This document shows, piece after piece, positions 1 through 64,000 of a stretch of 64,000 bases of DNA. Below the pieces are notes generated by a model. It was not told the origin of the DNA. It saw only the letters and a program-made list of their open reading frames with translations, and did no database searches. The DNA is taken from the NCBI RefSeq assembly GCF_000384475.1, contig NZ_ARWB01000001.1, positions 2,979,039 to 3,043,038 on the forward strand, read 5' to 3'. The stretch comes from Methylopila sp. M107. Its GTDB lineage: Bacteria; Pseudomonadota; Alphaproteobacteria; Rhizobiales; Methylopilaceae. Position 1 is the stretch's first letter. Each line of letters starts with the position of its first letter. The translations under genes and the position numbers were made by a program.

Positions 1-174
1 GTCGCCCTATCCGGAAAAGCTTGATCCCCCTCACCCGCTTCGGCTTCGCCTCGCGACCCCCGATCCAGTCGGGGGCAGGCTCTCTCCCCACCGGGGAGAG
101 GTGAAGACCCGTGCTTCGCCTCTCAAGCGATTGCCCTGCCGGGCTGGAGCAGCCAGAGTCCGCCGGCGCCGTCC
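1..174. repeat. REP-like intergenic repeat at the window start
   Basis: Non-coding sequence downstream of the D-tartrate dehydratase gene. It contains a CCCCTCACCCGCTTCGG stretch, a short palindrome around CCCCCGATCCAGTCGGGGG and a CTCTCCCCACCGGGGAGAG hairpin. Similar 'CTCTCCCC...GGGGAGAG' blocks recur near 17461, 18610-18745 and 37187-37325, so this is one member of a dispersed intergenic family. No gene is seen here. Confidence 0.6.
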
Positions 175-1338
175 TCACTGCGCGAGGTCGCGCATCACCT
201 TGATCAGGTCGCTCTTGCCCTCGAAGCCGATGCCCGGCAGTTCGGGCATGACGATGTGGCCGTCCTCGACGCGCACCGTGTCCGGGAACCCGCCATAGGG
301 CTGGAACAGGTCCGGATAGCTCTCATTGCCGCCGAGCCCGAGGCCCGCCGCGATGTTGAGCGACATCTGGTGGCCGCCATGCGGGATGCAGCGGTCCCAG
401 CCCCAGCCGGCGACGGTGAGCGCTTGAAGCGTGCGCTGGTACTCGCAGAGCCCGTAGCTCAGCGCGCAGTCGAACTGCAGGTAGTCGCGGTCGGGGCGCA
501 TGCCGCCATAGCGCAGCAGGTTGCGGGCGTCCTGGTGGCTGAACAGGTTCTCGCCGGTCGCCATCGCGCCCGGATAGAACTCGGCGAGCGCCGCCTGCAG
601 CGCATAGTCGAGCGGGTCGCCGACCTCCTCGTACCAGAACAGCGGGTACTCGCGCAGCGCCTTGGCGTAGGCGATGCCGGTCTCGAGGTCGAAGCGGCCG
701 TTGGCGTCGACCGCGAGCCGCGCCTCCGACCCGATCTCGGCCAGCACGGCCTCGATGCGCCGGCAGTCCTCGGCGAGCGGCGCGCCGCCGATCTTCATCT
801 TCACGACGTTGTAGCCGCGGTCGAGATAGCTCCGCATTTCCGCGCGGAGCTTGTCGTCGCCCTTGCCGGGATAATAGTAGCCGCCGGCCGCGTAGACGAA
901 CACGCGCGGGTTCGCCTCGATGCCGTGGCGCTCGGCCAGCAGCCGGAACAGCGGTTTTCCGGCGATCTTCGCGACCGCGTCCCAGATCGCCATGTCGAGC
1001 GTGCCGACCGCGACCGAGCGCTCGCCATGGCCGCCCGGCTTCTCGTTCGTCATCATCGCGCCCCACGCCTTGTCGGGGTCGATGTTGTCGCCGGCCTCGT
1101 TGAGCAGCGACTTCGGGTCGGCCTCGAGCAGGCGCGGCGCAAAGCGCTCGCGGATCAGCCCGCCCTGGCCGTAGCGGCCGTTCGAGTTGAAGCCGTAGCC
1201 GACGACCGAGCGGCCGTCCCGGACCACGTCGGTGACCACCGCGACGAGGCTCGTGGTCATCTTCGAGAAGTCGATATAGGCGTTGCGGATGGGCGACGAG
1301 ATCGGCTGCGTGATCTCGCGGACGTCGACGATGCGCAT
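175..1338 (-). CDS. tarD: D(-)-tartrate dehydratase, enolase superfamily
   Basis: A 387-residue enolase-superfamily protein (mandelate racemase subgroup) predicted to dehydrate D-tartrate to oxaloacetate in the cytoplasm. The N-terminus and the whole length read like the characterised Bradyrhizobium japonicum D-tartrate dehydratase as I know it. The KxK catalytic motif is K180-M-K182 and the HGGHQ segment puts a histidine at 320; both sit two residues before the known catalytic K184 and H322, which fits a two-residue shorter N-terminus. The start was chosen at the ATG preceded by GGAGGA at good spacing; the reading frame is open for another 1.3 kb upstream, but that part is antisense to a LysR gene. 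The gene diverges from that regulator, and two tartrate dehydrogenase genes lie nearby, which supports the function. Confidence 0.93.
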   Translation of the reverse strand: MRIVDVREITQPISSPIRNAYIDFSKMTTSLVAVVTDVVRDGRSVVGYGFNSNGRYGQGGLIRERFAPRLLEADPKSLLNEAGDNIDPDKAWGAMMTNEKPGGHGERSVAVGTLDMAIWDAVAKIAGKPLFRLLAERHGIEANPRVFVYAAGGYYYPGKGDDKLRAEMRSYLDRGYNVVKMKIGGAPLAEDCRRIEAVLAEIGSEARLAVDANGRFDLETGIAYAKALREYPLFWYEEVGDPLDYALQAALAEFYPGAMATGENLFSHQDARNLLRYGGMRPDRDYLQFDCALSYGLCEYQRTLQALTVAGWGWDRCIPHGGHQMSLNIAAGLGLGGNESYPDLFQPYGGFPDTVRVEDGHIVMPELPGIGFEGKSDLIKVMRDLAQ

Positions 1339-1457
1339 GGCGTTTCCTCCGTTTTGTTGAGACGGATTTCGCATAGCCGAAGCCAAGCGATCCAATGCCG
1401 ATCTCCGAAAAATCCATGCCGGATGCGCATAGCGTCTGAGTTTGGTACAACGTTCGC

Positions 1458-1553
1458 CGTCATGCCCGGCGAAGCCGGGTATCCACGACTCGGGTTCTTG
1501 CTGCGCTTGACGACCAAGTCGTGGATACCCGCGCCTGCGGCGCGGGCATGACG
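1458..1553. repeat. REP-like paired palindrome, family A copy 1
   Basis: A roughly 96 bp element that begins CGTCATGCCCGGCGAAGC and ends with the reverse complement GCGGGCATGACG, with inner arms ATCCACGACT and AAGTCGTGGAT. A second copy with the same architecture is at 5209-5306. It lies in the divergent tarD/LysR promoter region, just upstream of the LysR start, so it may also affect the regulator's transcript. Confidence 0.75.
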
Positions 1554-1575
1554 CTTTCGAGCGTGGGAAGCGGTC

Positions 1576-2457
1576 ATGGAACTCGTCTGGCTCGAAGACT
1601 TCCTCGCCCTCGCCGAAGCGCGGAACTTCTCCCGCGCGGCGGAGGCGCGGAACGTCACGCAGCCGGCCTTCAGCCGCCGCATCAAAAGCTTCGAGAGCTG
1701 GATTGGCGCCGAGCTGTTCGAGCGCGCCCCGCGCGGCGTCTCCCTCACGCGCGCCGGCGAGCACGTCCTCGTCCATGCCGGCGAGGTGGTGCGCCGCATC
1801 CATGACGTGAAGCGCGAGGTGCGCGCGATCTCGGGCCGCGAGGCGCACGCGGTGCGTTTCTCCTGCACCCATGCGCTGTCGTTCACCTTCTTCCCCGGCT
1901 GGATCCGCGAATGCGCGCCGGGCCTCGGCGCCATCCGGCTGATCTCGGACAACATGGCGGCCTGCGAGCAGGTGATGCGCCGCGGCGACGCCGAGTTCTT
2001 GCTCTGCCACCACGATCCGGAACTGCCCGAACTGTTCGAGGCCAACCGCTTTCCGAGCGCCGTGGTGGGCCGCGACAGCATCGTGCCGGTGAGCGCGCCG
2101 GGCCCCGACGGCGCGCCGCGCTGGCGCTGGTCGGGGGAGGCGGGCGCGCGGGTGCGGCTGTTGTCCTATGCCGAACAGTCCGGCATCGGCCGCATCGTCG
2201 CGGCCCGCTGGAAGCCGCGCGACGCCGAGATCGCCTTCACGAGCCATCTGGGCGCGACCCTGCTGTCGATGGCGCTGGCGGGCGAGGGGGTGGCGTGGCT
2301 CCCGCTCGCGCTCGCCGAAACGCCGCTGAAGGACGGCCGCCTCGTCGCCGCCGGGGAGGAGCGCGACACGATCGAGGTCGAGATCCGCCTGTTCCGCGGG
2401 GCGGGGCGCATGGGTCCGGCGGCCGAAGCGTTTTGGGACACGCTGCGAAGGGGGTGA
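1576..2457 (+). CDS. LysR-family transcriptional regulator
   Basis: A 293-residue LysR-type regulator. The N-terminal winged helix-turn-helix is clear: LEDFLALAEARNFSRAAE followed by NVTQPAFSRRIKSFE (residues about 5-40). The rest is the effector-binding substrate domain, which is of usual length. It is transcribed divergently from tarD, the classical arrangement in which a LysR protein controls its neighbour, so the likely ligand is tartrate or a tartrate-derived acid; this is inferred from position only. A REP-like element sits between the two genes, shortening the clean promoter region to about 120 bp next to tarD. Confidence 0.92.
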   Translation: MELVWLEDFLALAEARNFSRAAEARNVTQPAFSRRIKSFESWIGAELFERAPRGVSLTRAGEHVLVHAGEVVRRIHDVKREVRAISGREAHAVRFSCTHALSFTFFPGWIRECAPGLGAIRLISDNMAACEQVMRRGDAEFLLCHHDPELPELFEANRFPSAVVGRDSIVPVSAPGPDGAPRWRWSGEAGARVRLLSYAEQSGIGRIVAARWKPRDAEIAFTSHLGATLLSMALAGEGVAWLPLALAETPLKDGRLVAAGEERDTIEVEIRLFRGAGRMGPAAEAFWDTLRRG

Positions 2458-2536
2458 GGCCCGCGCGCAGGGCGCATGCAAGGCGAGGCCGCACTTTCCT
2501 TCTCTCCTCGTGTCCGCCGTTGCAAAAGTCTCCGCC

Positions 2537-2690
2537 GCCTCCTGTCCCCCTCCCCCTTGCGGGGAGGGGCTAGGGGTGGGGGTGGCGCCGGATGGAGCGC
2601 CAGCGCTGAAGACGCGCTCGACGCTCGACGCCGAAGTCATGTTCTGAACCACCCCCACCCCTGACCCCTCCCGCAAGGGGGAGGGGGACG
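2537..2690. repeat. REP-like element with long GC-rich terminal inverted repeats
   Basis: The left arm reads CCCTCCCCCTTGCGGGGAGG and continues AGGGGTGGGGGTGG; the right arm is its near-perfect reverse complement, CCACCCCCACCCC then CCTCCCGCAAGGGGGAGGGG. About 75 bp of unrelated sequence lies between the arms, ending in GTTCTGAACCACC. The same architecture occurs at 3380-3645, so this is a mobile or amplified intergenic repeat family rather than a simple terminator. Confidence 0.75.
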
Positions 2691-3379
2691 GCCGGCGTTG
2701 CGCCCGATGCCTTCGCTCACCCGGACAGCCCCCATCGTCCTCGCCGCATCTCTGCGCGATGGGATAAAACTCAGGGAGGCGGGGACGCCAGGCGGCCGCA
2801 TCTTAAAACTTAGAGAACCGGTCGCCCGGCGCCCCACGCACGGCGATTTCGCGCACGACCGAAGGAACCGCGCTCCGACGTCGGGCGACCCGTTGGCCCT
2901 TCGGTCTCCCAAAGGGGTCCGGACCAGTCCCGCCGCGTTACGGCCCACTGAAGGGCGGCCCCGTCATAGTGCAGGGCGGGCGGCCGTCGTTCCTTGGCGT
3001 TGTCCGGGCGCCCTTGACCTCATCGGCCAAAAGCTTCCGGCTTCCGCCGCGAAACGCCTTCGATCGACGTCCCGGGAAGGTCGAGACCGGTGCTCGAACC
3101 CGCGCAGGCGCCGCCCTCACATCCCGCGCGAACGGCCGGTCCGGACGCGCCTCCCGGCGGGAGGAGGTGAAGGGAGCGTGCGGGAGAGAAGGAATAATGT
3201 CAAGGACAAAAAACCTATCACCGCATTATCCGAACTTGCCGCGACGCTGCTGTCCCCTTCTCCCGCTTAGCTGAGAGAAGGTAAGGATGAGGGGGCGTCA
3301 ACACGCTGAGCCCCTTCCCAAAGTCCCCTCACCCTTACCCTCTCCCGCTCCGCGGGCGAGGGGGATCTGAGACGCAGCT

Positions 3380-3645
<266 letters not shown>

Positions 3646-3659
3646 ACGAGGCAGTGCGG

Positions 3660-3835
3660 AGAACGCGCCGCGAGCCCGCCCCCTCCACCGCCTTCGGCGG
3701 TCCCCCTCCCCCGCGCTCCGCGCAGGGGAGGATCCAGAGGCGTCGCGGGTCGTGCGCGGATCCTCCTCCGCGCAGTGGGGGAGGGGGACCGTGCGAAGCA
3801 CGGTGGAGGGGGCGGGCGTAAAGCTCAGCCGCATC
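3660..3835. repeat. REP-like inverted repeat, family E copy 1
   Basis: Arms CCCCCTCCACCGCCTTCGGC... and ...GCACGGTGGAGGGGG, with an internal CGCGCAGGGGAGGATCC / GGATCCTCCTCCGCGCAG palindrome. The same arms occur at 11395-11585. It appears to be a non-coding dispersed repeat. Confidence 0.65.
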
Positions 3836-3907
3836 CAACCTGTGCAACTCCCTCACCCGAATGCGCAGCTCGCGTCAGCGCAAGCGAACTCAAAGGCCGT
3901 TATGCAC

Positions 3908-3934
3908 CACGCCATGCCGTTTCGGCATGGCGTG
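3908..3934. repeat. perfect 12-bp stem hairpin upstream of tartrate dehydrogenase
   Basis: CACGCCATGCCG and CGGCATGGCGTG form a perfect stem with a TTT loop, and a partial third arm (ACGCCATGTCGGCAT) follows. There is no T tract after it, so it does not look like an intrinsic terminator. It lies about 170 bp upstream of the first tartrate dehydrogenase start and could be an operator or an mRNA structure. Confidence 0.55.
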
Positions 3935-4106
3935 ACGCCATGTCGGCATTGGACCCTGGGCGTCCTGAAGGCGGATTGTCCTCTCAAGAACAAAGGGACG
4001 CGGGCCGGCAGAGCCCGGCGCCGACAGGGAAAACGCCGCGGGAGCCCGCGATCCGGACCCCCCGACGCCCATGCGTTCCTGACATTGGTCTGGGAGGACA
4101 AGCACC

Positions 4107-5180
4107 ATGCGTGAATATTCGATCGCCAACATCCCCGCCGACGGCATCGGGCCGGAGGTCATCGCGGCCGGCGAGACCGTTCTGAAGAGCCTCGAGAAGC
4201 GCGTCGGCGACGTCAAGTTCAACTTCGAGACCTTCGACTGGGGCTCCGACTACTACAAGAAGAACGGCGTCATGATGCCGGCCGACGGCCTGGCGACGCT
4301 GAAGAAATTCGACGCGATCTACTTCGGCGCGGTCGGCGCGCCCGACGTGCCGGACCACATCACGCTGTGGGGCCTGCGCCTGCCGATCTGCCAGGGCTTC
4401 GACCAGTACGCCAACGTTCGCCCGACCAAGATTCTTCCCGGCATCACGCCGCCGCTCCGGAATTGCGGCCCCGGCGACCTCGACTGGGTGATCATCCGCG
4501 AGAATTCCGAGGGCGAATATGCAGGCGCCGGCGGGCGCGTGCACCGGGGTCTTCCGGAAGAGGTCGGCATGGAGGTCGCGGTGTTCACCCGCGTCGGCGT
4601 CGCGCGGATCATGCGCTACGCGTTCAAGCTCGCGCAGTCGCGGCCGAGAAAACTGCTGACCGTCGTGACGAAGTCGAACGCCCAGCGCCACGGCATGGTG
4701 ATGTGGGACGAGATCGCGGCCGAGGTGGCGCAGGAGTTCCCGGACGTCGCCTGGGACAAGATGCTGGTCGACGCCATGACCGTGCGCATGACGCTGAAAC
4801 CGGAGACGCTCGACACCATCGTCGCCACCAACCTGCACGCCGACGTGCTGTCCGACCTCGCCGGCGCGCTCGCCGGTTCGCTCGGCGTCGCGCCGACCGC
4901 GAACATCGACCCCGAGCGCCGCTTCCCCTCGATGTTCGAGCCGATCCACGGCTCGGCCTTCGACATCACCGGCAAGGGGATCGCGAACCCGGTCGCGAGC
5001 TTCTGGACGGCGGCGCAGATGCTCGACCATCTCGGCGAGACCGAGGGCGCGGCGCGCCTGATGCGGGCGGTCGAAAAGGTGACGGGCGCCGGGATCCTGA
5101 CGCCCGACGTTGGCGGAACGGCGAACACCAGGGAGGTCACCGACGCGGTGGTCGACGCGATCCACTCGTCCAACGTGTGA
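4107..5180 (+). CDS. ttuC: tartrate dehydrogenase (isocitrate/isopropylmalate dehydrogenase family)
   Basis: A 357-residue beta-decarboxylating dehydrogenase of the TtuC/YeaU type, which oxidises tartrate with NAD+ and can also act on D-malate. Family signs are the N-terminal IPADGIGPEV motif, an LWGLRLPICQGFDQYANVRP substrate-loop segment, the RENSEGEYAG motif, TKSNAQRHG with the catalytic lysine, and the metal-binding NLHADVLSDL followed by FEPIHGSAFDITG. The start has GGAGG seven to ten bases upstream. A paralogue lies 1.4 kb downstream and D-tartrate dehydratase 2.8 kb upstream, so the substrate is very likely a tartrate stereoisomer; which one is not readable. Confidence 0.92.
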   Translation: MREYSIANIPADGIGPEVIAAGETVLKSLEKRVGDVKFNFETFDWGSDYYKKNGVMMPADGLATLKKFDAIYFGAVGAPDVPDHITLWGLRLPICQGFDQYANVRPTKILPGITPPLRNCGPGDLDWVIIRENSEGEYAGAGGRVHRGLPEEVGMEVAVFTRVGVARIMRYAFKLAQSRPRKLLTVVTKSNAQRHGMVMWDEIAAEVAQEFPDVAWDKMLVDAMTVRMTLKPETLDTIVATNLHADVLSDLAGALAGSLGVAPTANIDPERRFPSMFEPIHGSAFDITGKGIANPVASFWTAAQMLDHLGETEGAARLMRAVEKVTGAGILTPDVGGTANTREVTDAVVDAIHSSNV

Positions 5181-5208
5181 GTGCACGGCGAGATCACGCA
5201 TACCCTTC

Positions 5209-5306
5209 CGTCATGCCCGCGCGGCAGCGCGGGTATCCACGACTTCCCTAGAGACCGTAAGGCTCTACGCCCAAGTCGTGGATACCCGGCTTCGCCGGGC
5301 ATGACG
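5209..5306. repeat. REP-like paired palindrome, family A copy 2
   Basis: A 98 bp element beginning CGTCATGCCCGCGCGGC and ending CGCCGGGCATGACG, with inner arms TATCCACGACTT and AAGTCGTGGATA. It matches the copy at 1458-1553 and sits between the tartrate dehydrogenase and the Bug receptor gene, where it could protect the upstream transcript 3' end. Confidence 0.75.
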
Positions 5307-5392
5307 GATCAGGGCGAGACGAGCCGATCGAAAACCAAATCAGAGCGGGCCGTCCTGGAACGAAGCCCGCCGTTCAGATGGAGGATTCTTCG

Positions 5393-6367
5393 ATGCGCCT
5401 GACAGCACTTCTTGCAGCCTTCTGCCTCGCCGGAGCCGCGGTCCCCGCCATGGCCCAGGACGACTATCCGAGCCGCCCCGTCACCATCATCGTGCCATAC
5501 GCCGCGGGCGGCCCGACCGACGCCATCGCGCGCCTCACCGCCGAGGGCATGGGCCGCGCGCTCGGCAAGCAGTTCGTGGTGGAGAACGTCACGGGCGCGG
5601 GCGGCACGCTGGCCTCGACCCGCGTCTCGCGCGCAGACCCCGACGGCTACACGCTGATGGTCCACCACATCGGCATCTCGACCGCGCCGGCGCTCTATCG
5701 GAAGCTCGCTTTCGACACCAAGACGGCGTTCGCGCCGATCGGCCTCATCACCGACGCGCCCATGACGGTGATCTCGCGCACGGACTTCCCCGCAAATTCG
5801 CTCGCCGAGCTGATCGCCAAGATCAAGGAGGACCCGGCCAAGGTCACCTACGCCCATGCCGGGCTCGGCGCGGCGTCGCATCTCTGCGGCACGCTGTTCC
5901 AGGCGGCGCTGGGCGTGCAGATGACCACCGTGCCCTACAAGGGCAACGGCCCGATCCTGACGGACCTGATCGGCAAGCAGATCGACATGACCTGCGACCA
6001 GACCACCAACACCACCGGCCCGATCCACGACGGCAAGGTGAAGGCCTATGCGGTGACCGCCCCGAAGCGCGTCACGCAGCTGCCGGACGTCCCGACCGCC
6101 GACGAGGCCGGCCTGAAGGGGTTTGAGATGTCGGCCTGGCACGGCATCTATGCGCCGAAGGGCACGCCCGACGCGATCATCGCGAAGCTGAGCGGCGCGC
6201 TGCAGAAGACGGTGGTCGACGAGGCCTTCATCGAGCGGCTCGCCAAGATCACCACCACGGCCGCGACGAAGGAAGAAGCGACGCCCGACGCGCTTCGGAA
6301 GAAGCTCGTCTCGGAGGTCGACCGCTGGGATCCGGTCATTAAGTCGGCGGGGCAGTTCGCGGACTGA
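5393..6367 (+). CDS. Bug/TctC-family periplasmic solute-binding protein
   Basis: A 324-residue extracytoplasmic receptor of the tripartite tricarboxylate transporter (TTT) type. It has a Sec signal peptide ending near AVPAMAQDD, then the Bug signature YPSRPVTIIVPYAAGGPTD at the mature N-terminus. I chose the ATG at 5393 because GGAGG lies at good spacing before it; the in-frame ATG 15 bases upstream overlaps that ribosome site. The gene lies between two tartrate dehydrogenase genes, so the ligand is probably tartrate or a related hydroxy-dicarboxylate. No TctA or TctB gene adjoins it; the only TTT membrane genes in this window are about 35 kb away and have their own receptor. Confidence 0.88.
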   Translation: MRLTALLAAFCLAGAAVPAMAQDDYPSRPVTIIVPYAAGGPTDAIARLTAEGMGRALGKQFVVENVTGAGGTLASTRVSRADPDGYTLMVHHIGISTAPALYRKLAFDTKTAFAPIGLITDAPMTVISRTDFPANSLAELIAKIKEDPAKVTYAHAGLGAASHLCGTLFQAALGVQMTTVPYKGNGPILTDLIGKQIDMTCDQTTNTTGPIHDGKVKAYAVTAPKRVTQLPDVPTADEAGLKGFEMSAWHGIYAPKGTPDAIIAKLSGALQKTVVDEAFIERLAKITTTAATKEEATPDALRKKLVSEVDRWDPVIKSAGQFAD

Positions 6368-6514
6368 TTTGACTTTCCCTTCCCATTCTTTCGGGAGGGC
6401 GGCCGATCTTTCCTTCTCCCCTCGCGGGAGAAGGTGGCCGGCGCGGAGCGTCGGTCGGATGAGCGGGCGCTTCAGGATGGGGCTCGACGCCCGCTGGCGC
6501 GCGATATCCTGAGG

Positions 6515-6560
6515 CGCCCTCTCACCCCGACCCTCTCCCGCGAGGGGAGAGGGGGACCGA
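6515..6560. repeat. short GC-rich inverted repeat upstream of second tartrate dehydrogenase
   Basis: CCCTCTCCCGCGAGGGGAGAGGG forms a strong hairpin in the 227 bp between the Bug receptor gene and the second dehydrogenase gene. It is related to the CTCTCCCC/GGGGAGAG repeats elsewhere. It could also end or trim the receptor transcript, but no T tract follows. Confidence 0.45.
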
Positions 6561-6594
6561 GACGTCGCGCTTCGCAAGACAAGGAACAAGAAAA

Positions 6595-7674
6595 ATGCCC
6601 GACACCAACCGCGTCTACACCATCGCCAACATCCCCGGCGACGGCATCGGCAAGGAGACCGTTCCCGAGGGCGTTCGCGTTCTCGAAGCGGCTGCGAAGA
6701 AATTCGGCTTCGAGATCCGCGGGACCGATCTCGACTACGCCTCCGCCGACTATTTCCAGAAGCACGGCCAGATGATGCCGGACGACTGGAAGGCCGACAT
6801 CGCGGGCAAAGACGCGATCTTCTTCGGCGCGGTCGGCTGGCCGGCGGTGGTGCCGGACCATGTCTCGCTCTGGGGCTCGCTGATCCAGTTCCGCCGCGAG
6901 TTCGACCAGTACGCCTCGGTGCGTCCCGCGCGGCTGATGCCGGGCGTGAAGTGTCCGCTCGCCGGCCGCGAGGTCGGCGACATCGACTTCTACGTCGTGC
7001 GCGAGAACACGGAAGGCGAGTATTCGGCGATCGGCGGGCGGATGTTCCCCGGCACCGCGCGCGAGGCGGTCATCCAGGAAACGGTGTTCACGAGGACCGG
7101 CGTCGACCGAATCATGAAATACGCCTTCGAGCTGGCGCGCACCCGCAAGCGCAAGAAAGTGACGTCGGCGACCAAGTCGAACGGCATCGCCATCACGATG
7201 CCCTATTGGGACGAGCGCTTCGAGGAGATGCGCGCCCAGTATCCGGACGTCGAGACCGACAAGTACCACATCGACATTCTGACCGCGCATTTCGTGCTGA
7301 ACCCGGACAAGTTCGACGTGGTGGTCGCCTCGAACCTGTTCGGCGACATCCTTTCCGACCTCGGCCCGGCGTGCACCGGCACGATCGGGATCGCGCCGTC
7401 CGGCAACATCAATCCGGAACGCGTGCACCCTTCGCTGTTCGAGCCGGTGCACGGCTCGGCGCCGGACATCGCCGGGCAGGGCGTCGCGAATCCGATCGGG
7501 CAGATCTGGTCGGCCGCCATGATGCTGGACCACTTCGGCGAGCTGGAGGCCGGCGCGGCGATCGTGAAGGCGATCGAGACGGTGCTGGCCGACGAGCGAC
7601 TGAGGACCCGCGACCTCGGCGGCAAGGCCGACACCGTCACCTGCGGAAAGGCGGTCGCGGACGCGCTGTCATGA
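6595..7674 (+). CDS. ttuC: tartrate dehydrogenase paralogue (TtuC family)
   Basis: A 359-residue paralogue of the dehydrogenase at 4107-5180, with the same landmarks: IPGDGIGKE at the N-terminus, LWGSLIQFRREFDQYASVRP, RENTEGEYSAIGG, TKSNGIAITMPYWDERF and NLFGDILSDLGP, then FEPVHGSAPDIAGQG. The predicted reaction is NAD-dependent oxidation (with or without decarboxylation) of tartrate or D-malate. The substrate loop differs between the paralogues (LPICQGFDQY versus IQFRREFDQY), so the two may handle different isomers. The start follows AAGGA. The 3' end overlaps the next gene by ATGA, so the two are translationally coupled. Confidence 0.92.
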   Translation: MPDTNRVYTIANIPGDGIGKETVPEGVRVLEAAAKKFGFEIRGTDLDYASADYFQKHGQMMPDDWKADIAGKDAIFFGAVGWPAVVPDHVSLWGSLIQFRREFDQYASVRPARLMPGVKCPLAGREVGDIDFYVVRENTEGEYSAIGGRMFPGTAREAVIQETVFTRTGVDRIMKYAFELARTRKRKKVTSATKSNGIAITMPYWDERFEEMRAQYPDVETDKYHIDILTAHFVLNPDKFDVVVASNLFGDILSDLGPACTGTIGIAPSGNINPERVHPSLFEPVHGSAPDIAGQGVANPIGQIWSAAMMLDHFGELEAGAAIVKAIETVLADERLRTRDLGGKADTVTCGKAVADALS

Positions 7675-8573
7675 GCGCGATCCGCGAGCTCGGCCCGGCG
7701 CCGCTGATGCCGGGCTTTAGGCTCGCCGACGTCGACGTCGGCGGCGGGATCACGATCCATGCGGCCCATGCGGGAAGCGGCCCGCCGCTGATGCTGCTGC
7801 ACGGCCACCCGCAGACGCACGTCACCTGGCGCAAGATCGCCGGGCGGCTGGCGGAGCGCTTCACGGTGTTCTGCCCGGACCTGCGCGGCTATGGCGACAG
7901 CTCGAAGCCGCTCGGCGGGCCGGATCACCGCAACTATGCGAAGCGCGCCATGGCGGCCGACCAGGTCGCCCTGATGCGCGCCTTCGGGCATGAGCGGTTC
8001 CGGATGGTGGGCCACGACCGGGGCGGGCGGGTCGGGCACCGGCTGGCGCTCGACTTCCCCGACGCGCTCGAAAAGCTCGCCGTCTTCGACATCGCCCCGA
8101 CCGCCACCATGTACGCCCGCGCCGACAGGGATTTCGCAACGCGCTATTTCTGGTGGTTCTTTCTGATCCAGCCGGCGCCGCTGCCCGAGCGCATGATCCT
8201 CGGCGACGTCGAGTACTTCCTCCGCGAGCACGTCGAGCGCCAGAACAAGATTTCCGGCGCGACCGAGGAGGCGGCGTTTGCGGAATATCTCAGGTGCTAC
8301 CGCTCGCCCGAGGGCGTCCATGCCGTCTGCGAGGATTACCGCGCCGCCGCGACGATCGACCTCGATCATGACGCGGCCGACGCCGAGAGGCGCGTCGAAT
8401 GCCCGCTGCTCGCGCTCTGGGGCGCGCGCGGCGTCGTGGGCCGGACCTATGACGTGCTCGACACCTGGCGCGAGAAGGCGAGGCTCGTCTCAGGCCAAGC
8501 GATCGACTGCGGCCACACGCTGCAGGAGGAACGGCCCGACGAGACGCTGGAAGCGCTGCTGGCGTTCCTGTGA
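7671..8573 (+). CDS. alpha/beta hydrolase, haloacetate dehalogenase-like
   Basis: A 300-residue alpha/beta hydrolase. The nucleophile motif is GHDRGGR with D116, R117 and R120, the same D-R-x-x-R pattern as fluoroacetate dehalogenase; HGHPQTH at residues 44-50 is the oxyanion segment; CEDYR places Y223; the catalytic histidine is probably H282 in CGHTLQEE. From memory of the Rhodopseudomonas fluoroacetate dehalogenase, its halide-binding His-Trp pair aligns with W161-W162 here, so one halide ligand is changed. The gene starts inside the stop codon of the tartrate dehydrogenase (ATGA), suggesting one operon. It may be a dehalogenase on a related halo-acid or an esterase/epoxide hydrolase of the same fold. 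Confidence 0.82.
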   Translation: MSAIRELGPAPLMPGFRLADVDVGGGITIHAAHAGSGPPLMLLHGHPQTHVTWRKIAGRLAERFTVFCPDLRGYGDSSKPLGGPDHRNYAKRAMAADQVALMRAFGHERFRMVGHDRGGRVGHRLALDFPDALEKLAVFDIAPTATMYARADRDFATRYFWWFFLIQPAPLPERMILGDVEYFLREHVERQNKISGATEEAAFAEYLRCYRSPEGVHAVCEDYRAAATIDLDHDAADAERRVECPLLALWGARGVVGRTYDVLDTWREKARLVSGQAIDCGHTLQEERPDETLEALLAFL

Positions 8574-8585
8574 GGCGACGCCGCG

Positions 8586-10061
8586 TCAGGTGCCGCAGAA
8601 CGTGCGGATCGGATCCGCGTCGCGCGCCGGCGGCGCCGCGTAGGGCGATGCGTCGGCGTCGCGCGCGAACGGGTCGGCGAGCGCGGCCGACAGAGCGCGG
8701 AACGGCGCGAGATCATCGTCCTCGACCGCGGCCCTCAGCGCGGCGTCGACGTGATGGTTCCGCGGGATGATCGCCGGGTTCGCGCGGTCCATGCGCGCGC
8801 GGCGCTCGGCCGCCGCGTCCGGCTCGGCGGCGAGGCGCTCGTGATAGCGGACGCCCCAGTCGTCGAACGCGGTCGGCTCGTCGAACAGGTCGCGCACGCC
8901 CGCGTGGTCGCGGGTTTCGGCGAATGCGCCGAGCCGGCGGAACGTCAGCGTCTGGTCGGCCCGCCCCTCGGCCATGCGGTCGAGCAGATCCTGAACGAGG
9001 TCCATATCGTCCGCGCGCTCGGTCTCGAGGCCGAGCTTGCGCCGGTAGCCCGCGACATAGGCGGCCTCGAAGGCCGGCGCGAAGCCGTCGAGCGTCGTGG
9101 TCGCTTTCGCGACCGCCTGGTCGACGTCGTCGGCGAGCAGCGGGATCAGGCTTTCGGCGAGCCGGGTCAGGTTCCAGTGCGCGATTGCGGGCTGCCGCGC
9201 GAAGGCGTAGCGACCATGCTCGTCGATCGAGCTGTAGACCGCCATCGGGTTGTACGCGTCGAGGAAGGCGCAGGGGCCGTAGTCGATCGTTTCGCCGGCT
9301 ATCGAACAATTGTCGGTGTTCATGACGCCATGCACGAAGCCGGCGTGAAGCCATTGCGCGATGAGCGCGGCCTGGCGGGCGACGACGCCTTCGAGCAACG
9401 CGAGCGCCTTGTCGGGCCGCTCGGCGGCGTCGCGGTAGTGGCGCGTCACGACATGTTCGACCAGCGCCTTCAACGCGTCGGCGTCGCGCCGGGCCGCGAA
9501 GAACTGGAACGTCCCGACCCGGATGTGGCTCGCCGCCACGCGGGTCAGCACGGCGCCCGGCAAAGCGGTTTCGCGATAGACCTGCTCGCCCGTGACGACG
9601 GCGGCGAGCGCCCGGGTGGTCGGCACGCCCAGCGCCGCCATCGCTTCGCTGACGAGATATTCGCGCAGCACCGGGCCGAGCGCCGCGCGTCCGTCGCCGC
9701 GGCGGGAGAACGGGGTCGGCCCCGCGCCTTTCAGCTGGATGTCGCGGCGCAGTCCGGCGCCGTCCACGACCTCGCCCAGCAGGATCGCCCGCCCGTCGCC
9801 GAGCTGCGGCACGAAATGGCCGAACTGGTGGCCCGCATAGGCGGTCGCGATCGGCTCGGAACCGGGAAGCACGGCGTTGCCCGCAAGGGCGTTCACGCCG
9901 TCGGCGCCCGACAGCGCCTCCGGATCGAGGCCGAGCTCGCGGGCGAGCGTCCGGTTCAGCGCCGCGAGCTTCGGCGCTCCGACCGGCGTCGGGGGCGTGC
10001 GCCGGAAGAACGTCTCCGGCAGCCGGGCGTAGCTGTTGTCGAACGGAACGCTGATGGTCAC
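8586..10061 (-). CDS. selO: protein adenylyltransferase SelO
   Basis: A 491-residue SelO (YdiU/UPF0061) pseudokinase that transfers AMP to protein hydroxyl groups and has been linked to redox homeostasis. Family marks are FDNSYARLPETFF at the N-terminus, YAGHQFGHFVPQLGDGRA, QLKGAGPTPFSRRGDGRA, and the NTDNCSIAGETIDYGPCAFLD segment that carries the metal-binding residues. It ends with CGT, the conserved penultimate cysteine that replaces selenocysteine of the eukaryotic enzymes. It converges with the hydrolase gene, whose stop is only 12 bases away. Length is typical for bacterial SelO. Confidence 0.95.
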   Translation of the reverse strand: MTISVPFDNSYARLPETFFRRTPPTPVGAPKLAALNRTLARELGLDPEALSGADGVNALAGNAVLPGSEPIATAYAGHQFGHFVPQLGDGRAILLGEVVDGAGLRRDIQLKGAGPTPFSRRGDGRAALGPVLREYLVSEAMAALGVPTTRALAAVVTGEQVYRETALPGAVLTRVAASHIRVGTFQFFAARRDADALKALVEHVVTRHYRDAAERPDKALALLEGVVARQAALIAQWLHAGFVHGVMNTDNCSIAGETIDYGPCAFLDAYNPMAVYSSIDEHGRYAFARQPAIAHWNLTRLAESLIPLLADDVDQAVAKATTTLDGFAPAFEAAYVAGYRRKLGLETERADDMDLVQDLLDRMAEGRADQTLTFRRLGAFAETRDHAGVRDLFDEPTAFDDWGVRYHERLAAEPDAAAERRARMDRANPAIIPRNHHVDAALRAAVEDDDLAPFRALSAALADPFARDADASPYAAPPARDADPIRTFCGT

Positions 10062-10185
10062 GAGACGGGCGAGGCTCCTTGGGCGCCGGGCGACGTGCGC
10101 GACGCCCGGGCTCGTCGGATATGGGGCCGCCCGGCCGGGATGTCAGCGGCGGGCGGTTCGCCGGCCGCTCGCAGGGCTTGAAGCG

Positions 10186-11235
10186 TCAGCCCTTCACGAT
10201 GCTTTCGTTCAGCTTTTTGTCGACGGTCTCGACCGTGCGGTCGATCTCGGGGTTCGGCAGGCCGATCTCATGCGAGATCAGCTTCACCAGCAGGTCGACG
10301 CGCTCGATGAAGGGCGCGCCGCCGGCGACCGCGCGCGCCGCCGAGGAGGGCTTCAGCAGGCTCTCGGCCGCCTTGGCGTATTTCTCGAACGGGACCTGGT
10401 CCTTCGGGTCGGCGCCGAGCCGGCGCGCGACCGCGTCGACATGCTCGTAGATCGACTGCGAGAGCGCGATGTCGCCATGCACCGCGTCGCGGATCGACTG
10501 GGGCTCGGTCGGCGTGATGCAGCGATAGTTGCCGGTCAGCAGCATCGACCATTTGGCGAGCGGCACGAACAGCGAGTCGAAAACTTTCAGCTTCACCGGC
10601 ACGTCCTGGCCGTCGAGCTTCACCGCGTCGATGTCGGCCTCGAGCTCCCGCAGAAGCTGGTTGTGCGCCTCGTCCGCGAAGGTTGCGGCCTTGAAGTTGG
10701 TCGGCAGGCCGACATGCAGGACGTTCGCGCCCTCCTCGGGCGGCCGGAAGGCCTGCGGGTCGGGCGAGCACAGCGAGATCAGGCCGGGCTCGAACCGCTC
10801 CCAGACGGAGGCGTTGGTGTAGGCCTCCTCGAGGTCGGAGTTTTCCAGCGCGGAGATCCGCTTGAGATAGGGCAGCGGCGGCATGTTCATGATCGACAGG
10901 CAGGGGAGCCTCGCCTCGGCGATCTTGATCATCAGCACGCGGATCGTGTGGTTGGCGTATTGCGGCTCCTGCATCGCGAGGCCCACCAGGTCGTAGCGGG
11001 AGACGTCGATGTCCTGCGGCGGGGCAGCGTCGAGCTTGCCCGGCAGATCGCGGGAGAAGATCGCCCGGTGCGTCGGCTCGTACCGCAGCTTGATGCGGAC
11101 CTCTGTGCCTTCGCTGTTGATGAGATCGGCGGTCTTCTGCCGGCACACCAACGTCACGTTGTGGCCGGCCATCAGGAACTTCGTCGCAAGCAACGAGCCG
11201 TAGGAAGCCCCAAGAATCAGGATGTTGCGAGCCAT
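10186..11235 (-). CDS. ketopantoate reductase-like NAD(P)-binding protein
   Basis: A 349-residue protein with an N-terminal Rossmann motif at residues 5-20 (ILILGASYGSLLATKFL), where the usual GxGxxG is GASYGS, followed by VTLVCRQ typical of ApbA/PanE-like enzymes. The middle segment with MNMPPLPYLKRI and the helical C-terminal domain fit the 2-dehydropantoate 2-reductase fold. It is longer than PanE (about 300 residues) and the neighbours are not pantothenate genes, so the substrate is unknown. It is transcribed in the same direction as selO, 124 bases upstream of it, and may share no promoter. Confidence 0.7.
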   Translation of the reverse strand: MARNILILGASYGSLLATKFLMAGHNVTLVCRQKTADLINSEGTEVRIKLRYEPTHRAIFSRDLPGKLDAAPPQDIDVSRYDLVGLAMQEPQYANHTIRVLMIKIAEARLPCLSIMNMPPLPYLKRISALENSDLEEAYTNASVWERFEPGLISLCSPDPQAFRPPEEGANVLHVGLPTNFKAATFADEAHNQLLRELEADIDAVKLDGQDVPVKLKVFDSLFVPLAKWSMLLTGNYRCITPTEPQSIRDAVHGDIALSQSIYEHVDAVARRLGADPKDQVPFEKYAKAAESLLKPSSAARAVAGGAPFIERVDLLVKLISHEIGLPNPEIDRTVETVDKKLNESIVKG

Positions 11236-11394
11236 GTTTCCTCAACAATGCCAGCCGGCTTCTCAGGTCGCTTCAGCATCTCAACCCTGAGTTGACTGAA
11301 GGATTTGAAGCCTGACGGTGATCGCGCCAGTCCTAATGGCATCCCAGGCGTTTGGGCAATAGCGAAGAGCTTTTGCGCGGCGCCCACTAGGGCT

Positions 11395-11585
11395 CGCGGC
11401 GCCGGGCGGGACGGGGGAGGGGAGGTTCCTCCTCCGCGAAAGCGGGGGAGGGGGACCATGCGTCAGCATGGTGGAGGGGGCGCGCTTCAGGATGAGGCTC
11501 TCGCGGAAGCGCACCCCCTACGCCCGCCCCCTCCACCGCCTCCGGCGGTCCCCTTCCCCGTGCGTTCCGCATGGAGGAGGATCAA
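11395..11585. repeat. REP-like inverted repeat, family E copy 2
   Basis: Arms of GAAAGCGGGGGAGGGGGACC with CATGCGTCAGCATGGTGGAG on one side and CCCCCTCCACCGCCTCCGGC on the other, with an internal GGTTCCTCCTCCGCG and GGAGGAGGATC. It has the same composition and architecture as 3660-3835. It lies upstream of the cobalamin riboswitch and is probably non-coding. Confidence 0.6.
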
Positions 11586-11721
11586 GAAGACCGGCGCTCA
11601 TGCGTTCGTCCCGCGCGGCGGCCGTCGGGCGGATTGTGTTTCGGAATTTTGTGCACTAGCGTTCCGACAGTCACCGGTTTGGCCGGAGGCTTCGATCACG
11701 TCGGCGCTTCGCGAGAAGCTT

Positions 11722-11924
11722 AATTGGGAACGCGGTGAGGGTGGTTCGTCCTCCAATTCCGCGGCTGTCCCTGCAACTGTAAGCGGCGAGTTCGATGCGC
11801 GCCGGAAGGCACTGGGCGAAAGCCCGGACGCCTCCTGCCACTGAGACAGGTTCCCCGCGACGGGAACAGTCTTGGGAAGGCAAGCGCATCGGGCGATGAC
11901 CCGCGAGCCAGGAGACCTGCCGAC
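11722..11924 (+). ncRNA. cobalamin (B12) riboswitch
   Basis: The conserved elements of the adenosylcobalamin aptamer occur in the right order: GGGAACGCGGTG at the 5' end, CCGCGGCTGTCCCTGCAACTG in the middle, AAGGCACTGG with GAAAGCC, then GAAGGCAAGCG, GATGACCCGCGAGCCAGGAG and ACCTGCC (the B12 box, about 11905-11922). It lies 186 bases upstream of a TonB-dependent receptor gene on the same strand, so B12 should repress that gene. Limits are set by eye to within about ten bases. Confidence 0.93.
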
Positions 11925-12109
11925 GTCTGATCGCTCTTGCCGCGGCCCAGGGGGTGGCCGGGGCGCGGCTTCGTCCGTCTGAGCGACAACGGTGCGGCTG
12001 GGGCCGCATCGGTTCGTTTGGGCCGGAGCGAATGCGCCGAACCGTCCCAGACGCGCCGACCGTCGCAAGCGGGCCCCCGCCGGAGTCGTGGCGCTCCGGG
12101 GACGAGTAG

Positions 12110-14389
12110 TTGAATTACACAGCGGAACTGCGTCTGGCGCTCGCAATCGCGGCGGGCCTCGGGCTGTGCGCGCCTGCGCGCGCTCAGGATGACGCCGGCG
12201 CCGACGGCGAGGCGACGCAGCTCGAGACCATCACGGTCACGGGGACGAAGCCCGAGCTGAAGGGCGTCCTGTCGCCCGGCGAGGTGTCGGTCGTCTATCC
12301 GGACGACGTGAAGGGCGAGCACAAGGCGCTGCCCGACCTGCTCGACCAGATCCCCGGCGTCTGGGCCCGGAGGGTCGCGGGCACCGGCCAGTATACGACG
12401 GCGAGCATTCGCGGCTCTTCGCCGAGCCAGGTGAACATCTACATCGACGGCGTGCCGTACAACACGGCGAGCGAGTCCGCGACGGACCTCTCGACCATTC
12501 CAATGTCGAACGTCGAGCGCGTCGAGGTCTATCGCGGCACGACGCCGGCGCGGTTCTCCGGCGCGCCGCTCGGCGGCGCCATCAACATCGTGACCAAGCG
12601 GCCGGACGCGGCGAAAACCAGCGTCTCGGCCGGCGCGCGCTCGTTCGGCGGGCGGCAGGCCTCGGGCAGCGTGAGCGCGCCGCTGCTCGGCGGTTCCGTG
12701 CTGTTCGGCGTCGACGCCGAGGAAAGCAAAGGCGACTTCAAGTATAGAAACTACACGGTGAGAGACCTTCGGGCGATCACCTTTCCGGACGGCGCGAAGC
12801 CGGACGATCCGGGTCTTCCGGTCAACAGGAGACGGTTGAACAACGCCTATGAGAAAGCCAACGGCGTTCTCAAATGGCAGAACGACAACCTGTTCGCGAA
12901 GTGGTCCTACAACGAGATGGAGCGCTTCATGCCGACGCGCGTCTCGCCATACAACTGGTCATGGGAAGACGCCGAAGGCGACCCCGGCATCGGGAGCCAG
13001 CGTCGCCGCCAGCGCATCGCGGAGCACAACGGCGCGGTCGGCTGGCGCGAGACCTATGGCGACCTGTCGCTTGGGCTGACCGGCACGTTCATGGACCAGT
13101 CGAAGCGCTACCGGAACCTCGACGCCTTCGCGAACCAGGGCGTCGGAACACTCTGGTCGGACTACCGCACGAGACGCTACGGGATCGCGGGCGACGCCGG
13201 CTACGAGTTTGGCAAGGAGGGACCGCTCGGCCACAGGTTCGAGGTCCACGCCGAGTATCTGCGGGAGACGCTCTACGCCGACGCCAACGACCGCATCTCC
13301 TCGAGCGGCTACGAGACCGACCTGTTCACGCGCTTTCCGCGAGAACGCGGCACGATCCAGGCGCAGGACACGATCACCATCCGCCCGCTCGGCGACCTGC
13401 AGATCACGCCGGTCGGCCGCCTGGAGAAGCTGCAGGGCCCCATCCTCGGCAGCCGCCTGTCGCCGCTCGGCGGGGCCGAGGGCGACTATGGCTGGAAGCC
13501 GACCCATGGGCTGAGCGCCAAGAAGCAGCTGCTCGACGGCTGGGAAGCATTCGCCAATACCGGCACGTATAACCGGTATCCGAGCTTCTACGAGATCTAC
13601 GGCGACGGCGTCTATATTTCGCCCAACATCGACAGCGCCGGCAGGGTGCGGCAGCTCAAGCGCGAACACGGCCGCAACTTCGACGCCGGCCTCGGCTGGA
13701 CGGGCGCGCTCGCGGGCGACTGGAAGGGCGGCTTCCGGCTGACCTATTTCCAGCGCAAGACCCAGGACGCGATCACCTTCTTCGAGACGCCCGTCGGCTC
13801 GAAATACATCAATTCCGGCACGACCTTCACGCGCGGGCTGGAGTTCGAGGGGAACATCGCCTTCGGCGACCGGGCGGACCTGCATCTCGCAGGCACGGTG
13901 CAGGAGGGCCGCTACGTCAAGGGCACCTACTACACGTTCGGCGCGATCGACGCGGCCGAGCGCGTCGACGGCAAGCTGAAGGTCCTGCAGATCCCGGACT
14001 TCAGCGCCAACGCGCGGCTCAACCTGCACTTCCTGGACGGCGCGCTCACCACGTTCGCCGAGGTGCGCCACGTCGGCAACGTCTACTACGCCCAGTTTTC
14101 CGACGGGCAGACCTATGACGAGCCGCTGACGACCATCGACGTCGGAGCGCATTACAAATTCCAGAACGGTCTGAAGACCTCTGCCGGCGTGATCGACATG
14201 TTCGATCGGGGCCCGAAGCAGAGAATGAGCGACTATCAGAAGCTCATCTACGACTACTGCACGCCGAGCGCATCGAACGACTGCATGGATCCGAACACAT
14301 GGCCGCAATATCGAAAAAACATGCGGCCTAACGTGTCCTATCCGCAGCAGGGCCGCACGCTCTACCTCTCAGCTGGAATGACGTTCTGA
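12110..14389 (+). CDS. btuB: TonB-dependent receptor, predicted B12 transporter
   Basis: A 759-residue outer-membrane receptor. A signal peptide ending around APARAQD is followed by a TonB-box-like ETITVTG (about 39-45), a plug domain with LLDQIPGVWARRVAG, IRGSSPSQVNIYIDGVPYN and VERVEVYRGTTPARF, then a C-terminal beta-barrel ending in phenylalanine. The start codon is TTG, forced by an in-frame TAG just before it, and GGGGACGAG upstream could serve as ribosome site. The cobalamin riboswitch directly upstream argues for corrinoid import. Two secreted proteins and a BtuF-like protein follow on the same strand. Confidence 0.85.
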   Translation: MNYTAELRLALAIAAGLGLCAPARAQDDAGADGEATQLETITVTGTKPELKGVLSPGEVSVVYPDDVKGEHKALPDLLDQIPGVWARRVAGTGQYTTASIRGSSPSQVNIYIDGVPYNTASESATDLSTIPMSNVERVEVYRGTTPARFSGAPLGGAINIVTKRPDAAKTSVSAGARSFGGRQASGSVSAPLLGGSVLFGVDAEESKGDFKYRNYTVRDLRAITFPDGAKPDDPGLPVNRRRLNNAYEKANGVLKWQNDNLFAKWSYNEMERFMPTRVSPYNWSWEDAEGDPGIGSQRRRQRIAEHNGAVGWRETYGDLSLGLTGTFMDQSKRYRNLDAFANQGVGTLWSDYRTRRYGIAGDAGYEFGKEGPLGHRFEVHAEYLRETLYADANDRISSSGYETDLFTRFPRERGTIQAQDTITIRPLGDLQITPVGRLEKLQGPILGSRLSPLGGAEGDYGWKPTHGLSAKKQLLDGWEAFANTGTYNRYPSFYEIYGDGVYISPNIDSAGRVRQLKREHGRNFDAGLGWTGALAGDWKGGFRLTYFQRKTQDAITFFETPVGSKYINSGTTFTRGLEFEGNIAFGDRADLHLAGTVQEGRYVKGTYYTFGAIDAAERVDGKLKVLQIPDFSANARLNLHFLDGALTTFAEVRHVGNVYYAQFSDGQTYDEPLTTIDVGAHYKFQNGLKTSAGVIDMFDRGPKQRMSDYQKLIYDYCTPSASNDCMDPNTWPQYRKNMRPNVSYPQQGRTLYLSAGMTF

Positions 14390-14464
14390 GCGGCGGACGG
14401 CTTTCGCGCGTCACGGCCCAGCGGTTTCCAACACCCGACTCGCAACAACTAGTGGAGATACACA

Positions 14465-15883
14465 ATGTCGACCAGTCTTCCGTTTCGTTCGAACGCTGGA
14501 CCCGCGGCCGGGCGGTCCCGCACGGGGCTCATCCGAACCGCCATCGCGGCGGGCTTCGCGGCGCTGGGCTTCGGCCTGTCGTCGGCGCCGGCGGCGGCCG
14601 ACGGCTACGCCGCCTACACGGTCTACACCTATAACGGCACGCCGCGCGGCATGGCCGGCCGCATCCGGGACAGCGGCGGAAGCTCGATCACGCCGATCCG
14701 CAACCTGAAGACCGGCCTCAACGCCGACCCGCAGGTCGAGGGCGTGACGCTGAGCGGCGGCGGACTGCGCATCGCCGTCACCAACCGCGTCGCGCCTCCC
14801 GGCGCCGTGCCGCCGACGAACATCTACAACGCGACGCCGGCCGGTACGTCCCCGTCGCTGTTCGCCCCGACATGGACGAACGTCCGGAACATGTACGGCC
14901 TCGTGCGGGTCGGCTCCTATCTCTACGCGCTCGACTACGACAACGCCCGCGTGGTCGAGATCAACCCGACGAACTTCACGCAGACCGGCGTCACCTACAC
15001 GTTGCCGGCGAGCCTGACGCCGAGCGGCTACGTCGCGCACGCCCAGGCGATCACCGAGATCGGCGGCAAGCTCTACGGGCTGTTCACCTTCGCGGACAGC
15101 TCGTGGTCGTCCTACGCGAACAGCATGGTGGTGCGCTTCACCCTCACGGGCGGCAGCTCGATCACGGTCGGCGCGAACGACCGCAACAGCGGCTTCGTCG
15201 GCAACGGCTTCAAGCTCGCGGTGAACGGGGCGGATCTCTATGTCGCGGGATTGGGCGGCGCCCAGGTCGGGGGAAGCTACAACGTCAACTCGAAGCTGCA
15301 GAAGATCGCCCACGGCGCCGTCAACCTCACCACCGCGACGGTGACGAACGTGCTCGCGCCGAGCGCGGCCAACCCGTACGAGATCCGCGACATCAGCTTC
15401 AAGGGATCTACCGCCTACGTGCTGTGGGGCGCCTATGACAGCGGCTTCCAGATGAGGGGTAAGCTGACCAGCACCACGAACTACACCAGCTTCACGACCA
15501 TCAACAGCTTCACGGCCGGCGCGCCGGGCTACTACTGGGCGGCGCAATACACGCCGGAGAACGACCGCATCTGGTTCGTGCGCGGCAACCAGATCCTGGT
15601 CTACACGGCCGCGAGCCCGGCCACGCCCGCGGCCACGCTCTCGCTGACGGCCGGCAGCCTGATCTCGACCGGCGACGGCTACGACAACATCAACGACTTC
15701 ACCTATGTCGGCGCGACCTCCGGCGCCGCCGTTGCGATCCGCGGCTATCGCTCGCCGACGCAGATCTCCCAGAGCCCGCGCGGACAGGCGGCGCGCGAGA
15801 TCGCGCAAGGCCGTCCCGAACTGACGCCTGCGGAGCGGCGGCAGGTCGAGCAGGAACTGTCGCGATCGTCGACCGGCCAGTGA
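14465..15883 (+). CDS. secreted propeller-like protein of unknown function, B12 locus (copy 1)
   Basis: A 472-residue protein with an N-terminal signal sequence (about residues 20-46, ending APAAADG). I do not recognise the family by name. The mature part contains repeated strand pairs of the kind seen in beta-propeller blades, for example YLYALDYDNARVVEIN, KLYGLFTF, DLYVAGLGG, AYVLWGAYDSG and RIWFVRGNQILVY, giving perhaps six or seven blades. A charged helical tail (RGQAAREIAQGRPELTPAER) ends the protein. There is no lipobox. It lies 75 bases after the B12-regulated receptor gene and is followed by a close paralogue, so a role in corrinoid capture at the cell surface or periplasm is a reasonable inference, not a demonstration. 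Confidence 0.72.
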   Translation: MSTSLPFRSNAGPAAGRSRTGLIRTAIAAGFAALGFGLSSAPAAADGYAAYTVYTYNGTPRGMAGRIRDSGGSSITPIRNLKTGLNADPQVEGVTLSGGGLRIAVTNRVAPPGAVPPTNIYNATPAGTSPSLFAPTWTNVRNMYGLVRVGSYLYALDYDNARVVEINPTNFTQTGVTYTLPASLTPSGYVAHAQAITEIGGKLYGLFTFADSSWSSYANSMVVRFTLTGGSSITVGANDRNSGFVGNGFKLAVNGADLYVAGLGGAQVGGSYNVNSKLQKIAHGAVNLTTATVTNVLAPSAANPYEIRDISFKGSTAYVLWGAYDSGFQMRGKLTSTTNYTSFTTINSFTAGAPGYYWAAQYTPENDRIWFVRGNQILVYTAASPATPAATLSLTAGSLISTGDGYDNINDFTYVGATSGAAVAIRGYRSPTQISQSPRGQAAREIAQGRPELTPAERRQVEQELSRSSTGQ

Positions 15884-15933
15884 GGCCCGCCCGACCGTAG
15901 GCGCCGCCCCGGCGCGAAAACCTCCCGAGAGAT

Positions 15934-15967
15934 GCGCTGCGGCGTCCGTTCCGGACAGCCGCAGCGC
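15934..15967 (+). other. intercistronic hairpin between the two paralogues
   Basis: GCGCTGCGGC and GCCGCAGCGC form a perfect 10-bp stem with a 14-base loop in the 128 bases between the two propeller-like genes. No T tract follows, so it may stabilise or process the mRNA rather than terminate it. Confidence 0.5.
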
Positions 15968-16011
15968 CGTAAGACATCACGCCCTCAAGCCAAGCAAGGG
16001 AACAACCGAAC

Positions 16012-17448
16012 ATGACGACGGATCTCGCGGACGACGCCCTGGCGCGCATCGCACGGAATTTCATGGCTTCGCTCCGGACCGGCGCACTGGCGCGGCGGGC
16101 GCTTGTCGCGCTCGCTGCGCTCGGCCTCGCGGCCGCGCCGTCCCTCGCGAGCGCGCAGAACGCTCAGAACAGCTATGCGGCCTATACGGTCTACACTTAT
16201 GTCGGCGGACCGAAGGGCATGGCCGGCCGCATCCGGGACGGCGGAGGAAGCGCCGTCACCCCGATCCGCAACCTGAAGACCGGCCTCAACGCCGACCCGC
16301 AGGTGGAAGGGCTGATGTCGGACGCCGGCAAAGCGCGGATCGCCGTGACCAACCGCGTCGCGGCGCCCGGCGCGGTCGGGCCGACAGCCATCTACAATGC
16401 GGCGTCCGCCTCGAACCCGGCGCCGCTGTTCACCCGCAGCTGGACCAATGTGCGGAACATGTCCGGCCTCGTGAGAGCCGGCAAATATCTCTATGCGCTC
16501 GACTATGACAACGCCCGGGTGGTCGAGATCAACCGGTCGAACTTCAAGGAGACCGGCGTCACCTATACGCTGCCGGCCGATCTCGTCCCGAAGGGGTTTG
16601 CGGCCTACGGGCAGGCGATCGTCGAGATCGACGGGACGCTGTTCGGGCTGTTCACCTTCACGGACAGCGCCTTCGCGACCTACAGGGAAAGCCTGCTGGT
16701 CCGCTTCACGATCAAGGGCGGAAGCTCGATCAAGGTGGGGAAACAGGACGTCAACAAGAAGCTGGTCAAGAACGCCTTCGCGCTCGCGGTCAGCGGGTCC
16801 GACCTCTATGTCGCGGGCATCGGCGGGGCGCAGAGCGGCGGCGCCTACAATCCGGCCTCGCGCCTGCAGAAGATCACGTACGGGGCGAAGAACCTGAAGA
16901 AGGCGGAAGTCACGGACGTGCTCGCCCCGAGCGCCCAGAACCCCTACGAGATCCGCGACGTCAGCTTCAAGGGATCGACCGCCTACATCCTTCTCGGCGC
17001 CTATGACGCGGGCTTCACGCTGCGGGGCAAGCTCGTCAGCACCAAGGATTTCGCGAGCCTCAAGACGATCAACGACTTCACCTCCGGCGCGCCGGGCTAC
17101 TTCTGGGCGGCGCAGTACACGGCCGAAAACGACCGCATCTGGTTTGGGCGCGGAAGCGAGATCCTGGTCTACGACGCCTCGAGCACGGCGACGCCCGCGG
17201 CGACGCTCGCCCTGAAGCCCGGCAGCCTGATCTCGACGGGCGACGTCTATGACAACATCAACGACTTCGCATTCGTCGGCGCCAAGGGGTCGACCAAGTC
17301 GATCCGCGGCTATCGTTCGCCCACGCAGCTCTCCCAGAGCCCGCGCGCGCAGGCGGCCCGCGCGATCGCCGAGGGCCGGCCGGAACTGACCGCCGACGAA
17401 CGCCGTCGCGTGGACGAGGCCCTGTCCGGCGCGCCCGCGGGCCGGTGA
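16012..17448 (+). CDS. secreted propeller-like protein of unknown function, B12 locus (copy 2)
   Basis: A 478-residue paralogue of the protein at 14465-15883, strongly similar along its whole length: shared segments include AAYTVYTY, KGMAGRIRD, NLKTGLNADPQVEG, LYALDYDNARVVEIN, NPYEIRD and DNINDF. The signal sequence is around residues 18-49 (ends SLASAQN); a start at the ATG at 16063 is also possible. The C-terminal tail with SPTQLSQSPRAQAARAIAEG is conserved too. Copy 2 is richer in lysine (for example KKLVKNAF, KNLKKAE) than copy 1, so the pair seems to be diverging rather than newly duplicated. Confidence 0.72.
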   Translation: MTTDLADDALARIARNFMASLRTGALARRALVALAALGLAAAPSLASAQNAQNSYAAYTVYTYVGGPKGMAGRIRDGGGSAVTPIRNLKTGLNADPQVEGLMSDAGKARIAVTNRVAAPGAVGPTAIYNAASASNPAPLFTRSWTNVRNMSGLVRAGKYLYALDYDNARVVEINRSNFKETGVTYTLPADLVPKGFAAYGQAIVEIDGTLFGLFTFTDSAFATYRESLLVRFTIKGGSSIKVGKQDVNKKLVKNAFALAVSGSDLYVAGIGGAQSGGAYNPASRLQKITYGAKNLKKAEVTDVLAPSAQNPYEIRDVSFKGSTAYILLGAYDAGFTLRGKLVSTKDFASLKTINDFTSGAPGYFWAAQYTAENDRIWFGRGSEILVYDASSTATPAATLALKPGSLISTGDVYDNINDFAFVGAKGSTKSIRGYRSPTQLSQSPRAQAARAIAEGRPELTADERRRVDEALSGAPAGR

Positions 17449-17642
17449 GGCCGCCGCCTTCACCTCTCCCCGGCGGGGAGAGGTGAAGATCGGCGCCCGG
17501 TTCTGAAGTGATGAGCGGCGCGCTGGCGCTCCAATTGAATGGGCGGCGCGAGCGGCAGATGCTGACGAGCGCCGCTTCATCTGAACAGCGCCTCCGCTGG
17601 GGAGGCGGAATGGGCGTCCGAACGTGCGCAAGAGGAGGCCTG

Positions 17643-18428
17643 ATGCGCAGCTTTCCGCCCCAACGCATCGTCTGTCTGACGGAGGAGACGGTCGAGACGC
17701 TCTATCTCCTCGGCGAGGAGGACCGGATCGTCGGGGTTTCGGGCTATGCGGTCAGGCCCGCGCGGGTCCGGCGCGAGAAGCCGCGCGTCTCGGCCTTCAC
17801 CTCCGCGGACATCCCGAAAATCCTCGCGCTGAAGCCTGACCTCGTCTTCGCGTTCTCGGATCTGCAGGCCGACATCGCGGCGGAGCTGATCCGCGCCGGC
17901 GTCCACGTGCATGCCTTCAACCATCGCGACGTCGCCGGCATCCTGGCGATGATCCGCTGCGTCGGGGCGCTGGTCGGCGCCGGCGAACGCGCCGAACGGC
18001 TCGCCGCGTCCTATGAAGCGCGGCTGGACGAGGTCCGGGAAGCGACCGCGACCATTGCGCGGCCAAGGGTCTATTTCGAGGAGTGGGAAGGCCCGCTGAT
18101 CAGCGGGATCGGCTGGGTTTCAGAACTCGTCGCGATCGCGGGCGGCGACGACGTCTTCGCCGACCTGTCCGGCTGCGCGGCCGCGAAGGACAGGATCGTC
18201 ACGCAAGAACAGGTTCTGGCGTCGATGCCCGACGTGATCCTTGCGTCCTGGTGCGGGAAAAAGGTCGTTCCGGAGAAGATCAGGGCGCGCGATGGCTGGG
18301 GCGCCATTCCGGCCGTGCGCGACGGGCGGATCTTCGAGATCAAATCGCCGCTCATCCTGCAGCCGGGGCCTGCGGCGCTGACCGACGGCCTCGACGCCAT
18401 CCGACGCGCGCTCGCTCTGCGGCCGTGA
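17643..18428 (+). CDS. BtuF-like cobalamin-binding protein without a signal peptide
   Basis: A 261-residue class III periplasmic-binding-protein fold (COG0614) with RIVCLTEETVETLYLLGEED at the N-terminus, IPKILALKPDLVFAF and VYFEEWEGPLISGIGWVSEL, typical of B12-binding BtuF-like proteins. The start chosen has AGAGGAGG upstream. No signal peptide is visible, and the upstream in-frame sequence does not look like one either, so either export is unusual or the protein acts in the cytoplasm. It lies 194 bases after the second propeller gene, on the same strand, in the B12-riboswitch locus. No BtuC or BtuD gene is in the window. Confidence 0.8.
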   Translation: MRSFPPQRIVCLTEETVETLYLLGEEDRIVGVSGYAVRPARVRREKPRVSAFTSADIPKILALKPDLVFAFSDLQADIAAELIRAGVHVHAFNHRDVAGILAMIRCVGALVGAGERAERLAASYEARLDEVREATATIARPRVYFEEWEGPLISGIGWVSELVAIAGGDDVFADLSGCAAAKDRIVTQEQVLASMPDVILASWCGKKVVPEKIRARDGWGAIPAVRDGRIFEIKSPLILQPGPAALTDGLDAIRRALALRP

Positions 18429-18892
18429 CGCCACGTGAGGTCGCCGGCTGGCGAGCCACAGGGCGCCTAGCGCATGATGCGACTGGCTCAGGCTGTCATC
18501 GCCGCGCTTGACCCGGCGATCCATCGGCCGCGGCCTGCCTGATGGACGCCTGGATCAGGTCCACGAGTGTCCGTTCAGCTTCGATTCCCTTAAGCCATTG
18601 TCTGATAACGGAAACCCCCTCACCCGGCCCTCCGGGCCGACCTCTCCCCACAGGGGAGAGGTGGACGGCGGCGCCGCTTCTTCTTCACCTCTCCTCTGTG
18701 GGGAGAGGTCGGATGACTGAAAGTCATCCGGGTGAGGGGGCGGGCGGCTTCAAGGTCAAGCGGTCAGCTTCTGCGTAAAAACGACCGGACACGCGTGGAT
18801 CAAGTCCGGGCATGACGTGATGGTTTGACCTGAAGTCAGCACGCTCTCAGCGGCGACGACGGCCGCCGGCCGAGCCGATTGGCGCCTTAGGC
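18429..18892. repeat. repeat-rich intergenic region
   Basis: This 464 bp gap holds no credible gene. It has a REP-like palindrome at about 18494-18560 (TCATCGCCGCGCTTGACCCGGCGATCCAT), a CTCTCCCC/GGGGAGAG element at 18610-18745 (ACCTCTCCCCACAGGGGAGAGG and ACCTCTCCTCTGTGGGGAGAGG), and a half palindrome GGATCAAGTCCGGGCATGACG at about 18797-18817. It separates the B12 locus from the convergent small gene at 18893. Confidence 0.6.
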
Positions 18893-19213
18893 CTATTTCG
18901 CGGTGATGAACTTCGAGTCCTGCAGCACGGTCTCGACCAGGCCGCGCAGCTCCGCCTTCTTCTTCTCGGTGAAGCCGACCTTGGCCCAGAGCGGGGCGGT
19001 CGCGAAGAGCTCGACCTTCTCGGGCTGGAACTCGACCTCGATGTCCACCGGGTCGAGCAGGATGTGGAGGACGTCGGCGTCCTCCTCCCAGCCATATTCG
19101 AACGGCTTCGGGGACAGTTCGGCGCGCTTTTCGATATTGTCTTCGAGCGCCTTGCGGCGCGCGGCGTTCAGGGCCTTGTCGATCTTGAACTCGTAGATCT
19201 TCTCACGCTTCAT
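18893..19213 (-). CDS. small conserved protein of unknown function, coupled to ExoD
   Basis: A 106-residue acidic, soluble protein starting MKREKIYEFKIDKALNAARR, with EEDADVLHILLDP and VDIEVEFQPEKVELFATAP. The alternation of short strands and a C-terminal helix loosely resembles polyhydroxyalkanoate-granule regulatory proteins, but I would not name it from that alone. No signal peptide or membrane segment. It follows the ExoD gene by five bases on the same strand, so the two are almost certainly cotranscribed. Confidence 0.7.
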   Translation of the reverse strand: MKREKIYEFKIDKALNAARRKALEDNIEKRAELSPKPFEYGWEEDADVLHILLDPVDIEVEFQPEKVELFATAPLWAKVGFTEKKKAELRGLVETVLQDSKFITAK

Positions 19214-19218
19214 TCGTG

Positions 19219-20115
19219 TCAGGCCATCGCCAGGGGTTGCGAAGAGCGGGACGGCTTCGCGGCCGTGCGGCGCTCTGTGGTTCTCGAGGCGGGACGATCC
19301 CGCCGGGTCGTCGTCGGCTCCTTACGGGCGGCGCGTTCCTGCTTCTCGGCCGCGCGCTTCTCAGGGTTCCAGGCGAGCAGCAGCTCCTGCCATTCGAAGC
19401 GAAGCACGGCGGCGAGCCATTTCCAACCGCGCCTTTCGCAGACCGCCGCGAGAGCCCTCGTGGCGGTGCGCCGCACGAGCTTGCGCAGCCACACGACCAC
19501 CTTCGATTTCAGCAGCTTGGCCGTCAGTCCCGAGGTCGCGATCAGCGCGAGCGAGATCAGGCCGGCCGTGACGCCGAGCAGGATGGCGAGCCCGTCCTGC
19601 TCGGCGAGGCCGAGCGAGATGGTCGAGATCGAGGCCGCGTGCAGCGGGTCGAAACCGATGACCGGAAACGCGATCGCGACCGCGAGAACGAAGACCAACA
19701 CGCCCAGAACCCGGCGCGCGAGCGGGCAGCTCGCCCATTTCAGCCGCGGCTTCGCGACCTTCTCGGCCGCCTCGATCACCGGCGTCATGGCGTGGACCGC
19801 CACCGCGAGCGAGCGGCGCGGCACCTTCTTGTCGAGCACGATCTTCGGCAGGCGGATGGTCTTGGCGCCGGCGGCCATCTGGCCCGCCACGAGCCCGGCG
19901 GAGACCGCCGGCAGCGGGGGAAGGCCGTTCGCCGGAACGAGCGAGGGCATGGAGAAGAACAGGAGCGAGGTTTCGGCGCGGTCGGCGCCGAGGCTGTCGA
20001 GGATCTGGCCGACCGTGAAGGTCTCGACGTTCGGGTTGGCGATCAGGATGTTGCGGAGGAGGTCGGAGGTGCGGGCGACGGATGCGGACTTGGCTTCTAC
20101 GGGACGCGTCTTCAT
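19219..20115 (-). CDS. exoD: ExoD-family membrane protein
   Basis: A 298-residue membrane protein of the ExoD (exopolysaccharide synthesis) family. Typical features are SDLLRNI and VGQILDSLGADRAETSLLFF near the N-terminus, an SLVPANGLPPLPAVSAGLVAGQ segment, and hydrophobic segments at about 138-156 and 174-195. The C-terminus is long, basic and probably disordered (RPASRTTERRTAAKPSRSS). ExoD of Sinorhizobium affects exopolysaccharide production and alkaline tolerance, but its biochemical role is not settled. A promoter should lie in the 20116-20786 gap. Confidence 0.85.
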   Translation of the reverse strand: MKTRPVEAKSASVARTSDLLRNILIANPNVETFTVGQILDSLGADRAETSLLFFSMPSLVPANGLPPLPAVSAGLVAGQMAAGAKTIRLPKIVLDKKVPRRSLAVAVHAMTPVIEAAEKVAKPRLKWASCPLARRVLGVLVFVLAVAIAFPVIGFDPLHAASISTISLGLAEQDGLAILLGVTAGLISLALIATSGLTAKLLKSKVVVWLRKLVRRTATRALAAVCERRGWKWLAAVLRFEWQELLLAWNPEKRAAEKQERAARKEPTTTRRDRPASRTTERRTAAKPSRSSQPLAMA

Positions 20116-20786
20116 CAGTCAGAAGCCTCCGCGCCGGCCGGTCCGGGCCTGGAGGTTTTCAGCGATCGGTCTCATCGGGTCCCCGATTCGAATCACGGTT
20201 CACACTCTACCGATCTTATAGATAGATCGTGTCACACTTTTCTGACGCTTGCGCGTCGTCCCCGTGACGACACAAAATCGCCTTCCGGGATTTGGCTCGA
20301 TGGCTGCGACACATCTGCATTCTCAGGGCTTTCGACCGTCATGCGTTTGACAAGAGCCGGACGTCCGGCTACCCGTCACAAACAATCTATAGAGAATATA
20401 GAGTGACTGGGCAATAGCGTGAGCTGGAGATCGCCAAACTTGTTGACGCAGGCCCAGCGGCCAGAGGTGGACGGGGTGGGGATGGCGCCGGAGGCCCGTG
20501 GCCTCGATGCGGTCGCTGGCGTCGCCGCACTGGCGCTGTTCGTCGGCGGCGCCGGCGGACAGGCGTCGTCGTCGATCGGCAATTTGGACTCTTTGTTTGC
20601 CGCGGTACTGTTAGTCTATATGCTGTGTGGGTTCTCGCGGCTGGTCGCGGAACGCCCGCGCGGACCGGTCGAGAGCGCGCAACTTGCGGTCGAGAACACG
20701 CAGCCAGATTTCGCCGTCGTTCGCGAGCGCGTCAGGTCGCGCCGCCGATGGACGATCTTTCTTCCAACCCGAAAGGACTAACTGAA
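20116..20786. other. 671 bp intergenic region between ExoD and the P-type ATPase cluster
   Basis: No credible gene seen. A Pro/Ala/Ser-rich frame of 68 residues on the minus strand (20376-20582) and a 120-residue frame on the plus strand both lack a convincing start, and are not annotated. The region has AT-rich patches (CTTATAGATAGATC at 20214, AATCTATAGAGAATATAGAG near 20385) and should carry the divergent promoters of exoD and the small helical protein gene. Confidence 0.5.
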
Positions 20787-21194
20787 ATGGCGACGACAAC
20801 TGCGGACGCGCCCGACGCCAATCCGCTTTCGATTCTTGGGGACGCGCTCGAGGCTGCGGCCGAGTCGATCGGCGACGCGAGCTCCAATGCGAGCGAATCC
20901 GCCAAGGCCGCGGCCCGCAAGGTGAAGTCCGGCGTCTCGACCGGCGCCTATCACGCGGCTTACGGCGTCTCGTTCGGCGTGGTGTTCAGCGCGGTGTTCC
21001 TGAAGGAGCTGCTGCCGCAGGACAACGTGGTCCGGCGCGGCCTCGAGGAAGGCGCGGAAGCCGCCTTCGACGCGGTGGCCGCCCGTCGCGCCGCCGCTGG
21101 AGCCGATTATGCCGCGGAAGACGAGGAGCCGGCCGCTGAGCCTGCGAAGCCCCGCGCCCGCAAGGTGGTCATCAAGAAGAAGACCGCCGGCTGA
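20787..21194 (+). CDS. small helical membrane-associated protein, P-type ATPase cluster
   Basis: A 135-residue protein. An Ala/Ser-rich amphipathic first part is followed by one hydrophobic helix (AAYGVSFGVVFSAVFLKELL, about residues 56-75) with a predicted helical segment after it, and an acidic then strongly basic tail ending RKVVIKKKTAG. The start has AAAGGA upstream. I do not recognise a named family with certainty; the Gly-rich helix followed by charged residues recalls DUF5132-type proteins. It leads a three-gene group with the next small gene and the P-type ATPase, so it may be a regulator or accessory subunit of that transporter. Confidence 0.7.
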   Translation: MATTTADAPDANPLSILGDALEAAAESIGDASSNASESAKAAARKVKSGVSTGAYHAAYGVSFGVVFSAVFLKELLPQDNVVRRGLEEGAEAAFDAVAARRAAAGADYAAEDEEPAAEPAKPRARKVVIKKKTAG

Positions 21195-21283
21195 GGCTGA
21201 ACGCCGAGGGGCGGCCGACGCCGTCCCTCGTCCGCCCGAAAACTTGAAATCTCCGTCAATCGCCCATCCCGGAAAACGCGCGC

Positions 21284-21589
21284 ATGACCAACGCCTCGCC
21301 GAAATCCTCTCAGCGCCGTGCGCTCCCGCAGGCCCGTCCGAGCGACGCGCGCTACGAGATCGCGTTTCCCAAGCGGCCCCCGGCCGTCTCGGTGATCGCC
21401 GGGATCTTCGGCGCGCTGAAGCAGGCGTTCGGGAAAAGCGGCGAGGCCGTGGGCGACGCCTATGCGGCGAGCGCGCGGGTCGTGCTCGACCGGAAGGAGG
21501 CGCTCGAGGACCTCGCGGCCGAGCGCAGGCACGCCGGCCGCGTTCCTGCGGCGCAAGTGATTGAGTCCGCGACGCGTAGCGGGAGCTGA
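21284..21589 (+). CDS. small conserved protein, P-type ATPase cluster
   Basis: A 101-residue protein. The N-terminal 30 residues are basic and probably disordered; the centre is PPAVSVIAGIFGALKQAFGK, which may be an amphipathic helix or weak membrane contact; the rest is charged helix (ARVVLDRKEALEDLAAERR). No family recognised. It ends five bases before the P-type ATPase start and follows the other small gene by 89 bases, so the three form a likely operon. Confidence 0.65.
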   Translation: MTNASPKSSQRRALPQARPSDARYEIAFPKRPPAVSVIAGIFGALKQAFGKSGEAVGDAYAASARVVLDRKEALEDLAAERRHAGRVPAAQVIESATRSGS

Positions 21590-21594
21590 ACGCC

Positions 21595-24207
21595 ATGTCC
21601 CCTGTCCAGTCCCCCGCCAAGCGCCCCACCCGTGCCCGGGCCTCGGCCCCCCAGCCTTCCGCGCCCAAGACGGCCGCCGTCACGTCGACATCCACGACGG
21701 GCAAGCCGGCGCGGGGCGCGCGATCGGTCGCGCCCGCCCGCTCCGACCTCGCGATCGCGTTCCCGTCCGCGACGCGGGTGCGGTTCTCGAGCGCCGCGCT
21801 GTTCGCCGATCCCCGCAGCGAGATCTCCCGCAGCTTTTTCGAGCGCGCCTTCCAGGCGCCGGACGTCGTGCAGGTCGAGATCGACGGCAAGACGCGCTCG
21901 GCCGAGATCACGCTCGACGCGCCCGTCGCGCGCGGCGACGAGCGGGTCGCGAGGCTTGCGGGCCTGCTGTCGCGCGCGCCCGCGCCGAAGGACGCCTCCG
22001 AGGCGCTGATCTTCCCCGATGACTTCGGCCGCGGCGGCGCGCGTGCGATCCGCCTGCAGCGCTACGGACGGCGGCTGTCGAGCTGGACCGCGCGGCACGC
22101 GATCGACGGCCGCATCCGGCTGTTCAATCCGACTCTGGTCCGCCGCCGCGAGCTCTGCCAGCTCATCGAACGCGAGTTCATGAACACCTTCGGCGTCGAC
22201 CGCTATCAGACCAACGAACTCACCGGCACGGTGCTGGTCCACTACAATGCGAAGCAGCTGAAGCTCAGCCAGCTCGTCGCACTGCTCGACAGCGTGACGG
22301 CGTCGGCCGGCGAGACAGACCCGTCGCCGGTGGATCTCGACCTGCCGATCAACACGGCGTCGGTCGCGCTCGCGGTCGCGGCCCGCTTCTTCGTGCCGGC
22401 GCTCGCGCCGGTCAGCGCCGGGCTCTTCCTCTACTCGGTGCTCCCGAGCTTCAAGCAAGCCTATGACGTGCTGTTCAAGGAGAAGCGCCTCGGCGTCGAC
22501 GTGCTCGACGCGATCGTGGTCACGGCCTGCCTCGCCACCAACCAGGTGCTGGCCGGCACGGTGCTCGGCTTCACGCTGTCGGTCTCGCGCAAGCTCGTCC
22601 AGAAGACCGAGGACGACTCGAAGAAGATGCTGCTCAACGTCTTCGGCAAGCAGCCGCGCTTCGTCTGGCTCGACGTCGACGGGACGGAAGTCGAGACCGC
22701 GCTCGAGAAGCTGAAGGTCGGCGACGTCATCGTGGTCCATACCGGCGAAACGGTGCCGGTTGACGGCGAGGTGGTCGACGGCATGGCGATGGTCGACCAG
22801 CACACGTTGACGGGCGAAAGCGCCCCGGTCGAGAAGATCAAGGGCGACCAGATGCTCGCCTCCACCACGCTGATCGCCGGCAAAGTGCGCCTTGCAGTGA
22901 CGAGCGCGGGCGACCAGACGACCTCGGCCAAGCTCACCCGCATCCTGAACGACACCGCCGGCTACAAGCTGAAGTCGCAGACCCGCGGCGAGGAGATGGC
23001 CGACAAGGCGGTCGCGCCGACGCTCGCGCTCGGCGCCTTCGGCCTCGCGGTGACCGGCGTCAACGCCGCGACCGCGGTGGTGAACTGCGACCTCGGCACC
23101 GGCATCCGCATGGCGGCCCCGATCGCGATGCTCACTTCTCTGACGCTGTCGGCCGAGCTTGGCATCCTGGTGAAGGACGGCCGCGCGCTCGAGCAGCTGC
23201 GCAACGTCGACACCTTCCTGTTCGACAAGACCGGCACGCTGACCCGCGAACGGCCGGAGGTCGGCCGCATCCTGACCTACGGGGCGCATTCGGCGAACCA
23301 GATCTTGAGCTGGGCGGCGGCGGCGGAGAAGCGCTTCAGCCACCCGATCGCGAAAGCGATCATCGACAAGGCGCGCGAGCTGAAGCTCGACCCGCCGGCG
23401 ATCGACGACTCGAAGTACCATGTCGGCTACGGCATCACCGTGTCGGTCAACGGGCACAAGGTGCAGGTCGGCAGCGCCCGCTTCATGGAGCATGAGGGCA
23501 TCAAGCTGCCCGCGGCGCTCGACAAGGAGGTCGCCGCCGCGCACGAGGAGGGGCATTCCCTCGTCATGGTCGGCGTCGACGGCGAGCTCGGCGGCGCGCT
23601 CGAGCTGCAGGCGGCGGAGCGTCCGGAAGCCAAGGCCGTGATCGATGGTCTGCGGGCGCGGGGCGCGAAGCAGCTCGTCATCATCTCGGGCGACCACGAG
23701 CAGCCGACCAAGAAGCTCGCCGAGAAGCTCGGCATGGACCGCTACTTCGCGGAAGTCCTGCCGCAGGACAAGGCCGCCTATGTGGAGCTCCTGCAGAAGG
23801 AGGGCCGCACGGTCTGCTTCATCGGCGACGGCGTGAACGACTCGATCGCGCTGAAGACCGCGAACGTCTCGATCTCGCTGCGCGGCGCGTCGAGCATCGC
23901 GACCGACACGGCGCAGGTCGTGCTGATGGAGGACAACCTCAACAAGCTGCTGCAGCTGCGCGACGTCTCGACCGATCTGCACAAGAACATCTCGCGCAGC
24001 TGGGGCGTCATCCTGGTGCCGAACATCATCTGCATCGCGGGCGCGCTGTTCGCGGGCTTCGGCGTGATGCATTCGATGATCTTCAACCAGATCGGCGGCA
24101 TGGCGGCTGTCGGCAACGGCCTGCTGCCGCTGCGCAAGGCGTCCAAGATCAGGGCGGAGAAGGAGAAGCAGGCGCTCCGCCTGCTCGCCGCGCCGCCCGC
24201 GGAATAG
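21595..24207 (+). CDS. P-type (P1B-like) ATPase with an atypical NCD motif in place of CPC
   Basis: An 870-residue heavy-metal-type P-type ATPase. The phosphorylation motif DKTGTLTR is at D544, the actuator motif is LTGESAPVEK, and the hinge GDGVNDSIAL is present, so the pump should be active. In the membrane helix before D544, where metal pumps have CPC or CPx, this protein has N497-C498-D499 followed by LGTG. The N-terminal 220 residues hold a disordered basic stretch and one or two ferredoxin-like domains without a CxxC metal motif. The metal or other cation carried cannot be inferred. It lies directly behind two small helical proteins. Confidence 0.88.
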   Translation: MSPVQSPAKRPTRARASAPQPSAPKTAAVTSTSTTGKPARGARSVAPARSDLAIAFPSATRVRFSSAALFADPRSEISRSFFERAFQAPDVVQVEIDGKTRSAEITLDAPVARGDERVARLAGLLSRAPAPKDASEALIFPDDFGRGGARAIRLQRYGRRLSSWTARHAIDGRIRLFNPTLVRRRELCQLIEREFMNTFGVDRYQTNELTGTVLVHYNAKQLKLSQLVALLDSVTASAGETDPSPVDLDLPINTASVALAVAARFFVPALAPVSAGLFLYSVLPSFKQAYDVLFKEKRLGVDVLDAIVVTACLATNQVLAGTVLGFTLSVSRKLVQKTEDDSKKMLLNVFGKQPRFVWLDVDGTEVETALEKLKVGDVIVVHTGETVPVDGEVVDGMAMVDQHTLTGESAPVEKIKGDQMLASTTLIAGKVRLAVTSAGDQTTSAKLTRILNDTAGYKLKSQTRGEEMADKAVAPTLALGAFGLAVTGVNAATAVVNCDLGTGIRMAAPIAMLTSLTLSAELGILVKDGRALEQLRNVDTFLFDKTGTLTRERPEVGRILTYGAHSANQILSWAAAAEKRFSHPIAKAIIDKARELKLDPPAIDDSKYHVGYGITVSVNGHKVQVGSARFMEHEGIKLPAALDKEVAAAHEEGHSLVMVGVDGELGGALELQAAERPEAKAVIDGLRARGAKQLVIISGDHEQPTKKLAEKLGMDRYFAEVLPQDKAAYVELLQKEGRTVCFIGDGVNDSIALKTANVSISLRGASSIATDTAQVVLMEDNLNKLLQLRDVSTDLHKNISRSWGVILVPNIICIAGALFAGFGVMHSMIFNQIGGMAAVGNGLLPLRKASKIRAEKEKQALRLLAAPPAE

Positions 24208-24227
24208 CGCGTCGGCCGCATCGTCCA

Positions 24228-24329
24228 CGTCATCCTGGCCGTAGGGCCGGGATCCAGACACGCCAACGTCGCACCGTTCACTCTGATCGTTGCGGTTCTG
24301 GATTCCGGGCCTAACGCCCGGAATGACGC
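24228..24329. repeat. REP-like palindromic element between convergent genes
   Basis: CGTCATCCTGGCCGTAGGGC starts the element and CCTAACGCCCGGAATGACG ends it, with inner GGGATCCAGA and TCTGGATTCC arms. It lies between the convergent P-type ATPase and AraC genes and may act as a bidirectional transcript end. Confidence 0.65.
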
Positions 24330-24341
24330 TGGACGCCGGCC

Positions 24342-25202
24342 TCAGCGCGACAGGGCGCGCCACGCCGAGGGGGTGCGTCCCGCGAGTTCCCGGAACACCC
24401 GCGTAAAGTGGGCCTGGTCGGTGAAGCCGAGCGCGTCAGCGATCTCGCTGAGCGGCGCGTCGCCGAGCCCGATCAACGCCTTCGCCCGGCGGATGCGCGC
24501 CTGCTGCTGCCAGCGATGCGGCGGCATGCCGGTCGCGGCCTTGAAGGCGTGGCTGAAATAGCTCTCCGACAGTCCGGCCAGCCGCGCGAGGTCGCCGAGC
24601 CTGATCGCCGTCGCGCAGTTCTGCTCGATGTATTCGGTCGAGAGCCGCAGCTGGGCGTCCGACAGCGCGCTGCGCCGGCTCTCCCCGCCCGGCGCGAATG
24701 CGGCCGCGACCAGCGCCGCCACCAGCCCGTCGCCGTAAAGGCCGAGCGCGCCGTCGGCGCCGCGGCACGCCGCCTCGAACAGCCGCGCGAAACGCTGGAC
24801 GCGGTCGTCCCGGAACATCAGCCGCGGCGTCGCGATCGCCCCGGCGTCGAGACCGCGGATCGGGCCGAGGCGATCCGGGTCGAAATGCAGGTCGAGATGG
24901 CGGACCTCGGTCGCGCCCCCGAAGCTCATATGCAGCGGCGCGCCGGCCGGCACATAGCTCGCGCAGAGCGCGCGTGACGCAGCGCGGCCGGCGTCCCCGC
25001 CGTCAAGCGCGATCTCGACCGCCGGCTCCTCGATGATGACGAACAGCCGCGGGTCGCCGGAGACGTAGTCGCCGCTCGCGTCCTCCTCGCAGCGCGCGCG
25101 CCAGATCTCGACCAGCCCGGCCTCCGACGCATGCCTGAGCGGCTCGCCCATGACGGCGATGCCGCGGCGCTTTGCGCTCATTTTCGGCCGGAAAGCGTCC
25201 AT
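24342..25202 (-). CDS. AraC-family transcriptional regulator
   Basis: A 286-residue AraC/XylS-type regulator. The C-terminal double helix-turn-helix is clear: LGDLARLAGLSESYFSHAFK and ALGFTDQAHFTRVFRELAGR. The N-terminal half is the cupin-like sensor domain. The ATG at 25202 was chosen because AAAGGA precedes it; the frame is open 81 bases further upstream. It is divergent from the siderophore receptor gene, with an inverted repeat in the shared promoter region (25354-25381), so it is likely to regulate siderophore uptake, perhaps with the siderophore as ligand. Confidence 0.9.
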   Translation of the reverse strand: MDAFRPKMSAKRRGIAVMGEPLRHASEAGLVEIWRARCEEDASGDYVSGDPRLFVIIEEPAVEIALDGGDAGRAASRALCASYVPAGAPLHMSFGGATEVRHLDLHFDPDRLGPIRGLDAGAIATPRLMFRDDRVQRFARLFEAACRGADGALGLYGDGLVAALVAAAFAPGGESRRSALSDAQLRLSTEYIEQNCATAIRLGDLARLAGLSESYFSHAFKAATGMPPHRWQQQARIRRAKALIGLGDAPLSEIADALGFTDQAHFTRVFRELAGRTPSAWRALSR

Positions 25203-25353
25203 GCCGACCGTCCTTTCGCGCCGCGCGCAGACCGTTGTGATGCGCCCAAGGCACACCAGAACCCACGAGTATTTCGAAGCCAAAAACGTACAAGACGAAA
25301 GCAGATCGGTGAAGTCTTAGTGGCGACTTCGGGGCCGTCAAGATTCCCTTCGT

Positions 25354-25381
25354 TTGTTTAGATTATATCCATTCTAAACAA
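25354..25381. promoter_or_regulatory. candidate operator, inverted repeat upstream of siderophore receptor
   Basis: TTGTTTAGA and TCTAAACAA form a perfect 9-bp inverted repeat with a 10-base spacer, about 50 bases before the receptor start and in the divergent region shared with the AraC gene. The half sites TTTAGA/TCTAAA resemble those of rhizobial Irr-type iron control elements, but the spacing is wider than that consensus. Either the AraC protein or an iron regulator could bind. Confidence 0.55.
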
Positions 25382-25429
25382 CGGGCGAAATTTAATATTC
25401 CAAACTACGCGAAGCGTCGGGGTGAAGAA

Positions 25430-27748
25430 GTGATCTGCAGAAACAAGGTGCGCTCGGCGTTGCTTGCTGGCGTTGGGCTGGCTGCGCTCGCGCAAGTTCA
25501 TGTTGCTGCGGCGCAGCAAGCGGATGAGGCGATGGCGCTCGAGGCGATCGAGGTGCAGGGCCGCGGCGGCGACGGGGCGATCGCGTTCGACGGGTCGGGC
25601 GTCAAGCCGGTCGAGGGCTGGGTTCCTGCCGCGACCACGACGGGCACCAAGACCGACACGCCGCTGGTGCTGATCCCGCAGTCGGTCGGCGTCATCGGCC
25701 GCCAGCAGATGGACGATCTCGGCGCCCAGAAGGTCGACGAGGCGACGCGCTACTCGGCCGGCGTGTTCAGCCAGCCCTTCGGCGACGACACCGACACCAA
25801 CTGGTTCTTCATCCGCGGCTTCGACGCGACCCAGACCGGCGTCTACCGCGACGGCATGCAGCTCTATTCGTTCGCCTTCGGCAACTACTACCAGGACGCC
25901 TGGCTGGTCGAGCGCGTCGAAGTGCTGCGCGGCGCCTCCGCCGCGCTCTACGGCGGCGGCAATGTCGGCGGCATCATCAACTACGTGTCGAAGCGCCCGC
26001 TCGACGCCGATTTCACCACGATCGAGGTCGGGATCGACAATTACCCGACCGCCTTCGCGGCGTTCGACGTCAACAAGGTGATCCCGAACGATCTCATCTC
26101 GAAGAGCGGCCCTCTGCCGCCCGTCTGGAAGTATCGCGTCACCGGCAAGCTCGAGGGCGGCGACGGCTACTCCAAGCATGAGGACGGCCTGCGCGGCGTC
26201 ATCCAGGGCGCGGCGACCTATGCGCCGAACGCCGGCACCGACGTCACCTTCTACGCCAACTACACGCGGGCCGACCAGAAGCATGGCGGCACCGACTTCC
26301 TGCCCTATTACGGCACGGTCAAGCGCGCGAGCTCCGCGGACGGCTCGGTCGACTTCGGCCGGATCAACCGGAAGGATCAGTATTCGGATCCCGACTACGA
26401 CAAGCATGAGCGCGAGCAGGCCATGATCGGCTATGAGCTCAACCACGACATCGACGACGTCTGGACGGTCAACACCCGCGCGCGGGCGTCCTACAGCCAC
26501 GTTCAGGAGCGGCAGATCTTCCTGAACGGCTGGACCACGGACGTGGCGGGCGTCGCGACGCCGTCGTTCCGGCCGATCGACGCCACGTCCCAGCTGGCGC
26601 GGTTCGGCTTCGCGCACAACACAAAGTCGTACAGCTTCAACTCCGACAACAACCTCGTCGGCAAGTTCGCGACCGGCGGGATCGACCACACGCTTCTGCT
26701 CGGCCTCGACTACAAGTTCTACGGCATCGACGAGTGGCAGGCGAGCAGCAGCGCCGAGCCGGTCGACATCGGCAACCCCCAGTACAACCAGATTCGGGTT
26801 CCGTTCGGCCGCTACACGGACGAGAGCACCAAGCTGCATCAGGCCGGCGTGTTCATCCAGGATCAGGCGCGCTTCGGCGGCGGCTTCATCGCGACCCTGA
26901 ACGGCCGCTACGACCGCATCTGGCTCGACACCAACAACCGCCTCGGCACGGACCTCAAGGACGAGCGGGGCGCGTTCAGCGGCCGCGCCGGCCTCGGCTA
27001 CGAGTTCGAGAACGGCCTGGTGCCCTATGTCAGCATCGCGCGGACCTTCAACCCGCTGCTCGGCGCCATCGGGACGAACGTGTTCAAGCCCGAGACCGGC
27101 ACCCAGTACGAAGCCGGGATCAAATATGCGCCGAAGGAGTTCCCGGCGATCTTCACCGCCTCGATCTTCGACCTGAAGAAGCAGAACGTGGTGACGGGGT
27201 TCAACTCGCCGACGACCGTGCAGTCCCAGCTCGGCGAAGTGCGCTCGCGCGGCATTGAACTGGAGGCGCAGGCCAACCTCACCGAGAACTGGAAGCTGCT
27301 CGCCGCCTTCACGGCCTACAATCTCAAGATCCTCAAGGGCACGGGCCCCATTCCCGGCACGGGCTTCCCGGGCACGCCGACCTCGCTCGACGGCCAGCAG
27401 CCGTTCCTCGTGCCGGAAGTGATCGGCTCGGCGTTCCTCGATTACACATTCACCGCCGGCGACCTGAAGGGGCTCAGCCTTGGCGGCGGCGTACGGTACA
27501 TCGGCAAGTCGGAGGGTTCGCAGCCGAACGCCTTCACGCTGCCGAGCGGCGAGAGGTTCAACCCGAAGGTTCCGTCCGCGACGCTGTTCGACGCCGCCGT
27601 GCGCTACAAGTTCAACGACAACTGGAAGGCCAGCGTCAACGTGACGAACCTCGCCGACAAGCGCTACGTCTCGGGCTGCCAGGGCATCAATGTCTGCTCC
27701 TATGGCGAGGGCCGCAGGGCGCTCGCAAAGGTCAGCTATACGTGGTGA
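25430..27748 (+). CDS. TonB-dependent siderophore receptor
   Basis: A 772-residue outer-membrane receptor of the FhuA/FoxA type. A signal peptide ends about AAAQQADE. The plug domain has TDTPLVLIPQSVGVIGRQQM, FFIRGFDATQTGVYRDGMQL and VERVEVLRGASAALYGGG; the barrel ends in an aromatic residue (SYTW). The start codon is GTG. The following genes encode a ferric-siderophore binding protein and permease, overlapping or touching, so hydroxamate-type siderophore uptake is likely; the particular siderophore cannot be told. Confidence 0.9.
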   Translation: MICRNKVRSALLAGVGLAALAQVHVAAAQQADEAMALEAIEVQGRGGDGAIAFDGSGVKPVEGWVPAATTTGTKTDTPLVLIPQSVGVIGRQQMDDLGAQKVDEATRYSAGVFSQPFGDDTDTNWFFIRGFDATQTGVYRDGMQLYSFAFGNYYQDAWLVERVEVLRGASAALYGGGNVGGIINYVSKRPLDADFTTIEVGIDNYPTAFAAFDVNKVIPNDLISKSGPLPPVWKYRVTGKLEGGDGYSKHEDGLRGVIQGAATYAPNAGTDVTFYANYTRADQKHGGTDFLPYYGTVKRASSADGSVDFGRINRKDQYSDPDYDKHEREQAMIGYELNHDIDDVWTVNTRARASYSHVQERQIFLNGWTTDVAGVATPSFRPIDATSQLARFGFAHNTKSYSFNSDNNLVGKFATGGIDHTLLLGLDYKFYGIDEWQASSSAEPVDIGNPQYNQIRVPFGRYTDESTKLHQAGVFIQDQARFGGGFIATLNGRYDRIWLDTNNRLGTDLKDERGAFSGRAGLGYEFENGLVPYVSIARTFNPLLGAIGTNVFKPETGTQYEAGIKYAPKEFPAIFTASIFDLKKQNVVTGFNSPTTVQSQLGEVRSRGIELEAQANLTENWKLLAAFTAYNLKILKGTGPIPGTGFPGTPTSLDGQQPFLVPEVIGSAFLDYTFTAGDLKGLSLGGGVRYIGKSEGSQPNAFTLPSGERFNPKVPSATLFDAAVRYKFNDNWKASVNVTNLADKRYVSGCQGINVCSYGEGRRALAKVSYTW

Positions 27749-28668
27749 CGCTCAAGCGGGCGGCGGGTCACCCCGCCGCCCGCGCGGACTGCAAGACGAC
27801 GCGCCGCGGCCTCATCATCGGGGCCGCGGCGTTCGGCGTTCTGGCCGGGCGGCCCGTGCGCGCCGACGGTCCCGAGCGCCTCGCCGCGATCGACTGGGCG
27901 ATGCTGGAAACCGCGCTTGCGCTCGGCGCGACGCCGGTGGCGGCGGCCGAACTCCTGCTGTTCCGCAAATACGCCGTCGAGCCCGCGGTTCCGGACGGCG
28001 TCGCCGATCTCGGCCTGCGCGGCGCGCTGAGCTACGAGCAACTGGTCGCGTCGCGGCCGGACCTCATCCTGATCTCGCCCTGGTACCAGAACCGCGCGCA
28101 CATCCTTTCCCGCATCGCGCCGGTCGAAAACCTCGCGATCTACCAGTCGGGCCGCCCGCCTTACGAGGCCGCGGTCGCCGCCACCCGGGCGCTGGCCACG
28201 CGGATCGGCCGCGAGGCGGAGGCCGAGCGCGTCGTCGCGGAAGCCGACGCCGAGCTCGACGTCACGCGCGAGAGGCTGAAACCTTTCGCCGGCCGGCCCA
28301 TGCTCTTGATGAACCTCGGCGACGTCCGCCATTTTCGCGCGTTCGGGGCCGACAGCATGTTTGGCGACGTCGCCGCGCGACTCGGACTTGGCGTCGCCTG
28401 GACGGCGCCGACCCGCTTCGGCGCCTATCCGACGGTCGGCGTCGAGGCGCTCGCGACGATGGCGGACGCGACCGTCGTCAATATCGGGCCGACGCCGCCC
28501 TCAGCGCTCGACGGCCTGCGCGACAGCCCGCTCTGGCGCGTGATGCCGCCGATCGCGGCCGGCCGCTTCGTCAACCTCGACCCCGTCAATCCCTATGGCG
28601 CCCTGCCGGCGGCGCGCCGCTTCGCGCGGCTGCTGGCCGACGGGCTGGCGACGTTCGCGAATGGCTGA
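27742..28668 (+). CDS. ferric-siderophore ABC transporter substrate-binding protein (FhuD-like)
   Basis: A 308-residue class III binding protein. The N-terminus carries a twin-arginine signal (TTRRGLIIGAAAFG), as in FhuD. The fold signature includes DWAMLETALALG, LVASRPDLILIS and DSMFGDVAARLGLG. The GTG start overlaps the receptor stop by seven bases, and the 3' end overlaps the permease gene by eight bases, so the three genes are translationally coupled. It would deliver a ferric hydroxamate siderophore to the fused permease. Confidence 0.87.
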   Translation: MVTLKRAAGHPAARADCKTTRRGLIIGAAAFGVLAGRPVRADGPERLAAIDWAMLETALALGATPVAAAELLLFRKYAVEPAVPDGVADLGLRGALSYEQLVASRPDLILISPWYQNRAHILSRIAPVENLAIYQSGRPPYEAAVAATRALATRIGREAEAERVVAEADAELDVTRERLKPFAGRPMLLMNLGDVRHFRAFGADSMFGDVAARLGLGVAWTAPTRFGAYPTVGVEALATMADATVVNIGPTPPSALDGLRDSPLWRVMPPIAAGRFVNLDPVNPYGALPAARRFARLLADGLATFANG

Positions 28669-30580
28669 GGCCGGAACGGCGTCGCGCCTTGCGCCCTGGC
28701 TGATCTGGGGCGCGCTCGCCGCCCTCGCGGCGGCGCTCTCGCTCGACCAGATTTTGGGCCTCGCAGCGCGCGGCGGGAGCGACATCGACCACGCGCTGTT
28801 CGTCTACAGCCTCGCGCCCCGGATCGCGGTCGCAATCGTGGCGGGCGCGGCGCTCGGGCTGTCCGGCGCGCTGCTGCAGGCCGCGCTCGACAACCCACTC
28901 GCCGAACCCTCGACGCTCGGCGTGTTCGCCGGCGCGCAGCTCGCGCTCGGGGCCATCAGCGTCTTCGCGCCGGCGCTCGGCGCGTTCGGGCGCGAGGCCG
29001 CGGCGCTCTGCGGCGGCGCAGGGGCGGCCGCGCTCGTGCTCGCGCTCGGCTGGCGGCGGAAGCTCGATCCCGTCACCGTCGTGCTCTGCGGCATGGTCGT
29101 GGCGATGGTCGCGAGTTCGCTCACCGCCGCGTTGATCCTCGCGCGCGGCGAATATCTGTTCGCGCTGCTGATCTGGGGCGGCGGCTCGCTCGCGCAGGAG
29201 GGCTGGCGCGCGACCGGCGCGATCGCCGCCGTCCTCGTCGTCGGAGCGTTCGCCACGCTTGTCCTGATCCGCCCGCTGGCGACGCTGGCGGCCGGCGAGG
29301 CGAGCGCCCGAAGCCTCGGCGCCCCCGCGCCGCTGATCCGGATCTCTGCGCTCGGGGTCGGCGTGCTGCTCGCGACCACCGTCGCGGCCGAGGTTGGGCT
29401 GATCGCCTTCGTCGGGCTCGCGGCGCCGACGCTGGCGCGGCTTTCGGGCGCGCGGTCCTGGCGGACGCTTGCCGTCGCGCCCGTCATCGGCGCCATCCTG
29501 CTGTGGCTCACCGACTCGCTCGTGCGCCATCTCGGCTCCGGCGAGACGATACCGGCGGGCGCGGCGACGGCGCTCCTTGGCGCGCCGCTGCTGCTCTGGC
29601 TGCTGCCGCGCCTCCACCTCGCCGACCGGCCCGCGAGCGAGCGGGCGCCGCGTCGCCGGGCGCCGAGAAACGTGCTGATCGCGCTCGCGGCGCTGTTCGT
29701 CCTCGCCTCCGTCGCCGCGCTCACGATCGGCGCGGCAAGCGGGGCGGGCTTCGTCGAGCTGCTGCCGTTCCGCGCCCCACGCACGGCTGCAGCCGCCGCG
29801 TCCGGCGCCATGCTGGCGGCGGCCGGCGTCATCCTGCAGCGCCTGACCGGGAACCCGATCGCAGGGCCCGAGGTGCTCGGCGTCGGGGCGGGGGCGGGGG
29901 TGGGCCTCGCGGTCGTGCTGGTGGCGGCGGGATCGGCCTCGTTCGGGCTCCAGACGCTCGGCGCGGCGCTCGGCGCGCTAGGCGCGCTCGGCCTGATCCT
30001 CGGCGTCGCGGGCCGCGACCGGCTCGGGCCGGAGCGCATGCTGCTCGCGGGCGCGGGGATCTCGGCGCTCTGCCTCGCCGGCCTCAACGCCGTGATCGCG
30101 ACCGGCTCGCCGAGCGCCTTCGCGCTGCTCGCCTGGATTACGGGCGCGACCGACGCGATCGACGGGTCGCAGGCGATCATGGCGGTCGTCGCAACCGTCG
30201 CCATCGCGGCCCCGGTCGCGCTGACGCTGCGGTGGCTTGAGGTGCTGCCGCTTGGGCCTGCCGTCTCGCGCTCAGTCGGCCTCAACGTCGCGGCCGCGCG
30301 GGCGGCGCTGACGGGGCTGGCCGCCCTGCTGACGGGAGCCGCCGCTCTTGTCGCGGGGCCATTGAGCTTCGTCGGACTCGTGGCGCCGCATGCGGTGCGG
30401 GCGCTCGGCCTTGCGCGGCCCGGTCCCCATCTCGTCGGCGCGATGCTGGCGGGCGCCGCGCTGATGGTCGCGGCCGACCAGCTCGCCCGCACGGTCATCT
30501 TCCCCTACCAGCTGCCGCTCGGCCTGTTCGCTTCGCTGATCGGCGGCGGCTACCTGCTGTTCGTCCTCGGGCGGCGGTGA
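28661..30580 (+). CDS. fused ABC siderophore permease (FhuB-like)
   Basis: A 639-residue protein made of two FecCD-type permease halves in tandem, as in FhuB. Each half shows the AxxGxSGALLQ family pattern (about 60-75 and again near 390, AASGAMLAAAGVILQRL), and the cytoplasmic GLIAFVGLAAPTLAR and GPLSFVGLVAPHAVRAL loops contact the ATPase. The start at ATG 28661 overlaps the binding-protein gene. No ATP-binding subunit (FhuC) lies next to it, which is unusual; one must be encoded elsewhere. Confidence 0.88.
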   Translation: MAEAGTASRLAPWLIWGALAALAAALSLDQILGLAARGGSDIDHALFVYSLAPRIAVAIVAGAALGLSGALLQAALDNPLAEPSTLGVFAGAQLALGAISVFAPALGAFGREAAALCGGAGAAALVLALGWRRKLDPVTVVLCGMVVAMVASSLTAALILARGEYLFALLIWGGGSLAQEGWRATGAIAAVLVVGAFATLVLIRPLATLAAGEASARSLGAPAPLIRISALGVGVLLATTVAAEVGLIAFVGLAAPTLARLSGARSWRTLAVAPVIGAILLWLTDSLVRHLGSGETIPAGAATALLGAPLLLWLLPRLHLADRPASERAPRRRAPRNVLIALAALFVLASVAALTIGAASGAGFVELLPFRAPRTAAAAASGAMLAAAGVILQRLTGNPIAGPEVLGVGAGAGVGLAVVLVAAGSASFGLQTLGAALGALGALGLILGVAGRDRLGPERMLLAGAGISALCLAGLNAVIATGSPSAFALLAWITGATDAIDGSQAIMAVVATVAIAAPVALTLRWLEVLPLGPAVSRSVGLNVAAARAALTGLAALLTGAAALVAGPLSFVGLVAPHAVRALGLARPGPHLVGAMLAGAALMVAADQLARTVIFPYQLPLGLFASLIGGGYLLFVLGRR

Positions 30581-30694
30581 GAGACGGTCGCCCATCGGTG
30601 ACCGCCGAACTGGCGAGATCGCGCGCTCCCGGATAAATCCCCGGCCGAGGCGAGCCAACGATGGCGGACGCCCGTCATCGAACCGAGGGACGCG

Positions 30695-31177
30695 ATGTCC
30701 GACGGCAATCCCGGCTTCGCCTATATCAAGGCGCTCAACGACACGTTCTACGACCAGATCAAGGTCGCCGATCAGAAGGCGACGCTGATGATCTCGTTGA
30801 TCGTGCTGATGATCGTCTGGTCGCCGGACGTCCGACAGATCTACCTGCAGCCTTTCGGCGTGGCCGACGGCGGATGGCTGCCGGCCGCGGTCGTGACGGT
30901 GGCGCTCGTCGTGGCGCTGGTCAGCGCGCTCTGCGTGGTGGCGCCGCGGACGCGGAAATCGCGCTCGCCGCTGTTCTGGGGCGGCTGGCCGGAAGCGGGG
31001 GACGCCGCCATCGCGCTCGCGATCGAGGGCGACCGCGAGAAGCTGCTGCGCTCCTACGCCGAGAACGCCGCGCATCTCGCCGTGATCTGCCGGCGCAAAT
31101 ATCTGTTCGTCTCGATCGCCGTCTGGGCCCTGATCGTCGCGCTCGTGGCGCACGGCGTTTTCGTCACGATCCGCTGA
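30695..31177 (+). CDS. Pycsar-effector-like membrane protein (DUF5706-like)
   Basis: A 160-residue membrane protein with three predicted transmembrane segments (about 29-43, 61-83, 136-157). The N-terminal segment YIKALNDTFYDQIKVADQKA (residues 10-29) has the ADxKA pattern typical of the Pycsar TM effector family (DUF5706), and the C-terminal part with AVICRRKYLFVSIAVWAL fits the same family. In Pycsar defence these proteins are activated by cyclic nucleotides made by a partner cyclase. No Pycsar cyclase adjoins it; a class III cyclase is two genes downstream. GAGGGA precedes the ATG. Confidence 0.72.
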   Translation: MSDGNPGFAYIKALNDTFYDQIKVADQKATLMISLIVLMIVWSPDVRQIYLQPFGVADGGWLPAAVVTVALVVALVSALCVVAPRTRKSRSPLFWGGWPEAGDAAIALAIEGDREKLLRSYAENAAHLAVICRRKYLFVSIAVWALIVALVAHGVFVTIR

Positions 31178-31273
31178 CAATCAGCAGTGTACGTATTCAT
31201 CCGCGTCGACGGAACCTTCGCGACTGAGTAGCTTGCGCCCCGACATCGGGGGCGGCCTCGCCGCAAGACTTGC

Positions 31274-34200
31274 ATGGCAGTGGCGTATCTGCGGTATTTG
31301 GGGACCGCGGCGGCGATCATCTTGTGCTCGACGACGGTCCGCGCGCAGGCGCCGTTCGACCGGCCGCAGCCCTATGCGGCCGAGGTCATCGCCATCAAGG
31401 GCGGCGAGGAGCTGCAGCTCCGGACGGAGGCCGACTGGCGCAACGTCGTGCTCGACCAGCGCCTGATCGGCGGCGACGCGCTGCGCACCAACGCCTTCGG
31501 CAACCTCGCGATCCTGTTCGAGGACCGCACGCAGATCCGGCTCGGGCGGAACTCGACCCTCCTCGTCAAGGAGGTCGCGCGCGGCCCGAACGGCGAGACG
31601 CAGTTGTCGCTCACCCGCGGCTCGATGTGGGCGCGGGCGGCGCGCGGTGGGTCGGGCGTCACCGTCGACACGCCGGCGGCCGCCGCCGCGATCCGCGGCA
31701 CCGACTGGTCTCTCAGCGTCGAGGGCAAGAAGACCGGCCTCATTGTGCTCGACGGCGAGGTCGTGCTCGCCAACAAGCAAGGTTCGGTCACCGTCAGGCG
31801 CGGCGAGGCGGCGGAGGCTGTCGTCGGCCAGGCGCCGCGCAAGATCACGATCGTCAATTTCGACCGCCGCGAGCAGATCCAGATCTATCGCGACCTGTCG
31901 GACTCGTTCTCCGAGGTCACGCCGACGATCGGCACCCGCGCGGAAGAGCGGGCGGAGCGCGGCCGTGCGCTGGCGCGGCCCGAAGGCTCGCGCTCGGCCG
32001 AGGACTGGCTGACGCTCGCCGAGGCCGGGCTCACCTATGACGGGCCGAAGGCGGCGGGGATCGCGCTGGGACAGGCCCGGGCGCGCGGGCTGTCGTCCTC
32101 GCAGCGGGCGCGGGCCGATCTCGTGCAATGCATGATCGACGCCCGGGCCCGCCGCTGGGCGAAGGCTGCGGCGCTCTGCGAGGACGCCAGCCGCCGGCTC
32201 GACGGCGGGCGGCGCGACACCGCCGCCTATCTCGGCTGGGCGGCGCGCTCCATGGCGGACCCGTCGAAGCGCACGCCGATGCCGGACGCGTCCCGCTACG
32301 CCCACACCCCGCAGGGGCTTCTGGCGCGGGCGAGCATCGAGAGCTTCGTGTTCAACACCAAGCGCGGCGTCGAACTCGTCGACGAGGGCATCAAGCGCTA
32401 TCCGAACGATGTGATGATGCGGGCCGGCAAGGGCCTGCTCCACATCATGGCGGCCGACAAGGAGGCCGCGAAGGCCGCGATCGACGGCGCGCTCGCGGTC
32501 GATCCGGACGACCCCTACGCGCTGGTCGCGAGCGCGCGCTACAAGTGGACCGTGGAGAGCGACCTCGAAGGCGCGCTGAAGGCGCTGAAGCGGGCGCAAG
32601 AGATCGCGCCGGGCGCCGATTTCGTGTGGCTGGAGACCAGCCTCGTCCAAGACGCGCGCGAGGCGACCCACGAGGCCGAGGCCGCACACATAAAGGCGAT
32701 CGAGCTCGACCCGGACGATCCGGTCAACCGCTCCAACTACGCCGTCTTCCTCATGGAGCATGGCCGGCTGCAGGCAGCCGAGACGGAGTTGAAGGCGGCG
32801 GAGGCCATCGATCCGGGCGGCTTCTTCAACCTCTACACGCGCGGCTTCTTGGAGCTGAGTCGCGGCCAGGCTGGCCCCGCAGTCGAGAAGCTGCTGGCGG
32901 CCTCCACGATCGCGCCGCAGGCGTCGAGCACGCAGATCGCGCTCGCGATCGCGAACTACCAGGCGGGCGCCACGGTCGAGGCCGAGCAGGCGCTCGACAA
33001 CGCCGACCAGTTCGACGACGACGATCCGGTCACTCCCATGATCCGCTCGGTGATCGCGGTCGACCGCTACCGCGCCGACGAGGCGATCGAGAGCGCGCGC
33101 GAGGCGCTGCGCCGGCGCGAGGCGCGGGGAGGGGATTTCGCCACGATCGACGCCAACCGGCAGAACGGCTCCTTCGTCGCCTCCTCGCTGCGCTTCCTGC
33201 AGCTCGACGAATGGGCGCGCTACTATGGCGACCGCGTCGCCGACGCCTTCACCTCCAGCGCCTATTTCGACCAGGCGATCGTCAACCGCGTCGACCCGTT
33301 CGCGGCCGCCACCACCCAGAGCGCGCCGGACGCGCTGCAGGGCGGCGTGACCTCGTTCTCCTCGCTCGTGCAGGGCATGCTGATCGACCCGCTTGCGATC
33401 GCAAGCTCGGAGCGCAACACCACGCTCGTCTACCACCCCTTCGCGGAAGTGGCGGCGGGCGGCGGTTTCGTCACGAGCGGCGGCAAGACCGGCTGGGTCT
33501 CCGACACCTCGATCAACGCCATGGTGATGGAGCCGTTTCCGGTCGCGGTCTACGCCAACGCCGCGTTCGACAGGCCCGAAAGCCGATACCCCAACGACCG
33601 CGACGACAACGCCACCGGCACCCTCATCGTCGGCGCGAAACCGACCGCCTATGACAGCCTCTCGCTGTTCAACATCACGGTGAAGAACCGCGAGGGCGCG
33701 CGGCTGTTCGACCGGGCGTTCGAGTTCTGGCCGATCTTCGCGAAGCCCGACCGCGAGCGCTCCTTTGTGACCGTCTCGGGCGCGGCGTGGAGCCACGAGT
33801 TCTCGGACCGCAACATCGTTCAGGCGCTGGTCGCCGGCACGTCGGTCGACCAGAAATCCGTGTCGACCGACCCGTTCACCTTCGATTCCGACGGCGACCT
33901 CGTGCCCGATTCCATCATCGGCCTCGACCGGACACAGAAGCTGAAGCAGCGCGAGATTTTTGGCGGCGTCAGCCACCTGTTCGGCGTCGGAGACGTCACC
34001 GTGAAATACGGCGCGGAAGGCGCCGCGCAGGACATCAGGCTGACCCAGTCGACCCTGTTCCTCGACAGGAGCGTCATAGGGACCCGCGACAGGCCCGACG
34101 GCGAAGCCTGGCGGGTCTACGCCGACGCTGTCTGGGACGTGACGAAGAACCTGAAGATCGAAGGCGGCCTGTTCGGCTCCTCGGTCAAGATCGGCTCCGC

Positions 34201-35005
34201 GGGCGGCGACGACAGGTTCGATCCGCGCATCGGCGTCGCGTTCCAGCCGATCGACGGCCAGTGGCTGCGCGGCGCCTATCGCAAGGATTCGCTCTATTCG
34301 AGCGTGGTCACGCTCTCGCCGATCACGACGGTCGGCATCACGCCGATCCAGACGCCGGTCAGTTTCGGCGGGCGGACCGAGACGCTCGCGGCCCGCTGGG
34401 ACAGCGAATGGAGCAGGTATCTCTTCACCTCGCTCGACTACCAGCGGCAGAAGGTGGAGGGGCTCTCGATCGGCGTGCCGGAGTCGGTGCGCTCCGCCGA
34501 CATCGCCCGCGCCGACGTCGACCAGCTGACCGCCTCCGCCAACATCTGGCTGACGCACGGGCTCGGGGCGTTTGCGAGCTACACGCGCAGCTGGTCCGAG
34601 ACCAAGGAGCTGAACGGCGACTATTTCTACCGCGTCGAGGCGGGCGACCCGGTGCCGTTCCTGCCGAAGCATTACGGCCGCGTCGGGCTCGCCTTCGTCC
34701 ACCCGGCGATGTGGAAGGTCACGGTGGCGCAGAACTTCGTCGGCGCGCGCCAGGACTCGCTCGGCCAGAAGCTCGATTACTTCTCGACCACCGACGCGAC
34801 GGCGACCTGGGAGCTGTTCGACAAGCGGCTGTCCCTCGGTCTGCAGGCGCTCAACATCTTCGACCAAAAGATCGAGAACTTTGGGCGTAACCGCCGCGCG
34901 CCGATAGCGCTGCCGGCCCCGATCGGGCCGCTCGCCGCGATCGACCGGGGCGAACTGCTCGGCGCCGGACGGACGGTGACGGCGACCGCGCGGGTCCGGT
35001 TCTGA
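31274..35005 (+). CDS. giant FecR - TPR - outer-membrane beta-barrel fusion protein
   Basis: A 1243-residue secreted protein in three parts. A signal peptide (ends TTVRAQAP) is followed by a FecR-type domain (about 40-180; GDALRTNAFGNLAILFEDRT, GSMWARAARGGSGVTVDTPA). Next come helical TPR-like repeats (about 240-620; for example AEAAHIKAIELDPDDPVNRS). The last 600 residues alternate like an outer-membrane beta-barrel and end in RVRF, with a terminal phenylalanine, like TonB receptors, but I see no plug domain. FecR domains next to CHASE2 cyclases are a recurrent neighbourhood, and such a cyclase follows here by 138 bases. Function is unknown; a surface or periplasmic signal input is a plausible role. 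Confidence 0.75.
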   Translation: MAVAYLRYLGTAAAIILCSTTVRAQAPFDRPQPYAAEVIAIKGGEELQLRTEADWRNVVLDQRLIGGDALRTNAFGNLAILFEDRTQIRLGRNSTLLVKEVARGPNGETQLSLTRGSMWARAARGGSGVTVDTPAAAAAIRGTDWSLSVEGKKTGLIVLDGEVVLANKQGSVTVRRGEAAEAVVGQAPRKITIVNFDRREQIQIYRDLSDSFSEVTPTIGTRAEERAERGRALARPEGSRSAEDWLTLAEAGLTYDGPKAAGIALGQARARGLSSSQRARADLVQCMIDARARRWAKAAALCEDASRRLDGGRRDTAAYLGWAARSMADPSKRTPMPDASRYAHTPQGLLARASIESFVFNTKRGVELVDEGIKRYPNDVMMRAGKGLLHIMAADKEAAKAAIDGALAVDPDDPYALVASARYKWTVESDLEGALKALKRAQEIAPGADFVWLETSLVQDAREATHEAEAAHIKAIELDPDDPVNRSNYAVFLMEHGRLQAAETELKAAEAIDPGGFFNLYTRGFLELSRGQAGPAVEKLLAASTIAPQASSTQIALAIANYQAGATVEAEQALDNADQFDDDDPVTPMIRSVIAVDRYRADEAIESAREALRRREARGGDFATIDANRQNGSFVASSLRFLQLDEWARYYGDRVADAFTSSAYFDQAIVNRVDPFAAATTQSAPDALQGGVTSFSSLVQGMLIDPLAIASSERNTTLVYHPFAEVAAGGGFVTSGGKTGWVSDTSINAMVMEPFPVAVYANAAFDRPESRYPNDRDDNATGTLIVGAKPTAYDSLSLFNITVKNREGARLFDRAFEFWPIFAKPDRERSFVTVSGAAWSHEFSDRNIVQALVAGTSVDQKSVSTDPFTFDSDGDLVPDSIIGLDRTQKLKQREIFGGVSHLFGVGDVTVKYGAEGAAQDIRLTQSTLFLDRSVIGTRDRPDGEAWRVYADAVWDVTKNLKIEGGLFGSSVKIGSAGGDDRFDPRIGVAFQPIDGQWLRGAYRKDSLYSSVVTLSPITTVGITPIQTPVSFGGRTETLAARWDSEWSRYLFTSLDYQRQKVEGLSIGVPESVRSADIARADVDQLTASANIWLTHGLGAFASYTRSWSETKELNGDYFYRVEAGDPVPFLPKHYGRVGLAFVHPAMWKVTVAQNFVGARQDSLGQKLDYFSTTDATATWELFDKRLSLGLQALNIFDQKIENFGRNRRAPIALPAPIGPLAAIDRGELLGAGRTVTATARVRF

Positions 35006-35034
35006 GAGGTGGCCGGTTCAGAAGTAACCACAGC

Positions 35035-35109
35035 CGTCATGCCCGGACTTGATCCGGGCATCGATCCTTGGCGAAGAGATCGATTGCCGGATCAAGTCCG
35101 GCAATGACG
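35035..35109. repeat. REP-like paired palindrome, family B copy 1
   Basis: CGTCATGCCCGGACTTGATC at one end and AAGTCCGGCAATGACG at the other, with inner ATCGATC and GATCGAT arms. A second copy is at 50183-50260. It lies between the FecR fusion gene and the cyclase gene. Confidence 0.7.
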
Positions 35110-35142
35110 GTTCATTCTGGTTCGGTCAGGATCTAAGCCGAG

Positions 35143-37125
35143 ATGAAGCCTCTCCGCTTTGGCCGCATGACGGACAGGCGCGAACGCGGCTGGCTTGGAG
35201 CGCTGCTGCCGCCGCTCCTCGTCGTCGCCCTGCTGGCGACGTTGTTGGCGAGCCCCTTGCGCCGAAATCTTGACGCGCCGGCTTTCGACCTCGCCTCAGT
35301 GCTCCTCGCGCCGGAGCCGGCCGAGGACGTCGTGATCGTCGCGATCGACGAGCCGTCCTTCGCGGAAATCGGAAAGCAATGGCCCTGGCCGCGCTCGCTG
35401 CACGCGGACCTCGTCCGTTCGCTGCGCGCCGCCGGCGCGAAATCGATCGCGCTCGACATGGTGTTCGCCGAACCGTCGAGCCCGGACGCCGACGCCGCGC
35501 TCGCCCGGGCGCTCGGGCCCGACGTGCTGCTGGGCTCCGACGAAACCGTCATCGAGACCCCGCAGGCCGACCAGACGATCCGCGTCGAGCCTCTGCAGGA
35601 GTTTTTGGTCACCGGCACCCGCACGGGCGTGGTGTCGGTCGCGCTCGACGGCGACGGCGCGCTGCGCCGCGCGCCGCCTTATCGAAACGGCTTTGCGGCC
35701 GAGGCCGCCTCAGTCGCCGCCCCGTTGCCCGGCGCGCTGGTCCGCTTCCGCGGCGGCCCGCGCAGCTACCGGACCGTCTCGTACTATCAGGCCCTCAAGC
35801 CCGCCGAGTTCCTCCCGCCGGACACGTTCAAGGGCAAGACGGTCTTCGTGGGCCTCAGCCTCCAGACAGCCGCCAGCGCGAGCGCCTCGCAGGCCGACGC
35901 CTTCGCGACGCCCTTCACTGCGACGACCGGACGCCTGACATCGGGCGTCGAGGCGCAGGCGACGATCTTCGACGCCATCCGTTCCGGCGACTTGGCGCGG
36001 CCCGCGCCCTATCTCGGCGAGATCGCCGCGCTTCTCCTGGCGGCAGCGGCCGGGTTGGGGCTTTCGCGCGGGGGGCGGGTATCTTGGAAGGCGGTCGCGG
36101 CGGCGGTGGCGCTCGCGCTCGCCATTTTCGGCGCGAGCCTGCTGGCGCTCGATCTCGCAAACTTCTGGCTGTCGCCGATCGCGCCGGCGCTGGCGCTGCT
36201 CGCGGTCGTCGGGATCGACGCCGCGCTCGACTATGCGCGCGAGCGGCGGGCGCGGCGCGACATCGAGAAGGCGTTCGGACAGTATCTTGCGCCCGAAATC
36301 GTCGAACGGCTGGCGCGCGACCCGTCCGCGCTGAAGCTCGGCGGCGAGCGGCGGACGCTCACGGTCCTGTTCGCCGACGTGCGCGGCTTCACCACGCTTG
36401 CTGAAGCCATGAAGGATGACCCGGAGCGGCTGACGCGCCTCGTCAACCGCCTGCTCGGGCCGCTCTCCGAGGCGGTGCTGGCCGAACGCGGCACGATCGA
36501 CAAATATATCGGCGACTGCGTCATGGCGTTCTGGAACGCGCCGCTCGACGCCCCCGACCATGCGGAACGCGCTGTCGCCGCCGGCCGAAAGATGCTTGAG
36601 GCGGTGGAGCGGCTGAATGCGGAGCTCGCAGCCGAGGCGGGTGACGGCGGCGCGGCGCTCAGGCTCGCGATCGGGGTGGGGATCAACACCGGCGACTGCG
36701 TGGTGGGCAATCTCGGCTCCGAGAAGAGGTTCGACTACACGGCGGTCGGCGACGCCGTGAACCTCGCCTCGCGCCTCGAGGGCGCGTCAAAGCTCTACGG
36801 CGTGCCGATGCTGATCGGCGAGACGACGGCCCGCGCGCTCGTTGGCCCGGTCGTCGAGCTCGACCGGATCGCGGTGAAGGGGAAGTCGGACGGCGTTGCC
36901 GTGTTCACCGTGCTGGACGGCGCGGCGCCGGGGGCTTTGGAGCCGTTCCTCGCCGCCTATCGCGTCGGGCGATGGGACGAGGCGGAGGCGGCGCTGGCGA
37001 AGCTTCGCGAGGAGGCGCCGGGGCTTTCGGGGTACGTCGAGCGGATGGCGGCGCGGGTGCTGCGGTTCCGGGAGACGCCGCCGGATGCGGACTGGCGGGG
37101 GGTGTTCACGGCGTCGGAGAAGTAG
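35143..37125 (+). CDS. CHASE2-domain class III adenylate cyclase
   Basis: A 660-residue membrane-bound nucleotide cyclase. After one N-terminal membrane helix (about 19-37) comes an extracytoplasmic CHASE2 sensor (about 45-290; VVIVAIDEPSFAEIGKQWPW), then three membrane helices (about 290-360) and a cytosolic class III catalytic domain (about 400-590). Metal residues are D412 and D458, the purine-specifying pair is K454 and T533, and the transition-state pair is N540 and R544 (DAVNLASRLE), so it should be an active class IIIb adenylate cyclase. It sits behind the FecR fusion gene and is followed, convergently, by an antiporter with a cNMP-binding domain. Confidence 0.92.
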   Translation: MKPLRFGRMTDRRERGWLGALLPPLLVVALLATLLASPLRRNLDAPAFDLASVLLAPEPAEDVVIVAIDEPSFAEIGKQWPWPRSLHADLVRSLRAAGAKSIALDMVFAEPSSPDADAALARALGPDVLLGSDETVIETPQADQTIRVEPLQEFLVTGTRTGVVSVALDGDGALRRAPPYRNGFAAEAASVAAPLPGALVRFRGGPRSYRTVSYYQALKPAEFLPPDTFKGKTVFVGLSLQTAASASASQADAFATPFTATTGRLTSGVEAQATIFDAIRSGDLARPAPYLGEIAALLLAAAAGLGLSRGGRVSWKAVAAAVALALAIFGASLLALDLANFWLSPIAPALALLAVVGIDAALDYARERRARRDIEKAFGQYLAPEIVERLARDPSALKLGGERRTLTVLFADVRGFTTLAEAMKDDPERLTRLVNRLLGPLSEAVLAERGTIDKYIGDCVMAFWNAPLDAPDHAERAVAAGRKMLEAVERLNAELAAEAGDGGAALRLAIGVGINTGDCVVGNLGSEKRFDYTAVGDAVNLASRLEGASKLYGVPMLIGETTARALVGPVVELDRIAVKGKSDGVAVFTVLDGAAPGALEPFLAAYRVGRWDEAEAALAKLREEAPGLSGYVERMAARVLRFRETPPDADWRGVFTASEK

Positions 37126-37186
37126 CGCGGGAGCGTAGCCAACCGAAGTGAAGCGAAGCTGCATGCACGCTCAGTTCTGCAAGCGC

Positions 37187-37325
37187 CGCCCCCTCACCCG
37201 GATGACTTTCGTCATCCGACCTCTCCCCGCTGGGGAGAGGTATAGGAGCGTCGTCGTTCTTCACCTCTCCCCAGCGGGGAGAGGTCGTGAGGCGAAGCCG
37301 AGCGGGTGAGGGAGCAGGCGATTTC
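37187..37325. repeat. REP-like element, family D copy
   Basis: The sequence contains CACCCGGATGACTTTCGTCAT, ACCTCTCCCCGCTGGGGAGAG and a second ACCTCTCCCCAGCGGGGAGAG, then GAGCGGGTGAGGG. Equivalent blocks are at the window start and at 18610-18745. It separates the convergent cyclase and antiporter genes. Confidence 0.6.
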
Positions 37326-37334
37326 AGAACAGTC

Positions 37335-39800
37335 CTACCCCTCCGACCCCGCATTCTCCCTCACCCGCTCTTCCGCCGTCGCCGCGATCCTCGCCGCGGC
37401 GTCCGGGTTTTCGGCCAGAAACGCCAGAAACGCCCGCCGGCGCAGCCTGAGCAGCGAGCAGTAGGCGATGGCGTCGACATCGGCGGTGCGGCGGCTGTCG
37501 GTGAGCAACGCGATCTCGCCGAAGATCTCGCCGCGGCCGAGGCGGAACACGGCGCCGTTCTCGGCCGTCGCCTCGGCCGCGCCGGAGGAGACGAAATAGG
37601 CCGCGTCGCCCGCGTCGCCGCGCCGGATCAGCCGCTCGCCGGGACGCGCGAAGATCGGCTCGGCGAGCGCTGCGATGCGGTCGAGCGCTTGCGCCGAAAG
37701 GCCGGCGAACAGCGGCAGCGCGGCGACCAGCGTCCTGGCGTCGAGCTGCAGGTCGAGCGCGGGCCTGGCGTTCGCGGCGTGGCGGCGGCCGCTGACGCCG
37801 ATCCGCAGATCCCGGTGCAACTCCGGGCCGATCAGGCCGTCCTCGTAGAGCCGGTCATATTCGGTCTCCTCGAGCTGGAGCGCGGCGTTCGCGAGCAGCC
37901 GCCGTTCGAGCGCTTCGGCGTAGCCCGGATATTGCAGCCGGAGCGCCGCGAGCGCCCGGCCGGTTTCTTCGCGCCGGACAGCGAGCGCGCGCGAGACTTC
38001 CGTGGCCGTGTCGGTCCCGAGCACCGGGGCGATGGTCTCGTCCACGTAAGGCTCGATCCGCCGGAGCGCGGCCGAGACCACCAGCAGCGTCTCGAACCGG
38101 TCGGCGAGCGCACGCGCCAGCCAGCCGCTCCAGCCCGTCTTGCGCGCGGTCCACTGCGCGGCGCGCTCGCGCGCCGAGAACTCGAGCCCTTGCGCGTAGG
38201 CCGCCCGATAACCGTCGACGCCCTCGGCGCGGCTCTGGTCGCTGAGCCGCCGCACGTCGCCGAGGAGACGGTCGACGAGCCGGAGCGACACGCTGCGCTC
38301 GCGCACGCGCTGCATGACGATCTCGCGCTCGACGCGCGCGAGCGTCGCGAGCGCCAGCGACAGCTTTTCGCGCGGATCGGCAGCTTTGAGCGCGGCCGGC
38401 TCCGCGATCGCGGCCGGTGGTGCGGCGGGCGCCGAAAGGCCGTGCGCGAGCGCGGTCTCGGCGAGCATCCCGGAGACGCGCGCATGGGCGGCGTTCAGCA
38501 CCTCGCGCCTGAGCGCGCGGTCGACCGGAGACAGCCGGTCGAGGCCGGTGCGGCGCACGAGGGCGCGGAGCGTCGTGCCCTGAACGAGCAGCGTGAAGAA
38601 TACGAAGCCGGTCGAGAGCACGGCGACGAAGCTGCGGATGTCTTCAGGCAGCGCGTCCTTCTCGGTGACCGCGAGCGCGAGCACCAGCGTCGTCGCGCCG
38701 CGCAGGCCGCCCCACAGCACGACCCACTGGAAGCCGCGGCCGAGCTTCGGCCCGACGCCGATCCGCGCGAGCGCCGGCATAAGTCCGAAGACGATCAGCG
38801 CGCGGGCCGCCAGCGAGGCGACGATCGCGACGAGAAGCAGGCCCGCGTCGTAGAGCGTCGCGTTCGCGATCAGGCGCGGCGCGACGATCGACGCCAGCAC
38901 GAAGATCAGCGAGGCCGCCCACCAGTCGATCTGGTCCCAGACGGCGCGCAGGTGCCGCCAGATCTCCGGCGGCGCCTTGGCGGGCCCGACCGCCGAAAAC
39001 GCGATGCCGGCCGCGACGACCGCCATGACGCCCGACACGTGCAGGATATGCTCGGCGACCGTGAAGGCGAGATAGGGCAGGGCGACGCTGACCGAGGTCG
39101 GCGCCAGCGCGTTCTCACGCAGCCGCCCGATCAGCGCGCCCGCGAGCCGTCCCATCGCCGCGCCGACGAGCGCGCCGCCGAGCGGCAGCGCGACCGCGCC
39201 GAAGGCGGTCGCGGCGGGATCGAAGGCGCGTCCCGAGATCAGCATGTCGATGATGAGCGAGAACAGCGTGATGGCGGCGGCGTCGTTCAGGAGGCTCTCG
39301 CCCTCGACCAGCCGCACCAGCCGCGCCGGCGCGCCGGCCTCCCGAAAAATGCCGATCACCGCGATCGGGTCGGTGGTGGCGACGATCGCGCCGAACAGCA
39401 GGCAGGCGAGCAGCGGCGCCTGCGCGAAGGGCGCGAGCGCGAAGCCGATCACAAAGGTGGCGACGACGACGGCGACGATCGCGAGGATGAAGACGGAGCT
39501 CGCGTCCTCCACGAGCTGCCGCGCTTCGGTGTTCATCGCCGATTGGAACAGCAGCACGGGAAGGAACAGGAAGAGGAAGCCGTCCGCGCCGAGCGGCAGG
39601 TCGGTGATCGCCTCCGCCGCATGGAGGGCCCCTTCGCCGAGCGCCCCGGAGCGCAGGAACAGCGCCGCGCCGCCGACGCCGACGCCCAGCACCGCCAGGA
39701 ACACGCTCGCCGGCAGCCGAAGCCGCGCCGCGACGGGCTCGGCGAAGCTGACGACCGCGAGGAGCAGGGCGATGACGAAAACGACGACGGCGACTGACAT
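37335..39800 (-). CDS. CPA1-type Na+/H+ antiporter with C-terminal cNMP-binding domain
   Basis: An 821-residue protein. The first 410 residues form a CPA1 (NhaP/NHE-type) exchanger with about 12 membrane segments; landmarks are FGAIVATTDPIAVIGIF, EGESLLNDAAAI (the ND acid pair of CPA1 transporters) and WGGLRGATTLVLALA. About 200 residues of cytosolic helix follow, then a cyclic-nucleotide-binding domain (about 690-810) with the phosphate-binding cassette GEIALLTDSRRTADV, where the conserved arginine and threonine fit cAMP or cGMP. It would exchange Na+ (or K+) for H+ under cyclic-nucleotide control. It lies 209 bases from an adenylate cyclase gene, convergently transcribed. Confidence 0.9.
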   Translation of the reverse strand: MSVAVVVFVIALLLAVVSFAEPVAARLRLPASVFLAVLGVGVGGAALFLRSGALGEGALHAAEAITDLPLGADGFLFLFLPVLLFQSAMNTEARQLVEDASSVFILAIVAVVVATFVIGFALAPFAQAPLLACLLFGAIVATTDPIAVIGIFREAGAPARLVRLVEGESLLNDAAAITLFSLIIDMLISGRAFDPAATAFGAVALPLGGALVGAAMGRLAGALIGRLRENALAPTSVSVALPYLAFTVAEHILHVSGVMAVVAAGIAFSAVGPAKAPPEIWRHLRAVWDQIDWWAASLIFVLASIVAPRLIANATLYDAGLLLVAIVASLAARALIVFGLMPALARIGVGPKLGRGFQWVVLWGGLRGATTLVLALAVTEKDALPEDIRSFVAVLSTGFVFFTLLVQGTTLRALVRRTGLDRLSPVDRALRREVLNAAHARVSGMLAETALAHGLSAPAAPPAAIAEPAALKAADPREKLSLALATLARVEREIVMQRVRERSVSLRLVDRLLGDVRRLSDQSRAEGVDGYRAAYAQGLEFSARERAAQWTARKTGWSGWLARALADRFETLLVVSAALRRIEPYVDETIAPVLGTDTATEVSRALAVRREETGRALAALRLQYPGYAEALERRLLANAALQLEETEYDRLYEDGLIGPELHRDLRIGVSGRRHAANARPALDLQLDARTLVAALPLFAGLSAQALDRIAALAEPIFARPGERLIRRGDAGDAAYFVSSGAAEATAENGAVFRLGRGEIFGEIALLTDSRRTADVDAIAYCSLLRLRRRAFLAFLAENPDAAARIAATAEERVRENAGSEG

Positions 39801-40243
39801 GCGCTAAGGCCGACGACGGAAGATGAGTAGAGGCACAGGGCCCGACGGACCCCGCGCGCCGTCCTCGCCCGTATATCGGTTTGGGGGCGGCAGGTCATCA
39901 ACAGTGGTCGCCGAATCCGCCGCCCGGGCCCGGCGTCGACCTCGTGCGTCCGAACGCGCCGGCGCTTCGCCGCCGCTCATGCGCCGCGGAAACCGCGATC
40001 GAATTCCAGCGCGTTCTTCGCCGCAATATTGGCCTGGGCTATCCGACGATCGAACACGTCACTCAAGACAGGTCGGTGACAGGAAATGCGTCCAAACTGC
40101 GACGATAAGCGCTGCATAGACGGCGCGGAGAAACTGGGGGGAATATCGCGCGGGTTTCGCAGTCTATGCGGACCTGACCCTCCCGCTTTGTGTCTGCGGA
40201 CCGAACCGAATGGTTTCGGCGCAGGAATGCCAGGGAGGTGAAT
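39801..40243. other. divergent intergenic region between antiporter and TTT transporter
   Basis: 443 bp with no gene seen; the open frames here are short and lack a plausible ribosome site. It should carry the divergent promoters of the antiporter gene and of tctC. Confidence 0.4.
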
Positions 40244-41215
40244 TTGAGTTTCCGGATTTCAACACTCTTCGCGGGCGTATCCGTTTCGGCAATGCTCGCC
40301 TTTGGCGCCGTGGCCTTGCCCGCGAAAACGGAATGTCTCGCCGGCGCGAAGCCCGGCGGCGGTTTCGACGTGACCTGCCGCCTCGCGGCCAATGCGCTGC
40401 TGGCCACCAAGCTCATCGAGCGCCCGATGCCGGTGACCTATATGGAAGGCGGCGTCGGGGCGATCGCGTTCAACCATGTCGCCGGCAAGCGGCCCAAGGA
40501 CGGGTCGCTGATCTCGGCGGCCTCCGCCGGCTCGGCGCTTCTGCTCGCGCAACGCAAGTTCGGCTCCCGTGACGTCGATTCGGTGCGCTGGGTCGCGGCG
40601 ATCGGCGTCGACTACGGCGTCATCGTCGTCAACGCGCAGTCGCCCTACAAGACGCTGAAGGATCTGGTCGCGGCCTATCAGGCCTCGCCGAACGACTTCG
40701 CCATCGGCGGGGGCGGCGCTGTCGGCAGCCAGGACTGGATGAAGTCCGCGCTCATCGCCAAGGCGGCCGGGCAGAGCCCGAAGACGATGCGCTACGTCGC
40801 GCTCGAAGGCGGCGGCCCCGTGCTGACCGCGCTCGAAGGCGGCCACATCAAGGTCGGGGCCGGCGACGCTTCCGAGATGTCGAAGCACCACAAGGCCGGC
40901 AACGTCCGCATTCTCGCGGTCATGTCGCCCCAGCGGCTGCCGGGCGATCTCGCGGACGTCCCGACGGCGCGCGAACAGGGTTTCGACGTCGACTGGCTGA
41001 CCTGGCGCGGTTTCTACACCGGCAAGGAAGTCTCCGATGACGAGTACAACCAGTGGACCGAGGCTTTCGCGAAGCTCGTCAAGACGCCGGAATACACGGC
41101 GGAGCTGACGGCCCGCGGTCTGTTTCCCTTCCAGGCGATCGGCGCCGACTTCGAGGCGCTGGTGAGGAAAGACGTTGAGCGGTTCAGGGTCCTGGCGACG
41201 GAAGCCGGCTTCTGA
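40244..41215 (+). CDS. tctC: TTT-family extracytoplasmic receptor (TctC-like)
   Basis: A 323-residue Bug-type receptor with a signal peptide (SVSAMLAFGAVALPAKT), followed by the ECLAGAKPGGGFDVTCRLA binding segment, IGGGGAVGSQDWMKSAL and VGAGDASEMSKHH. I chose the TTG at 40244, six bases after AGGGAGG; GTG at 40238 would overlap that site. Substrate is unknown: in well-studied members it is citrate or another tricarboxylate. It heads the three-gene transporter cluster, separated from tctB by a terminator-like hairpin. Confidence 0.87.
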   Translation: MSFRISTLFAGVSVSAMLAFGAVALPAKTECLAGAKPGGGFDVTCRLAANALLATKLIERPMPVTYMEGGVGAIAFNHVAGKRPKDGSLISAASAGSALLLAQRKFGSRDVDSVRWVAAIGVDYGVIVVNAQSPYKTLKDLVAAYQASPNDFAIGGGGAVGSQDWMKSALIAKAAGQSPKTMRYVALEGGGPVLTALEGGHIKVGAGDASEMSKHHKAGNVRILAVMSPQRLPGDLADVPTAREQGFDVDWLTWRGFYTGKEVSDDEYNQWTEAFAKLVKTPEYTAELTARGLFPFQAIGADFEALVRKDVERFRVLATEAGF

Positions 41216-41238
41216 CCCCTCCCCGAGCGCCCTCGACT

Positions 41239-41272
41239 GGCCCGGGGCGCAAGCGCTCCGGGCCGCTTTTTT
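41239..41272 (+). terminator. terminator-like hairpin between tctC and tctB
   Basis: GGCCCGGGGCGC and GCGCTCCGGGCC pair around a short loop, followed by GCTTTTTT. It has the features of an intrinsic terminator or attenuator and would allow more receptor than membrane subunits to be made. Confidence 0.75.
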
Positions 41273-41289
41273 CCACTGGATGAGCAAAG

Positions 41290-41778
41290 ATGGACAATTC
41301 CTCACATCCCGCCGAAGGGCCATCGGCCGGATTTCTTGGCGGCCGACTGCCGCCGCTGTTCCTGCTCGGGTTCGCGGTCGCCTACGGAGTCGTCGGAAGC
41401 AAGATCGAGTATTCGTTTTCGTCGGACCCTCTCGGCCCGAGGGTGTTTCCGGTCCTGCTGTCGATCCTCCTATTCGTTTTGTCGGCCTTCTATCTCGTGA
41501 AGCCCGGCGAGTCCGGCCCGTGGCCGAAGGGCGTGCTGCTCGCAAAGTCGGCGGCGATGATCGCGCTCCTCGTGTTGAGCGCGCTGCTGCTTGAGCCGTT
41601 CGGCTTCTTCATCTCGATGCTGATCGTGACCGGCGGCTTCGCCTGGATCTTCGGCGCGAGCCCGCTCGCCTCGGTGGTCTCCGGCGCGGCCCAGGCCGGC
41701 CTGTGGTGGTTCATCTTCGGCTATCTGCTCGACGTCTACTTGCCTACGGGCGAGCTTCTCAAGTCAATCTGGAGCTGA
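41290..41778 (+). CDS. tctB: TTT-family small membrane protein (TctB-like)
   Basis: A 162-residue membrane protein with four predicted transmembrane segments (about 20-38, 53-70, 81-100, 105-150), typical of TctB. The motif SSDPLGPRVFPVLLS near residue 45 is shared by the family. It sits between tctC and tctA; the gap to tctA is four bases, so the two are translated together. It carries the small-subunit role in the tricarboxylate transporter. Confidence 0.87.
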   Translation: MDNSSHPAEGPSAGFLGGRLPPLFLLGFAVAYGVVGSKIEYSFSSDPLGPRVFPVLLSILLFVLSAFYLVKPGESGPWPKGVLLAKSAAMIALLVLSALLLEPFGFFISMLIVTGGFAWIFGASPLASVVSGAAQAGLWWFIFGYLLDVYLPTGELLKSIWS

Positions 41779-41782
41779 CGCC

Positions 41783-43288
41783 ATGGGTTTCGATTATCTC
41801 TGGCAAGGCTTCGCCATCGCGCTGACCTGGCAGAACCTCCTCATCGGCCTTATCGGCTGCTTCCTCGGAACGATCATCGGCGCGTTGCCGGCGATCGGTC
41901 CGATCAACGGCATCGCGCTGCTGATGCCGATCGCCTACACGATGGGACTGCCGGCCGAGAGCACGATGATCCTGCTCGCGGCGGTCTATAGCGGCTGCGA
42001 ATATGGCGGCCGCATCTCCTCGATCCTGCTCAACGTGCCGGGCGACGCCGGCGCCGTGTTCACGGCGATGGACGGCAACCCGCTGGCGCGGCAGGGCCGG
42101 GCCGGCGAGGCGCTGATGATCAGCGGCCTGTCGTCCTTCGTCGGCGGCATGATCGGCGTCGTCGGCCTGACATTGTTCGCGCCGCTGCTCGCCGGCATCG
42201 CGATCGGCTTCGGTCCGGCGGAATACTTCGTTCTGATGGTGTTCGCCTTCGCGACGCTCGGCTCGATGGTCGGCGATCAGCCGGTCAAGACCCTGATCGG
42301 CTGCGTGCTCGGCCTGATGCTGGCGACCGTCGGCCTCGACCCGACGTCCGGCTCCTACCGCTTCACCTTCGGCAGCGACGAGATCGGCGACGGCATCGAC
42401 TTCGTGGTGCTCGTCATCGGCCTGTTCTCGATCTCCGAGGCGCTGATCATGCTGGAGCAGCAGCATGCCGGCGAGGTGATCGCCAAGGTGGGGCGCTCCT
42501 TCGTGCGGTGGAAGGACATCGTCTTCACCACCGGCGCGACGATCCGCGGCTCGCTCATCGGCTTTCTGGTCGGCGTTCTGCCGGGCACGGGCGCTTCGGT
42601 GGCGAGCGCGGTCTCCTACACGCTCGAAAAGCGCGTCTCCGACACCGAAAAGACCTTCGGCAAGGGCGACATGCGCGGCCTCGCCTCTCCGGAAGCCGCG
42701 AACAACTCGTGCGCCATGGGCTGCTTCGCGCCGATGCTGACGCTCGGCATTCCGGGCAGCGGCACAACCGCGGTCATGCTGGGCGCGCTGATGCTCTACA
42801 ACATCCAGCCCGGCCCGACGATGTTCAAGGACAACCCGACCATCGTCGGCGGACTGATCGCGTCGCTCTACATCGGCAACATTCTGCTGCTGATCCTGAA
42901 CATCCCGCTGGTCGGCATCTTCTCGCGCATGCTGACCTTGCCGAACTGGATCCTGTTGCCCGCGATCATGGTGCTCTCGGTGGTCGGCGTCTACTCGACC
43001 CATGCGAGCGTCGCCTCGATCCTTCTGATGCTCGCCGTCGGCGTGTTCGGCTACCTGCTCCGGAAGCTCAGTTTCGATTTGGCGCCGGTCATCCTCGGCT
43101 TCGTGCTCGGACAGGTGATGGAGGTCAACCTCCGCAACGCGCTGGCGATCAGCGGCGGCGACCTCGCCATCCTCTACCAGAGCGGGATCGCCAAGACGCT
43201 GTGGGTTCTCGCCTTCGCGGTCGCGGTGGGGCCCTTCCTGCTGGGCAAATTCACACGCCGGAGGGTGGTCGTGCAGCCTGCCGAATAG
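41783..43288 (+). CDS. tctA: TTT-family large membrane protein (TctA-like)
   Basis: A 501-residue transporter subunit with about 12 transmembrane segments. Family landmarks are GCFLGTIIGALPAIGPINGIAL near the N-terminus (the glycine-rich repeat), LNVPGDAGAVFTAMDGNPLA, LPGTGASVASAVSYTLEK and TLGIPGSGTTAVMLGAL. It should couple tricarboxylate uptake to an ion gradient together with TctB and the receptor. It is followed by a Rhizobiales-type porin gene. Confidence 0.93.
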   Translation: MGFDYLWQGFAIALTWQNLLIGLIGCFLGTIIGALPAIGPINGIALLMPIAYTMGLPAESTMILLAAVYSGCEYGGRISSILLNVPGDAGAVFTAMDGNPLARQGRAGEALMISGLSSFVGGMIGVVGLTLFAPLLAGIAIGFGPAEYFVLMVFAFATLGSMVGDQPVKTLIGCVLGLMLATVGLDPTSGSYRFTFGSDEIGDGIDFVVLVIGLFSISEALIMLEQQHAGEVIAKVGRSFVRWKDIVFTTGATIRGSLIGFLVGVLPGTGASVASAVSYTLEKRVSDTEKTFGKGDMRGLASPEAANNSCAMGCFAPMLTLGIPGSGTTAVMLGALMLYNIQPGPTMFKDNPTIVGGLIASLYIGNILLLILNIPLVGIFSRMLTLPNWILLPAIMVLSVVGVYSTHASVASILLMLAVGVFGYLLRKLSFDLAPVILGFVLGQVMEVNLRNALAISGGDLAILYQSGIAKTLWVLAFAVAVGPFLLGKFTRRRVVVQPAE

Positions 43289-43381
43289 ATCGGCGCGGGC
43301 CTCCCGATTGTGACGTGGGCGCCACAGTCGAGAGGGCAAAAATTGTCGAACGACAAATACGAGCTTCAAAAGCTTGAAAAA

Positions 43382-43441
43382 TGAGTCGATCAGAAGAAGT
43401 GTAAAGACGCTAACGCCTATCTGAGTCGATTCGCTGTAAAG
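43382..43441 (+). promoter_or_regulatory. porin leader with two direct repeats
   Basis: TGAGTCGAT followed shortly by TGTAAAG occurs at 43382-43406 and again at 43422-43441, the second copy with a shorter spacing. Both lie 30-90 bases before the porin start. They could be binding sites of a response regulator controlling porin expression. Confidence 0.4.
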
Positions 43442-43471
43442 TTACGAATTACACATCTCCGGGGGAATGAA

Positions 43472-44794
43472 ATGTCTTCGATAAAGCGATCGCTATACAT
43501 AGCTGCAGCCGCGCTGTGTTTTCCGACGATCGGTCATGCGGCTGACCTTCCGGGGGCGGAGCCAGTCGATTACGTCAAGATCTGCGACGTCAAAGGTAAG
43601 ACCGGATTCTTCTACATCCCGGGAACCGAGACCTGCCTGCAGATCGGCGGACTTGTCCGGTTCGAAATGAGCAGCGGCGAAACCATCCGCAGCGCCACGG
43701 CCATCAAGGAGTCCGACACGGCCAACCGCACCGGCTATCGCGTCCGCACCCGCGTCTGGTTCGACGCGCGCACCGAGACCGAATACGGCACGCTTCGCAC
43801 CTTCGTGCGTCTCCAGCTGCAGCGCGAAACCGGCGCGGTCGGCGCCGCGGCCCGTATTTCGAGCGCCTCGAACGGACTCGACGCGCCTGACGCGCTGTTC
43901 GACTTCGCCTTCGTGCAGTTCGGCGGCCTCACGGCCGGCCAGACCGACAGCTTCTGGGACTTCAAGCCCTACGTCACCTTCCAGAACCCGTTCATCGCCG
44001 ACCGTCAGATTCCGTTGATCGGCTACACCGCGACGGTCGGCGACTTCTCGGCGAGCGTGTCGCTCGAAGACCAGACGTCGCACTATCGCAACGACGCCAG
44101 CGCCTTCCGCTACGCTGGCCAGCAGGTTCCGGACATCGTCGCGAACCTGCGCGTCAAGCAGGGCTGGGGCGAAGCCCAGGTCTCCGGCGTCGCGCACCGC
44201 ATCAATCCCAAGAGCAGCATCGGCCTGGCCCCCGGCCTTCCGGCTGGCCAGCTCATCGGCGAAAACTCCAACTCGGGCAACTCCACCTGGGGCTGGGGCA
44301 TCCAGGGCGGCGTGAAGCTCAACCTGCCGACGGCCAACACTTCCGACCAGAAGGGCGACTTCCTCTGGGCGCAGGCCGGCTATATCGACGGCGCCGGTCT
44401 CACCTTCGTGGGCCCCGGCGACATGAGCGTCGGCTCCGGCACGATCCAGAACATCGTGTCGAACTTCCAGCCGCAGCGCGACTTCGTGCTGGTGGACGGC
44501 AAGACCTACAAGACGCGCGCCAACAACGCCAACCTCGGCATCCTGCATTACTGGTCGCCGCAGTGGCGTTCGGGTCTGCAGGCCACCTATGTCAACGTCA
44601 ATTACCGCAAGGTCGACGCTGACTGGAGGTCGGCCGGCGTCGGCGCCAACCTGATCTGGAGCCCGGTCAAGCGGCTCGATATCGGCGCGGAAGTCGTCTA
44701 CATGAAGAATATCAAGAAGGCGAACGTCAACTATACTGGATCGAAGGACGACGACACCATCGTCGGTCGACTGCGCGTGCAGCGCGATTTCTAA
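43472..44794 (+). CDS. porin, alphaproteobacterial Omp2b-like family
   Basis: A 440-residue outer-membrane porin of the Rhizobiales porin family (PF02530 type). A signal peptide ends around TIGHAADLPG, and the mature N-terminus has YVKICDVKGKTGFFYIPGTE followed by TCLQIGGLVRFE, the family signature. The protein ends in QRDF, with a terminal phenylalanine as in most barrels. The GGGGGAATGAA upstream provides a strong ribosome site. It probably forms a general diffusion channel and may help substrate entry for the adjacent TTT system. Its leader has two repeated motifs that might be regulator sites. Confidence 0.93.
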   Translation: MSSIKRSLYIAAAALCFPTIGHAADLPGAEPVDYVKICDVKGKTGFFYIPGTETCLQIGGLVRFEMSSGETIRSATAIKESDTANRTGYRVRTRVWFDARTETEYGTLRTFVRLQLQRETGAVGAAARISSASNGLDAPDALFDFAFVQFGGLTAGQTDSFWDFKPYVTFQNPFIADRQIPLIGYTATVGDFSASVSLEDQTSHYRNDASAFRYAGQQVPDIVANLRVKQGWGEAQVSGVAHRINPKSSIGLAPGLPAGQLIGENSNSGNSTWGWGIQGGVKLNLPTANTSDQKGDFLWAQAGYIDGAGLTFVGPGDMSVGSGTIQNIVSNFQPQRDFVLVDGKTYKTRANNANLGILHYWSPQWRSGLQATYVNVNYRKVDADWRSAGVGANLIWSPVKRLDIGAEVVYMKNIKKANVNYTGSKDDDTIVGRLRVQRDF

Positions 44795-44820
44795 GAATAC
44801 GCCCGCTGGACTGAACTGAC

Positions 44821-44866
44821 GATGCGGCCTACGGGACCTTTGGTTCCGTAGGCCGCATCAGTTTTT
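44821..44866. terminator. bidirectional terminator between porin and P450
   Basis: GATGCGGCCTACGG and CCGTAGGCCGCATC form a strong stem, with ACC and GGT next to the loop, followed by AGTTTTT. It lies between the convergent porin and cytochrome P450 genes. Confidence 0.85.
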
Positions 44867-44881
44867 GGCGCTGACAGAAGC

Positions 44882-46240
44882 CTAGCCGATCGGCTCCAGC
44901 GTCATCGGCATGCCGTTGCCGGGGCGCAGCGTCACGCGCAGTTCCGGTTCGGGCGTGAAGCCCGGCCGCAGACGCGGGCGGAACGCGCGCAGCAGCGCCG
45001 CCAGGATGACAGTCGCCTCGACCAGCGCAAAGCTCATGCCGATGCAGATGCGCGGCCCCGCGCCGAACGGCAGGTATGCGTAGCGGTGGCGCTCCCGCGC
45101 GGCCTGCGGCGAGAACCGCTCGGGATCGAAGGCGTCGGGATCGTCCCACAGCATCGCGTGTCGATGAACCGCGTAGATCGGCACGTAGACCTGCGCGCCC
45201 GCGGCGAGCCGAATGGCGCCGACCGTGACGTCCCGCGCCGCCTCGCGGATCACGATGGCGGCCGGCGGGTAGAGCCGCATCGATTCCGACAGAACCTGCC
45301 GCGTGAAACTGAGCGCGCCGACATGTTCGGGGAGCACGGGGCCGTCCCCGACCACGCCGCGGACCTCCGCGCGGATCCGTTGGGCGGCTTCCGGATGCCG
45401 GTCGAGCAGGTAGAGCGTCCAGGTCAGCGCCAGCGCCGTCGTCTCGTGGCCGGCGTTGATGAAGGTGAGGATGTTGTCGGCGAGGTCGACGTCGCCCATC
45501 GCCTGGCCGGTCTCGGAGTCGCGCGCTTCCAGCAGCAGCGAGACGAGGTCGTTGCGGGCCTCGTCGCTCGCGCGCCGCCTCGCGATGATCCGGCCGATCT
45601 CGTCGCGCAGGAAGCGTCGGGCGCGGTCGCCGCGGCGGCGTCCGGGATAGGGCAGCCAGGCGGGCGCGCGGATGAGCGACATGGCGATCACCCAGCCGAG
45701 CGGGTCGAGATAGTCGGTGATGGCGCGCTCGACGCGGTGCGGGTCGCCGCCGCCGCCGAGCATGGTCTCGGCGATGATGTCGTAGGTCGTCAGCGTCATC
45801 TCGCGGGCGACGTCGACCTCGGCGCCGTTCAGGCCCCGCCACCGTTCGGCCGTCCGCTCGGCGGCCGCGGCCATCTGCGGCGCGAAGCCGAGAATGCGCT
45901 CGTTGCGGAAGGTCGGCGACGCGGTGCGCCGCTGCCAGCGCCAGTGCTCGCCCTCCGCCGTCAGCAGCCCCGTGCCGAGGGCTGGCTCCAGCGCGCGCCG
46001 CATCGTCTCGCCCTTCACGAAGGCGCCGGCCTGCTCGACCAGCACGAGGCGGATCAGCTCGGGGTCGCAAACGAAGACCGAGTCCCGGCCGGCGAGACGG
46101 CGGCGGTAGACGGGTTCGCGATAGACCGCCTCGGGCCAGGTCTCGATCGGATTGCGGACGGCCGCCGCCAGCAGCCGGAGCGTCGGCAGCGGCCGCATGG
46201 GCGGCGACACCCGGACGGGATGAACATTCCGATCGGTCAT
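44882..46240 (-). CDS. cytochrome P450
   Basis: A 452-residue P450 monooxygenase. The I-helix oxygen-binding motif is AGHETT, the ExxR motif is ESMR, and the haem-binding loop is FGAGPRICIG with the axial cysteine at C399. No membrane anchor is clear at the N-terminus. No ferredoxin or reductase gene lies nearby, so its redox partner is encoded elsewhere. It follows a polytopic membrane protein gene by eight bases on the same strand, suggesting cotranscription; substrate unknown. Confidence 0.95.
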   Translation of the reverse strand: MTDRNVHPVRVSPPMRPLPTLRLLAAAVRNPIETWPEAVYREPVYRRRLAGRDSVFVCDPELIRLVLVEQAGAFVKGETMRRALEPALGTGLLTAEGEHWRWQRRTASPTFRNERILGFAPQMAAAAERTAERWRGLNGAEVDVAREMTLTTYDIIAETMLGGGGDPHRVERAITDYLDPLGWVIAMSLIRAPAWLPYPGRRRGDRARRFLRDEIGRIIARRRASDEARNDLVSLLLEARDSETGQAMGDVDLADNILTFINAGHETTALALTWTLYLLDRHPEAAQRIRAEVRGVVGDGPVLPEHVGALSFTRQVLSESMRLYPPAAIVIREAARDVTVGAIRLAAGAQVYVPIYAVHRHAMLWDDPDAFDPERFSPQAARERHRYAYLPFGAGPRICIGMSFALVEATVILAALLRAFRPRLRPGFTPEPELRVTLRPGNGMPMTLEPIG

Positions 46241-46248
46241 TCAGGACC

Positions 46249-47550
46249 TTACGGCGCTTTGGCGCCGCTTGCGACGACGCTCTCCATGAGATCGGCGGCG
46301 GTGCTGAACTGCCAGGCGTTGTTCACGGCCCCGAGCACGACCACGACGAGCGCCAGGCCGAGCGCCAGACGCCGTGCGGGCGTGAACCAGGACAGCGCCG
46401 CAAGGACGACCAGCATGGGGAGAAAATGCGGCGCATAGAGAAACGTCACGTCGCCATAGATGCTGTGGAGCGCCGTCTGCGCCAACAGCATGAGCCCGAC
46501 TCCGATGGCGACCGTGCGGACCGACCGCTCGCGGAAAGCGGCGTAGATCCCGCAGCCCAGCAACGCGAGCCAGGCCGCGATCGCAGCTTTCCCGATCGGG
46601 CTCAGCTCTCCCAGCGCCGGCGTCTGGTTTGTGACGAGCGTCATGTCCCCGACGGTCTTGAGCTGCGGGCGCGGCGCGACGATCGTGGTGACGTACATCG
46701 CATAGAGGTTCTGGGCCGGGCTCCAGGACGCCTTGCCTTCGCGCTCCATCGCGATCTGCGTCCACTGGATTTCTTTCTCGGCGAACTTGTAGTTGAGGAA
46801 GAAGCCGGTGTTGCGGAACGTCTCCCCCTGAACGGTCGCCAGGACCACCACGGTCACGAGCGCAAAGGTCGAGATCAGGATCGTTCTCGCAAGCGGCCAG
46901 CGCAGGATGGTCGCGGCGAGGCCGGCCGACCAGTTGGTGACGGTGACGCCGAGCGACGCCGCGCTGATCAGCACCCACCAAAAGACGCCGAGCGCCCGCC
47001 CGCGCACGAGCGCGTAGAGCGCGGCCGTGATGGTGAGGCTCCCGAACGGACCGAGCTCCACGCAGGCGTGCCAGTGCAGGTACGCCGCGCTCGACAGGAA
47101 CAGCGCGACGAACACGCAAGCCGCAAGCCGCGGCAGGCGCAAATGGCGCAGGGTGAAGAACATCAGCGCGGCGTTCGCGGCGCCCGCCAGCGCGATCAGC
47201 GTCTTGGCGGCGGTCGCCGCGGAAAGCCCGAGCTTTGCGATGGCGAGCACCAGCGGCGTGGTCAGGATCGAGGAGATCGGATGGACGGCGGTGCGGTAGT
47301 GGTTGCTCGCCGGGTCCGTCATGTTCTCCATGACGCGCGGCGTGTCGCCTTGGAACCAGACGTTCATGCCGGCCATCGTGTCGAAACTCGAGCCGAGCGC
47401 CTGGAACGCGACCGCCGAAATTAAGATCGCGGCCGCGGACCAGAATAGCGCGAGCGCGAGATCGGCGCGATCGACGTCGAGCGCGCCGGCCGGACGGGCG
47501 TCCCGCCGGACGTGCGACTCCAGTTCGAGCGTCGTTGCGCTGCCGTGCAT
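46249..47550 (-). CDS. polytopic membrane protein, glycosyltransferase-like, function unknown
   Basis: A 433-residue membrane protein with about ten predicted transmembrane segments. An extracytoplasmic loop early in the protein has MNVWFQGDTPRVMENMTDPA; an acidic residue in the first loop of polytopic proteins is seen in GT-C-type glycosyltransferases, but I cannot name the family. A large loop near residues 250-310 precedes the last segments. It is the first gene of a pair with the P450 gene, eight bases apart, so the two products may act on the same lipid or surface compound. Confidence 0.65.
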   Translation of the reverse strand: MHGSATTLELESHVRRDARPAGALDVDRADLALALFWSAAAILISAVAFQALGSSFDTMAGMNVWFQGDTPRVMENMTDPASNHYRTAVHPISSILTTPLVLAIAKLGLSAATAAKTLIALAGAANAALMFFTLRHLRLPRLAACVFVALFLSSAAYLHWHACVELGPFGSLTITAALYALVRGRALGVFWWVLISAASLGVTVTNWSAGLAATILRWPLARTILISTFALVTVVVLATVQGETFRNTGFFLNYKFAEKEIQWTQIAMEREGKASWSPAQNLYAMYVTTIVAPRPQLKTVGDMTLVTNQTPALGELSPIGKAAIAAWLALLGCGIYAAFRERSVRTVAIGVGLMLLAQTALHSIYGDVTFLYAPHFLPMLVVLAALSWFTPARRLALGLALVVVVLGAVNNAWQFSTAADLMESVVASGAKAP

Positions 47551-47679
47551 GACCCAAGCTCCGCCAAGGATCGGGCGGCCGGCGGCTTCGCGGGGCGACG
47601 CCTGAGATCCGTCCGATCCTTCGGATGCTAAGCCGCGTTTCCCAAAGATTGTGTTGTCGGCGCCTTGCGCGCGCAGACG

Positions 47680-49203
47680 TCAGTCGTCCGCGACGGCCTG
47701 GTCGCTCTTCGCCCGCAGGGCGGGCGCTGCCGGCTTCTCCGGCACCCTGTCGACCAATCGCCTGACGAGGTCCTGCTGGTCCTTCCGCTCGGCGAGGTTC
47801 TTCCATTCGAACGGGTCGGTCCGGTGGTCGTAGAGTTCGAGATCGCCGTTGCCGTAGGCGATCAGGCGATGGTCGCGCGTCCGGACGGAAAAGTGGCGGT
47901 CCTGGCGATCCTTCGAGATCGCTTCCGGGTCGTCGCCGTCAATGTCGAACGCCCAGGACGAGACGACGTCGTCGCGGACTTCGTCCGCGCCGCCGCGCAG
48001 ATATTTGGCGTGGTTGACGCCGTCGATGTCGTCGGGGCGGTCGACGCCTGCGAGCTTGGTCAGCGTCTTGTAGAGGTCCGTGGTCGAGAACAGCGCCTCG
48101 CTCTTGCGCTTCTCGATCCCGGGGCCGGCGAAGATCACCGGCACGCGCAGAGCGCGCTCCCAGAGCGTGAACTTCTGCCAGGTGCATTTTTCGCCGAGCT
48201 GCCAGCCGTGGTCGCTCCACACCACGATGATGGTGTTCGACGCGTTCGGTCCGTTGCGCAGGCCCTCGAGCGCGACGCCGATCGCGTCGTCGGCCTCCGC
48301 GATGCAGGCGAGGTAACCTTTGACATAGCCCTGCCACTTGCCCTTGGCGGCGATCTTGAGGTGGTCGGAATAGCGCTGCCGCGCCATCGCGCGCCCGGCC
48401 TCGGGCAGGTCCTTCACGTCCTCGTTCTCGTCGAAGGCGGTGTGGAGCCTGTCGAGCGCGCCGAGCGGGTAGGGCATCTTCCCGGCTTCCGGGAACCGGT
48501 CGAAATAGGTCTCTGGCACGATCCAGCGCGGATGCGGCTTTCTCAGCCCGAACGCGGCGAAGAACGGCTTGTCGTGGCTCTTCGACAGGTGCTTCTTGAC
48601 CATCAGCCGGGCGCAGCGAACGTCCTCGGCGGCGTCGCGCGTTCCTTCGGCGCGCCAGACGAAGGCCTCCTTGCCGGATTCCGCCCATTCAGGGCGCGGC
48701 AGGGGATCGGTCCAGGAGCTCGGATCGTTGGGGGCGGTGTTCCAGCGCCAGTCCTGGTGATGGATCTTGCCCGTATAGGTCGTGATGTAACCGGCGTCTT
48801 TGAACGCCCGCGCCAGCGACGTCCGGTTCGGGGCGACGCGCGGCCAGTTCAGGCAGTTGTTGGTGTAGATGCCGGAGGTCCAGGGGTGGCGGCCGAACAG
48901 CACCGCGGCGCGCGCGGCCTGGCAAACCGGCGCCTCCGTATAGGCCCGGTGCAGCGCGGCGCCCTGTCCCGCGAGCCGGTCGAGGTTCGGCGTCGACGCC
49001 AGCGGATAGCCGCCCTGCCAGCCGGTCCAGTCGTTCAGGTCGTCGATCGCGATGAACAGGATGTTCGGCCGGGCGGCGCCCTTCGGCGCCTTGGCGAGCG
49101 CCGGCGCGCCCAACGCGCCGACCAGACCCGCGCTGGTCAGCACCGCGCCCGCGGCCGCCTCGGCGCCCCGCGCGAGCACGCCGCGCCGTGTGATTCGCCC
49201 CAC
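47680..49203 (-). CDS. type I sulfatase, twin-arginine exported
   Basis: A 507-residue sulfatase. The N-terminus has a twin-arginine signal (RITRRGVLARGAEAAAGAVL), so the protein is probably exported folded. The metal site starts at D54-D55 (FIAIDDLND) and the formylglycine motif is C94-Q-A-A-R98, matching CxAxR, so it needs a formylglycine-generating enzyme. DHGWQLGEK carries further metal-binding residues. The size and the GRHPWTSGIYTN segment resemble iduronate-2-sulfatase-type enzymes; the true substrate is unknown. It is divergent from a NarL-type regulator. Confidence 0.9.
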   Translation of the reverse strand: MGRITRRGVLARGAEAAAGAVLTSAGLVGALGAPALAKAPKGAARPNILFIAIDDLNDWTGWQGGYPLASTPNLDRLAGQGAALHRAYTEAPVCQAARAAVLFGRHPWTSGIYTNNCLNWPRVAPNRTSLARAFKDAGYITTYTGKIHHQDWRWNTAPNDPSSWTDPLPRPEWAESGKEAFVWRAEGTRDAAEDVRCARLMVKKHLSKSHDKPFFAAFGLRKPHPRWIVPETYFDRFPEAGKMPYPLGALDRLHTAFDENEDVKDLPEAGRAMARQRYSDHLKIAAKGKWQGYVKGYLACIAEADDAIGVALEGLRNGPNASNTIIVVWSDHGWQLGEKCTWQKFTLWERALRVPVIFAGPGIEKRKSEALFSTTDLYKTLTKLAGVDRPDDIDGVNHAKYLRGGADEVRDDVVSSWAFDIDGDDPEAISKDRQDRHFSVRTRDHRLIAYGNGDLELYDHRTDPFEWKNLAERKDQQDLVRRLVDRVPEKPAAPALRAKSDQAVADD

Positions 49204-49268
49204 GATGGACCTCCGCGTCGAACAAGGGGCGCTTCACCTAGCTCATACAATCTACTATGTCTATAAAT

Positions 49269-49283
49269 TAGATATTTTATCTA
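49269..49283. promoter_or_regulatory. short inverted repeat in divergent sulfatase/regulator promoter
   Basis: TAGATATTTTATCTA is a perfect palindrome of 6-bp arms with a TTT centre, within an AT-rich patch of otherwise GC-rich DNA. It lies between the divergent sulfatase and response regulator genes and may be a binding site. Confidence 0.4.
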
Positions 49284-49419
49284 TTCCGACCTCGCTTTCG
49301 AGGGAGTTCAGTTTGCGGCCCGAGCAATCGGGGGCGCCGCCGACGCGAAAATTTACGGGCTCGCCATTGCGAGCCGCGGACTCCGTCGCGCCGCCGCCGG
49401 TTTCTCGACGGAGGCCGCA

Positions 49420-50154
49420 TTGGCCGCTAACGTGGCGGCGCCGCGGCCGGCAACCGTGATCCGATCGGCCGGCGCTCTGGAGAGTTCGGTCGTGCGTTTC
49501 GCCGTCGTCGACGACCATCCGCTGTTTCGCGAAGCCCTGTCGTCGACCGTCCATGTGGCGTTTCCGGACAGCGTCGTGGACGAGGCCGAGTCTCTCGACG
49601 AGGCCTGCGAGCTCATCGCGCGGTCGGGCGCGGTCGACATGATCCTGCTCGACCTCTCCATGCACGGCGTCTCGGGCTTCGACGGGCTGATCCAGATGCG
49701 GTCGCGCTTTCCGCAGGTGCCGATCCTTGTGGTGTCCGGGCTCGACGACGCGCAGATCGTCCATGAGGCGATCCGTTGCGGCGCGGCCGGCTTCGTGCCA
49801 AAGGCCCTCGGCAAGGCGATGCTCACCGAAGCGATGACCGAGGTGCTGAACGGCGGCGTGTTCCTGCCGAAGGCGTATCGGAGGGCGGGCGGCGGCGACG
49901 CGCCGCGCGCCGGAGCGGACGTGCTGGAGCGCATGCGGTCGTTGACGCCCGCCCAGATGCGCGTGCTCGGGCTCGTCAAGCGCGGCAAGCTCAACAAGCA
50001 GATCGCCTATGAGCTCAATGTCGGCGAATCGACCATCAAGGCGCATATCTCGGAGATCATGCGCAAGCTCGGCGTCGCGAGCCGGACCCAGGTGGTGATC
50101 GAAACCTCGTCGCTCGACTTCGACGTCATCCTCAGCGGCCGCAGGCCGGAATAG
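49420..50154 (+). CDS. NarL/LuxR-type response regulator (PQQ island, copy 1)
   Basis: A response regulator of 244 residues if translated from the TTG at 49420, which has GGAGG at good spacing; the GTG at 49492 is an alternative start giving a shorter N-terminus. The receiver has the acidic pair VVDDHPLF, the phospho-acceptor aspartate in MILLDLSM and the conserved lysine in FVPKAL. The C-terminal LuxR helix-turn-helix is GKLNKQIAYELNVGESTIKA. The product is like AgmR/ErbR regulators that control PQQ alcohol dehydrogenases. It converges with the hybrid kinase and is similar to the regulator at 58400. Confidence 0.92.
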   Translation: MAANVAAPRPATVIRSAGALESSVVRFAVVDDHPLFREALSSTVHVAFPDSVVDEAESLDEACELIARSGAVDMILLDLSMHGVSGFDGLIQMRSRFPQVPILVVSGLDDAQIVHEAIRCGAAGFVPKALGKAMLTEAMTEVLNGGVFLPKAYRRAGGGDAPRAGADVLERMRSLTPAQMRVLGLVKRGKLNKQIAYELNVGESTIKAHISEIMRKLGVASRTQVVIETSSLDFDVILSGRRPE

Positions 50155-50182
50155 AGCGTGATGAACTCAGGTCGGGCCATCA

Positions 50183-50260
50183 CGTCATGCCCGGACTTGA
50201 TCCGGGCATCCATCACTTGAGCCAAGACGATGGATCGCCGAGTCAAGCCCGGCGATGACG
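50183..50260. repeat. REP-like paired palindrome, family B copy 2
   Basis: CGTCATGCCCGGACTTGATC begins and AAGCCCGGCGATGACG ends this element, with inner GGGCATCCATC and GATGGATCG arms. It matches the copy at 35035-35109 and lies between the convergent regulator and kinase genes. Confidence 0.7.
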
Positions 50261-50305
50261 CCTGAGGCAAACGCATCAGGCTCTACGTGTGGGCTCGCAT
50301 GAGCC

Positions 50306-51679
50306 TCACCCGGCGTGGCGCGCCCCGCCGATGAGGTGGTTGATCAGCGCCCGAAGCTGCGCCGGCTTGATCGGCTTGTGGATCAGCTCGACGCCGGCGG
50401 CGCGGACCCGGTCGGCGACTTCGGCGGAATGGTCCGCCGTGGTCACGATTGCGGGCGTCGCCGGGTCGAACCGGGCCCGCAGCTGACCGAGCGCGTCGAG
50501 GCCGGTCTCGCCGCCGTCGAGGTGATAGTCGAGGATCGCGACGTGCGGCCGGGCCGCGCCCGCCGAAAACGCCTCGGCGAGCTCCCCGAGCGAACGGACG
50601 CCACTGACGTCCGCCTCCCAAGACGCCAGCAGCCGGCAGAGCGCCTCGCGCGCCGCGGCGTCGTTCTCGACCACGAGCACCTGCGCGCCGGCGAGCGTTG
50701 TGCGGCTCGCATGGTCCGGCTGGGCGCGGCTGTCGCGCGGCCGCGCCGGGCCATGGGCGATCGCGACCCGCAGACGGAAGCGGGTGCCGCGCCCGAGCCG
50801 CGATGTCACCTGCAGGCCGTGGCCGAGAGCGAGCGTCGTCCGCTTCACGATCGACAGGCCGAGACCCAAGCCCACCGACTCCGCGCCCTGCGCGCCCTCG
50901 CACCGGTAGAACTCGTCGTAGATGCGGCCAAGATCGGCGCTCGCGATGCCCGGACCGGTGTCGATCACGTCGATCACGCATTGGCCGGCCTTCGGCCGGG
51001 CGCGCACCAGCACGCCGCCGCGCCGCGTGTAGCGCACCGCGTTCGAGACCAGATTCTGCAGGATGCGCTTCAGCAGCACCGGGTCGCTTTCGACCGACAT
51101 GTCTTTCAGCCTGATGGCGAAGCGGAGGCCCTTGCGCGCCGCCATGGGCTCGAACCCCTCGACGATCTCCTCGATCAGCTCGTTCAGGTCGACGGCGTGG
51201 ACGTTCGGGCGCACCGCGCCGGCGTCGAGCTTGGAGATGTCGATCAGCGCCTTGATCAGCTCCTCAATGGTCTTCAGCCCGCGCTCGACCTGGCCGGCGA
51301 TCGCGAGCGCGTTCGGCCCGAGGTTCATGTCGGCGAGCGTCGAGATCGACAGCTGCGTCGCGTTCAGCGGCTGCAGCAGGTCGTGGCTCGCGGCGGCCAG
51401 GAACCGGGTCTTTGACCGGTTGGCGAGCTCCGCCTCCTCCTTGGCCGCGACCAGCGCGCGATTGGTCTCCTCGAGGCTGCGCATCAGCTCGGTCAGCTCC
51501 TCGGTGCGCGCGCGCACCTGGGCGTCGAGGGTGATGGCGGTCTGGAACAGCGAATAGGCGGTGCCCTGGCGGTCGGTCGCGCGCTCGACGTGGTCCATCA
51601 GCGCGCGGTTGACACACTCCAGCTTCTCGATCCGGCGCTTCAGCTGATCGGATCCGTCCCAGGCCTCCATCAGGCTCAT
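50306..51679 (-). CDS. hybrid histidine kinase (HisKA-HATPase-REC)
   Basis: A 457-residue soluble hybrid kinase. A coiled-coil-like stretch (about 15-90) is followed by a HisKA domain with the phospho-acceptor H99 in ASHDLLQPL, an HATPase domain (NLVSNAVRYT, DTGPGI, GLGLGLSIV) and a C-terminal receiver with D384 in VAILDYHL. No membrane segment or clear sensor domain is present, so input probably comes from the FIST protein. Its ATG overlaps the stop codon of the upstream FIST gene (ATGA), so the two are translationally coupled. It resembles ErcS-type kinases of pseudomonad ethanol oxidation. Confidence 0.9.
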   Translation of the reverse strand: MSLMEAWDGSDQLKRRIEKLECVNRALMDHVERATDRQGTAYSLFQTAITLDAQVRARTEELTELMRSLEETNRALVAAKEEAELANRSKTRFLAAASHDLLQPLNATQLSISTLADMNLGPNALAIAGQVERGLKTIEELIKALIDISKLDAGAVRPNVHAVDLNELIEEIVEGFEPMAARKGLRFAIRLKDMSVESDPVLLKRILQNLVSNAVRYTRRGGVLVRARPKAGQCVIDVIDTGPGIASADLGRIYDEFYRCEGAQGAESVGLGLGLSIVKRTTLALGHGLQVTSRLGRGTRFRLRVAIAHGPARPRDSRAQPDHASRTTLAGAQVLVVENDAAAREALCRLLASWEADVSGVRSLGELAEAFSAGAARPHVAILDYHLDGGETGLDALGQLRARFDPATPAIVTTADHSAEVADRVRAAGVELIHKPIKPAQLRALINHLIGGARHAG

Positions 51680-52839
51680 GCCGTCCCCGCGAAGCCGATC
51701 GCCACGCCCGTGAAGGTCTGGTTCAGATGCATCGAGCGGTACTGCTCGCCATAGGTCTCGAAGCCGACGACGCCATACTGCTTGTAGAGATCCGAGATCG
51801 CCCGCCGCTTCTGCCGGATCTCCGCGTCGAGCCTGCGCAGGACACAATCGAAGCCGATCACGAGGTCGACGCCGCCGAGCTCCGCCTCGAGCCGGGCGAG
51901 CTCCGCGCGCGTCACCTCGAAGACGTCCTTCGGCCGGGCGAGGGTGAGAACGAGCCCCCGGTCGATCGCGCAGAAGAACGAGAGAGACCCGTCCGAATTC
52001 AGCCGGCGGATCGAGCGGCAGAAATATTCGCCGCCGACCCGCACCACCAGCGGATGCGACGCGAAGCTCATCGGCGACAGGTTCGCCGGGTCGAGCCCGA
52101 CCGCCATGGCGTATTCGATCGCGGCCGGCTCCGCGTTCAGCTCGCGCACGGTGCGGCCGTCGCAGTCGGTGTCGGTGACCACGAAACGCACGTCGGTCGG
52201 CTCGAAATTGTCGGTCTTGAATATCCTGACCGGAAAATCGGTCTCGAAGATCAGCAGGATCGCGGCGCGCGTGTGCACCTTTCCGTCGTGGATCAGCGAC
52301 GTCTTGTCGAACGACAGGTCGTCGCCGGCCGAGCCTCCCACGAGCGGGATCCCGGCGAGCGCCTGATCGATCGCCGACACCACGCGCTCTTCGGCGTTCG
52401 TCAGCCCGTCGATCAGCGACAGCGCGAAGCGGCGCTCCCCGGCGCCGGCGCCCGAGCCGAGCCGCCTGCGGAGGTCCCGAACGATCTTCGCGGTCTTCTC
52501 GACGTCGAGGTCCGCGACGTCGGGCAGAAGCGCCGAGACCACCCGGAACCCTTCGCGCGGGAAAGCGATCACCACGAGGCCGCGGTCGAGCCCGCTCATC
52601 GGGCTGATCTCGCCGGCGCTCGAGCAGGCCGCCACCGCAACGCCCGGAAAATGCGTCGAGAAGGCCGCGTTCAGCTCTTCGCTTCGGTAGACGGGCGAGA
52701 AGAAGGCGACGATCTGCCCGACGTCTTCGCCGCCGATGTCGGCGGCGATGGCGGCGACGGCGGAATCCGCGTCGGCCAGTTCGACCCACGCGGTCCGAAC
52801 GCCGCAACGGTGAGCGACAGACCGCGCTCCCATACTCAA
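51676..52839 (-). CDS. FIST-domain sensory protein
   Basis: A 387-residue cytosolic protein made of FIST N-terminal and FIST C-terminal domains. The first half has IVAFFSPVYRSEELNAAF, CSSAGEISP and the glycine-rich GIPLVGGSAGDDLSF; the second has SFASHPLVVRVGGEYFCRSI. FIST domains are predicted small-ligand sensors, often next to kinases. Its stop overlaps the hybrid kinase start by four bases, so the pair probably acts as a split sensor kinase. It is transcribed divergently from the winged-helix regulator at 53090. Confidence 0.9.
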   Translation of the reverse strand: MSMGARSVAHRCGVRTAWVELADADSAVAAIAADIGGEDVGQIVAFFSPVYRSEELNAAFSTHFPGVAVAACSSAGEISPMSGLDRGLVVIAFPREGFRVVSALLPDVADLDVEKTAKIVRDLRRRLGSGAGAGERRFALSLIDGLTNAEERVVSAIDQALAGIPLVGGSAGDDLSFDKTSLIHDGKVHTRAAILLIFETDFPVRIFKTDNFEPTDVRFVVTDTDCDGRTVRELNAEPAAIEYAMAVGLDPANLSPMSFASHPLVVRVGGEYFCRSIRRLNSDGSLSFFCAIDRGLVLTLARPKDVFEVTRAELARLEAELGGVDLVIGFDCVLRRLDAEIRQKRRAISDLYKQYGVVGFETYGEQYRSMHLNQTFTGVAIGFAGTA

Positions 52840-53037
52840 GGTTTCCTCGAACTTTTTTTATGACGTGTTGAGCGGACGCTAGTGCAAAGAACCCCGACCC
52901 GCAATTGATCCATCTGCTTGCGATGACAGGCCGGCTGGCAGTTGGCGGGCCGCCGAAGGGACGCGGCGGCGGTCACGCGCCGGCCAGAACTTCGTGAACG
53001 ATAGACAATAGGATGGTCTTATTATATTGACGCCAAG

Positions 53038-53062
53038 ACTGGACAAATTGAGCATGTCCAGT
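53038..53062. promoter_or_regulatory. perfect inverted repeat upstream of winged-helix regulator
   Basis: ACTGGACA and TGTCCAGT are perfect 8-bp arms with a 9-base spacer, 27 bases before the start of the winged-helix regulator and within the divergent region shared with the FIST gene. The spacing is right for a dimeric regulator; autoregulation is a reasonable guess. Confidence 0.6.
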
Positions 53063-53089
53063 TTTCCGTCGCGGCTGTAATCAACTCTT

Positions 53090-53806
53090 ATGGCCGTCTC
53101 GATCGTTTATCTTCACAGCCGAGCCTACGAATACCTCGCCGCAGCGCTGGCGGCGGCGGGCGTTCCGACAGTGGAGGCGACCGACGTCGCCGAGGCGGGG
53201 GCGTCCGAAGCCGCCCTCATCCTCATGGCGGCGACGCCTGACGAGCTGGGCTTCGTCGCGGAGCTGCGCGCCCGGCATCCGGCGACCCCGCAACTGGCGG
53301 TCATCGACCACGACGATGTGGACCTCCGGCTCGCGGCCTATGAGGCCGGCGCCGATGACTGCGTCTCGCGGCCGTTTCACCTGCGCGAACTGGTGGCGAA
53401 GCTCAACGCCCTCCGTCGAAGGCGCATGCGCGACTCCGTCGTCCAACTGCTGCCGGGCGCGGACGCCGCCGTCGACCTGATCGCGTCGGAGCTCAAGGTC
53501 GCGGACCGGTCCCGAAATCTCACGCGGCGCGAGGCAGATCTCGTCGCGCTGCTCGCGCGGGCGGGCGGCGGCGCCGTGCGGCGGGAGGACGTGCTTCGGG
53601 ACGCCTGGGGCGCCGCTCCGGGGCTGACCGGCAATCTGGTCGACGTCTATGTCGGTCAGGTCAGGCGCAAGCTCTCGCAGCTCGGCGCGGACGTGACGAT
53701 CAAGTCGGTCCGCGGAGAGGGATTTCGCGTGAGCGGCCTGCCGGCGCCGTTCAGGCGGCAATCCAGCCCGCCCGCCAAGCCCGAGCCTGCTCTCTTCATA
53801 GAGTAA
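53090..53806 (+). CDS. OmpR-type winged-helix regulator with degenerate receiver
   Basis: A 238-residue OmpR/PhoB-like protein. The C-terminal winged helix is clear (TRREADLVALLARAG, VDVYVGQVRRKLSQLG, IKSVRGEGFRV). The N-terminal half has the receiver shape but not its chemistry: the acidic pair is YLHSRAYE, the phospho-acceptor position reads LILMAATPDE with no aspartate, and the conserved lysine is arginine (CVSRPFHLREL). Regulation by phosphorylation is therefore unlikely; it may sense a ligand, or bind DNA constitutively. It is divergent from the FIST-kinase pair and just upstream of the PQQ dehydrogenase gene. Confidence 0.88.
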   Translation: MAVSIVYLHSRAYEYLAAALAAAGVPTVEATDVAEAGASEAALILMAATPDELGFVAELRARHPATPQLAVIDHDDVDLRLAAYEAGADDCVSRPFHLRELVAKLNALRRRRMRDSVVQLLPGADAAVDLIASELKVADRSRNLTRREADLVALLARAGGGAVRREDVLRDAWGAAPGLTGNLVDVYVGQVRRKLSQLGADVTIKSVRGEGFRVSGLPAPFRRQSSPPAKPEPALFIE

Positions 53807-53952
53807 TATTATTTTCTAGTCTATATTATATTTAGAACGTGGCGCCTAAGGACAAGTCATTCCTGAAATTATCCTCAGGAACGCGGCCTACTTTGCTTCT
53901 AAGCTTCGCTCCAAGCGGTTGGCGCAAAGGATCAGGCCGCGGGGAGGGACGA

Positions 53953-55848
53953 ATGACTTACTTCGGAAGAATGGGGACCCGTGGCCTGATGACCGGCGTC
54001 TCGGCGCTGTTGCTCGCGAGCGTCGCTCCGGCCGTCGCCGAACTGCCCGAGCAGCGGCCGGTGACCTGGGAAGACATCCTCAACGACCAGAACACCAATG
54101 ACGACGTGCTGATGTACGGGCTCGGCGTCAAGGCGCAGCGCTATTCGACGCTCGACCAGATCAACGCCGAGAATGTCAGCCTGCTGAAGCCCAAGTGGTC
54201 GTTCTCGTTTGGCGACGAGAAGCAGCGCGGCCAGGAAGGCCAGGCGCTGGTGCGCGACGGCGTGATCTACATCACCGCCTCCTACAGCCGCATCTTCGCG
54301 CTCGACGCCAAGACCGGCAAGAAGATCTGGTCCTACGCCCATCGCCTGCCGGACGACATCCGCCCGTGCTGCGACGTGGTGAGTCGCGGCGCCGCGATCT
54401 ATGGCGACCTCATCTATTTCGGCACGCTCGACGCCTCGATGGTCGCGCTCAACCGCAAGACCGGCAAGGTCGTGTGGACCAAGAAGTTCGACGACCACCA
54501 GGCCGGCTACGCCTTCACCGGCGCGCCCGTCATCATCAAGGACGCCAAGACTGGCAAGGTCCTGCTCGTCCATGGCAATTCCGGCGACGAGTTCGGCGCG
54601 CTCGGCGCGCTCTACGCCCGCGACCCGGAGACCGGCGACGAGATCTGGAGGCGTCCGTTCGTCGAGGGCCATGTGGGCCGGCTGAACGGCAAGGACTCGA
54701 CCCCGACGGGCGACGCCAAGGCCCCGTCCTGGCCGGACGACAAGTCGACCAAGACCGGCAAGGTCGAGGCCTGGAACCATGGCGGCGGCGCGCCGTGGCA
54801 GAGCCCGATCTATGACGAGAAGACCAACACGATCGTGGTCGGCACCGGCAATCCTGCGCCGTGGAACCACCACTACCGCTCGGGCCCCGGCGGCGACTGG
54901 AAGCCCTATGATAGCCTCTACACCTCGGGCCAGGCCTATATCGAACCTTCGACCGGCGAGCCGGTCGGCTTCTACCAGCACACGCCGAACGACGCCTGGG
55001 ACTATTCGGGCAACAACGAGATCATCCTGTTCGACCTCGAGAAGGACGGAAAGAAGATCCGCGCCGGCGCCCATGCCGACCGCAACGGCTTCTTCTTCCT
55101 GACCGACACCGACAAGCTCGCGGCGCGCGACGGCAAGATCTCCAAGCAGGCGGAAGGCTTCATCGCGGCCTATCCGTTCGTCCGCGACATCAGCTGGGCC
55201 AAGGGCTTCGACGAGAAGACCGGCCGCCCGATCGAGGTCGAGGGCCAGCGGCCGCCGGCGCCCGAAAAGGGCGAGGCCAAGGGCAAGTCGATCAAGGTCA
55301 CGCCGAATTTCCTCGGCGGCAAGAACTGGAACCCGATGTCCTACAGCGCCGACACCGGCCTGTTCTACATCCCGTCGAACGACTGGCAGGAAGACTACTG
55401 GACCGAGAACGTCACCTACAAGAAGGGCGCGGCCTATCTCGGCCAAGGCTTCCGCATCCAGCGCAAGTTCGACACCCATGTGGGCGCGCTCCGGGCGCTC
55501 GACCCGAAGACCGGGAAGATCGTCTGGGAGCATCTCGAGCCGATGCCGCTCTGGTCTGGCACGATGACCACCAAGGGCGGGCTCGTGTTCTTCGGCACCT
55601 CGGACGGCTACTTCAAGGCCGCCGACGCCAAGACCGGCAAGGAGCTCTGGAAGTTCCAGACCGGCTCCGGCGTGGTCTCGGTCCCGGTGACCTTCGAGAT
55701 GGACGGCAAGCAGTACATCGCGATCGCCTCGGGATACGGCGGCGCCGTGCCGCTGTGGGGCGGCGACATGGCCGACCAGACCAAGCTCGTCAGCCAGGGC
55801 GGCTCCTTCTGGGTGTTCGAGGTTCCCGAGCGCACCGCCCAGAACTGA
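53953..55848 (+). CDS. exaA: PQQ-dependent alcohol dehydrogenase, predicted Ca2+ type
   Basis: A 631-residue periplasmic quinoprotein with an eight-bladed propeller. The ATG at 53953 follows GGGAGGGAC; a signal peptide ends near SVAPAVAEL. The vicinal disulphide pair is C139-C140 (RPCCDVV), a metal ligand asparagine is N300 (GTGNPAPWN), and the catalytic aspartate is D350 in PNDAWDYSGNN. The residue two positions after it is S352; lanthanide-dependent enzymes have aspartate there, so a Ca2+ enzyme of the ExaA/PedE kind is expected. It is more similar in style to ethanol dehydrogenases than to methanol dehydrogenases. The symbol is by family, not by proven function. Confidence 0.9.
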   Translation: MTYFGRMGTRGLMTGVSALLLASVAPAVAELPEQRPVTWEDILNDQNTNDDVLMYGLGVKAQRYSTLDQINAENVSLLKPKWSFSFGDEKQRGQEGQALVRDGVIYITASYSRIFALDAKTGKKIWSYAHRLPDDIRPCCDVVSRGAAIYGDLIYFGTLDASMVALNRKTGKVVWTKKFDDHQAGYAFTGAPVIIKDAKTGKVLLVHGNSGDEFGALGALYARDPETGDEIWRRPFVEGHVGRLNGKDSTPTGDAKAPSWPDDKSTKTGKVEAWNHGGGAPWQSPIYDEKTNTIVVGTGNPAPWNHHYRSGPGGDWKPYDSLYTSGQAYIEPSTGEPVGFYQHTPNDAWDYSGNNEIILFDLEKDGKKIRAGAHADRNGFFFLTDTDKLAARDGKISKQAEGFIAAYPFVRDISWAKGFDEKTGRPIEVEGQRPPAPEKGEAKGKSIKVTPNFLGGKNWNPMSYSADTGLFYIPSNDWQEDYWTENVTYKKGAAYLGQGFRIQRKFDTHVGALRALDPKTGKIVWEHLEPMPLWSGTMTTKGGLVFFGTSDGYFKAADAKTGKELWKFQTGSGVVSVPVTFEMDGKQYIAIASGYGGAVPLWGGDMADQTKLVSQGGSFWVFEVPERTAQN

Positions 55849-55865
55849 AGTTCGCCCGAACGGAC

Positions 55866-55950
55866 GGACCGGCCGCGTTCTCCTTGCGGCCGGTCCAACT
55901 GGACCGGCGGCGGCGCGCTTAAACCCCGACCGTCGCCGCCGGTCGTTTTC
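55866..55950 (+). terminator. paired hairpins after the PQQ dehydrogenase gene
   Basis: Two hairpins follow each other: GGACCGGCCGC with GCGGCCGGTCC (55866-55896), then GACCGGCGGCG with CGCCGCCGGTC (55902-55944) followed by GTTTTC. The second has terminator character. Read-through would continue into the pentapeptide gene, so this may be an attenuator that keeps dehydrogenase mRNA in excess. Confidence 0.6.
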
Positions 55951-55968
55951 TCCATTTCGAGGCGTCCG

Positions 55969-56646
55969 ATGATTGACTTGCCGCCCCGGCGCGGGATGGG
56001 CCGCGCGCTCAGCCTGACGGCCGCGCTGTCCGCGCTCGCAGTCCCGGCGTTCGCCCAGAACGTCATCGTCAACCAGGAGGAGCGGCCGAACCCCTGGATC
56101 GTCAACGGCTGCACAATCGCGCCGAAGACGAGCTGCCCGGGCGTGGACCTTCGGCACGCGGACCTCAAGAACGCGGACCTGTCCGGCGCGGATCTGACGG
56201 GCGCGAACCTCGCCCGTGCCGACCTCAGGCACGTCAACCTGCGCGGCGCCAAGCTCGACGGCGCGAACCTCTCCGGCGCGCAGCTGCAGATCGCCTTCAT
56301 GCAGGGCGCCAAGGCCACGCAGGCCAAGTTCATCGGCGCCAATCTCGACCATGCGCGCATCGCGGGCGCGGATTTCTCCGGCTCCGACTTCACGGTCGCG
56401 GTGCTCGAGATGGTCCAGGCGACCCGCACGATCTTTCAGCGCGCGACCTTCAAGGACGCGGACCTGCAGGAGGCCAAGCTCTACGGCGCGAACCTCGCCA
56501 ACGCGTCGATGGAGGGGGCGCTGATCCGCTTCGCGATCTTCCAGGACGCCTGGATGGAAGGCTGCTCCACCTGCCCGCAGCATTGGCAGACCGGCAAGCC
56601 GGTCTGGGAGGAGTTTCCGGAAGAGTCCCTCGAGAAGAAGCCTTGA
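55969..56646 (+). CDS. secreted pentapeptide-repeat protein
   Basis: A 225-residue protein with a signal peptide (ends ALAVPAFAQN), then pentapeptide repeats from about residue 60 to 185 following the A(D/N)LxX pattern (ADLKNADLSGADLTGANLAR). It ends with a short segment that holds CSTCPQHW. Pentapeptide proteins occur in several PQQ alcohol-oxidation loci, but their role there is not established; a structural or metal/cofactor-related role is possible. The next gene starts nine bases after its stop. Confidence 0.87.
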   Translation: MIDLPPRRGMGRALSLTAALSALAVPAFAQNVIVNQEERPNPWIVNGCTIAPKTSCPGVDLRHADLKNADLSGADLTGANLARADLRHVNLRGAKLDGANLSGAQLQIAFMQGAKATQAKFIGANLDHARIAGADFSGSDFTVAVLEMVQATRTIFQRATFKDADLQEAKLYGANLANASMEGALIRFAIFQDAWMEGCSTCPQHWQTGKPVWEEFPEESLEKKP

Positions 56647-56654
56647 GGCCGGCC

Positions 56655-57068
56655 ATGACGCTCGCAGCCGCCAGCCTCGCCGTCTCCGGGTCGCTTTCTC
56701 CCGCCCTCCTGGATTTCGCCGCCGCAAACGAGGTCGCGAAGGAGTTCGCGGCCTGCCGGGCGCTCGGCGACGACGTCCGGCTCGCCTGCTACGACAGGCT
56801 CGCGGCCAAGGTGGTCCCGCCGCGCTTCTCGGGCCGCCTCACGGTCGAAACCGAACAGTTCGAGATCGACCGTCCGACCGTGCTCCGCTTCCAGAGCGAC
56901 GGCCCGATCTTCGTCATGTACCTGCGCGACGCGCAGAACCACGTCGTCCAGAACCTCCACATCGGCGGCGGCGGCGAGGACGTCTATCTCATCGACAAGC
57001 CCGGAACCTATTCGCTGCACATCAACGGCGCGGAGACCTGGCGCGTCTGGCTCGAACCCAAGTCATGA
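56655..57068 (+). CDS. small secreted protein, unknown function (PQQ island)
   Basis: A 137-residue protein with a signal peptide of about 25 residues (MTLAAASLAVSGSLSPALLD). The mature N-terminus holds ACRALGDDVRLACYDRLAAK, two cysteines spaced as in several periplasmic 'CRxxxDxxxRLACYD' proteins; the rest is beta-rich (FSGRLTVETEQFEID, YSLHINGAETWRVWLEP). The family is not recognised. Its stop lies within the region just before the cytochrome c gene, so it belongs to the quinoprotein operon. Confidence 0.65.
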   Translation: MTLAAASLAVSGSLSPALLDFAAANEVAKEFAACRALGDDVRLACYDRLAAKVVPPRFSGRLTVETEQFEIDRPTVLRFQSDGPIFVMYLRDAQNHVVQNLHIGGGGEDVYLIDKPGTYSLHINGAETWRVWLEPKS

Positions 57069-57103
57069 ACCGGAACGGCGCTTACATCTGCGGAGGACAC
57101 GCC

Positions 57104-57517
57104 ATGTTTAGAGCGATCATCTTGGGCGGAACGCTGGCGCTCGGCGCCGCCGGATCCGCGCTCGCCCACGGCGACGGGGCGCCCGCGCCGATCGCGACCG
57201 ACGGGTTGCCGAGCCTCGGCGAAGACTTCAAGACGCAAAATCCCTATCGCGGCAACGACCTCGCGGTGCGGATCGGCGAGGGCGGCTACAACCAGAACTG
57301 CGCGCGCTGCCATGGCCTCGACGTCAAGTCCGGCGGCATGGCGCCCGACCTGCGCGAACTCACCTCCGACGAGACGGGCGACAGCTGGTTCGCCGCGCGC
57401 GTCACGGGCGGCGCGACCAAGGACGGCCGCGTGCGCATGCCGCCCTTCGGCGAGATCCTCAGCCAGGAGGCGATCTGGGCGATCCGAACCTATGTCGAGA
57501 GCCGGCCGAAGGATTGA
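57104..57517 (+). CDS. cytochrome c-550, PedF-like
   Basis: A 137-residue secreted monohaem cytochrome c. The start is the ATG preceded by GGAGGACAC; an ATG 39 bases upstream is possible but less well placed. A signal peptide ends about GSALAHGD. The haem motif is CARCH; MPPFGEIL supplies the probable axial methionine. It resembles the PedF cytochrome of pseudomonad ethanol oxidation and would accept electrons from the PQQ dehydrogenase and pass them to the respiratory chain. Confidence 0.92.
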   Translation: MFRAIILGGTLALGAAGSALAHGDGAPAPIATDGLPSLGEDFKTQNPYRGNDLAVRIGEGGYNQNCARCHGLDVKSGGMAPDLRELTSDETGDSWFAARVTGGATKDGRVRMPPFGEILSQEAIWAIRTYVESRPKD

Positions 57518-57520
57518 GGC

Positions 57521-57838
57521 GTGCGCCTGAAAATGGCGATCGTCGCGGCCGGCGCGCTGATCGACGGGGCCATAGCCGGCGCCGCGCTCGCGGAAATCAA
57601 GGACTACCAGATCGCTCGGATGCTGAACTTCCGGACGGAATGCAATCTGATGTCGCTCAAGAGAATTCCGCCGCTCAAAGGCGAGGTCGAACGGTTCTCC
57701 GGCGAGTGCGGCAACCGGACCTTTTATCCGGACGGGATCGAGATCTCCTGTCCGGAAGCCGACGACGAATGGGCGTGCAAGGTCGTGACCGAGAAGCGCG
57801 CCTTCGAGAACCTCGACATGCTGCGACAGGGGCGATGA
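57521..57838 (+). CDS. small secreted cysteine-containing protein, unknown function
   Basis: A 105-residue protein starting at GTG, with an N-terminal hydrophobic stretch (MAIVAAGALIDGAIAGAALA) that is probably a signal peptide or anchor. The mature part has four cysteines in TECNLMS, GECGNR, ISCPE and WACKV, which could form two disulphides. No family recognised. It lies three bases after the cytochrome c stop and ten bases before the cytochrome b561 gene, in the quinoprotein operon. An ATG at 57533 is an alternative start. Confidence 0.6.
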   Translation: MRLKMAIVAAGALIDGAIAGAALAEIKDYQIARMLNFRTECNLMSLKRIPPLKGEVERFSGECGNRTFYPDGIEISCPEADDEWACKVVTEKRAFENLDMLRQGR

Positions 57839-57848
57839 CGGCGAAGCC

Positions 57849-58403
57849 ATGACCGCGCCCAAGCGACCAGCCCTGTCGAGCATCCTGCTGCACTGGACGG
57901 TGGCGGTCGGCGTGGCCGGGATGCTGGCCTTCGGCTACTGGATTTCGACCCTGCCGAAGGGGCCGGGCAAGACCGATTATGTGCAGCTGCATAAATCCTT
58001 CGGCATGATCGTGCTCATCCTGGCGTCCGCGCGGGTGCTGTGGCGCCTGCGGGTCGGCTTCCCGGCGCCGATCGGCCGCGCATGGGAGCGAGGCGCGGCG
58101 CGGGCGTCGCACGGCCTCCTGATCGCGCTGACGCTCGTTTTGCCGCTGTCCGGCGTCGTCCGCTCGCTCACCTATGCGCGCCCGGTCGCGGTGTTCGGCC
58201 TGCCGGTCATTCCCCAGATGCTTGCGGAAAAGAACGTGCGTCTGAACGAAATCGCGGGAGCGGTCCATGACGCCTGCGCCTTGGCTCTCGCCATGCTGAT
58301 CGTGTTGCACGTGGCGGTGGCCGCGAAGCACCATTTCGTCGACCGCGACGACACCCTGAAGCGCATGCGCCCCATGGCCCGGGGCGCGGCGGAGGGGCGA
58401 TGA
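57849..58403 (+). CDS. cytochrome b561 family protein
   Basis: A 184-residue di-haem membrane cytochrome with four predicted transmembrane segments. Candidate haem ligands are in SSILLHWTVAV, VQLHKSFGM, ARASHGLLIAL and IVLHVAVAAKHH. It would shuttle electrons between periplasmic carriers and the quinone pool, consistent with its position in the PQQ operon. Its stop overlaps the start of the second response regulator gene by four bases. Confidence 0.9.
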   Translation: MTAPKRPALSSILLHWTVAVGVAGMLAFGYWISTLPKGPGKTDYVQLHKSFGMIVLILASARVLWRLRVGFPAPIGRAWERGAARASHGLLIALTLVLPLSGVVRSLTYARPVAVFGLPVIPQMLAEKNVRLNEIAGAVHDACALALAMLIVLHVAVAAKHHFVDRDDTLKRMRPMARGAAEGR

Positions 58404-59086
58404 GCGATTTCGAGGGCGTCGCCGTCGCGCGGCGGTTTTTGATCGTGGACGACCATCCGCTGTTCCGGGAGGCGCTGAAGTCGGCGCTCTACGCCTCCTT
58501 CATCGAGGCGCGGATCGACGAGACGGGCTCGATCCAGGACGCGCGGGACGCGCTCGCCTCCGCTCGCGACGTCGACCTCATCCTGCTCGATCTCACCCTC
58601 GACCGGTTCGACGACTTCGCGGGGCTCATTCGCCTGCGCAAGGAGTTTCCCTTCGTGCCGGTGCTGATCGTCTCGGGCCATGAGGAGCCGCGACTGGTGC
58701 ACGAGGCGCTGTGTCTCGGCGCGTGCGGCTTCGTGCCGAAGGCCTATGGCAGGGCGGCGCTTGCGGAAGCGGTGCGCGAGGTGCTGAACGGGGCGATCTT
58801 CGTGCCCGCGACGGCGCAGCCGCAGAAATCCTCGGCCGCGCGGCAGCGGCCTGCCGTCTCCTTCGCAGACCGGCTGGCGAGCCTGACGCCCGCGCAGTTG
58901 CGCGTGCTCGAGCGGCTGCGCCGCGGCATGCTGAATCGCGAGATCGCGCGCGAACTCGACGTCGGCGAGTCGACCGTGAAGGCGCACGTGTCCGAGATCA
59001 TCCGCAAGCTCGGCGTCGTCAGCCGCACCCAGATCGTAATCGAGACCGCGCGGCACGAAGCGGCCGGGGCGCAATCGCCATGCTGA
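58400..59086 (+). CDS. NarL/LuxR-type response regulator (PQQ island, copy 2)
   Basis: A 228-residue response regulator very similar to the one at 49420: receiver with IVDDHPLFREAL, phospho-acceptor aspartate in LILLDLTL, lysine in FVPKAY, then a LuxR helix-turn-helix (GMLNREIAREL and GESTVKA). Both copies keep all receiver residues. It is encoded inside the dehydrogenase operon, overlapping its neighbours on both sides (four bases with cytochrome b561, seven with the CXXCW gene), while the kinase lies about 7 kb upstream; the kinase could phosphorylate both. Confidence 0.92.
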   Translation: MSDFEGVAVARRFLIVDDHPLFREALKSALYASFIEARIDETGSIQDARDALASARDVDLILLDLTLDRFDDFAGLIRLRKEFPFVPVLIVSGHEEPRLVHEALCLGACGFVPKAYGRAALAEAVREVLNGAIFVPATAQPQKSSAARQRPAVSFADRLASLTPAQLRVLERLRRGMLNREIARELDVGESTVKAHVSEIIRKLGVVSRTQIVIETARHEAAGAQSPC

Positions 59087-59670
59087 GGCTCGCGGCGGCC
59101 TTGGCGCTGACCGGCGCGATCGCGGCCGGCGCGGCCTCGGGCGCCGAGTTCGACGCCGCCACGGGCTACCGGACGGACCGCTATCGCGCGCCGGTGGACC
59201 GGCCGGTCGAGGGTGGGCGGCAGGTCTCGCTCGGCGAGGTCGACCGGCTGGTTGCGGAAGATCGCGCCGCGCTGATCGACGTCATGCCGGTCCGCGCCGG
59301 CTACGACCCCCTGACCGGCCGCTGGCTGCTCATGGAGCCTCGTCGCAACATTCCGGGCTCGGTCTGGCTGCCTGAAGTCGGGCGCGGCGCGCTCGACGCC
59401 ACAATCGCGGGCTATTTTCGCGGCGCGCTCGCGCGCCTGACGGCGGAGCGGCCGGAGCGCCCGCTGGTGTTCTACTGCATGGCCGATTGCTGGATGTCGT
59501 GGAACGCGGTCAAGCGCGCCGCGTCGCTCGGCTACCGCAACCTCTATTGGTACGCCGAGGGCTCCGACGGCTGGCGGGACGCCGACCGCGCGCTCGCCGA
59601 CGGCGACCCCTGGCCGCTGGAGACCGCGGGCGGCGCCTCGGCAGTAACCCGAAGAGAGCCCGCCCGATGA
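59080..59670 (+). CDS. PQQ-associated CXXCW-motif protein (rhodanese-like)
   Basis: A 196-residue secreted protein (signal peptide ending AASGAEFDA) of the family often called PQQ-dependent catabolism-associated CXXCW motif protein. Its motif is YCMADCWMSWN, with a C-x-x-x-C-W spacing in this copy. The fold is rhodanese-like (ALIDVMPVRAGYDPLTGRWL, GYRNLYWYAEGSDGW), but the exact reaction is unknown. It starts inside the regulator gene and its stop overlaps the SoxYZ-like gene (ATGA). Confidence 0.88.
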   Translation: MLRLAAALALTGAIAAGAASGAEFDAATGYRTDRYRAPVDRPVEGGRQVSLGEVDRLVAEDRAALIDVMPVRAGYDPLTGRWLLMEPRRNIPGSVWLPEVGRGALDATIAGYFRGALARLTAERPERPLVFYCMADCWMSWNAVKRAASLGYRNLYWYAEGSDGWRDADRALADGDPWPLETAGGASAVTRREPAR

Positions 59671-60425
59671 CCGGCGCGCCCGCTGCGCAATCGACGTCCG
59701 GACGCGATCCGGCCAACTCGCCGCTCTGGCCCTCAATGGTCGACGCCTATCTCGGCGTCGCGCCTTACCTGTTCGACGATCGCGTAAAAGTCGAGCTCCC
59801 GCCCGTGACCGAGGACCAGACCCGGGTCCCGGTGACGATCGACGCCCGCGGCCTCGTCGGCGCGGTCGAGGAAATCCTCGTCATCGCCGACCTCAACCCG
59901 TTCCCGCTGACGGTGCGCTTCACGCCGCTGAAGGCGCAGCCCTTCCTCTCGCTGCGGATGAAGATCGAGCAGGGCACCGCGATCCACGCGGCGGCGAGGC
60001 AGGGCGGCGTTTGGCGGGTCGGCGGCCGATATCTCGACGCGTCCGGCGGCGGCTGTTCGGTCAAGCCGCCGGGCTCGGCGCGCGCGGACCTGTCGAACGT
60101 CGGCCAGATCCGGGCGCGCGCATGGGCCGAGAGCGCCGGCGCGACGCGGCTGCGCGTCCGCGTCAGCCACCCGATGGACAACGGCATGATCGCGAACGTT
60201 CCGGCCTATTTCGTGGAAACGCTGGAGATCGCCGGCGCGGACGGGGCGATGCTTGCGAGGCTCGAACTGTCGGAAGCCGTGGCGCCGGACCCGACCTTCA
60301 CGCTGCTGACGGAGGAGGCGAAGCCGAGCGACCGGCTTCTGCTGCGCGCGCGCGACAACAATGGCGGCGATTTCCGCGCCGAGGTCAGTCGGCCGGCGGC
60401 GCTTCGTCAGGGAAGGCTGGAATGA
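59667..60425 (+). CDS. quinoprotein-associated SoxYZ-like carrier protein
   Basis: A 252-residue protein fusing a SoxY-like and a SoxZ-like part. The first half (about 1-120) has DDRVKVELPPVTEDQ and a cysteine in GGGCSVKPPGS at about residue 132, placed like the swinging-arm cysteine of SoxY; the second half (about 150-252) has VSHPMDNGM, typical of SoxZ. It has no obvious signal peptide. Such carriers are found beside PQQ dehydrogenases, and are thought to carry a substrate or sulfur intermediate between partner proteins. The start ATG overlaps the CXXCW stop. Confidence 0.87.
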   Translation: MTGAPAAQSTSGRDPANSPLWPSMVDAYLGVAPYLFDDRVKVELPPVTEDQTRVPVTIDARGLVGAVEEILVIADLNPFPLTVRFTPLKAQPFLSLRMKIEQGTAIHAAARQGGVWRVGGRYLDASGGGCSVKPPGSARADLSNVGQIRARAWAESAGATRLRVRVSHPMDNGMIANVPAYFVETLEIAGADGAMLARLELSEAVAPDPTFTLLTEEAKPSDRLLLRARDNNGGDFRAEVSRPAALRQGRLE

Positions 60426-61384
60426 CGTCCCGCCTCACACGCCGCGGCGCGATGGCGCTCGGGACCGCAGCCGCGTTCGCGCCGCTGCTGCCGCGGCAGG
60501 GCCGCGCAGCGCCGCTCGACTACCGCATCGAGCCGAAACCGCTCGGCGACGGAGTCTGGATGATCGAGGGCGCCAACGCGCCGATCACCATGGAGAACGG
60601 CGGCGCGATCGCCAACGTCACGATCCTCGATACGCGCGAGGGCGCGGTCGTGGTCGACGCCGGCCCGTCGCATGGCTATGGCGTCGCGCTGAGGCAGGTC
60701 GCGGAGACGCTGACGGGCAAGCCCGTCGCGCGCGTCTACCTCACGCACATCCATACCGACCACGTGCTCGGCGCGACCGCCTTCTCGCCCGACAGCGTCT
60801 GGACGACGCCGGAGCTCGCGGCCGATCTCAAGCTCAGGGGCGCGGGTCTGACCGACGCGATGTACCGCGTCGCGGGCGACTGGATGCGAGGTTCGACGGC
60901 GCCGGAGCCGCAAGCCGGCGTGACCGCGACGTTCGAGGATGTCGGCGAACGCCGCTTCCGCTTCATGACGCTGGGCGGGCACACCGGCAGCGACCTCGTC
61001 CTGTTCGAGGAGCGCTCGGGCCTGCTTATCGCGGGCGACCTGGTGTTTCTCGACCGCGCCCCCACCACGCCGGACGCGGATCTTGCGCGGTGGCGCGCGT
61101 CGCTCGACACGCTCGCGGGCGTGCCACATGGGCTGCTGGCGCCGGGACATGGACCTGCGGTCGAGGGCGCGGGCGGCATCGCGCAGACGCGCGACTGGCT
61201 CGCCATGATCGAGGAGAGGATCGCCGCCGGCTTCGACCGAGGCCTCGACGTCACCGAACTGATGGCTGCGCCGCTGCCCGGCTGGGCCGAGAAGCTGGCG
61301 GTCTCGCGCTACGAGTTCGCCCGCTCGGTGATGCACCTGCTGCCGCGCCTCGAAGCGGAACGCCTCCCGCTCGTATCGGGCTGA
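60422..61384 (+). CDS. quinoprotein relay system metallo-beta-lactamase-fold hydrolase
   Basis: A 320-residue exported metallohydrolase. The N-terminal twin-arginine motif (SRLTRRGAMALGTAAAF) suggests Tat export. The metal site is HIHTDH (residues about 103-108), with GGHTGSDL and APGHGPAV carrying later ligands. The family accompanies PQQ dehydrogenases and SoxYZ-like carriers as a 'quinoprotein relay system' zinc hydrolase; its substrate is not known. Its ATG overlaps the SoxYZ-like stop, so the last four genes of the operon are translationally coupled. Confidence 0.9.
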   Translation: MTSRLTRRGAMALGTAAAFAPLLPRQGRAAPLDYRIEPKPLGDGVWMIEGANAPITMENGGAIANVTILDTREGAVVVDAGPSHGYGVALRQVAETLTGKPVARVYLTHIHTDHVLGATAFSPDSVWTTPELAADLKLRGAGLTDAMYRVAGDWMRGSTAPEPQAGVTATFEDVGERRFRFMTLGGHTGSDLVLFEERSGLLIAGDLVFLDRAPTTPDADLARWRASLDTLAGVPHGLLAPGHGPAVEGAGGIAQTRDWLAMIEERIAAGFDRGLDVTELMAAPLPGWAEKLAVSRYEFARSVMHLLPRLEAERLPLVSG

Positions 61385-61567
61385 AGTTCGAGGGCTCACT
61401 TCCGCGCCGACTGAGCCAGATTTGCGTGCCGGAGACCCTTGCATTGCGCGGCCGGCGTTACGCTCAAGTGATGTACGCATGATGAAAAATAGAAATATTC
61501 GATAACGCTCTCGTTTAGGAGAATCCCATCTCTGGTATGGGAAGCAATCATCCAGAGGCTATCTGGC
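61385..61567. other. intergenic gap upstream of the TadG-like gene
   Basis: 183 bp with an AT-rich patch (ATGATGAAAAATAGAAATATTC near 61480) that may hold the promoter of the TadG-like gene. No gene or clear terminator seen after the metallohydrolase. Confidence 0.4.
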
Positions 61568-63001
61568 ATGATTGCAATGATTTTGTACCGCAAAACCACG
61601 GACAAAATCTGCGATATGACTGCAGATTTTGTTATCGAAAACAAAGGAGCGATCGCTCCTATGCTTTCGTTGAGTTTTCTCGTCATCATCGGCTGCATGG
61701 GGATCGCGATCGACACCAGCCGATCGATGCTCGTAAAGGCGCGCCTGACCAACGCCTTGGACTCGGCGGGCCTCGCGGTCGGGGCGCGTCTTGCGACGAC
61801 CGACTTCGTCGCGGAGGGCAAGAAATTCGTCGCGGCGAACTTCGGCGCGAACACGGCTGCGGCGACCATCACGAATGTCACGGTCGTCCCGAACGCAGAC
61901 AAGACAGTGTTCACGCTGTCGGCGACCGCCACGATGCCGACGGCCTTCATGAAGCTGTTCGGCGTCAACGCCGTGACCGTCAACGCCTCGACGGAGATCA
62001 CGCGCGCGTCGTCCGGTCTGGAGCTCGCCATGGTGCTCGACAACACGGGCTCCATGGAAGAAAGCAGCAGCATGCCCGCGCTGAAATCGGCGGCGAACAG
62101 CCTGGTCGCGACCCTGTTCGGATCGGACACGACGGCGGCCAATCTCTATGTCGGGCTCGTGCCGTTCTCGCAGGCGGTCAATATCGGGACGGGCCGGACC
62201 GGATGGGTCACGCCCGCCAGCCTGCAGACCGCCACCAATCCCTACTACCCGTCGCTCTGGACAGGCTGCGTCGAGGCCCGGCTGAGCGGCCTCGACCAGA
62301 CCGACGATCCGCCGGCCGCCGCCAGCAGCAACTTCAAGGCCTATTACAGCCCGGACTCGGCCTACAACGACTGGATCAAGTACCGGCTCGGCATCCTGTT
62401 CCCCTACACGGACGTCTATTACACGGCGTACAACGCCCAGCAGGGTCCGGGCGCCTATTGCCCGCAGCCGATGACGTTCCTGACCAACAACAAGGCCACG
62501 ATCACCTCGGCGATCTCGGACATGAAGGCCGCGGGATCGACGATGATCAATCTGGGGGCGATCTGGGGTTGGCGCATGCTCTCGCCGCGCTGGCGCGGCT
62601 ATTGGGCGACCGACTCGGCCGGCGCCAAGCTGCCGCTGGACTACAAGCTGAAGAACGCGAACAAGGCGGTCGTCATCATGACCGACGGCAACAACAGCTT
62701 CGCGGCGAACAACTACACGGCCTATGGGACGCTGGCGGAAGCGAGGCTTGGCTCAGCCAAGCAGACGACGGCCGAGGGCGTCCTGGACACGCGGCTGGCG
62801 GCGGCCTGCAGCAGCATGAAGACGGCCGGAATTCAGGTCTACACGGTCGCGTTCGACAATCCGGACGCCGCGACCAAGTCGCTGCTCGAAACCTGCGCGA
62901 CCAGCGCAAGCTTTTACTTCGACGCGGCGAACACAGCGGCCCTGACCGCGGCGTTCCAGACCATCGGCGGCTCGCTGTCGAGGTTGCGGGTGAGCCGATG
63001 A
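61568..63001 (+). CDS. TadG-like protein with von Willebrand A domain
   Basis: A 477-residue protein. The N-terminus has a TadE/TadG-type prepilin-like membrane segment (about 27-48, GAIAPMLSLSFLVIIGCMGI) followed by DTSRSMLVKARLTNALDSAG, the usual start of Flp-pilus assembly TadG proteins. From about residue 150 there is a von Willebrand A domain with a metal-site DNTGSM and the second part VIMTDGNNSF. No other tad genes are seen nearby, so it may be an orphan or the end of a larger cluster. Confidence 0.87.
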   Translation: MIAMILYRKTTDKICDMTADFVIENKGAIAPMLSLSFLVIIGCMGIAIDTSRSMLVKARLTNALDSAGLAVGARLATTDFVAEGKKFVAANFGANTAAATITNVTVVPNADKTVFTLSATATMPTAFMKLFGVNAVTVNASTEITRASSGLELAMVLDNTGSMEESSSMPALKSAANSLVATLFGSDTTAANLYVGLVPFSQAVNIGTGRTGWVTPASLQTATNPYYPSLWTGCVEARLSGLDQTDDPPAAASSNFKAYYSPDSAYNDWIKYRLGILFPYTDVYYTAYNAQQGPGAYCPQPMTFLTNNKATITSAISDMKAAGSTMINLGAIWGWRMLSPRWRGYWATDSAGAKLPLDYKLKNANKAVVIMTDGNNSFAANNYTAYGTLAEARLGSAKQTTAEGVLDTRLAAACSSMKTAGIQVYTVAFDNPDAATKSLLETCATSASFYFDAANTAALTAAFQTIGGSLSRLRVSR

Positions 63002-63098
63002 GGCCACGGTTCGCCGCCTTGGCCTTGCGGCCAATGCCAACGGCGCGGCGAGCCCTGTAGCGTCTCCGAAATTCCGGGTCTGCAAGGGTCAGTTCGGC

Positions 63099-63914
63099 AT
63101 GCGGACCGCCATCTCGCTCGTCATTCTCGCATCGGTCGCGATTGTCGGATCGCCTCGCGGGGCAAGGTCCGAGGGCGCGGCCGCCACGCCCTCCACCGCG
63201 CTCGTGCTGTCGATCGACACGTCCGGCTCGGTCGACGAGACCCGCTACAATCTTCAGCTCGAGGGCGTCGCCGAGGCGCTCGAGGATCCCGTCACCCTGT
63301 CGGCGATTTCGGCGGCCGGCGGGGCGGGGATCTATCTGGCGATCGTGACATGGGCCGACGGCGCGCAGGTCGGGCTCGACTGGCGGCGGGTGGCCTCCGC
63401 GGCCGATGCGGCGGCGGTCGCGGCCAAAGTGAGGCGGCTGCCGCGCACGCCCGGCGAATTCACCTGCATCGGCGGCATGTTCCGAACGGTCACCGAGCGG
63501 CTGGTCCGCACGCTGCCGACGCCGGTGGAGCGCCTCATCGTCGACGTGTCGGGCGACGGGATCGACAATTGCGGCAGCGTCGGCGAAGTCCATGAGGAGC
63601 GCGACGCGCTGCTCGCCAAGGGCGCGACCATCAACGGCCTGCCGATCCTGGTGCCGGGCGAAAACGACGTCGTGGGGGTCGGCGCGTTCCGCAAGCCCGG
63701 CTTCGGCCTGCGCGAACTGCCCGGCATGTCGGACCAGAGCCCGAGCACGCTCGACAGCTGGTACCGGGACCATGTCATCGGCGGGCCGGGCTCGTTTCTG
63801 CTGCTCGCGCAGGGCTATGGCGACTTCGCCCGGGCGTTGAGGCGCAAGCTCGTGACCGAGATCAGCCGGCTGAGCGTTTCCGTGTCGCCAAGCGGCGAGA
63901 CCCGGGCCGACTGA
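63099..63914 (+). CDS. DUF1194 secreted von Willebrand-like protein
   Basis: A 271-residue exported protein (signal peptide ending GARSEGAAA). The von Willebrand A-like core has the metal motif IDTSGSVDETRY, and VDVSGDGIDNCGSV completes the site; SWYRDHVIGGPGSF near the end is typical of DUF1194 proteins. The function of this family is unknown. It follows another von Willebrand protein gene by about 100 bases. Confidence 0.88.
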   Translation: MRTAISLVILASVAIVGSPRGARSEGAAATPSTALVLSIDTSGSVDETRYNLQLEGVAEALEDPVTLSAISAAGGAGIYLAIVTWADGAQVGLDWRRVASAADAAAVAAKVRRLPRTPGEFTCIGGMFRTVTERLVRTLPTPVERLIVDVSGDGIDNCGSVGEVHEERDALLAKGATINGLPILVPGENDVVGVGAFRKPGFGLRELPGMSDQSPSTLDSWYRDHVIGGPGSFLLLAQGYGDFARALRRKLVTEISRLSVSVSPSGETRAD

Positions 63915-63916
63915 CG

Positions 63917-64000
63917 TCAGACGTTCGAAAGCTTGGCGAGAAGCGAGCAGCCGCGGGCCTCGGCGAGCGCGCGGCCGCGATCAGGGCCCATGACGTAGGC
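63917..64000 (-). CDS. 3' end of an unidentified gene, truncated by the window edge
   Basis: The minus-strand frame stays open from the window edge to the stop at 63917-63919, giving 27 residues that end GCSLLAKLSNV. It converges with the DUF1194 gene two bases away. Too short to identify a family; it may still be a chance frame. Confidence 0.45.
   Translation of the reverse strand, partial: AYVMGPDRGRALAEARGCSLLAKLSNV

Follow-up and report, generated by a model that had tools for sequence, protein, structure and literature searches.

Two copies of a previously unrecognised propeller protein that probably captures vitamin B12 for an outer-membrane importer, with similarly placed relatives in a few bacteria of distant kinship

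In this study, we describe a cobalamin riboswitch locus of the alphaproteobacterium Methylopila sp. M107, located within a 64,000-nucleotide stretch of its genome that was analysed as a whole (the window). The forward strand carries, in order, the riboswitch, a gene for a BtuB-like TonB-dependent receptor (TBDT), two tandem genes for propeller proteins (P1 and P2), and a gene for a BtuF-like protein, the four genes being separated by 75, 128, and 194 bases. An initial annotation of this DNA, starting at 11722 and thus inside the aptamer, had already proposed a B12 aptamer and a one-strand arrangement, and both hold: the full RF00174 model (1-189) is matched at 11687-11938 (cmscan score 90.9 bits, gathering threshold 31.5 bits, E 3.2e-21), on the same strand as all four genes. 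A terminator-like hairpin at 11990-12011, between the aptamer and the TBDT gene, could be part of the switch; such sites are no more frequent than chance, a simple scan of 11500-18700 having returned two terminator-like sites against 4.2 expected and one promoter-like site against 0.5. The genome holds one further RF00174 site, two in all, 5′ of genes which, as read from the sequence, we take to be CbtA, CobU, CobW, CobN, and CobO; since Cob genes stand at this site, the organism probably also synthesises its own cobalamin. A double FecCD permease of 661 aa, perhaps part of a siderophore importer, is encoded 10 kb downstream of the locus, at 28595-30580.

The TBDT gene (12110-14389, with a putative TTG start as listed) encodes a 759-aa protein in which both the Plug and the TonB barrel domains are matched (PF07715, PF00593). 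Its best PDB sequence match is E. coli BtuB, likewise a TBDT, in the plug region only; the E. coli chain is shorter, with 594 aa, and the barrel of the window's receptor is left unaligned by phmmer. In this sense the receptor is BtuB-like, as first proposed, and it scores below the cut-offs of both TonB-B12, the BtuB equivalog (TIGR01779, 94 bits, cut-off 599.7), and NCBIfam TonB-hemin (109.8 bits, cut-off 316.85).

P1 (14465-15883, 472 aa) and P2 (16012-17448, 478 aa) share 69% identity across an alignment of 429 residues, and their N-termini are Sec-like by hydropathy, in agreement with the earlier description of two similar signal-peptide proteins. The putative signal peptide of P1 spans 14465-14599 (hydrophobic stretch AIAAGFAALGFGL, mean hydropathy 1.96, cleavage site placed by eye) and that of P2 spans 16012-16155 (stretch ALVALAALGLAAA, mean hydropathy 2.43, cleavage placed by eye between ASA and Q). 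Both proteins are free of cysteine and therefore carry no lipobox cysteine. For the fold search proposed at the outset, AF2 modelled P1 with fair confidence as a propeller (pLDDT 82.2, pTM 0.86), with seven predicted blades by our count of the strand list; the ten best-aligned VIA-align entries are all BtuG-type, at 9-14% identity. For P2, the model is weak (pLDDT 58.5), and BtuG entries take ranks 1-3 in VIA-align but appear only from rank 7 in Foldseek; XusB chains stand at ranks 22 and 42 of its VIA-align list. A profile search of the PDB returned only two LRP2 sequences (E 0.27-0.28), and the best 50 rows from a viral fold library comprised only generic propellers and unnamed proteins. PF16819, a propeller model that PMC13398666 mentions as neighbouring DUF4465, is, we infer, the Pfam model of BtuG; it gave no match in 11 members of alignment A3 at E 10, in a search where HMMER filters discard most weak matches.

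The BtuG matches span residues 1-378 of the P1 model and stop at 372-378, beyond which lies a conserved C-terminal tail, RGYRSP...GRPEL, encoded at 15740-15880 in P1 and, according to alignments A1 and A2, at 17305-17445 in P2. Across the family the tail after the propeller measures 38-47 residues. In the 11 proteobacterial rows, its first 36 columns are 36% invariant (mean conservation 75%), compared with 22% (mean 71%) for the propeller, and its last 6 columns show no conservation. As the tail is retained in members with Sec-like signals, a role in docking or anchoring is no less likely than one as an export signal.

Relatives of P1 and P2 are rare in the window's order. A pattern scan of genome contigs from 84,980 species, which detects close relatives only, matched 33 stretches, seven of which encode a relative. 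When whole genomes were searched with P2 or with family profiles (counts include the centre genome), relatives appeared in 2/18 genomes of the window's family, Methylopilaceae, 2/397 of its order, the window's own included, and 1/398 of a phylum sample; in the class, two of 385 genomes matched, but G903 (E 2.3e-4) was rejected by eye because its frame is unlike the family, leaving the window's own genome as the one genuine case. The families of the genomes carrying loci L005 and L007 yielded 5/199 and 4/141 (overlapping sets), one genus 2/6, the family of a Methylobacillus genome 2/120, and that of a Novosphingobium genome 1/219. No match was obtained in plasmids by tblastn with P2 or with its tail alone, and a scan of viral contigs with A1 gave 37 pattern matches and zero relatives. 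Together with a Negativicute locus described below, 12 loci in 12 genomes were found, each relative having a single propeller copy and only the window's genome having two.

In 11/11 testable loci, an RF00174 site precedes the genes on their own strand (the window, 7/7 loci from the pattern scan, L030, L031, and the Negativicute locus), while the twelfth, L032, begins at a contig edge inside its own TBDT gene and shows no RF00174 there. The prospect that homologues would occur mostly outside B12 loci is thus contradicted for the loci found; in the window's order, for which a survey had been suggested, relatives proved scarce. A TBDT gene stands directly 5′ of the propeller gene in 12/12 loci, its frame being broken in two of them (L006 and L008), and the gap between them is 75-134 bases in 10 loci (L008 and L032 aside). 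With TBDT starts chosen by us, on which these distances depend, the riboswitch precedes the TBDT by 144-221 bases in nine loci and by 720 in the Negativicute, where an OmpH-like gene intervenes. Pieces of the window TBDT are 43-71% identical to the propeller-adjacent TBDTs of nine loci, 36% to that of L032, and 33% to that of the Negativicute. Within the window's family, B12 riboswitches occur in 18/18 genomes at 43 sites; among the 29 sites compared, 12 precede a TBDT (at most about 35% identity, part-length), seven CbtA, and 10 have no query match. As these loci reach just 1.5 kb past the site, they show no more of a TBDT than its front part, and the propeller was tested by the whole-genome search instead.

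In the receptor tree and in the propeller tree alike, the window groups with Novosphingobium (TBDT 100/100, propeller 97/96). As the inner forks either disagree or have weak support, congruence is limited to the split between Alpha- and Betaproteobacteria, and the idea of gene transfer was dropped. L008 was excluded from both trees and from A1-A3 because its frame is broken, L068 (the Negativicute locus) is likewise absent from all of them, and the TBDT tree additionally omits L006 (broken frame) and L032 (truncated). In L008 (5672-9267, Chenggangzhangella methanolivorans), the frames of both TBDT and propeller are broken, and in L006 that of the TBDT, reflecting either sequencing error or a pseudogene. 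L006 also has a second cobalamin riboswitch (9519-9743) directly 3′ of the propeller gene; it was not retained as part of the propeller system, because the genes after it are NrdD-like and NrdB-like, which we read as ribonucleotide reductases of the anaerobic and the aerobic kind.

The most distant member was reached through the receptor. A plasmid tblastn search with the window TBDT returned 1115 records, one of which has a single place covering at least 80% of the query, namely pSPTER of Sporomusa termitida, a Negativicute (L068); this match and H3 were the two inspected among 15 listed. Three tandem RF00174 aptamers (L068:2967-4079, 100.8-106.3 bits) precede the OmpH-like gene and the TBDT, the latter being a 1776-aa fusion (4800-10130) of ESPR, an autotransporter beta-domain, Plug, and a TonB barrel, that is, two outer-membrane barrels in one chain. 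In Novosphingobium (L004:4591-7911), the TBDT frame extends by about 290 residues with a weak OMP_b-brl match (E 0.0034, 18 bits, cut-off 28.7). The unnamed 444-aa protein that follows the Sporomusa fusion is a propeller relative, aligning to the family profile over 288 columns with 97.9% probability (hhalign, E 3.9e-13) and scoring 63.5 bits in hmmsearch, against 7.2 for the best of 1000 shuffles. The RGYRSP tail motif is absent from it. Its annotated start shows no clear signal peptide; the frame is open for 47 codons further upstream, and a longer N-terminal form is possible. Plasmid tblastn with this propeller returned only itself, and with the receptor part of the fusion 205 records, itself alone exceeding 80% of the query. 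The Sporomusa search also yielded an Aminobacter plasmid TBDT with a riboswitch; the genes after it are annotated as substrate-binding, permease, and ATPase, none of its neighbours being annotated as propeller-like. The initially supposed alphaproteobacterial scope was accordingly too narrow, since the family also occurs in Betaproteobacteria and in one Negativicute.

Considering these observations together, we think it reasonably probable that these genes form an operon for corrinoid scavenging under B12 control, in which a BtuB-like TBDT is served by corrinoid-binding propellers with a BtuG-like role. When corrinoid is scarce, the riboswitch would permit expression of the TBDT and the two propellers, which would leave the cytoplasm, via Sec in the window, bind corrinoid on one propeller face, and then pass it to the TBDT in the manner of the Bacteroides BtuG lid, while the C-terminal tail may dock the propeller to the TBDT or keep it on the cell surface. 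The earlier suggestion of a BtuG analogue or a periplasmic corrinoid carrier gains support from the BtuG-like fold predicted for P1 and from the homologues in B12 loci.

The second of these possibilities, in which P1 and P2 act as periplasmic chaperones that receive corrinoid on the inner side of the TBDT and deliver it to a BtuF/BtuCD importer, appears rather unlikely. Sec-like signals combined with the lack of a lipobox make the periplasm the default address, and a propeller of this kind is known in AztD, which handles zinc analogously in its own pathway; Foldseek matched the P1 model to AztD structures at ranks 24, 27, and 31, but BtuG entries rank above them. In E. coli, B12 uptake relies on BtuB together with BtuF/BtuCD (PMC10404256, PMC6143338). 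At the locus, the BtuF-like gene (17643-18428, open frame from 17508) does encode a PF01497 protein (E 1.9e-43) whose best PDB match is a vitamin B12-binding protein, as initially annotated, but the product apparently lacks a signal peptide: by hydropathy, no hydrophobic leader is present from either the likely start, ATG 17643, which has a good Shine-Dalgarno (SD) sequence, or GTG 17508. No BtuC-like gene was found directly 3′ of the operon, the next tested gene being ExoD-like on the opposite strand, and among the scanned loci, many of them short or at contig edges, a BtuF-like gene was seen only in L003 and L009, upstream and on the other strand. Copies with 57% identity in both Methylobacillus loci are leaderless as listed and stand beside a CobU-like gene. 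The Methylobacillus cobalamin cluster also contains a CobN-family protein (L003:10073-14395) whose N-terminus includes a signal-like stretch, an uncommon feature in a chelatase subunit of the cytoplasm.

A different question arises from the start sites of the relatives, as the description of two tandem secreted paralogues fits the window's genome only, relatives being single-copy and nine of them leaderless. In all nine proteobacterial relatives outside the window's family, the ATG coincides with the beginning of the propeller core and is preceded by an SD-like sequence, and there is no hydrophobic leader; their highest 13-residue hydropathy within the first 60 residues is 0.33-1.42, compared with 1.96 in P1 and 2.43 in P2, the open frames upstream of their ATG never exceed 1.39, and L009 has a stop codon immediately 5′ of the ATG. 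In L008, whose gene is broken, a Sec-like leader is encoded in another frame. These starts would suit a cytoplasmic family that stores or chaperones corrinoid after uptake and was moved to the periplasm in the window's lineage, a scenario we judge distinctly improbable. The composition of the family argues otherwise: cysteine is absent from 8/11 members and occurs once in 3/11, giving 0.06 per 100 residues, whereas four TBDTs average 0.32 and 15 proteins of the same loci taken as cytosolic average 0.97 (chosen by us; two of the 15, both CobO-like, are also Cys-free), and S/T/N/G/Y amount to 41% against 22% in the cytosolic set, an excess that may partly reflect the propeller fold. The Sporomusa protein, which does not enter these averages, contains a single Cys, and its S/T/N/G/Y share is 35%. 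Forms with Sec-like signals also retain both core and tail. This composition favours a family acting outside the cytoplasm, with leaderless forms leaving by a non-evident export route; no type I exporter was noticed by eye beside the propeller genes in the ORF lists of the loci. An argument from surface charge was abandoned, as P1 and P2 are basic while 7/9 leaderless relatives are acidic (pI 4.3-5.1). That P1 and P2 are instead enzymes, lactonase-like or of another propeller type, acting on corrinoid or another substrate under B12 co-regulation, is very improbable, given the constant TBDT pairing and the lack of any Pfam or NCBIfam enzyme family beyond stray sub-cut-off matches.

Extending the scavenging interpretation, one may tentatively picture a previously unnamed corrinoid-capture module shared across phyla, whose propeller is exported in most members without a Sec signal, as a B12 counterpart of a hemophore, with the TBDT of some lineages fused to a second outer-membrane barrel for propeller display or release, and with Sec export and duplication in the window's lineage; this broader picture is possible but doubtful. 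Corrinoids are shared goods in microbial communities, and a capture protein dedicated to a TBDT has so far been described in Bacteroidota. If the scavenging interpretation is right, the design of a propeller beside a B12 receptor is wider, reaching Proteobacteria and a Negativicute, possibly with more than one origin, and it raises the question of how leaderless members leave the cell.

Among known systems, the hemophore HasA would come nearest in function to the relatives without a signal peptide, being a catcher that is exported without a leader and supplies its ligand to a TBDT, but its fold and ligand are unrelated to propellers, and P1 and P2 carry a Sec-like signal. XusB, as described in PMC13142918, is a Bacteroides surface lipoprotein that also works with a TBDT, although its ligand is a siderophore. 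Bacteroides BtuG, according to PMC10404256 and PMC6143338, is a seven-bladed lipoprotein that caps BtuB and binds corrinoid very tightly; a BlastP survey of 313 human gut strains in the latter found no BtuG homologues beyond Bacteroidetes and reported the protein as exclusive to that phylum. Among the papers listed by our full-text literature search, which covered few subscription journals or preprints, none dealt with such propellers outside Bacteroidota. P1 and P2 share with BtuG (BT1954, BT2095, and relatives) a predicted propeller, seven-bladed in P1 by our count, and a position beside a btuB-like gene under a B12 riboswitch. They differ in their low identity in structural alignments and the absence of a Pfam match, in having a Sec-like signal, or in relatives none, without a lipobox cysteine, in the additional conserved tail, and in occurring outside Bacteroidota. 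In sequence and in anchoring, P1 and P2 therefore fall outside BtuG, but they most likely perform its work.
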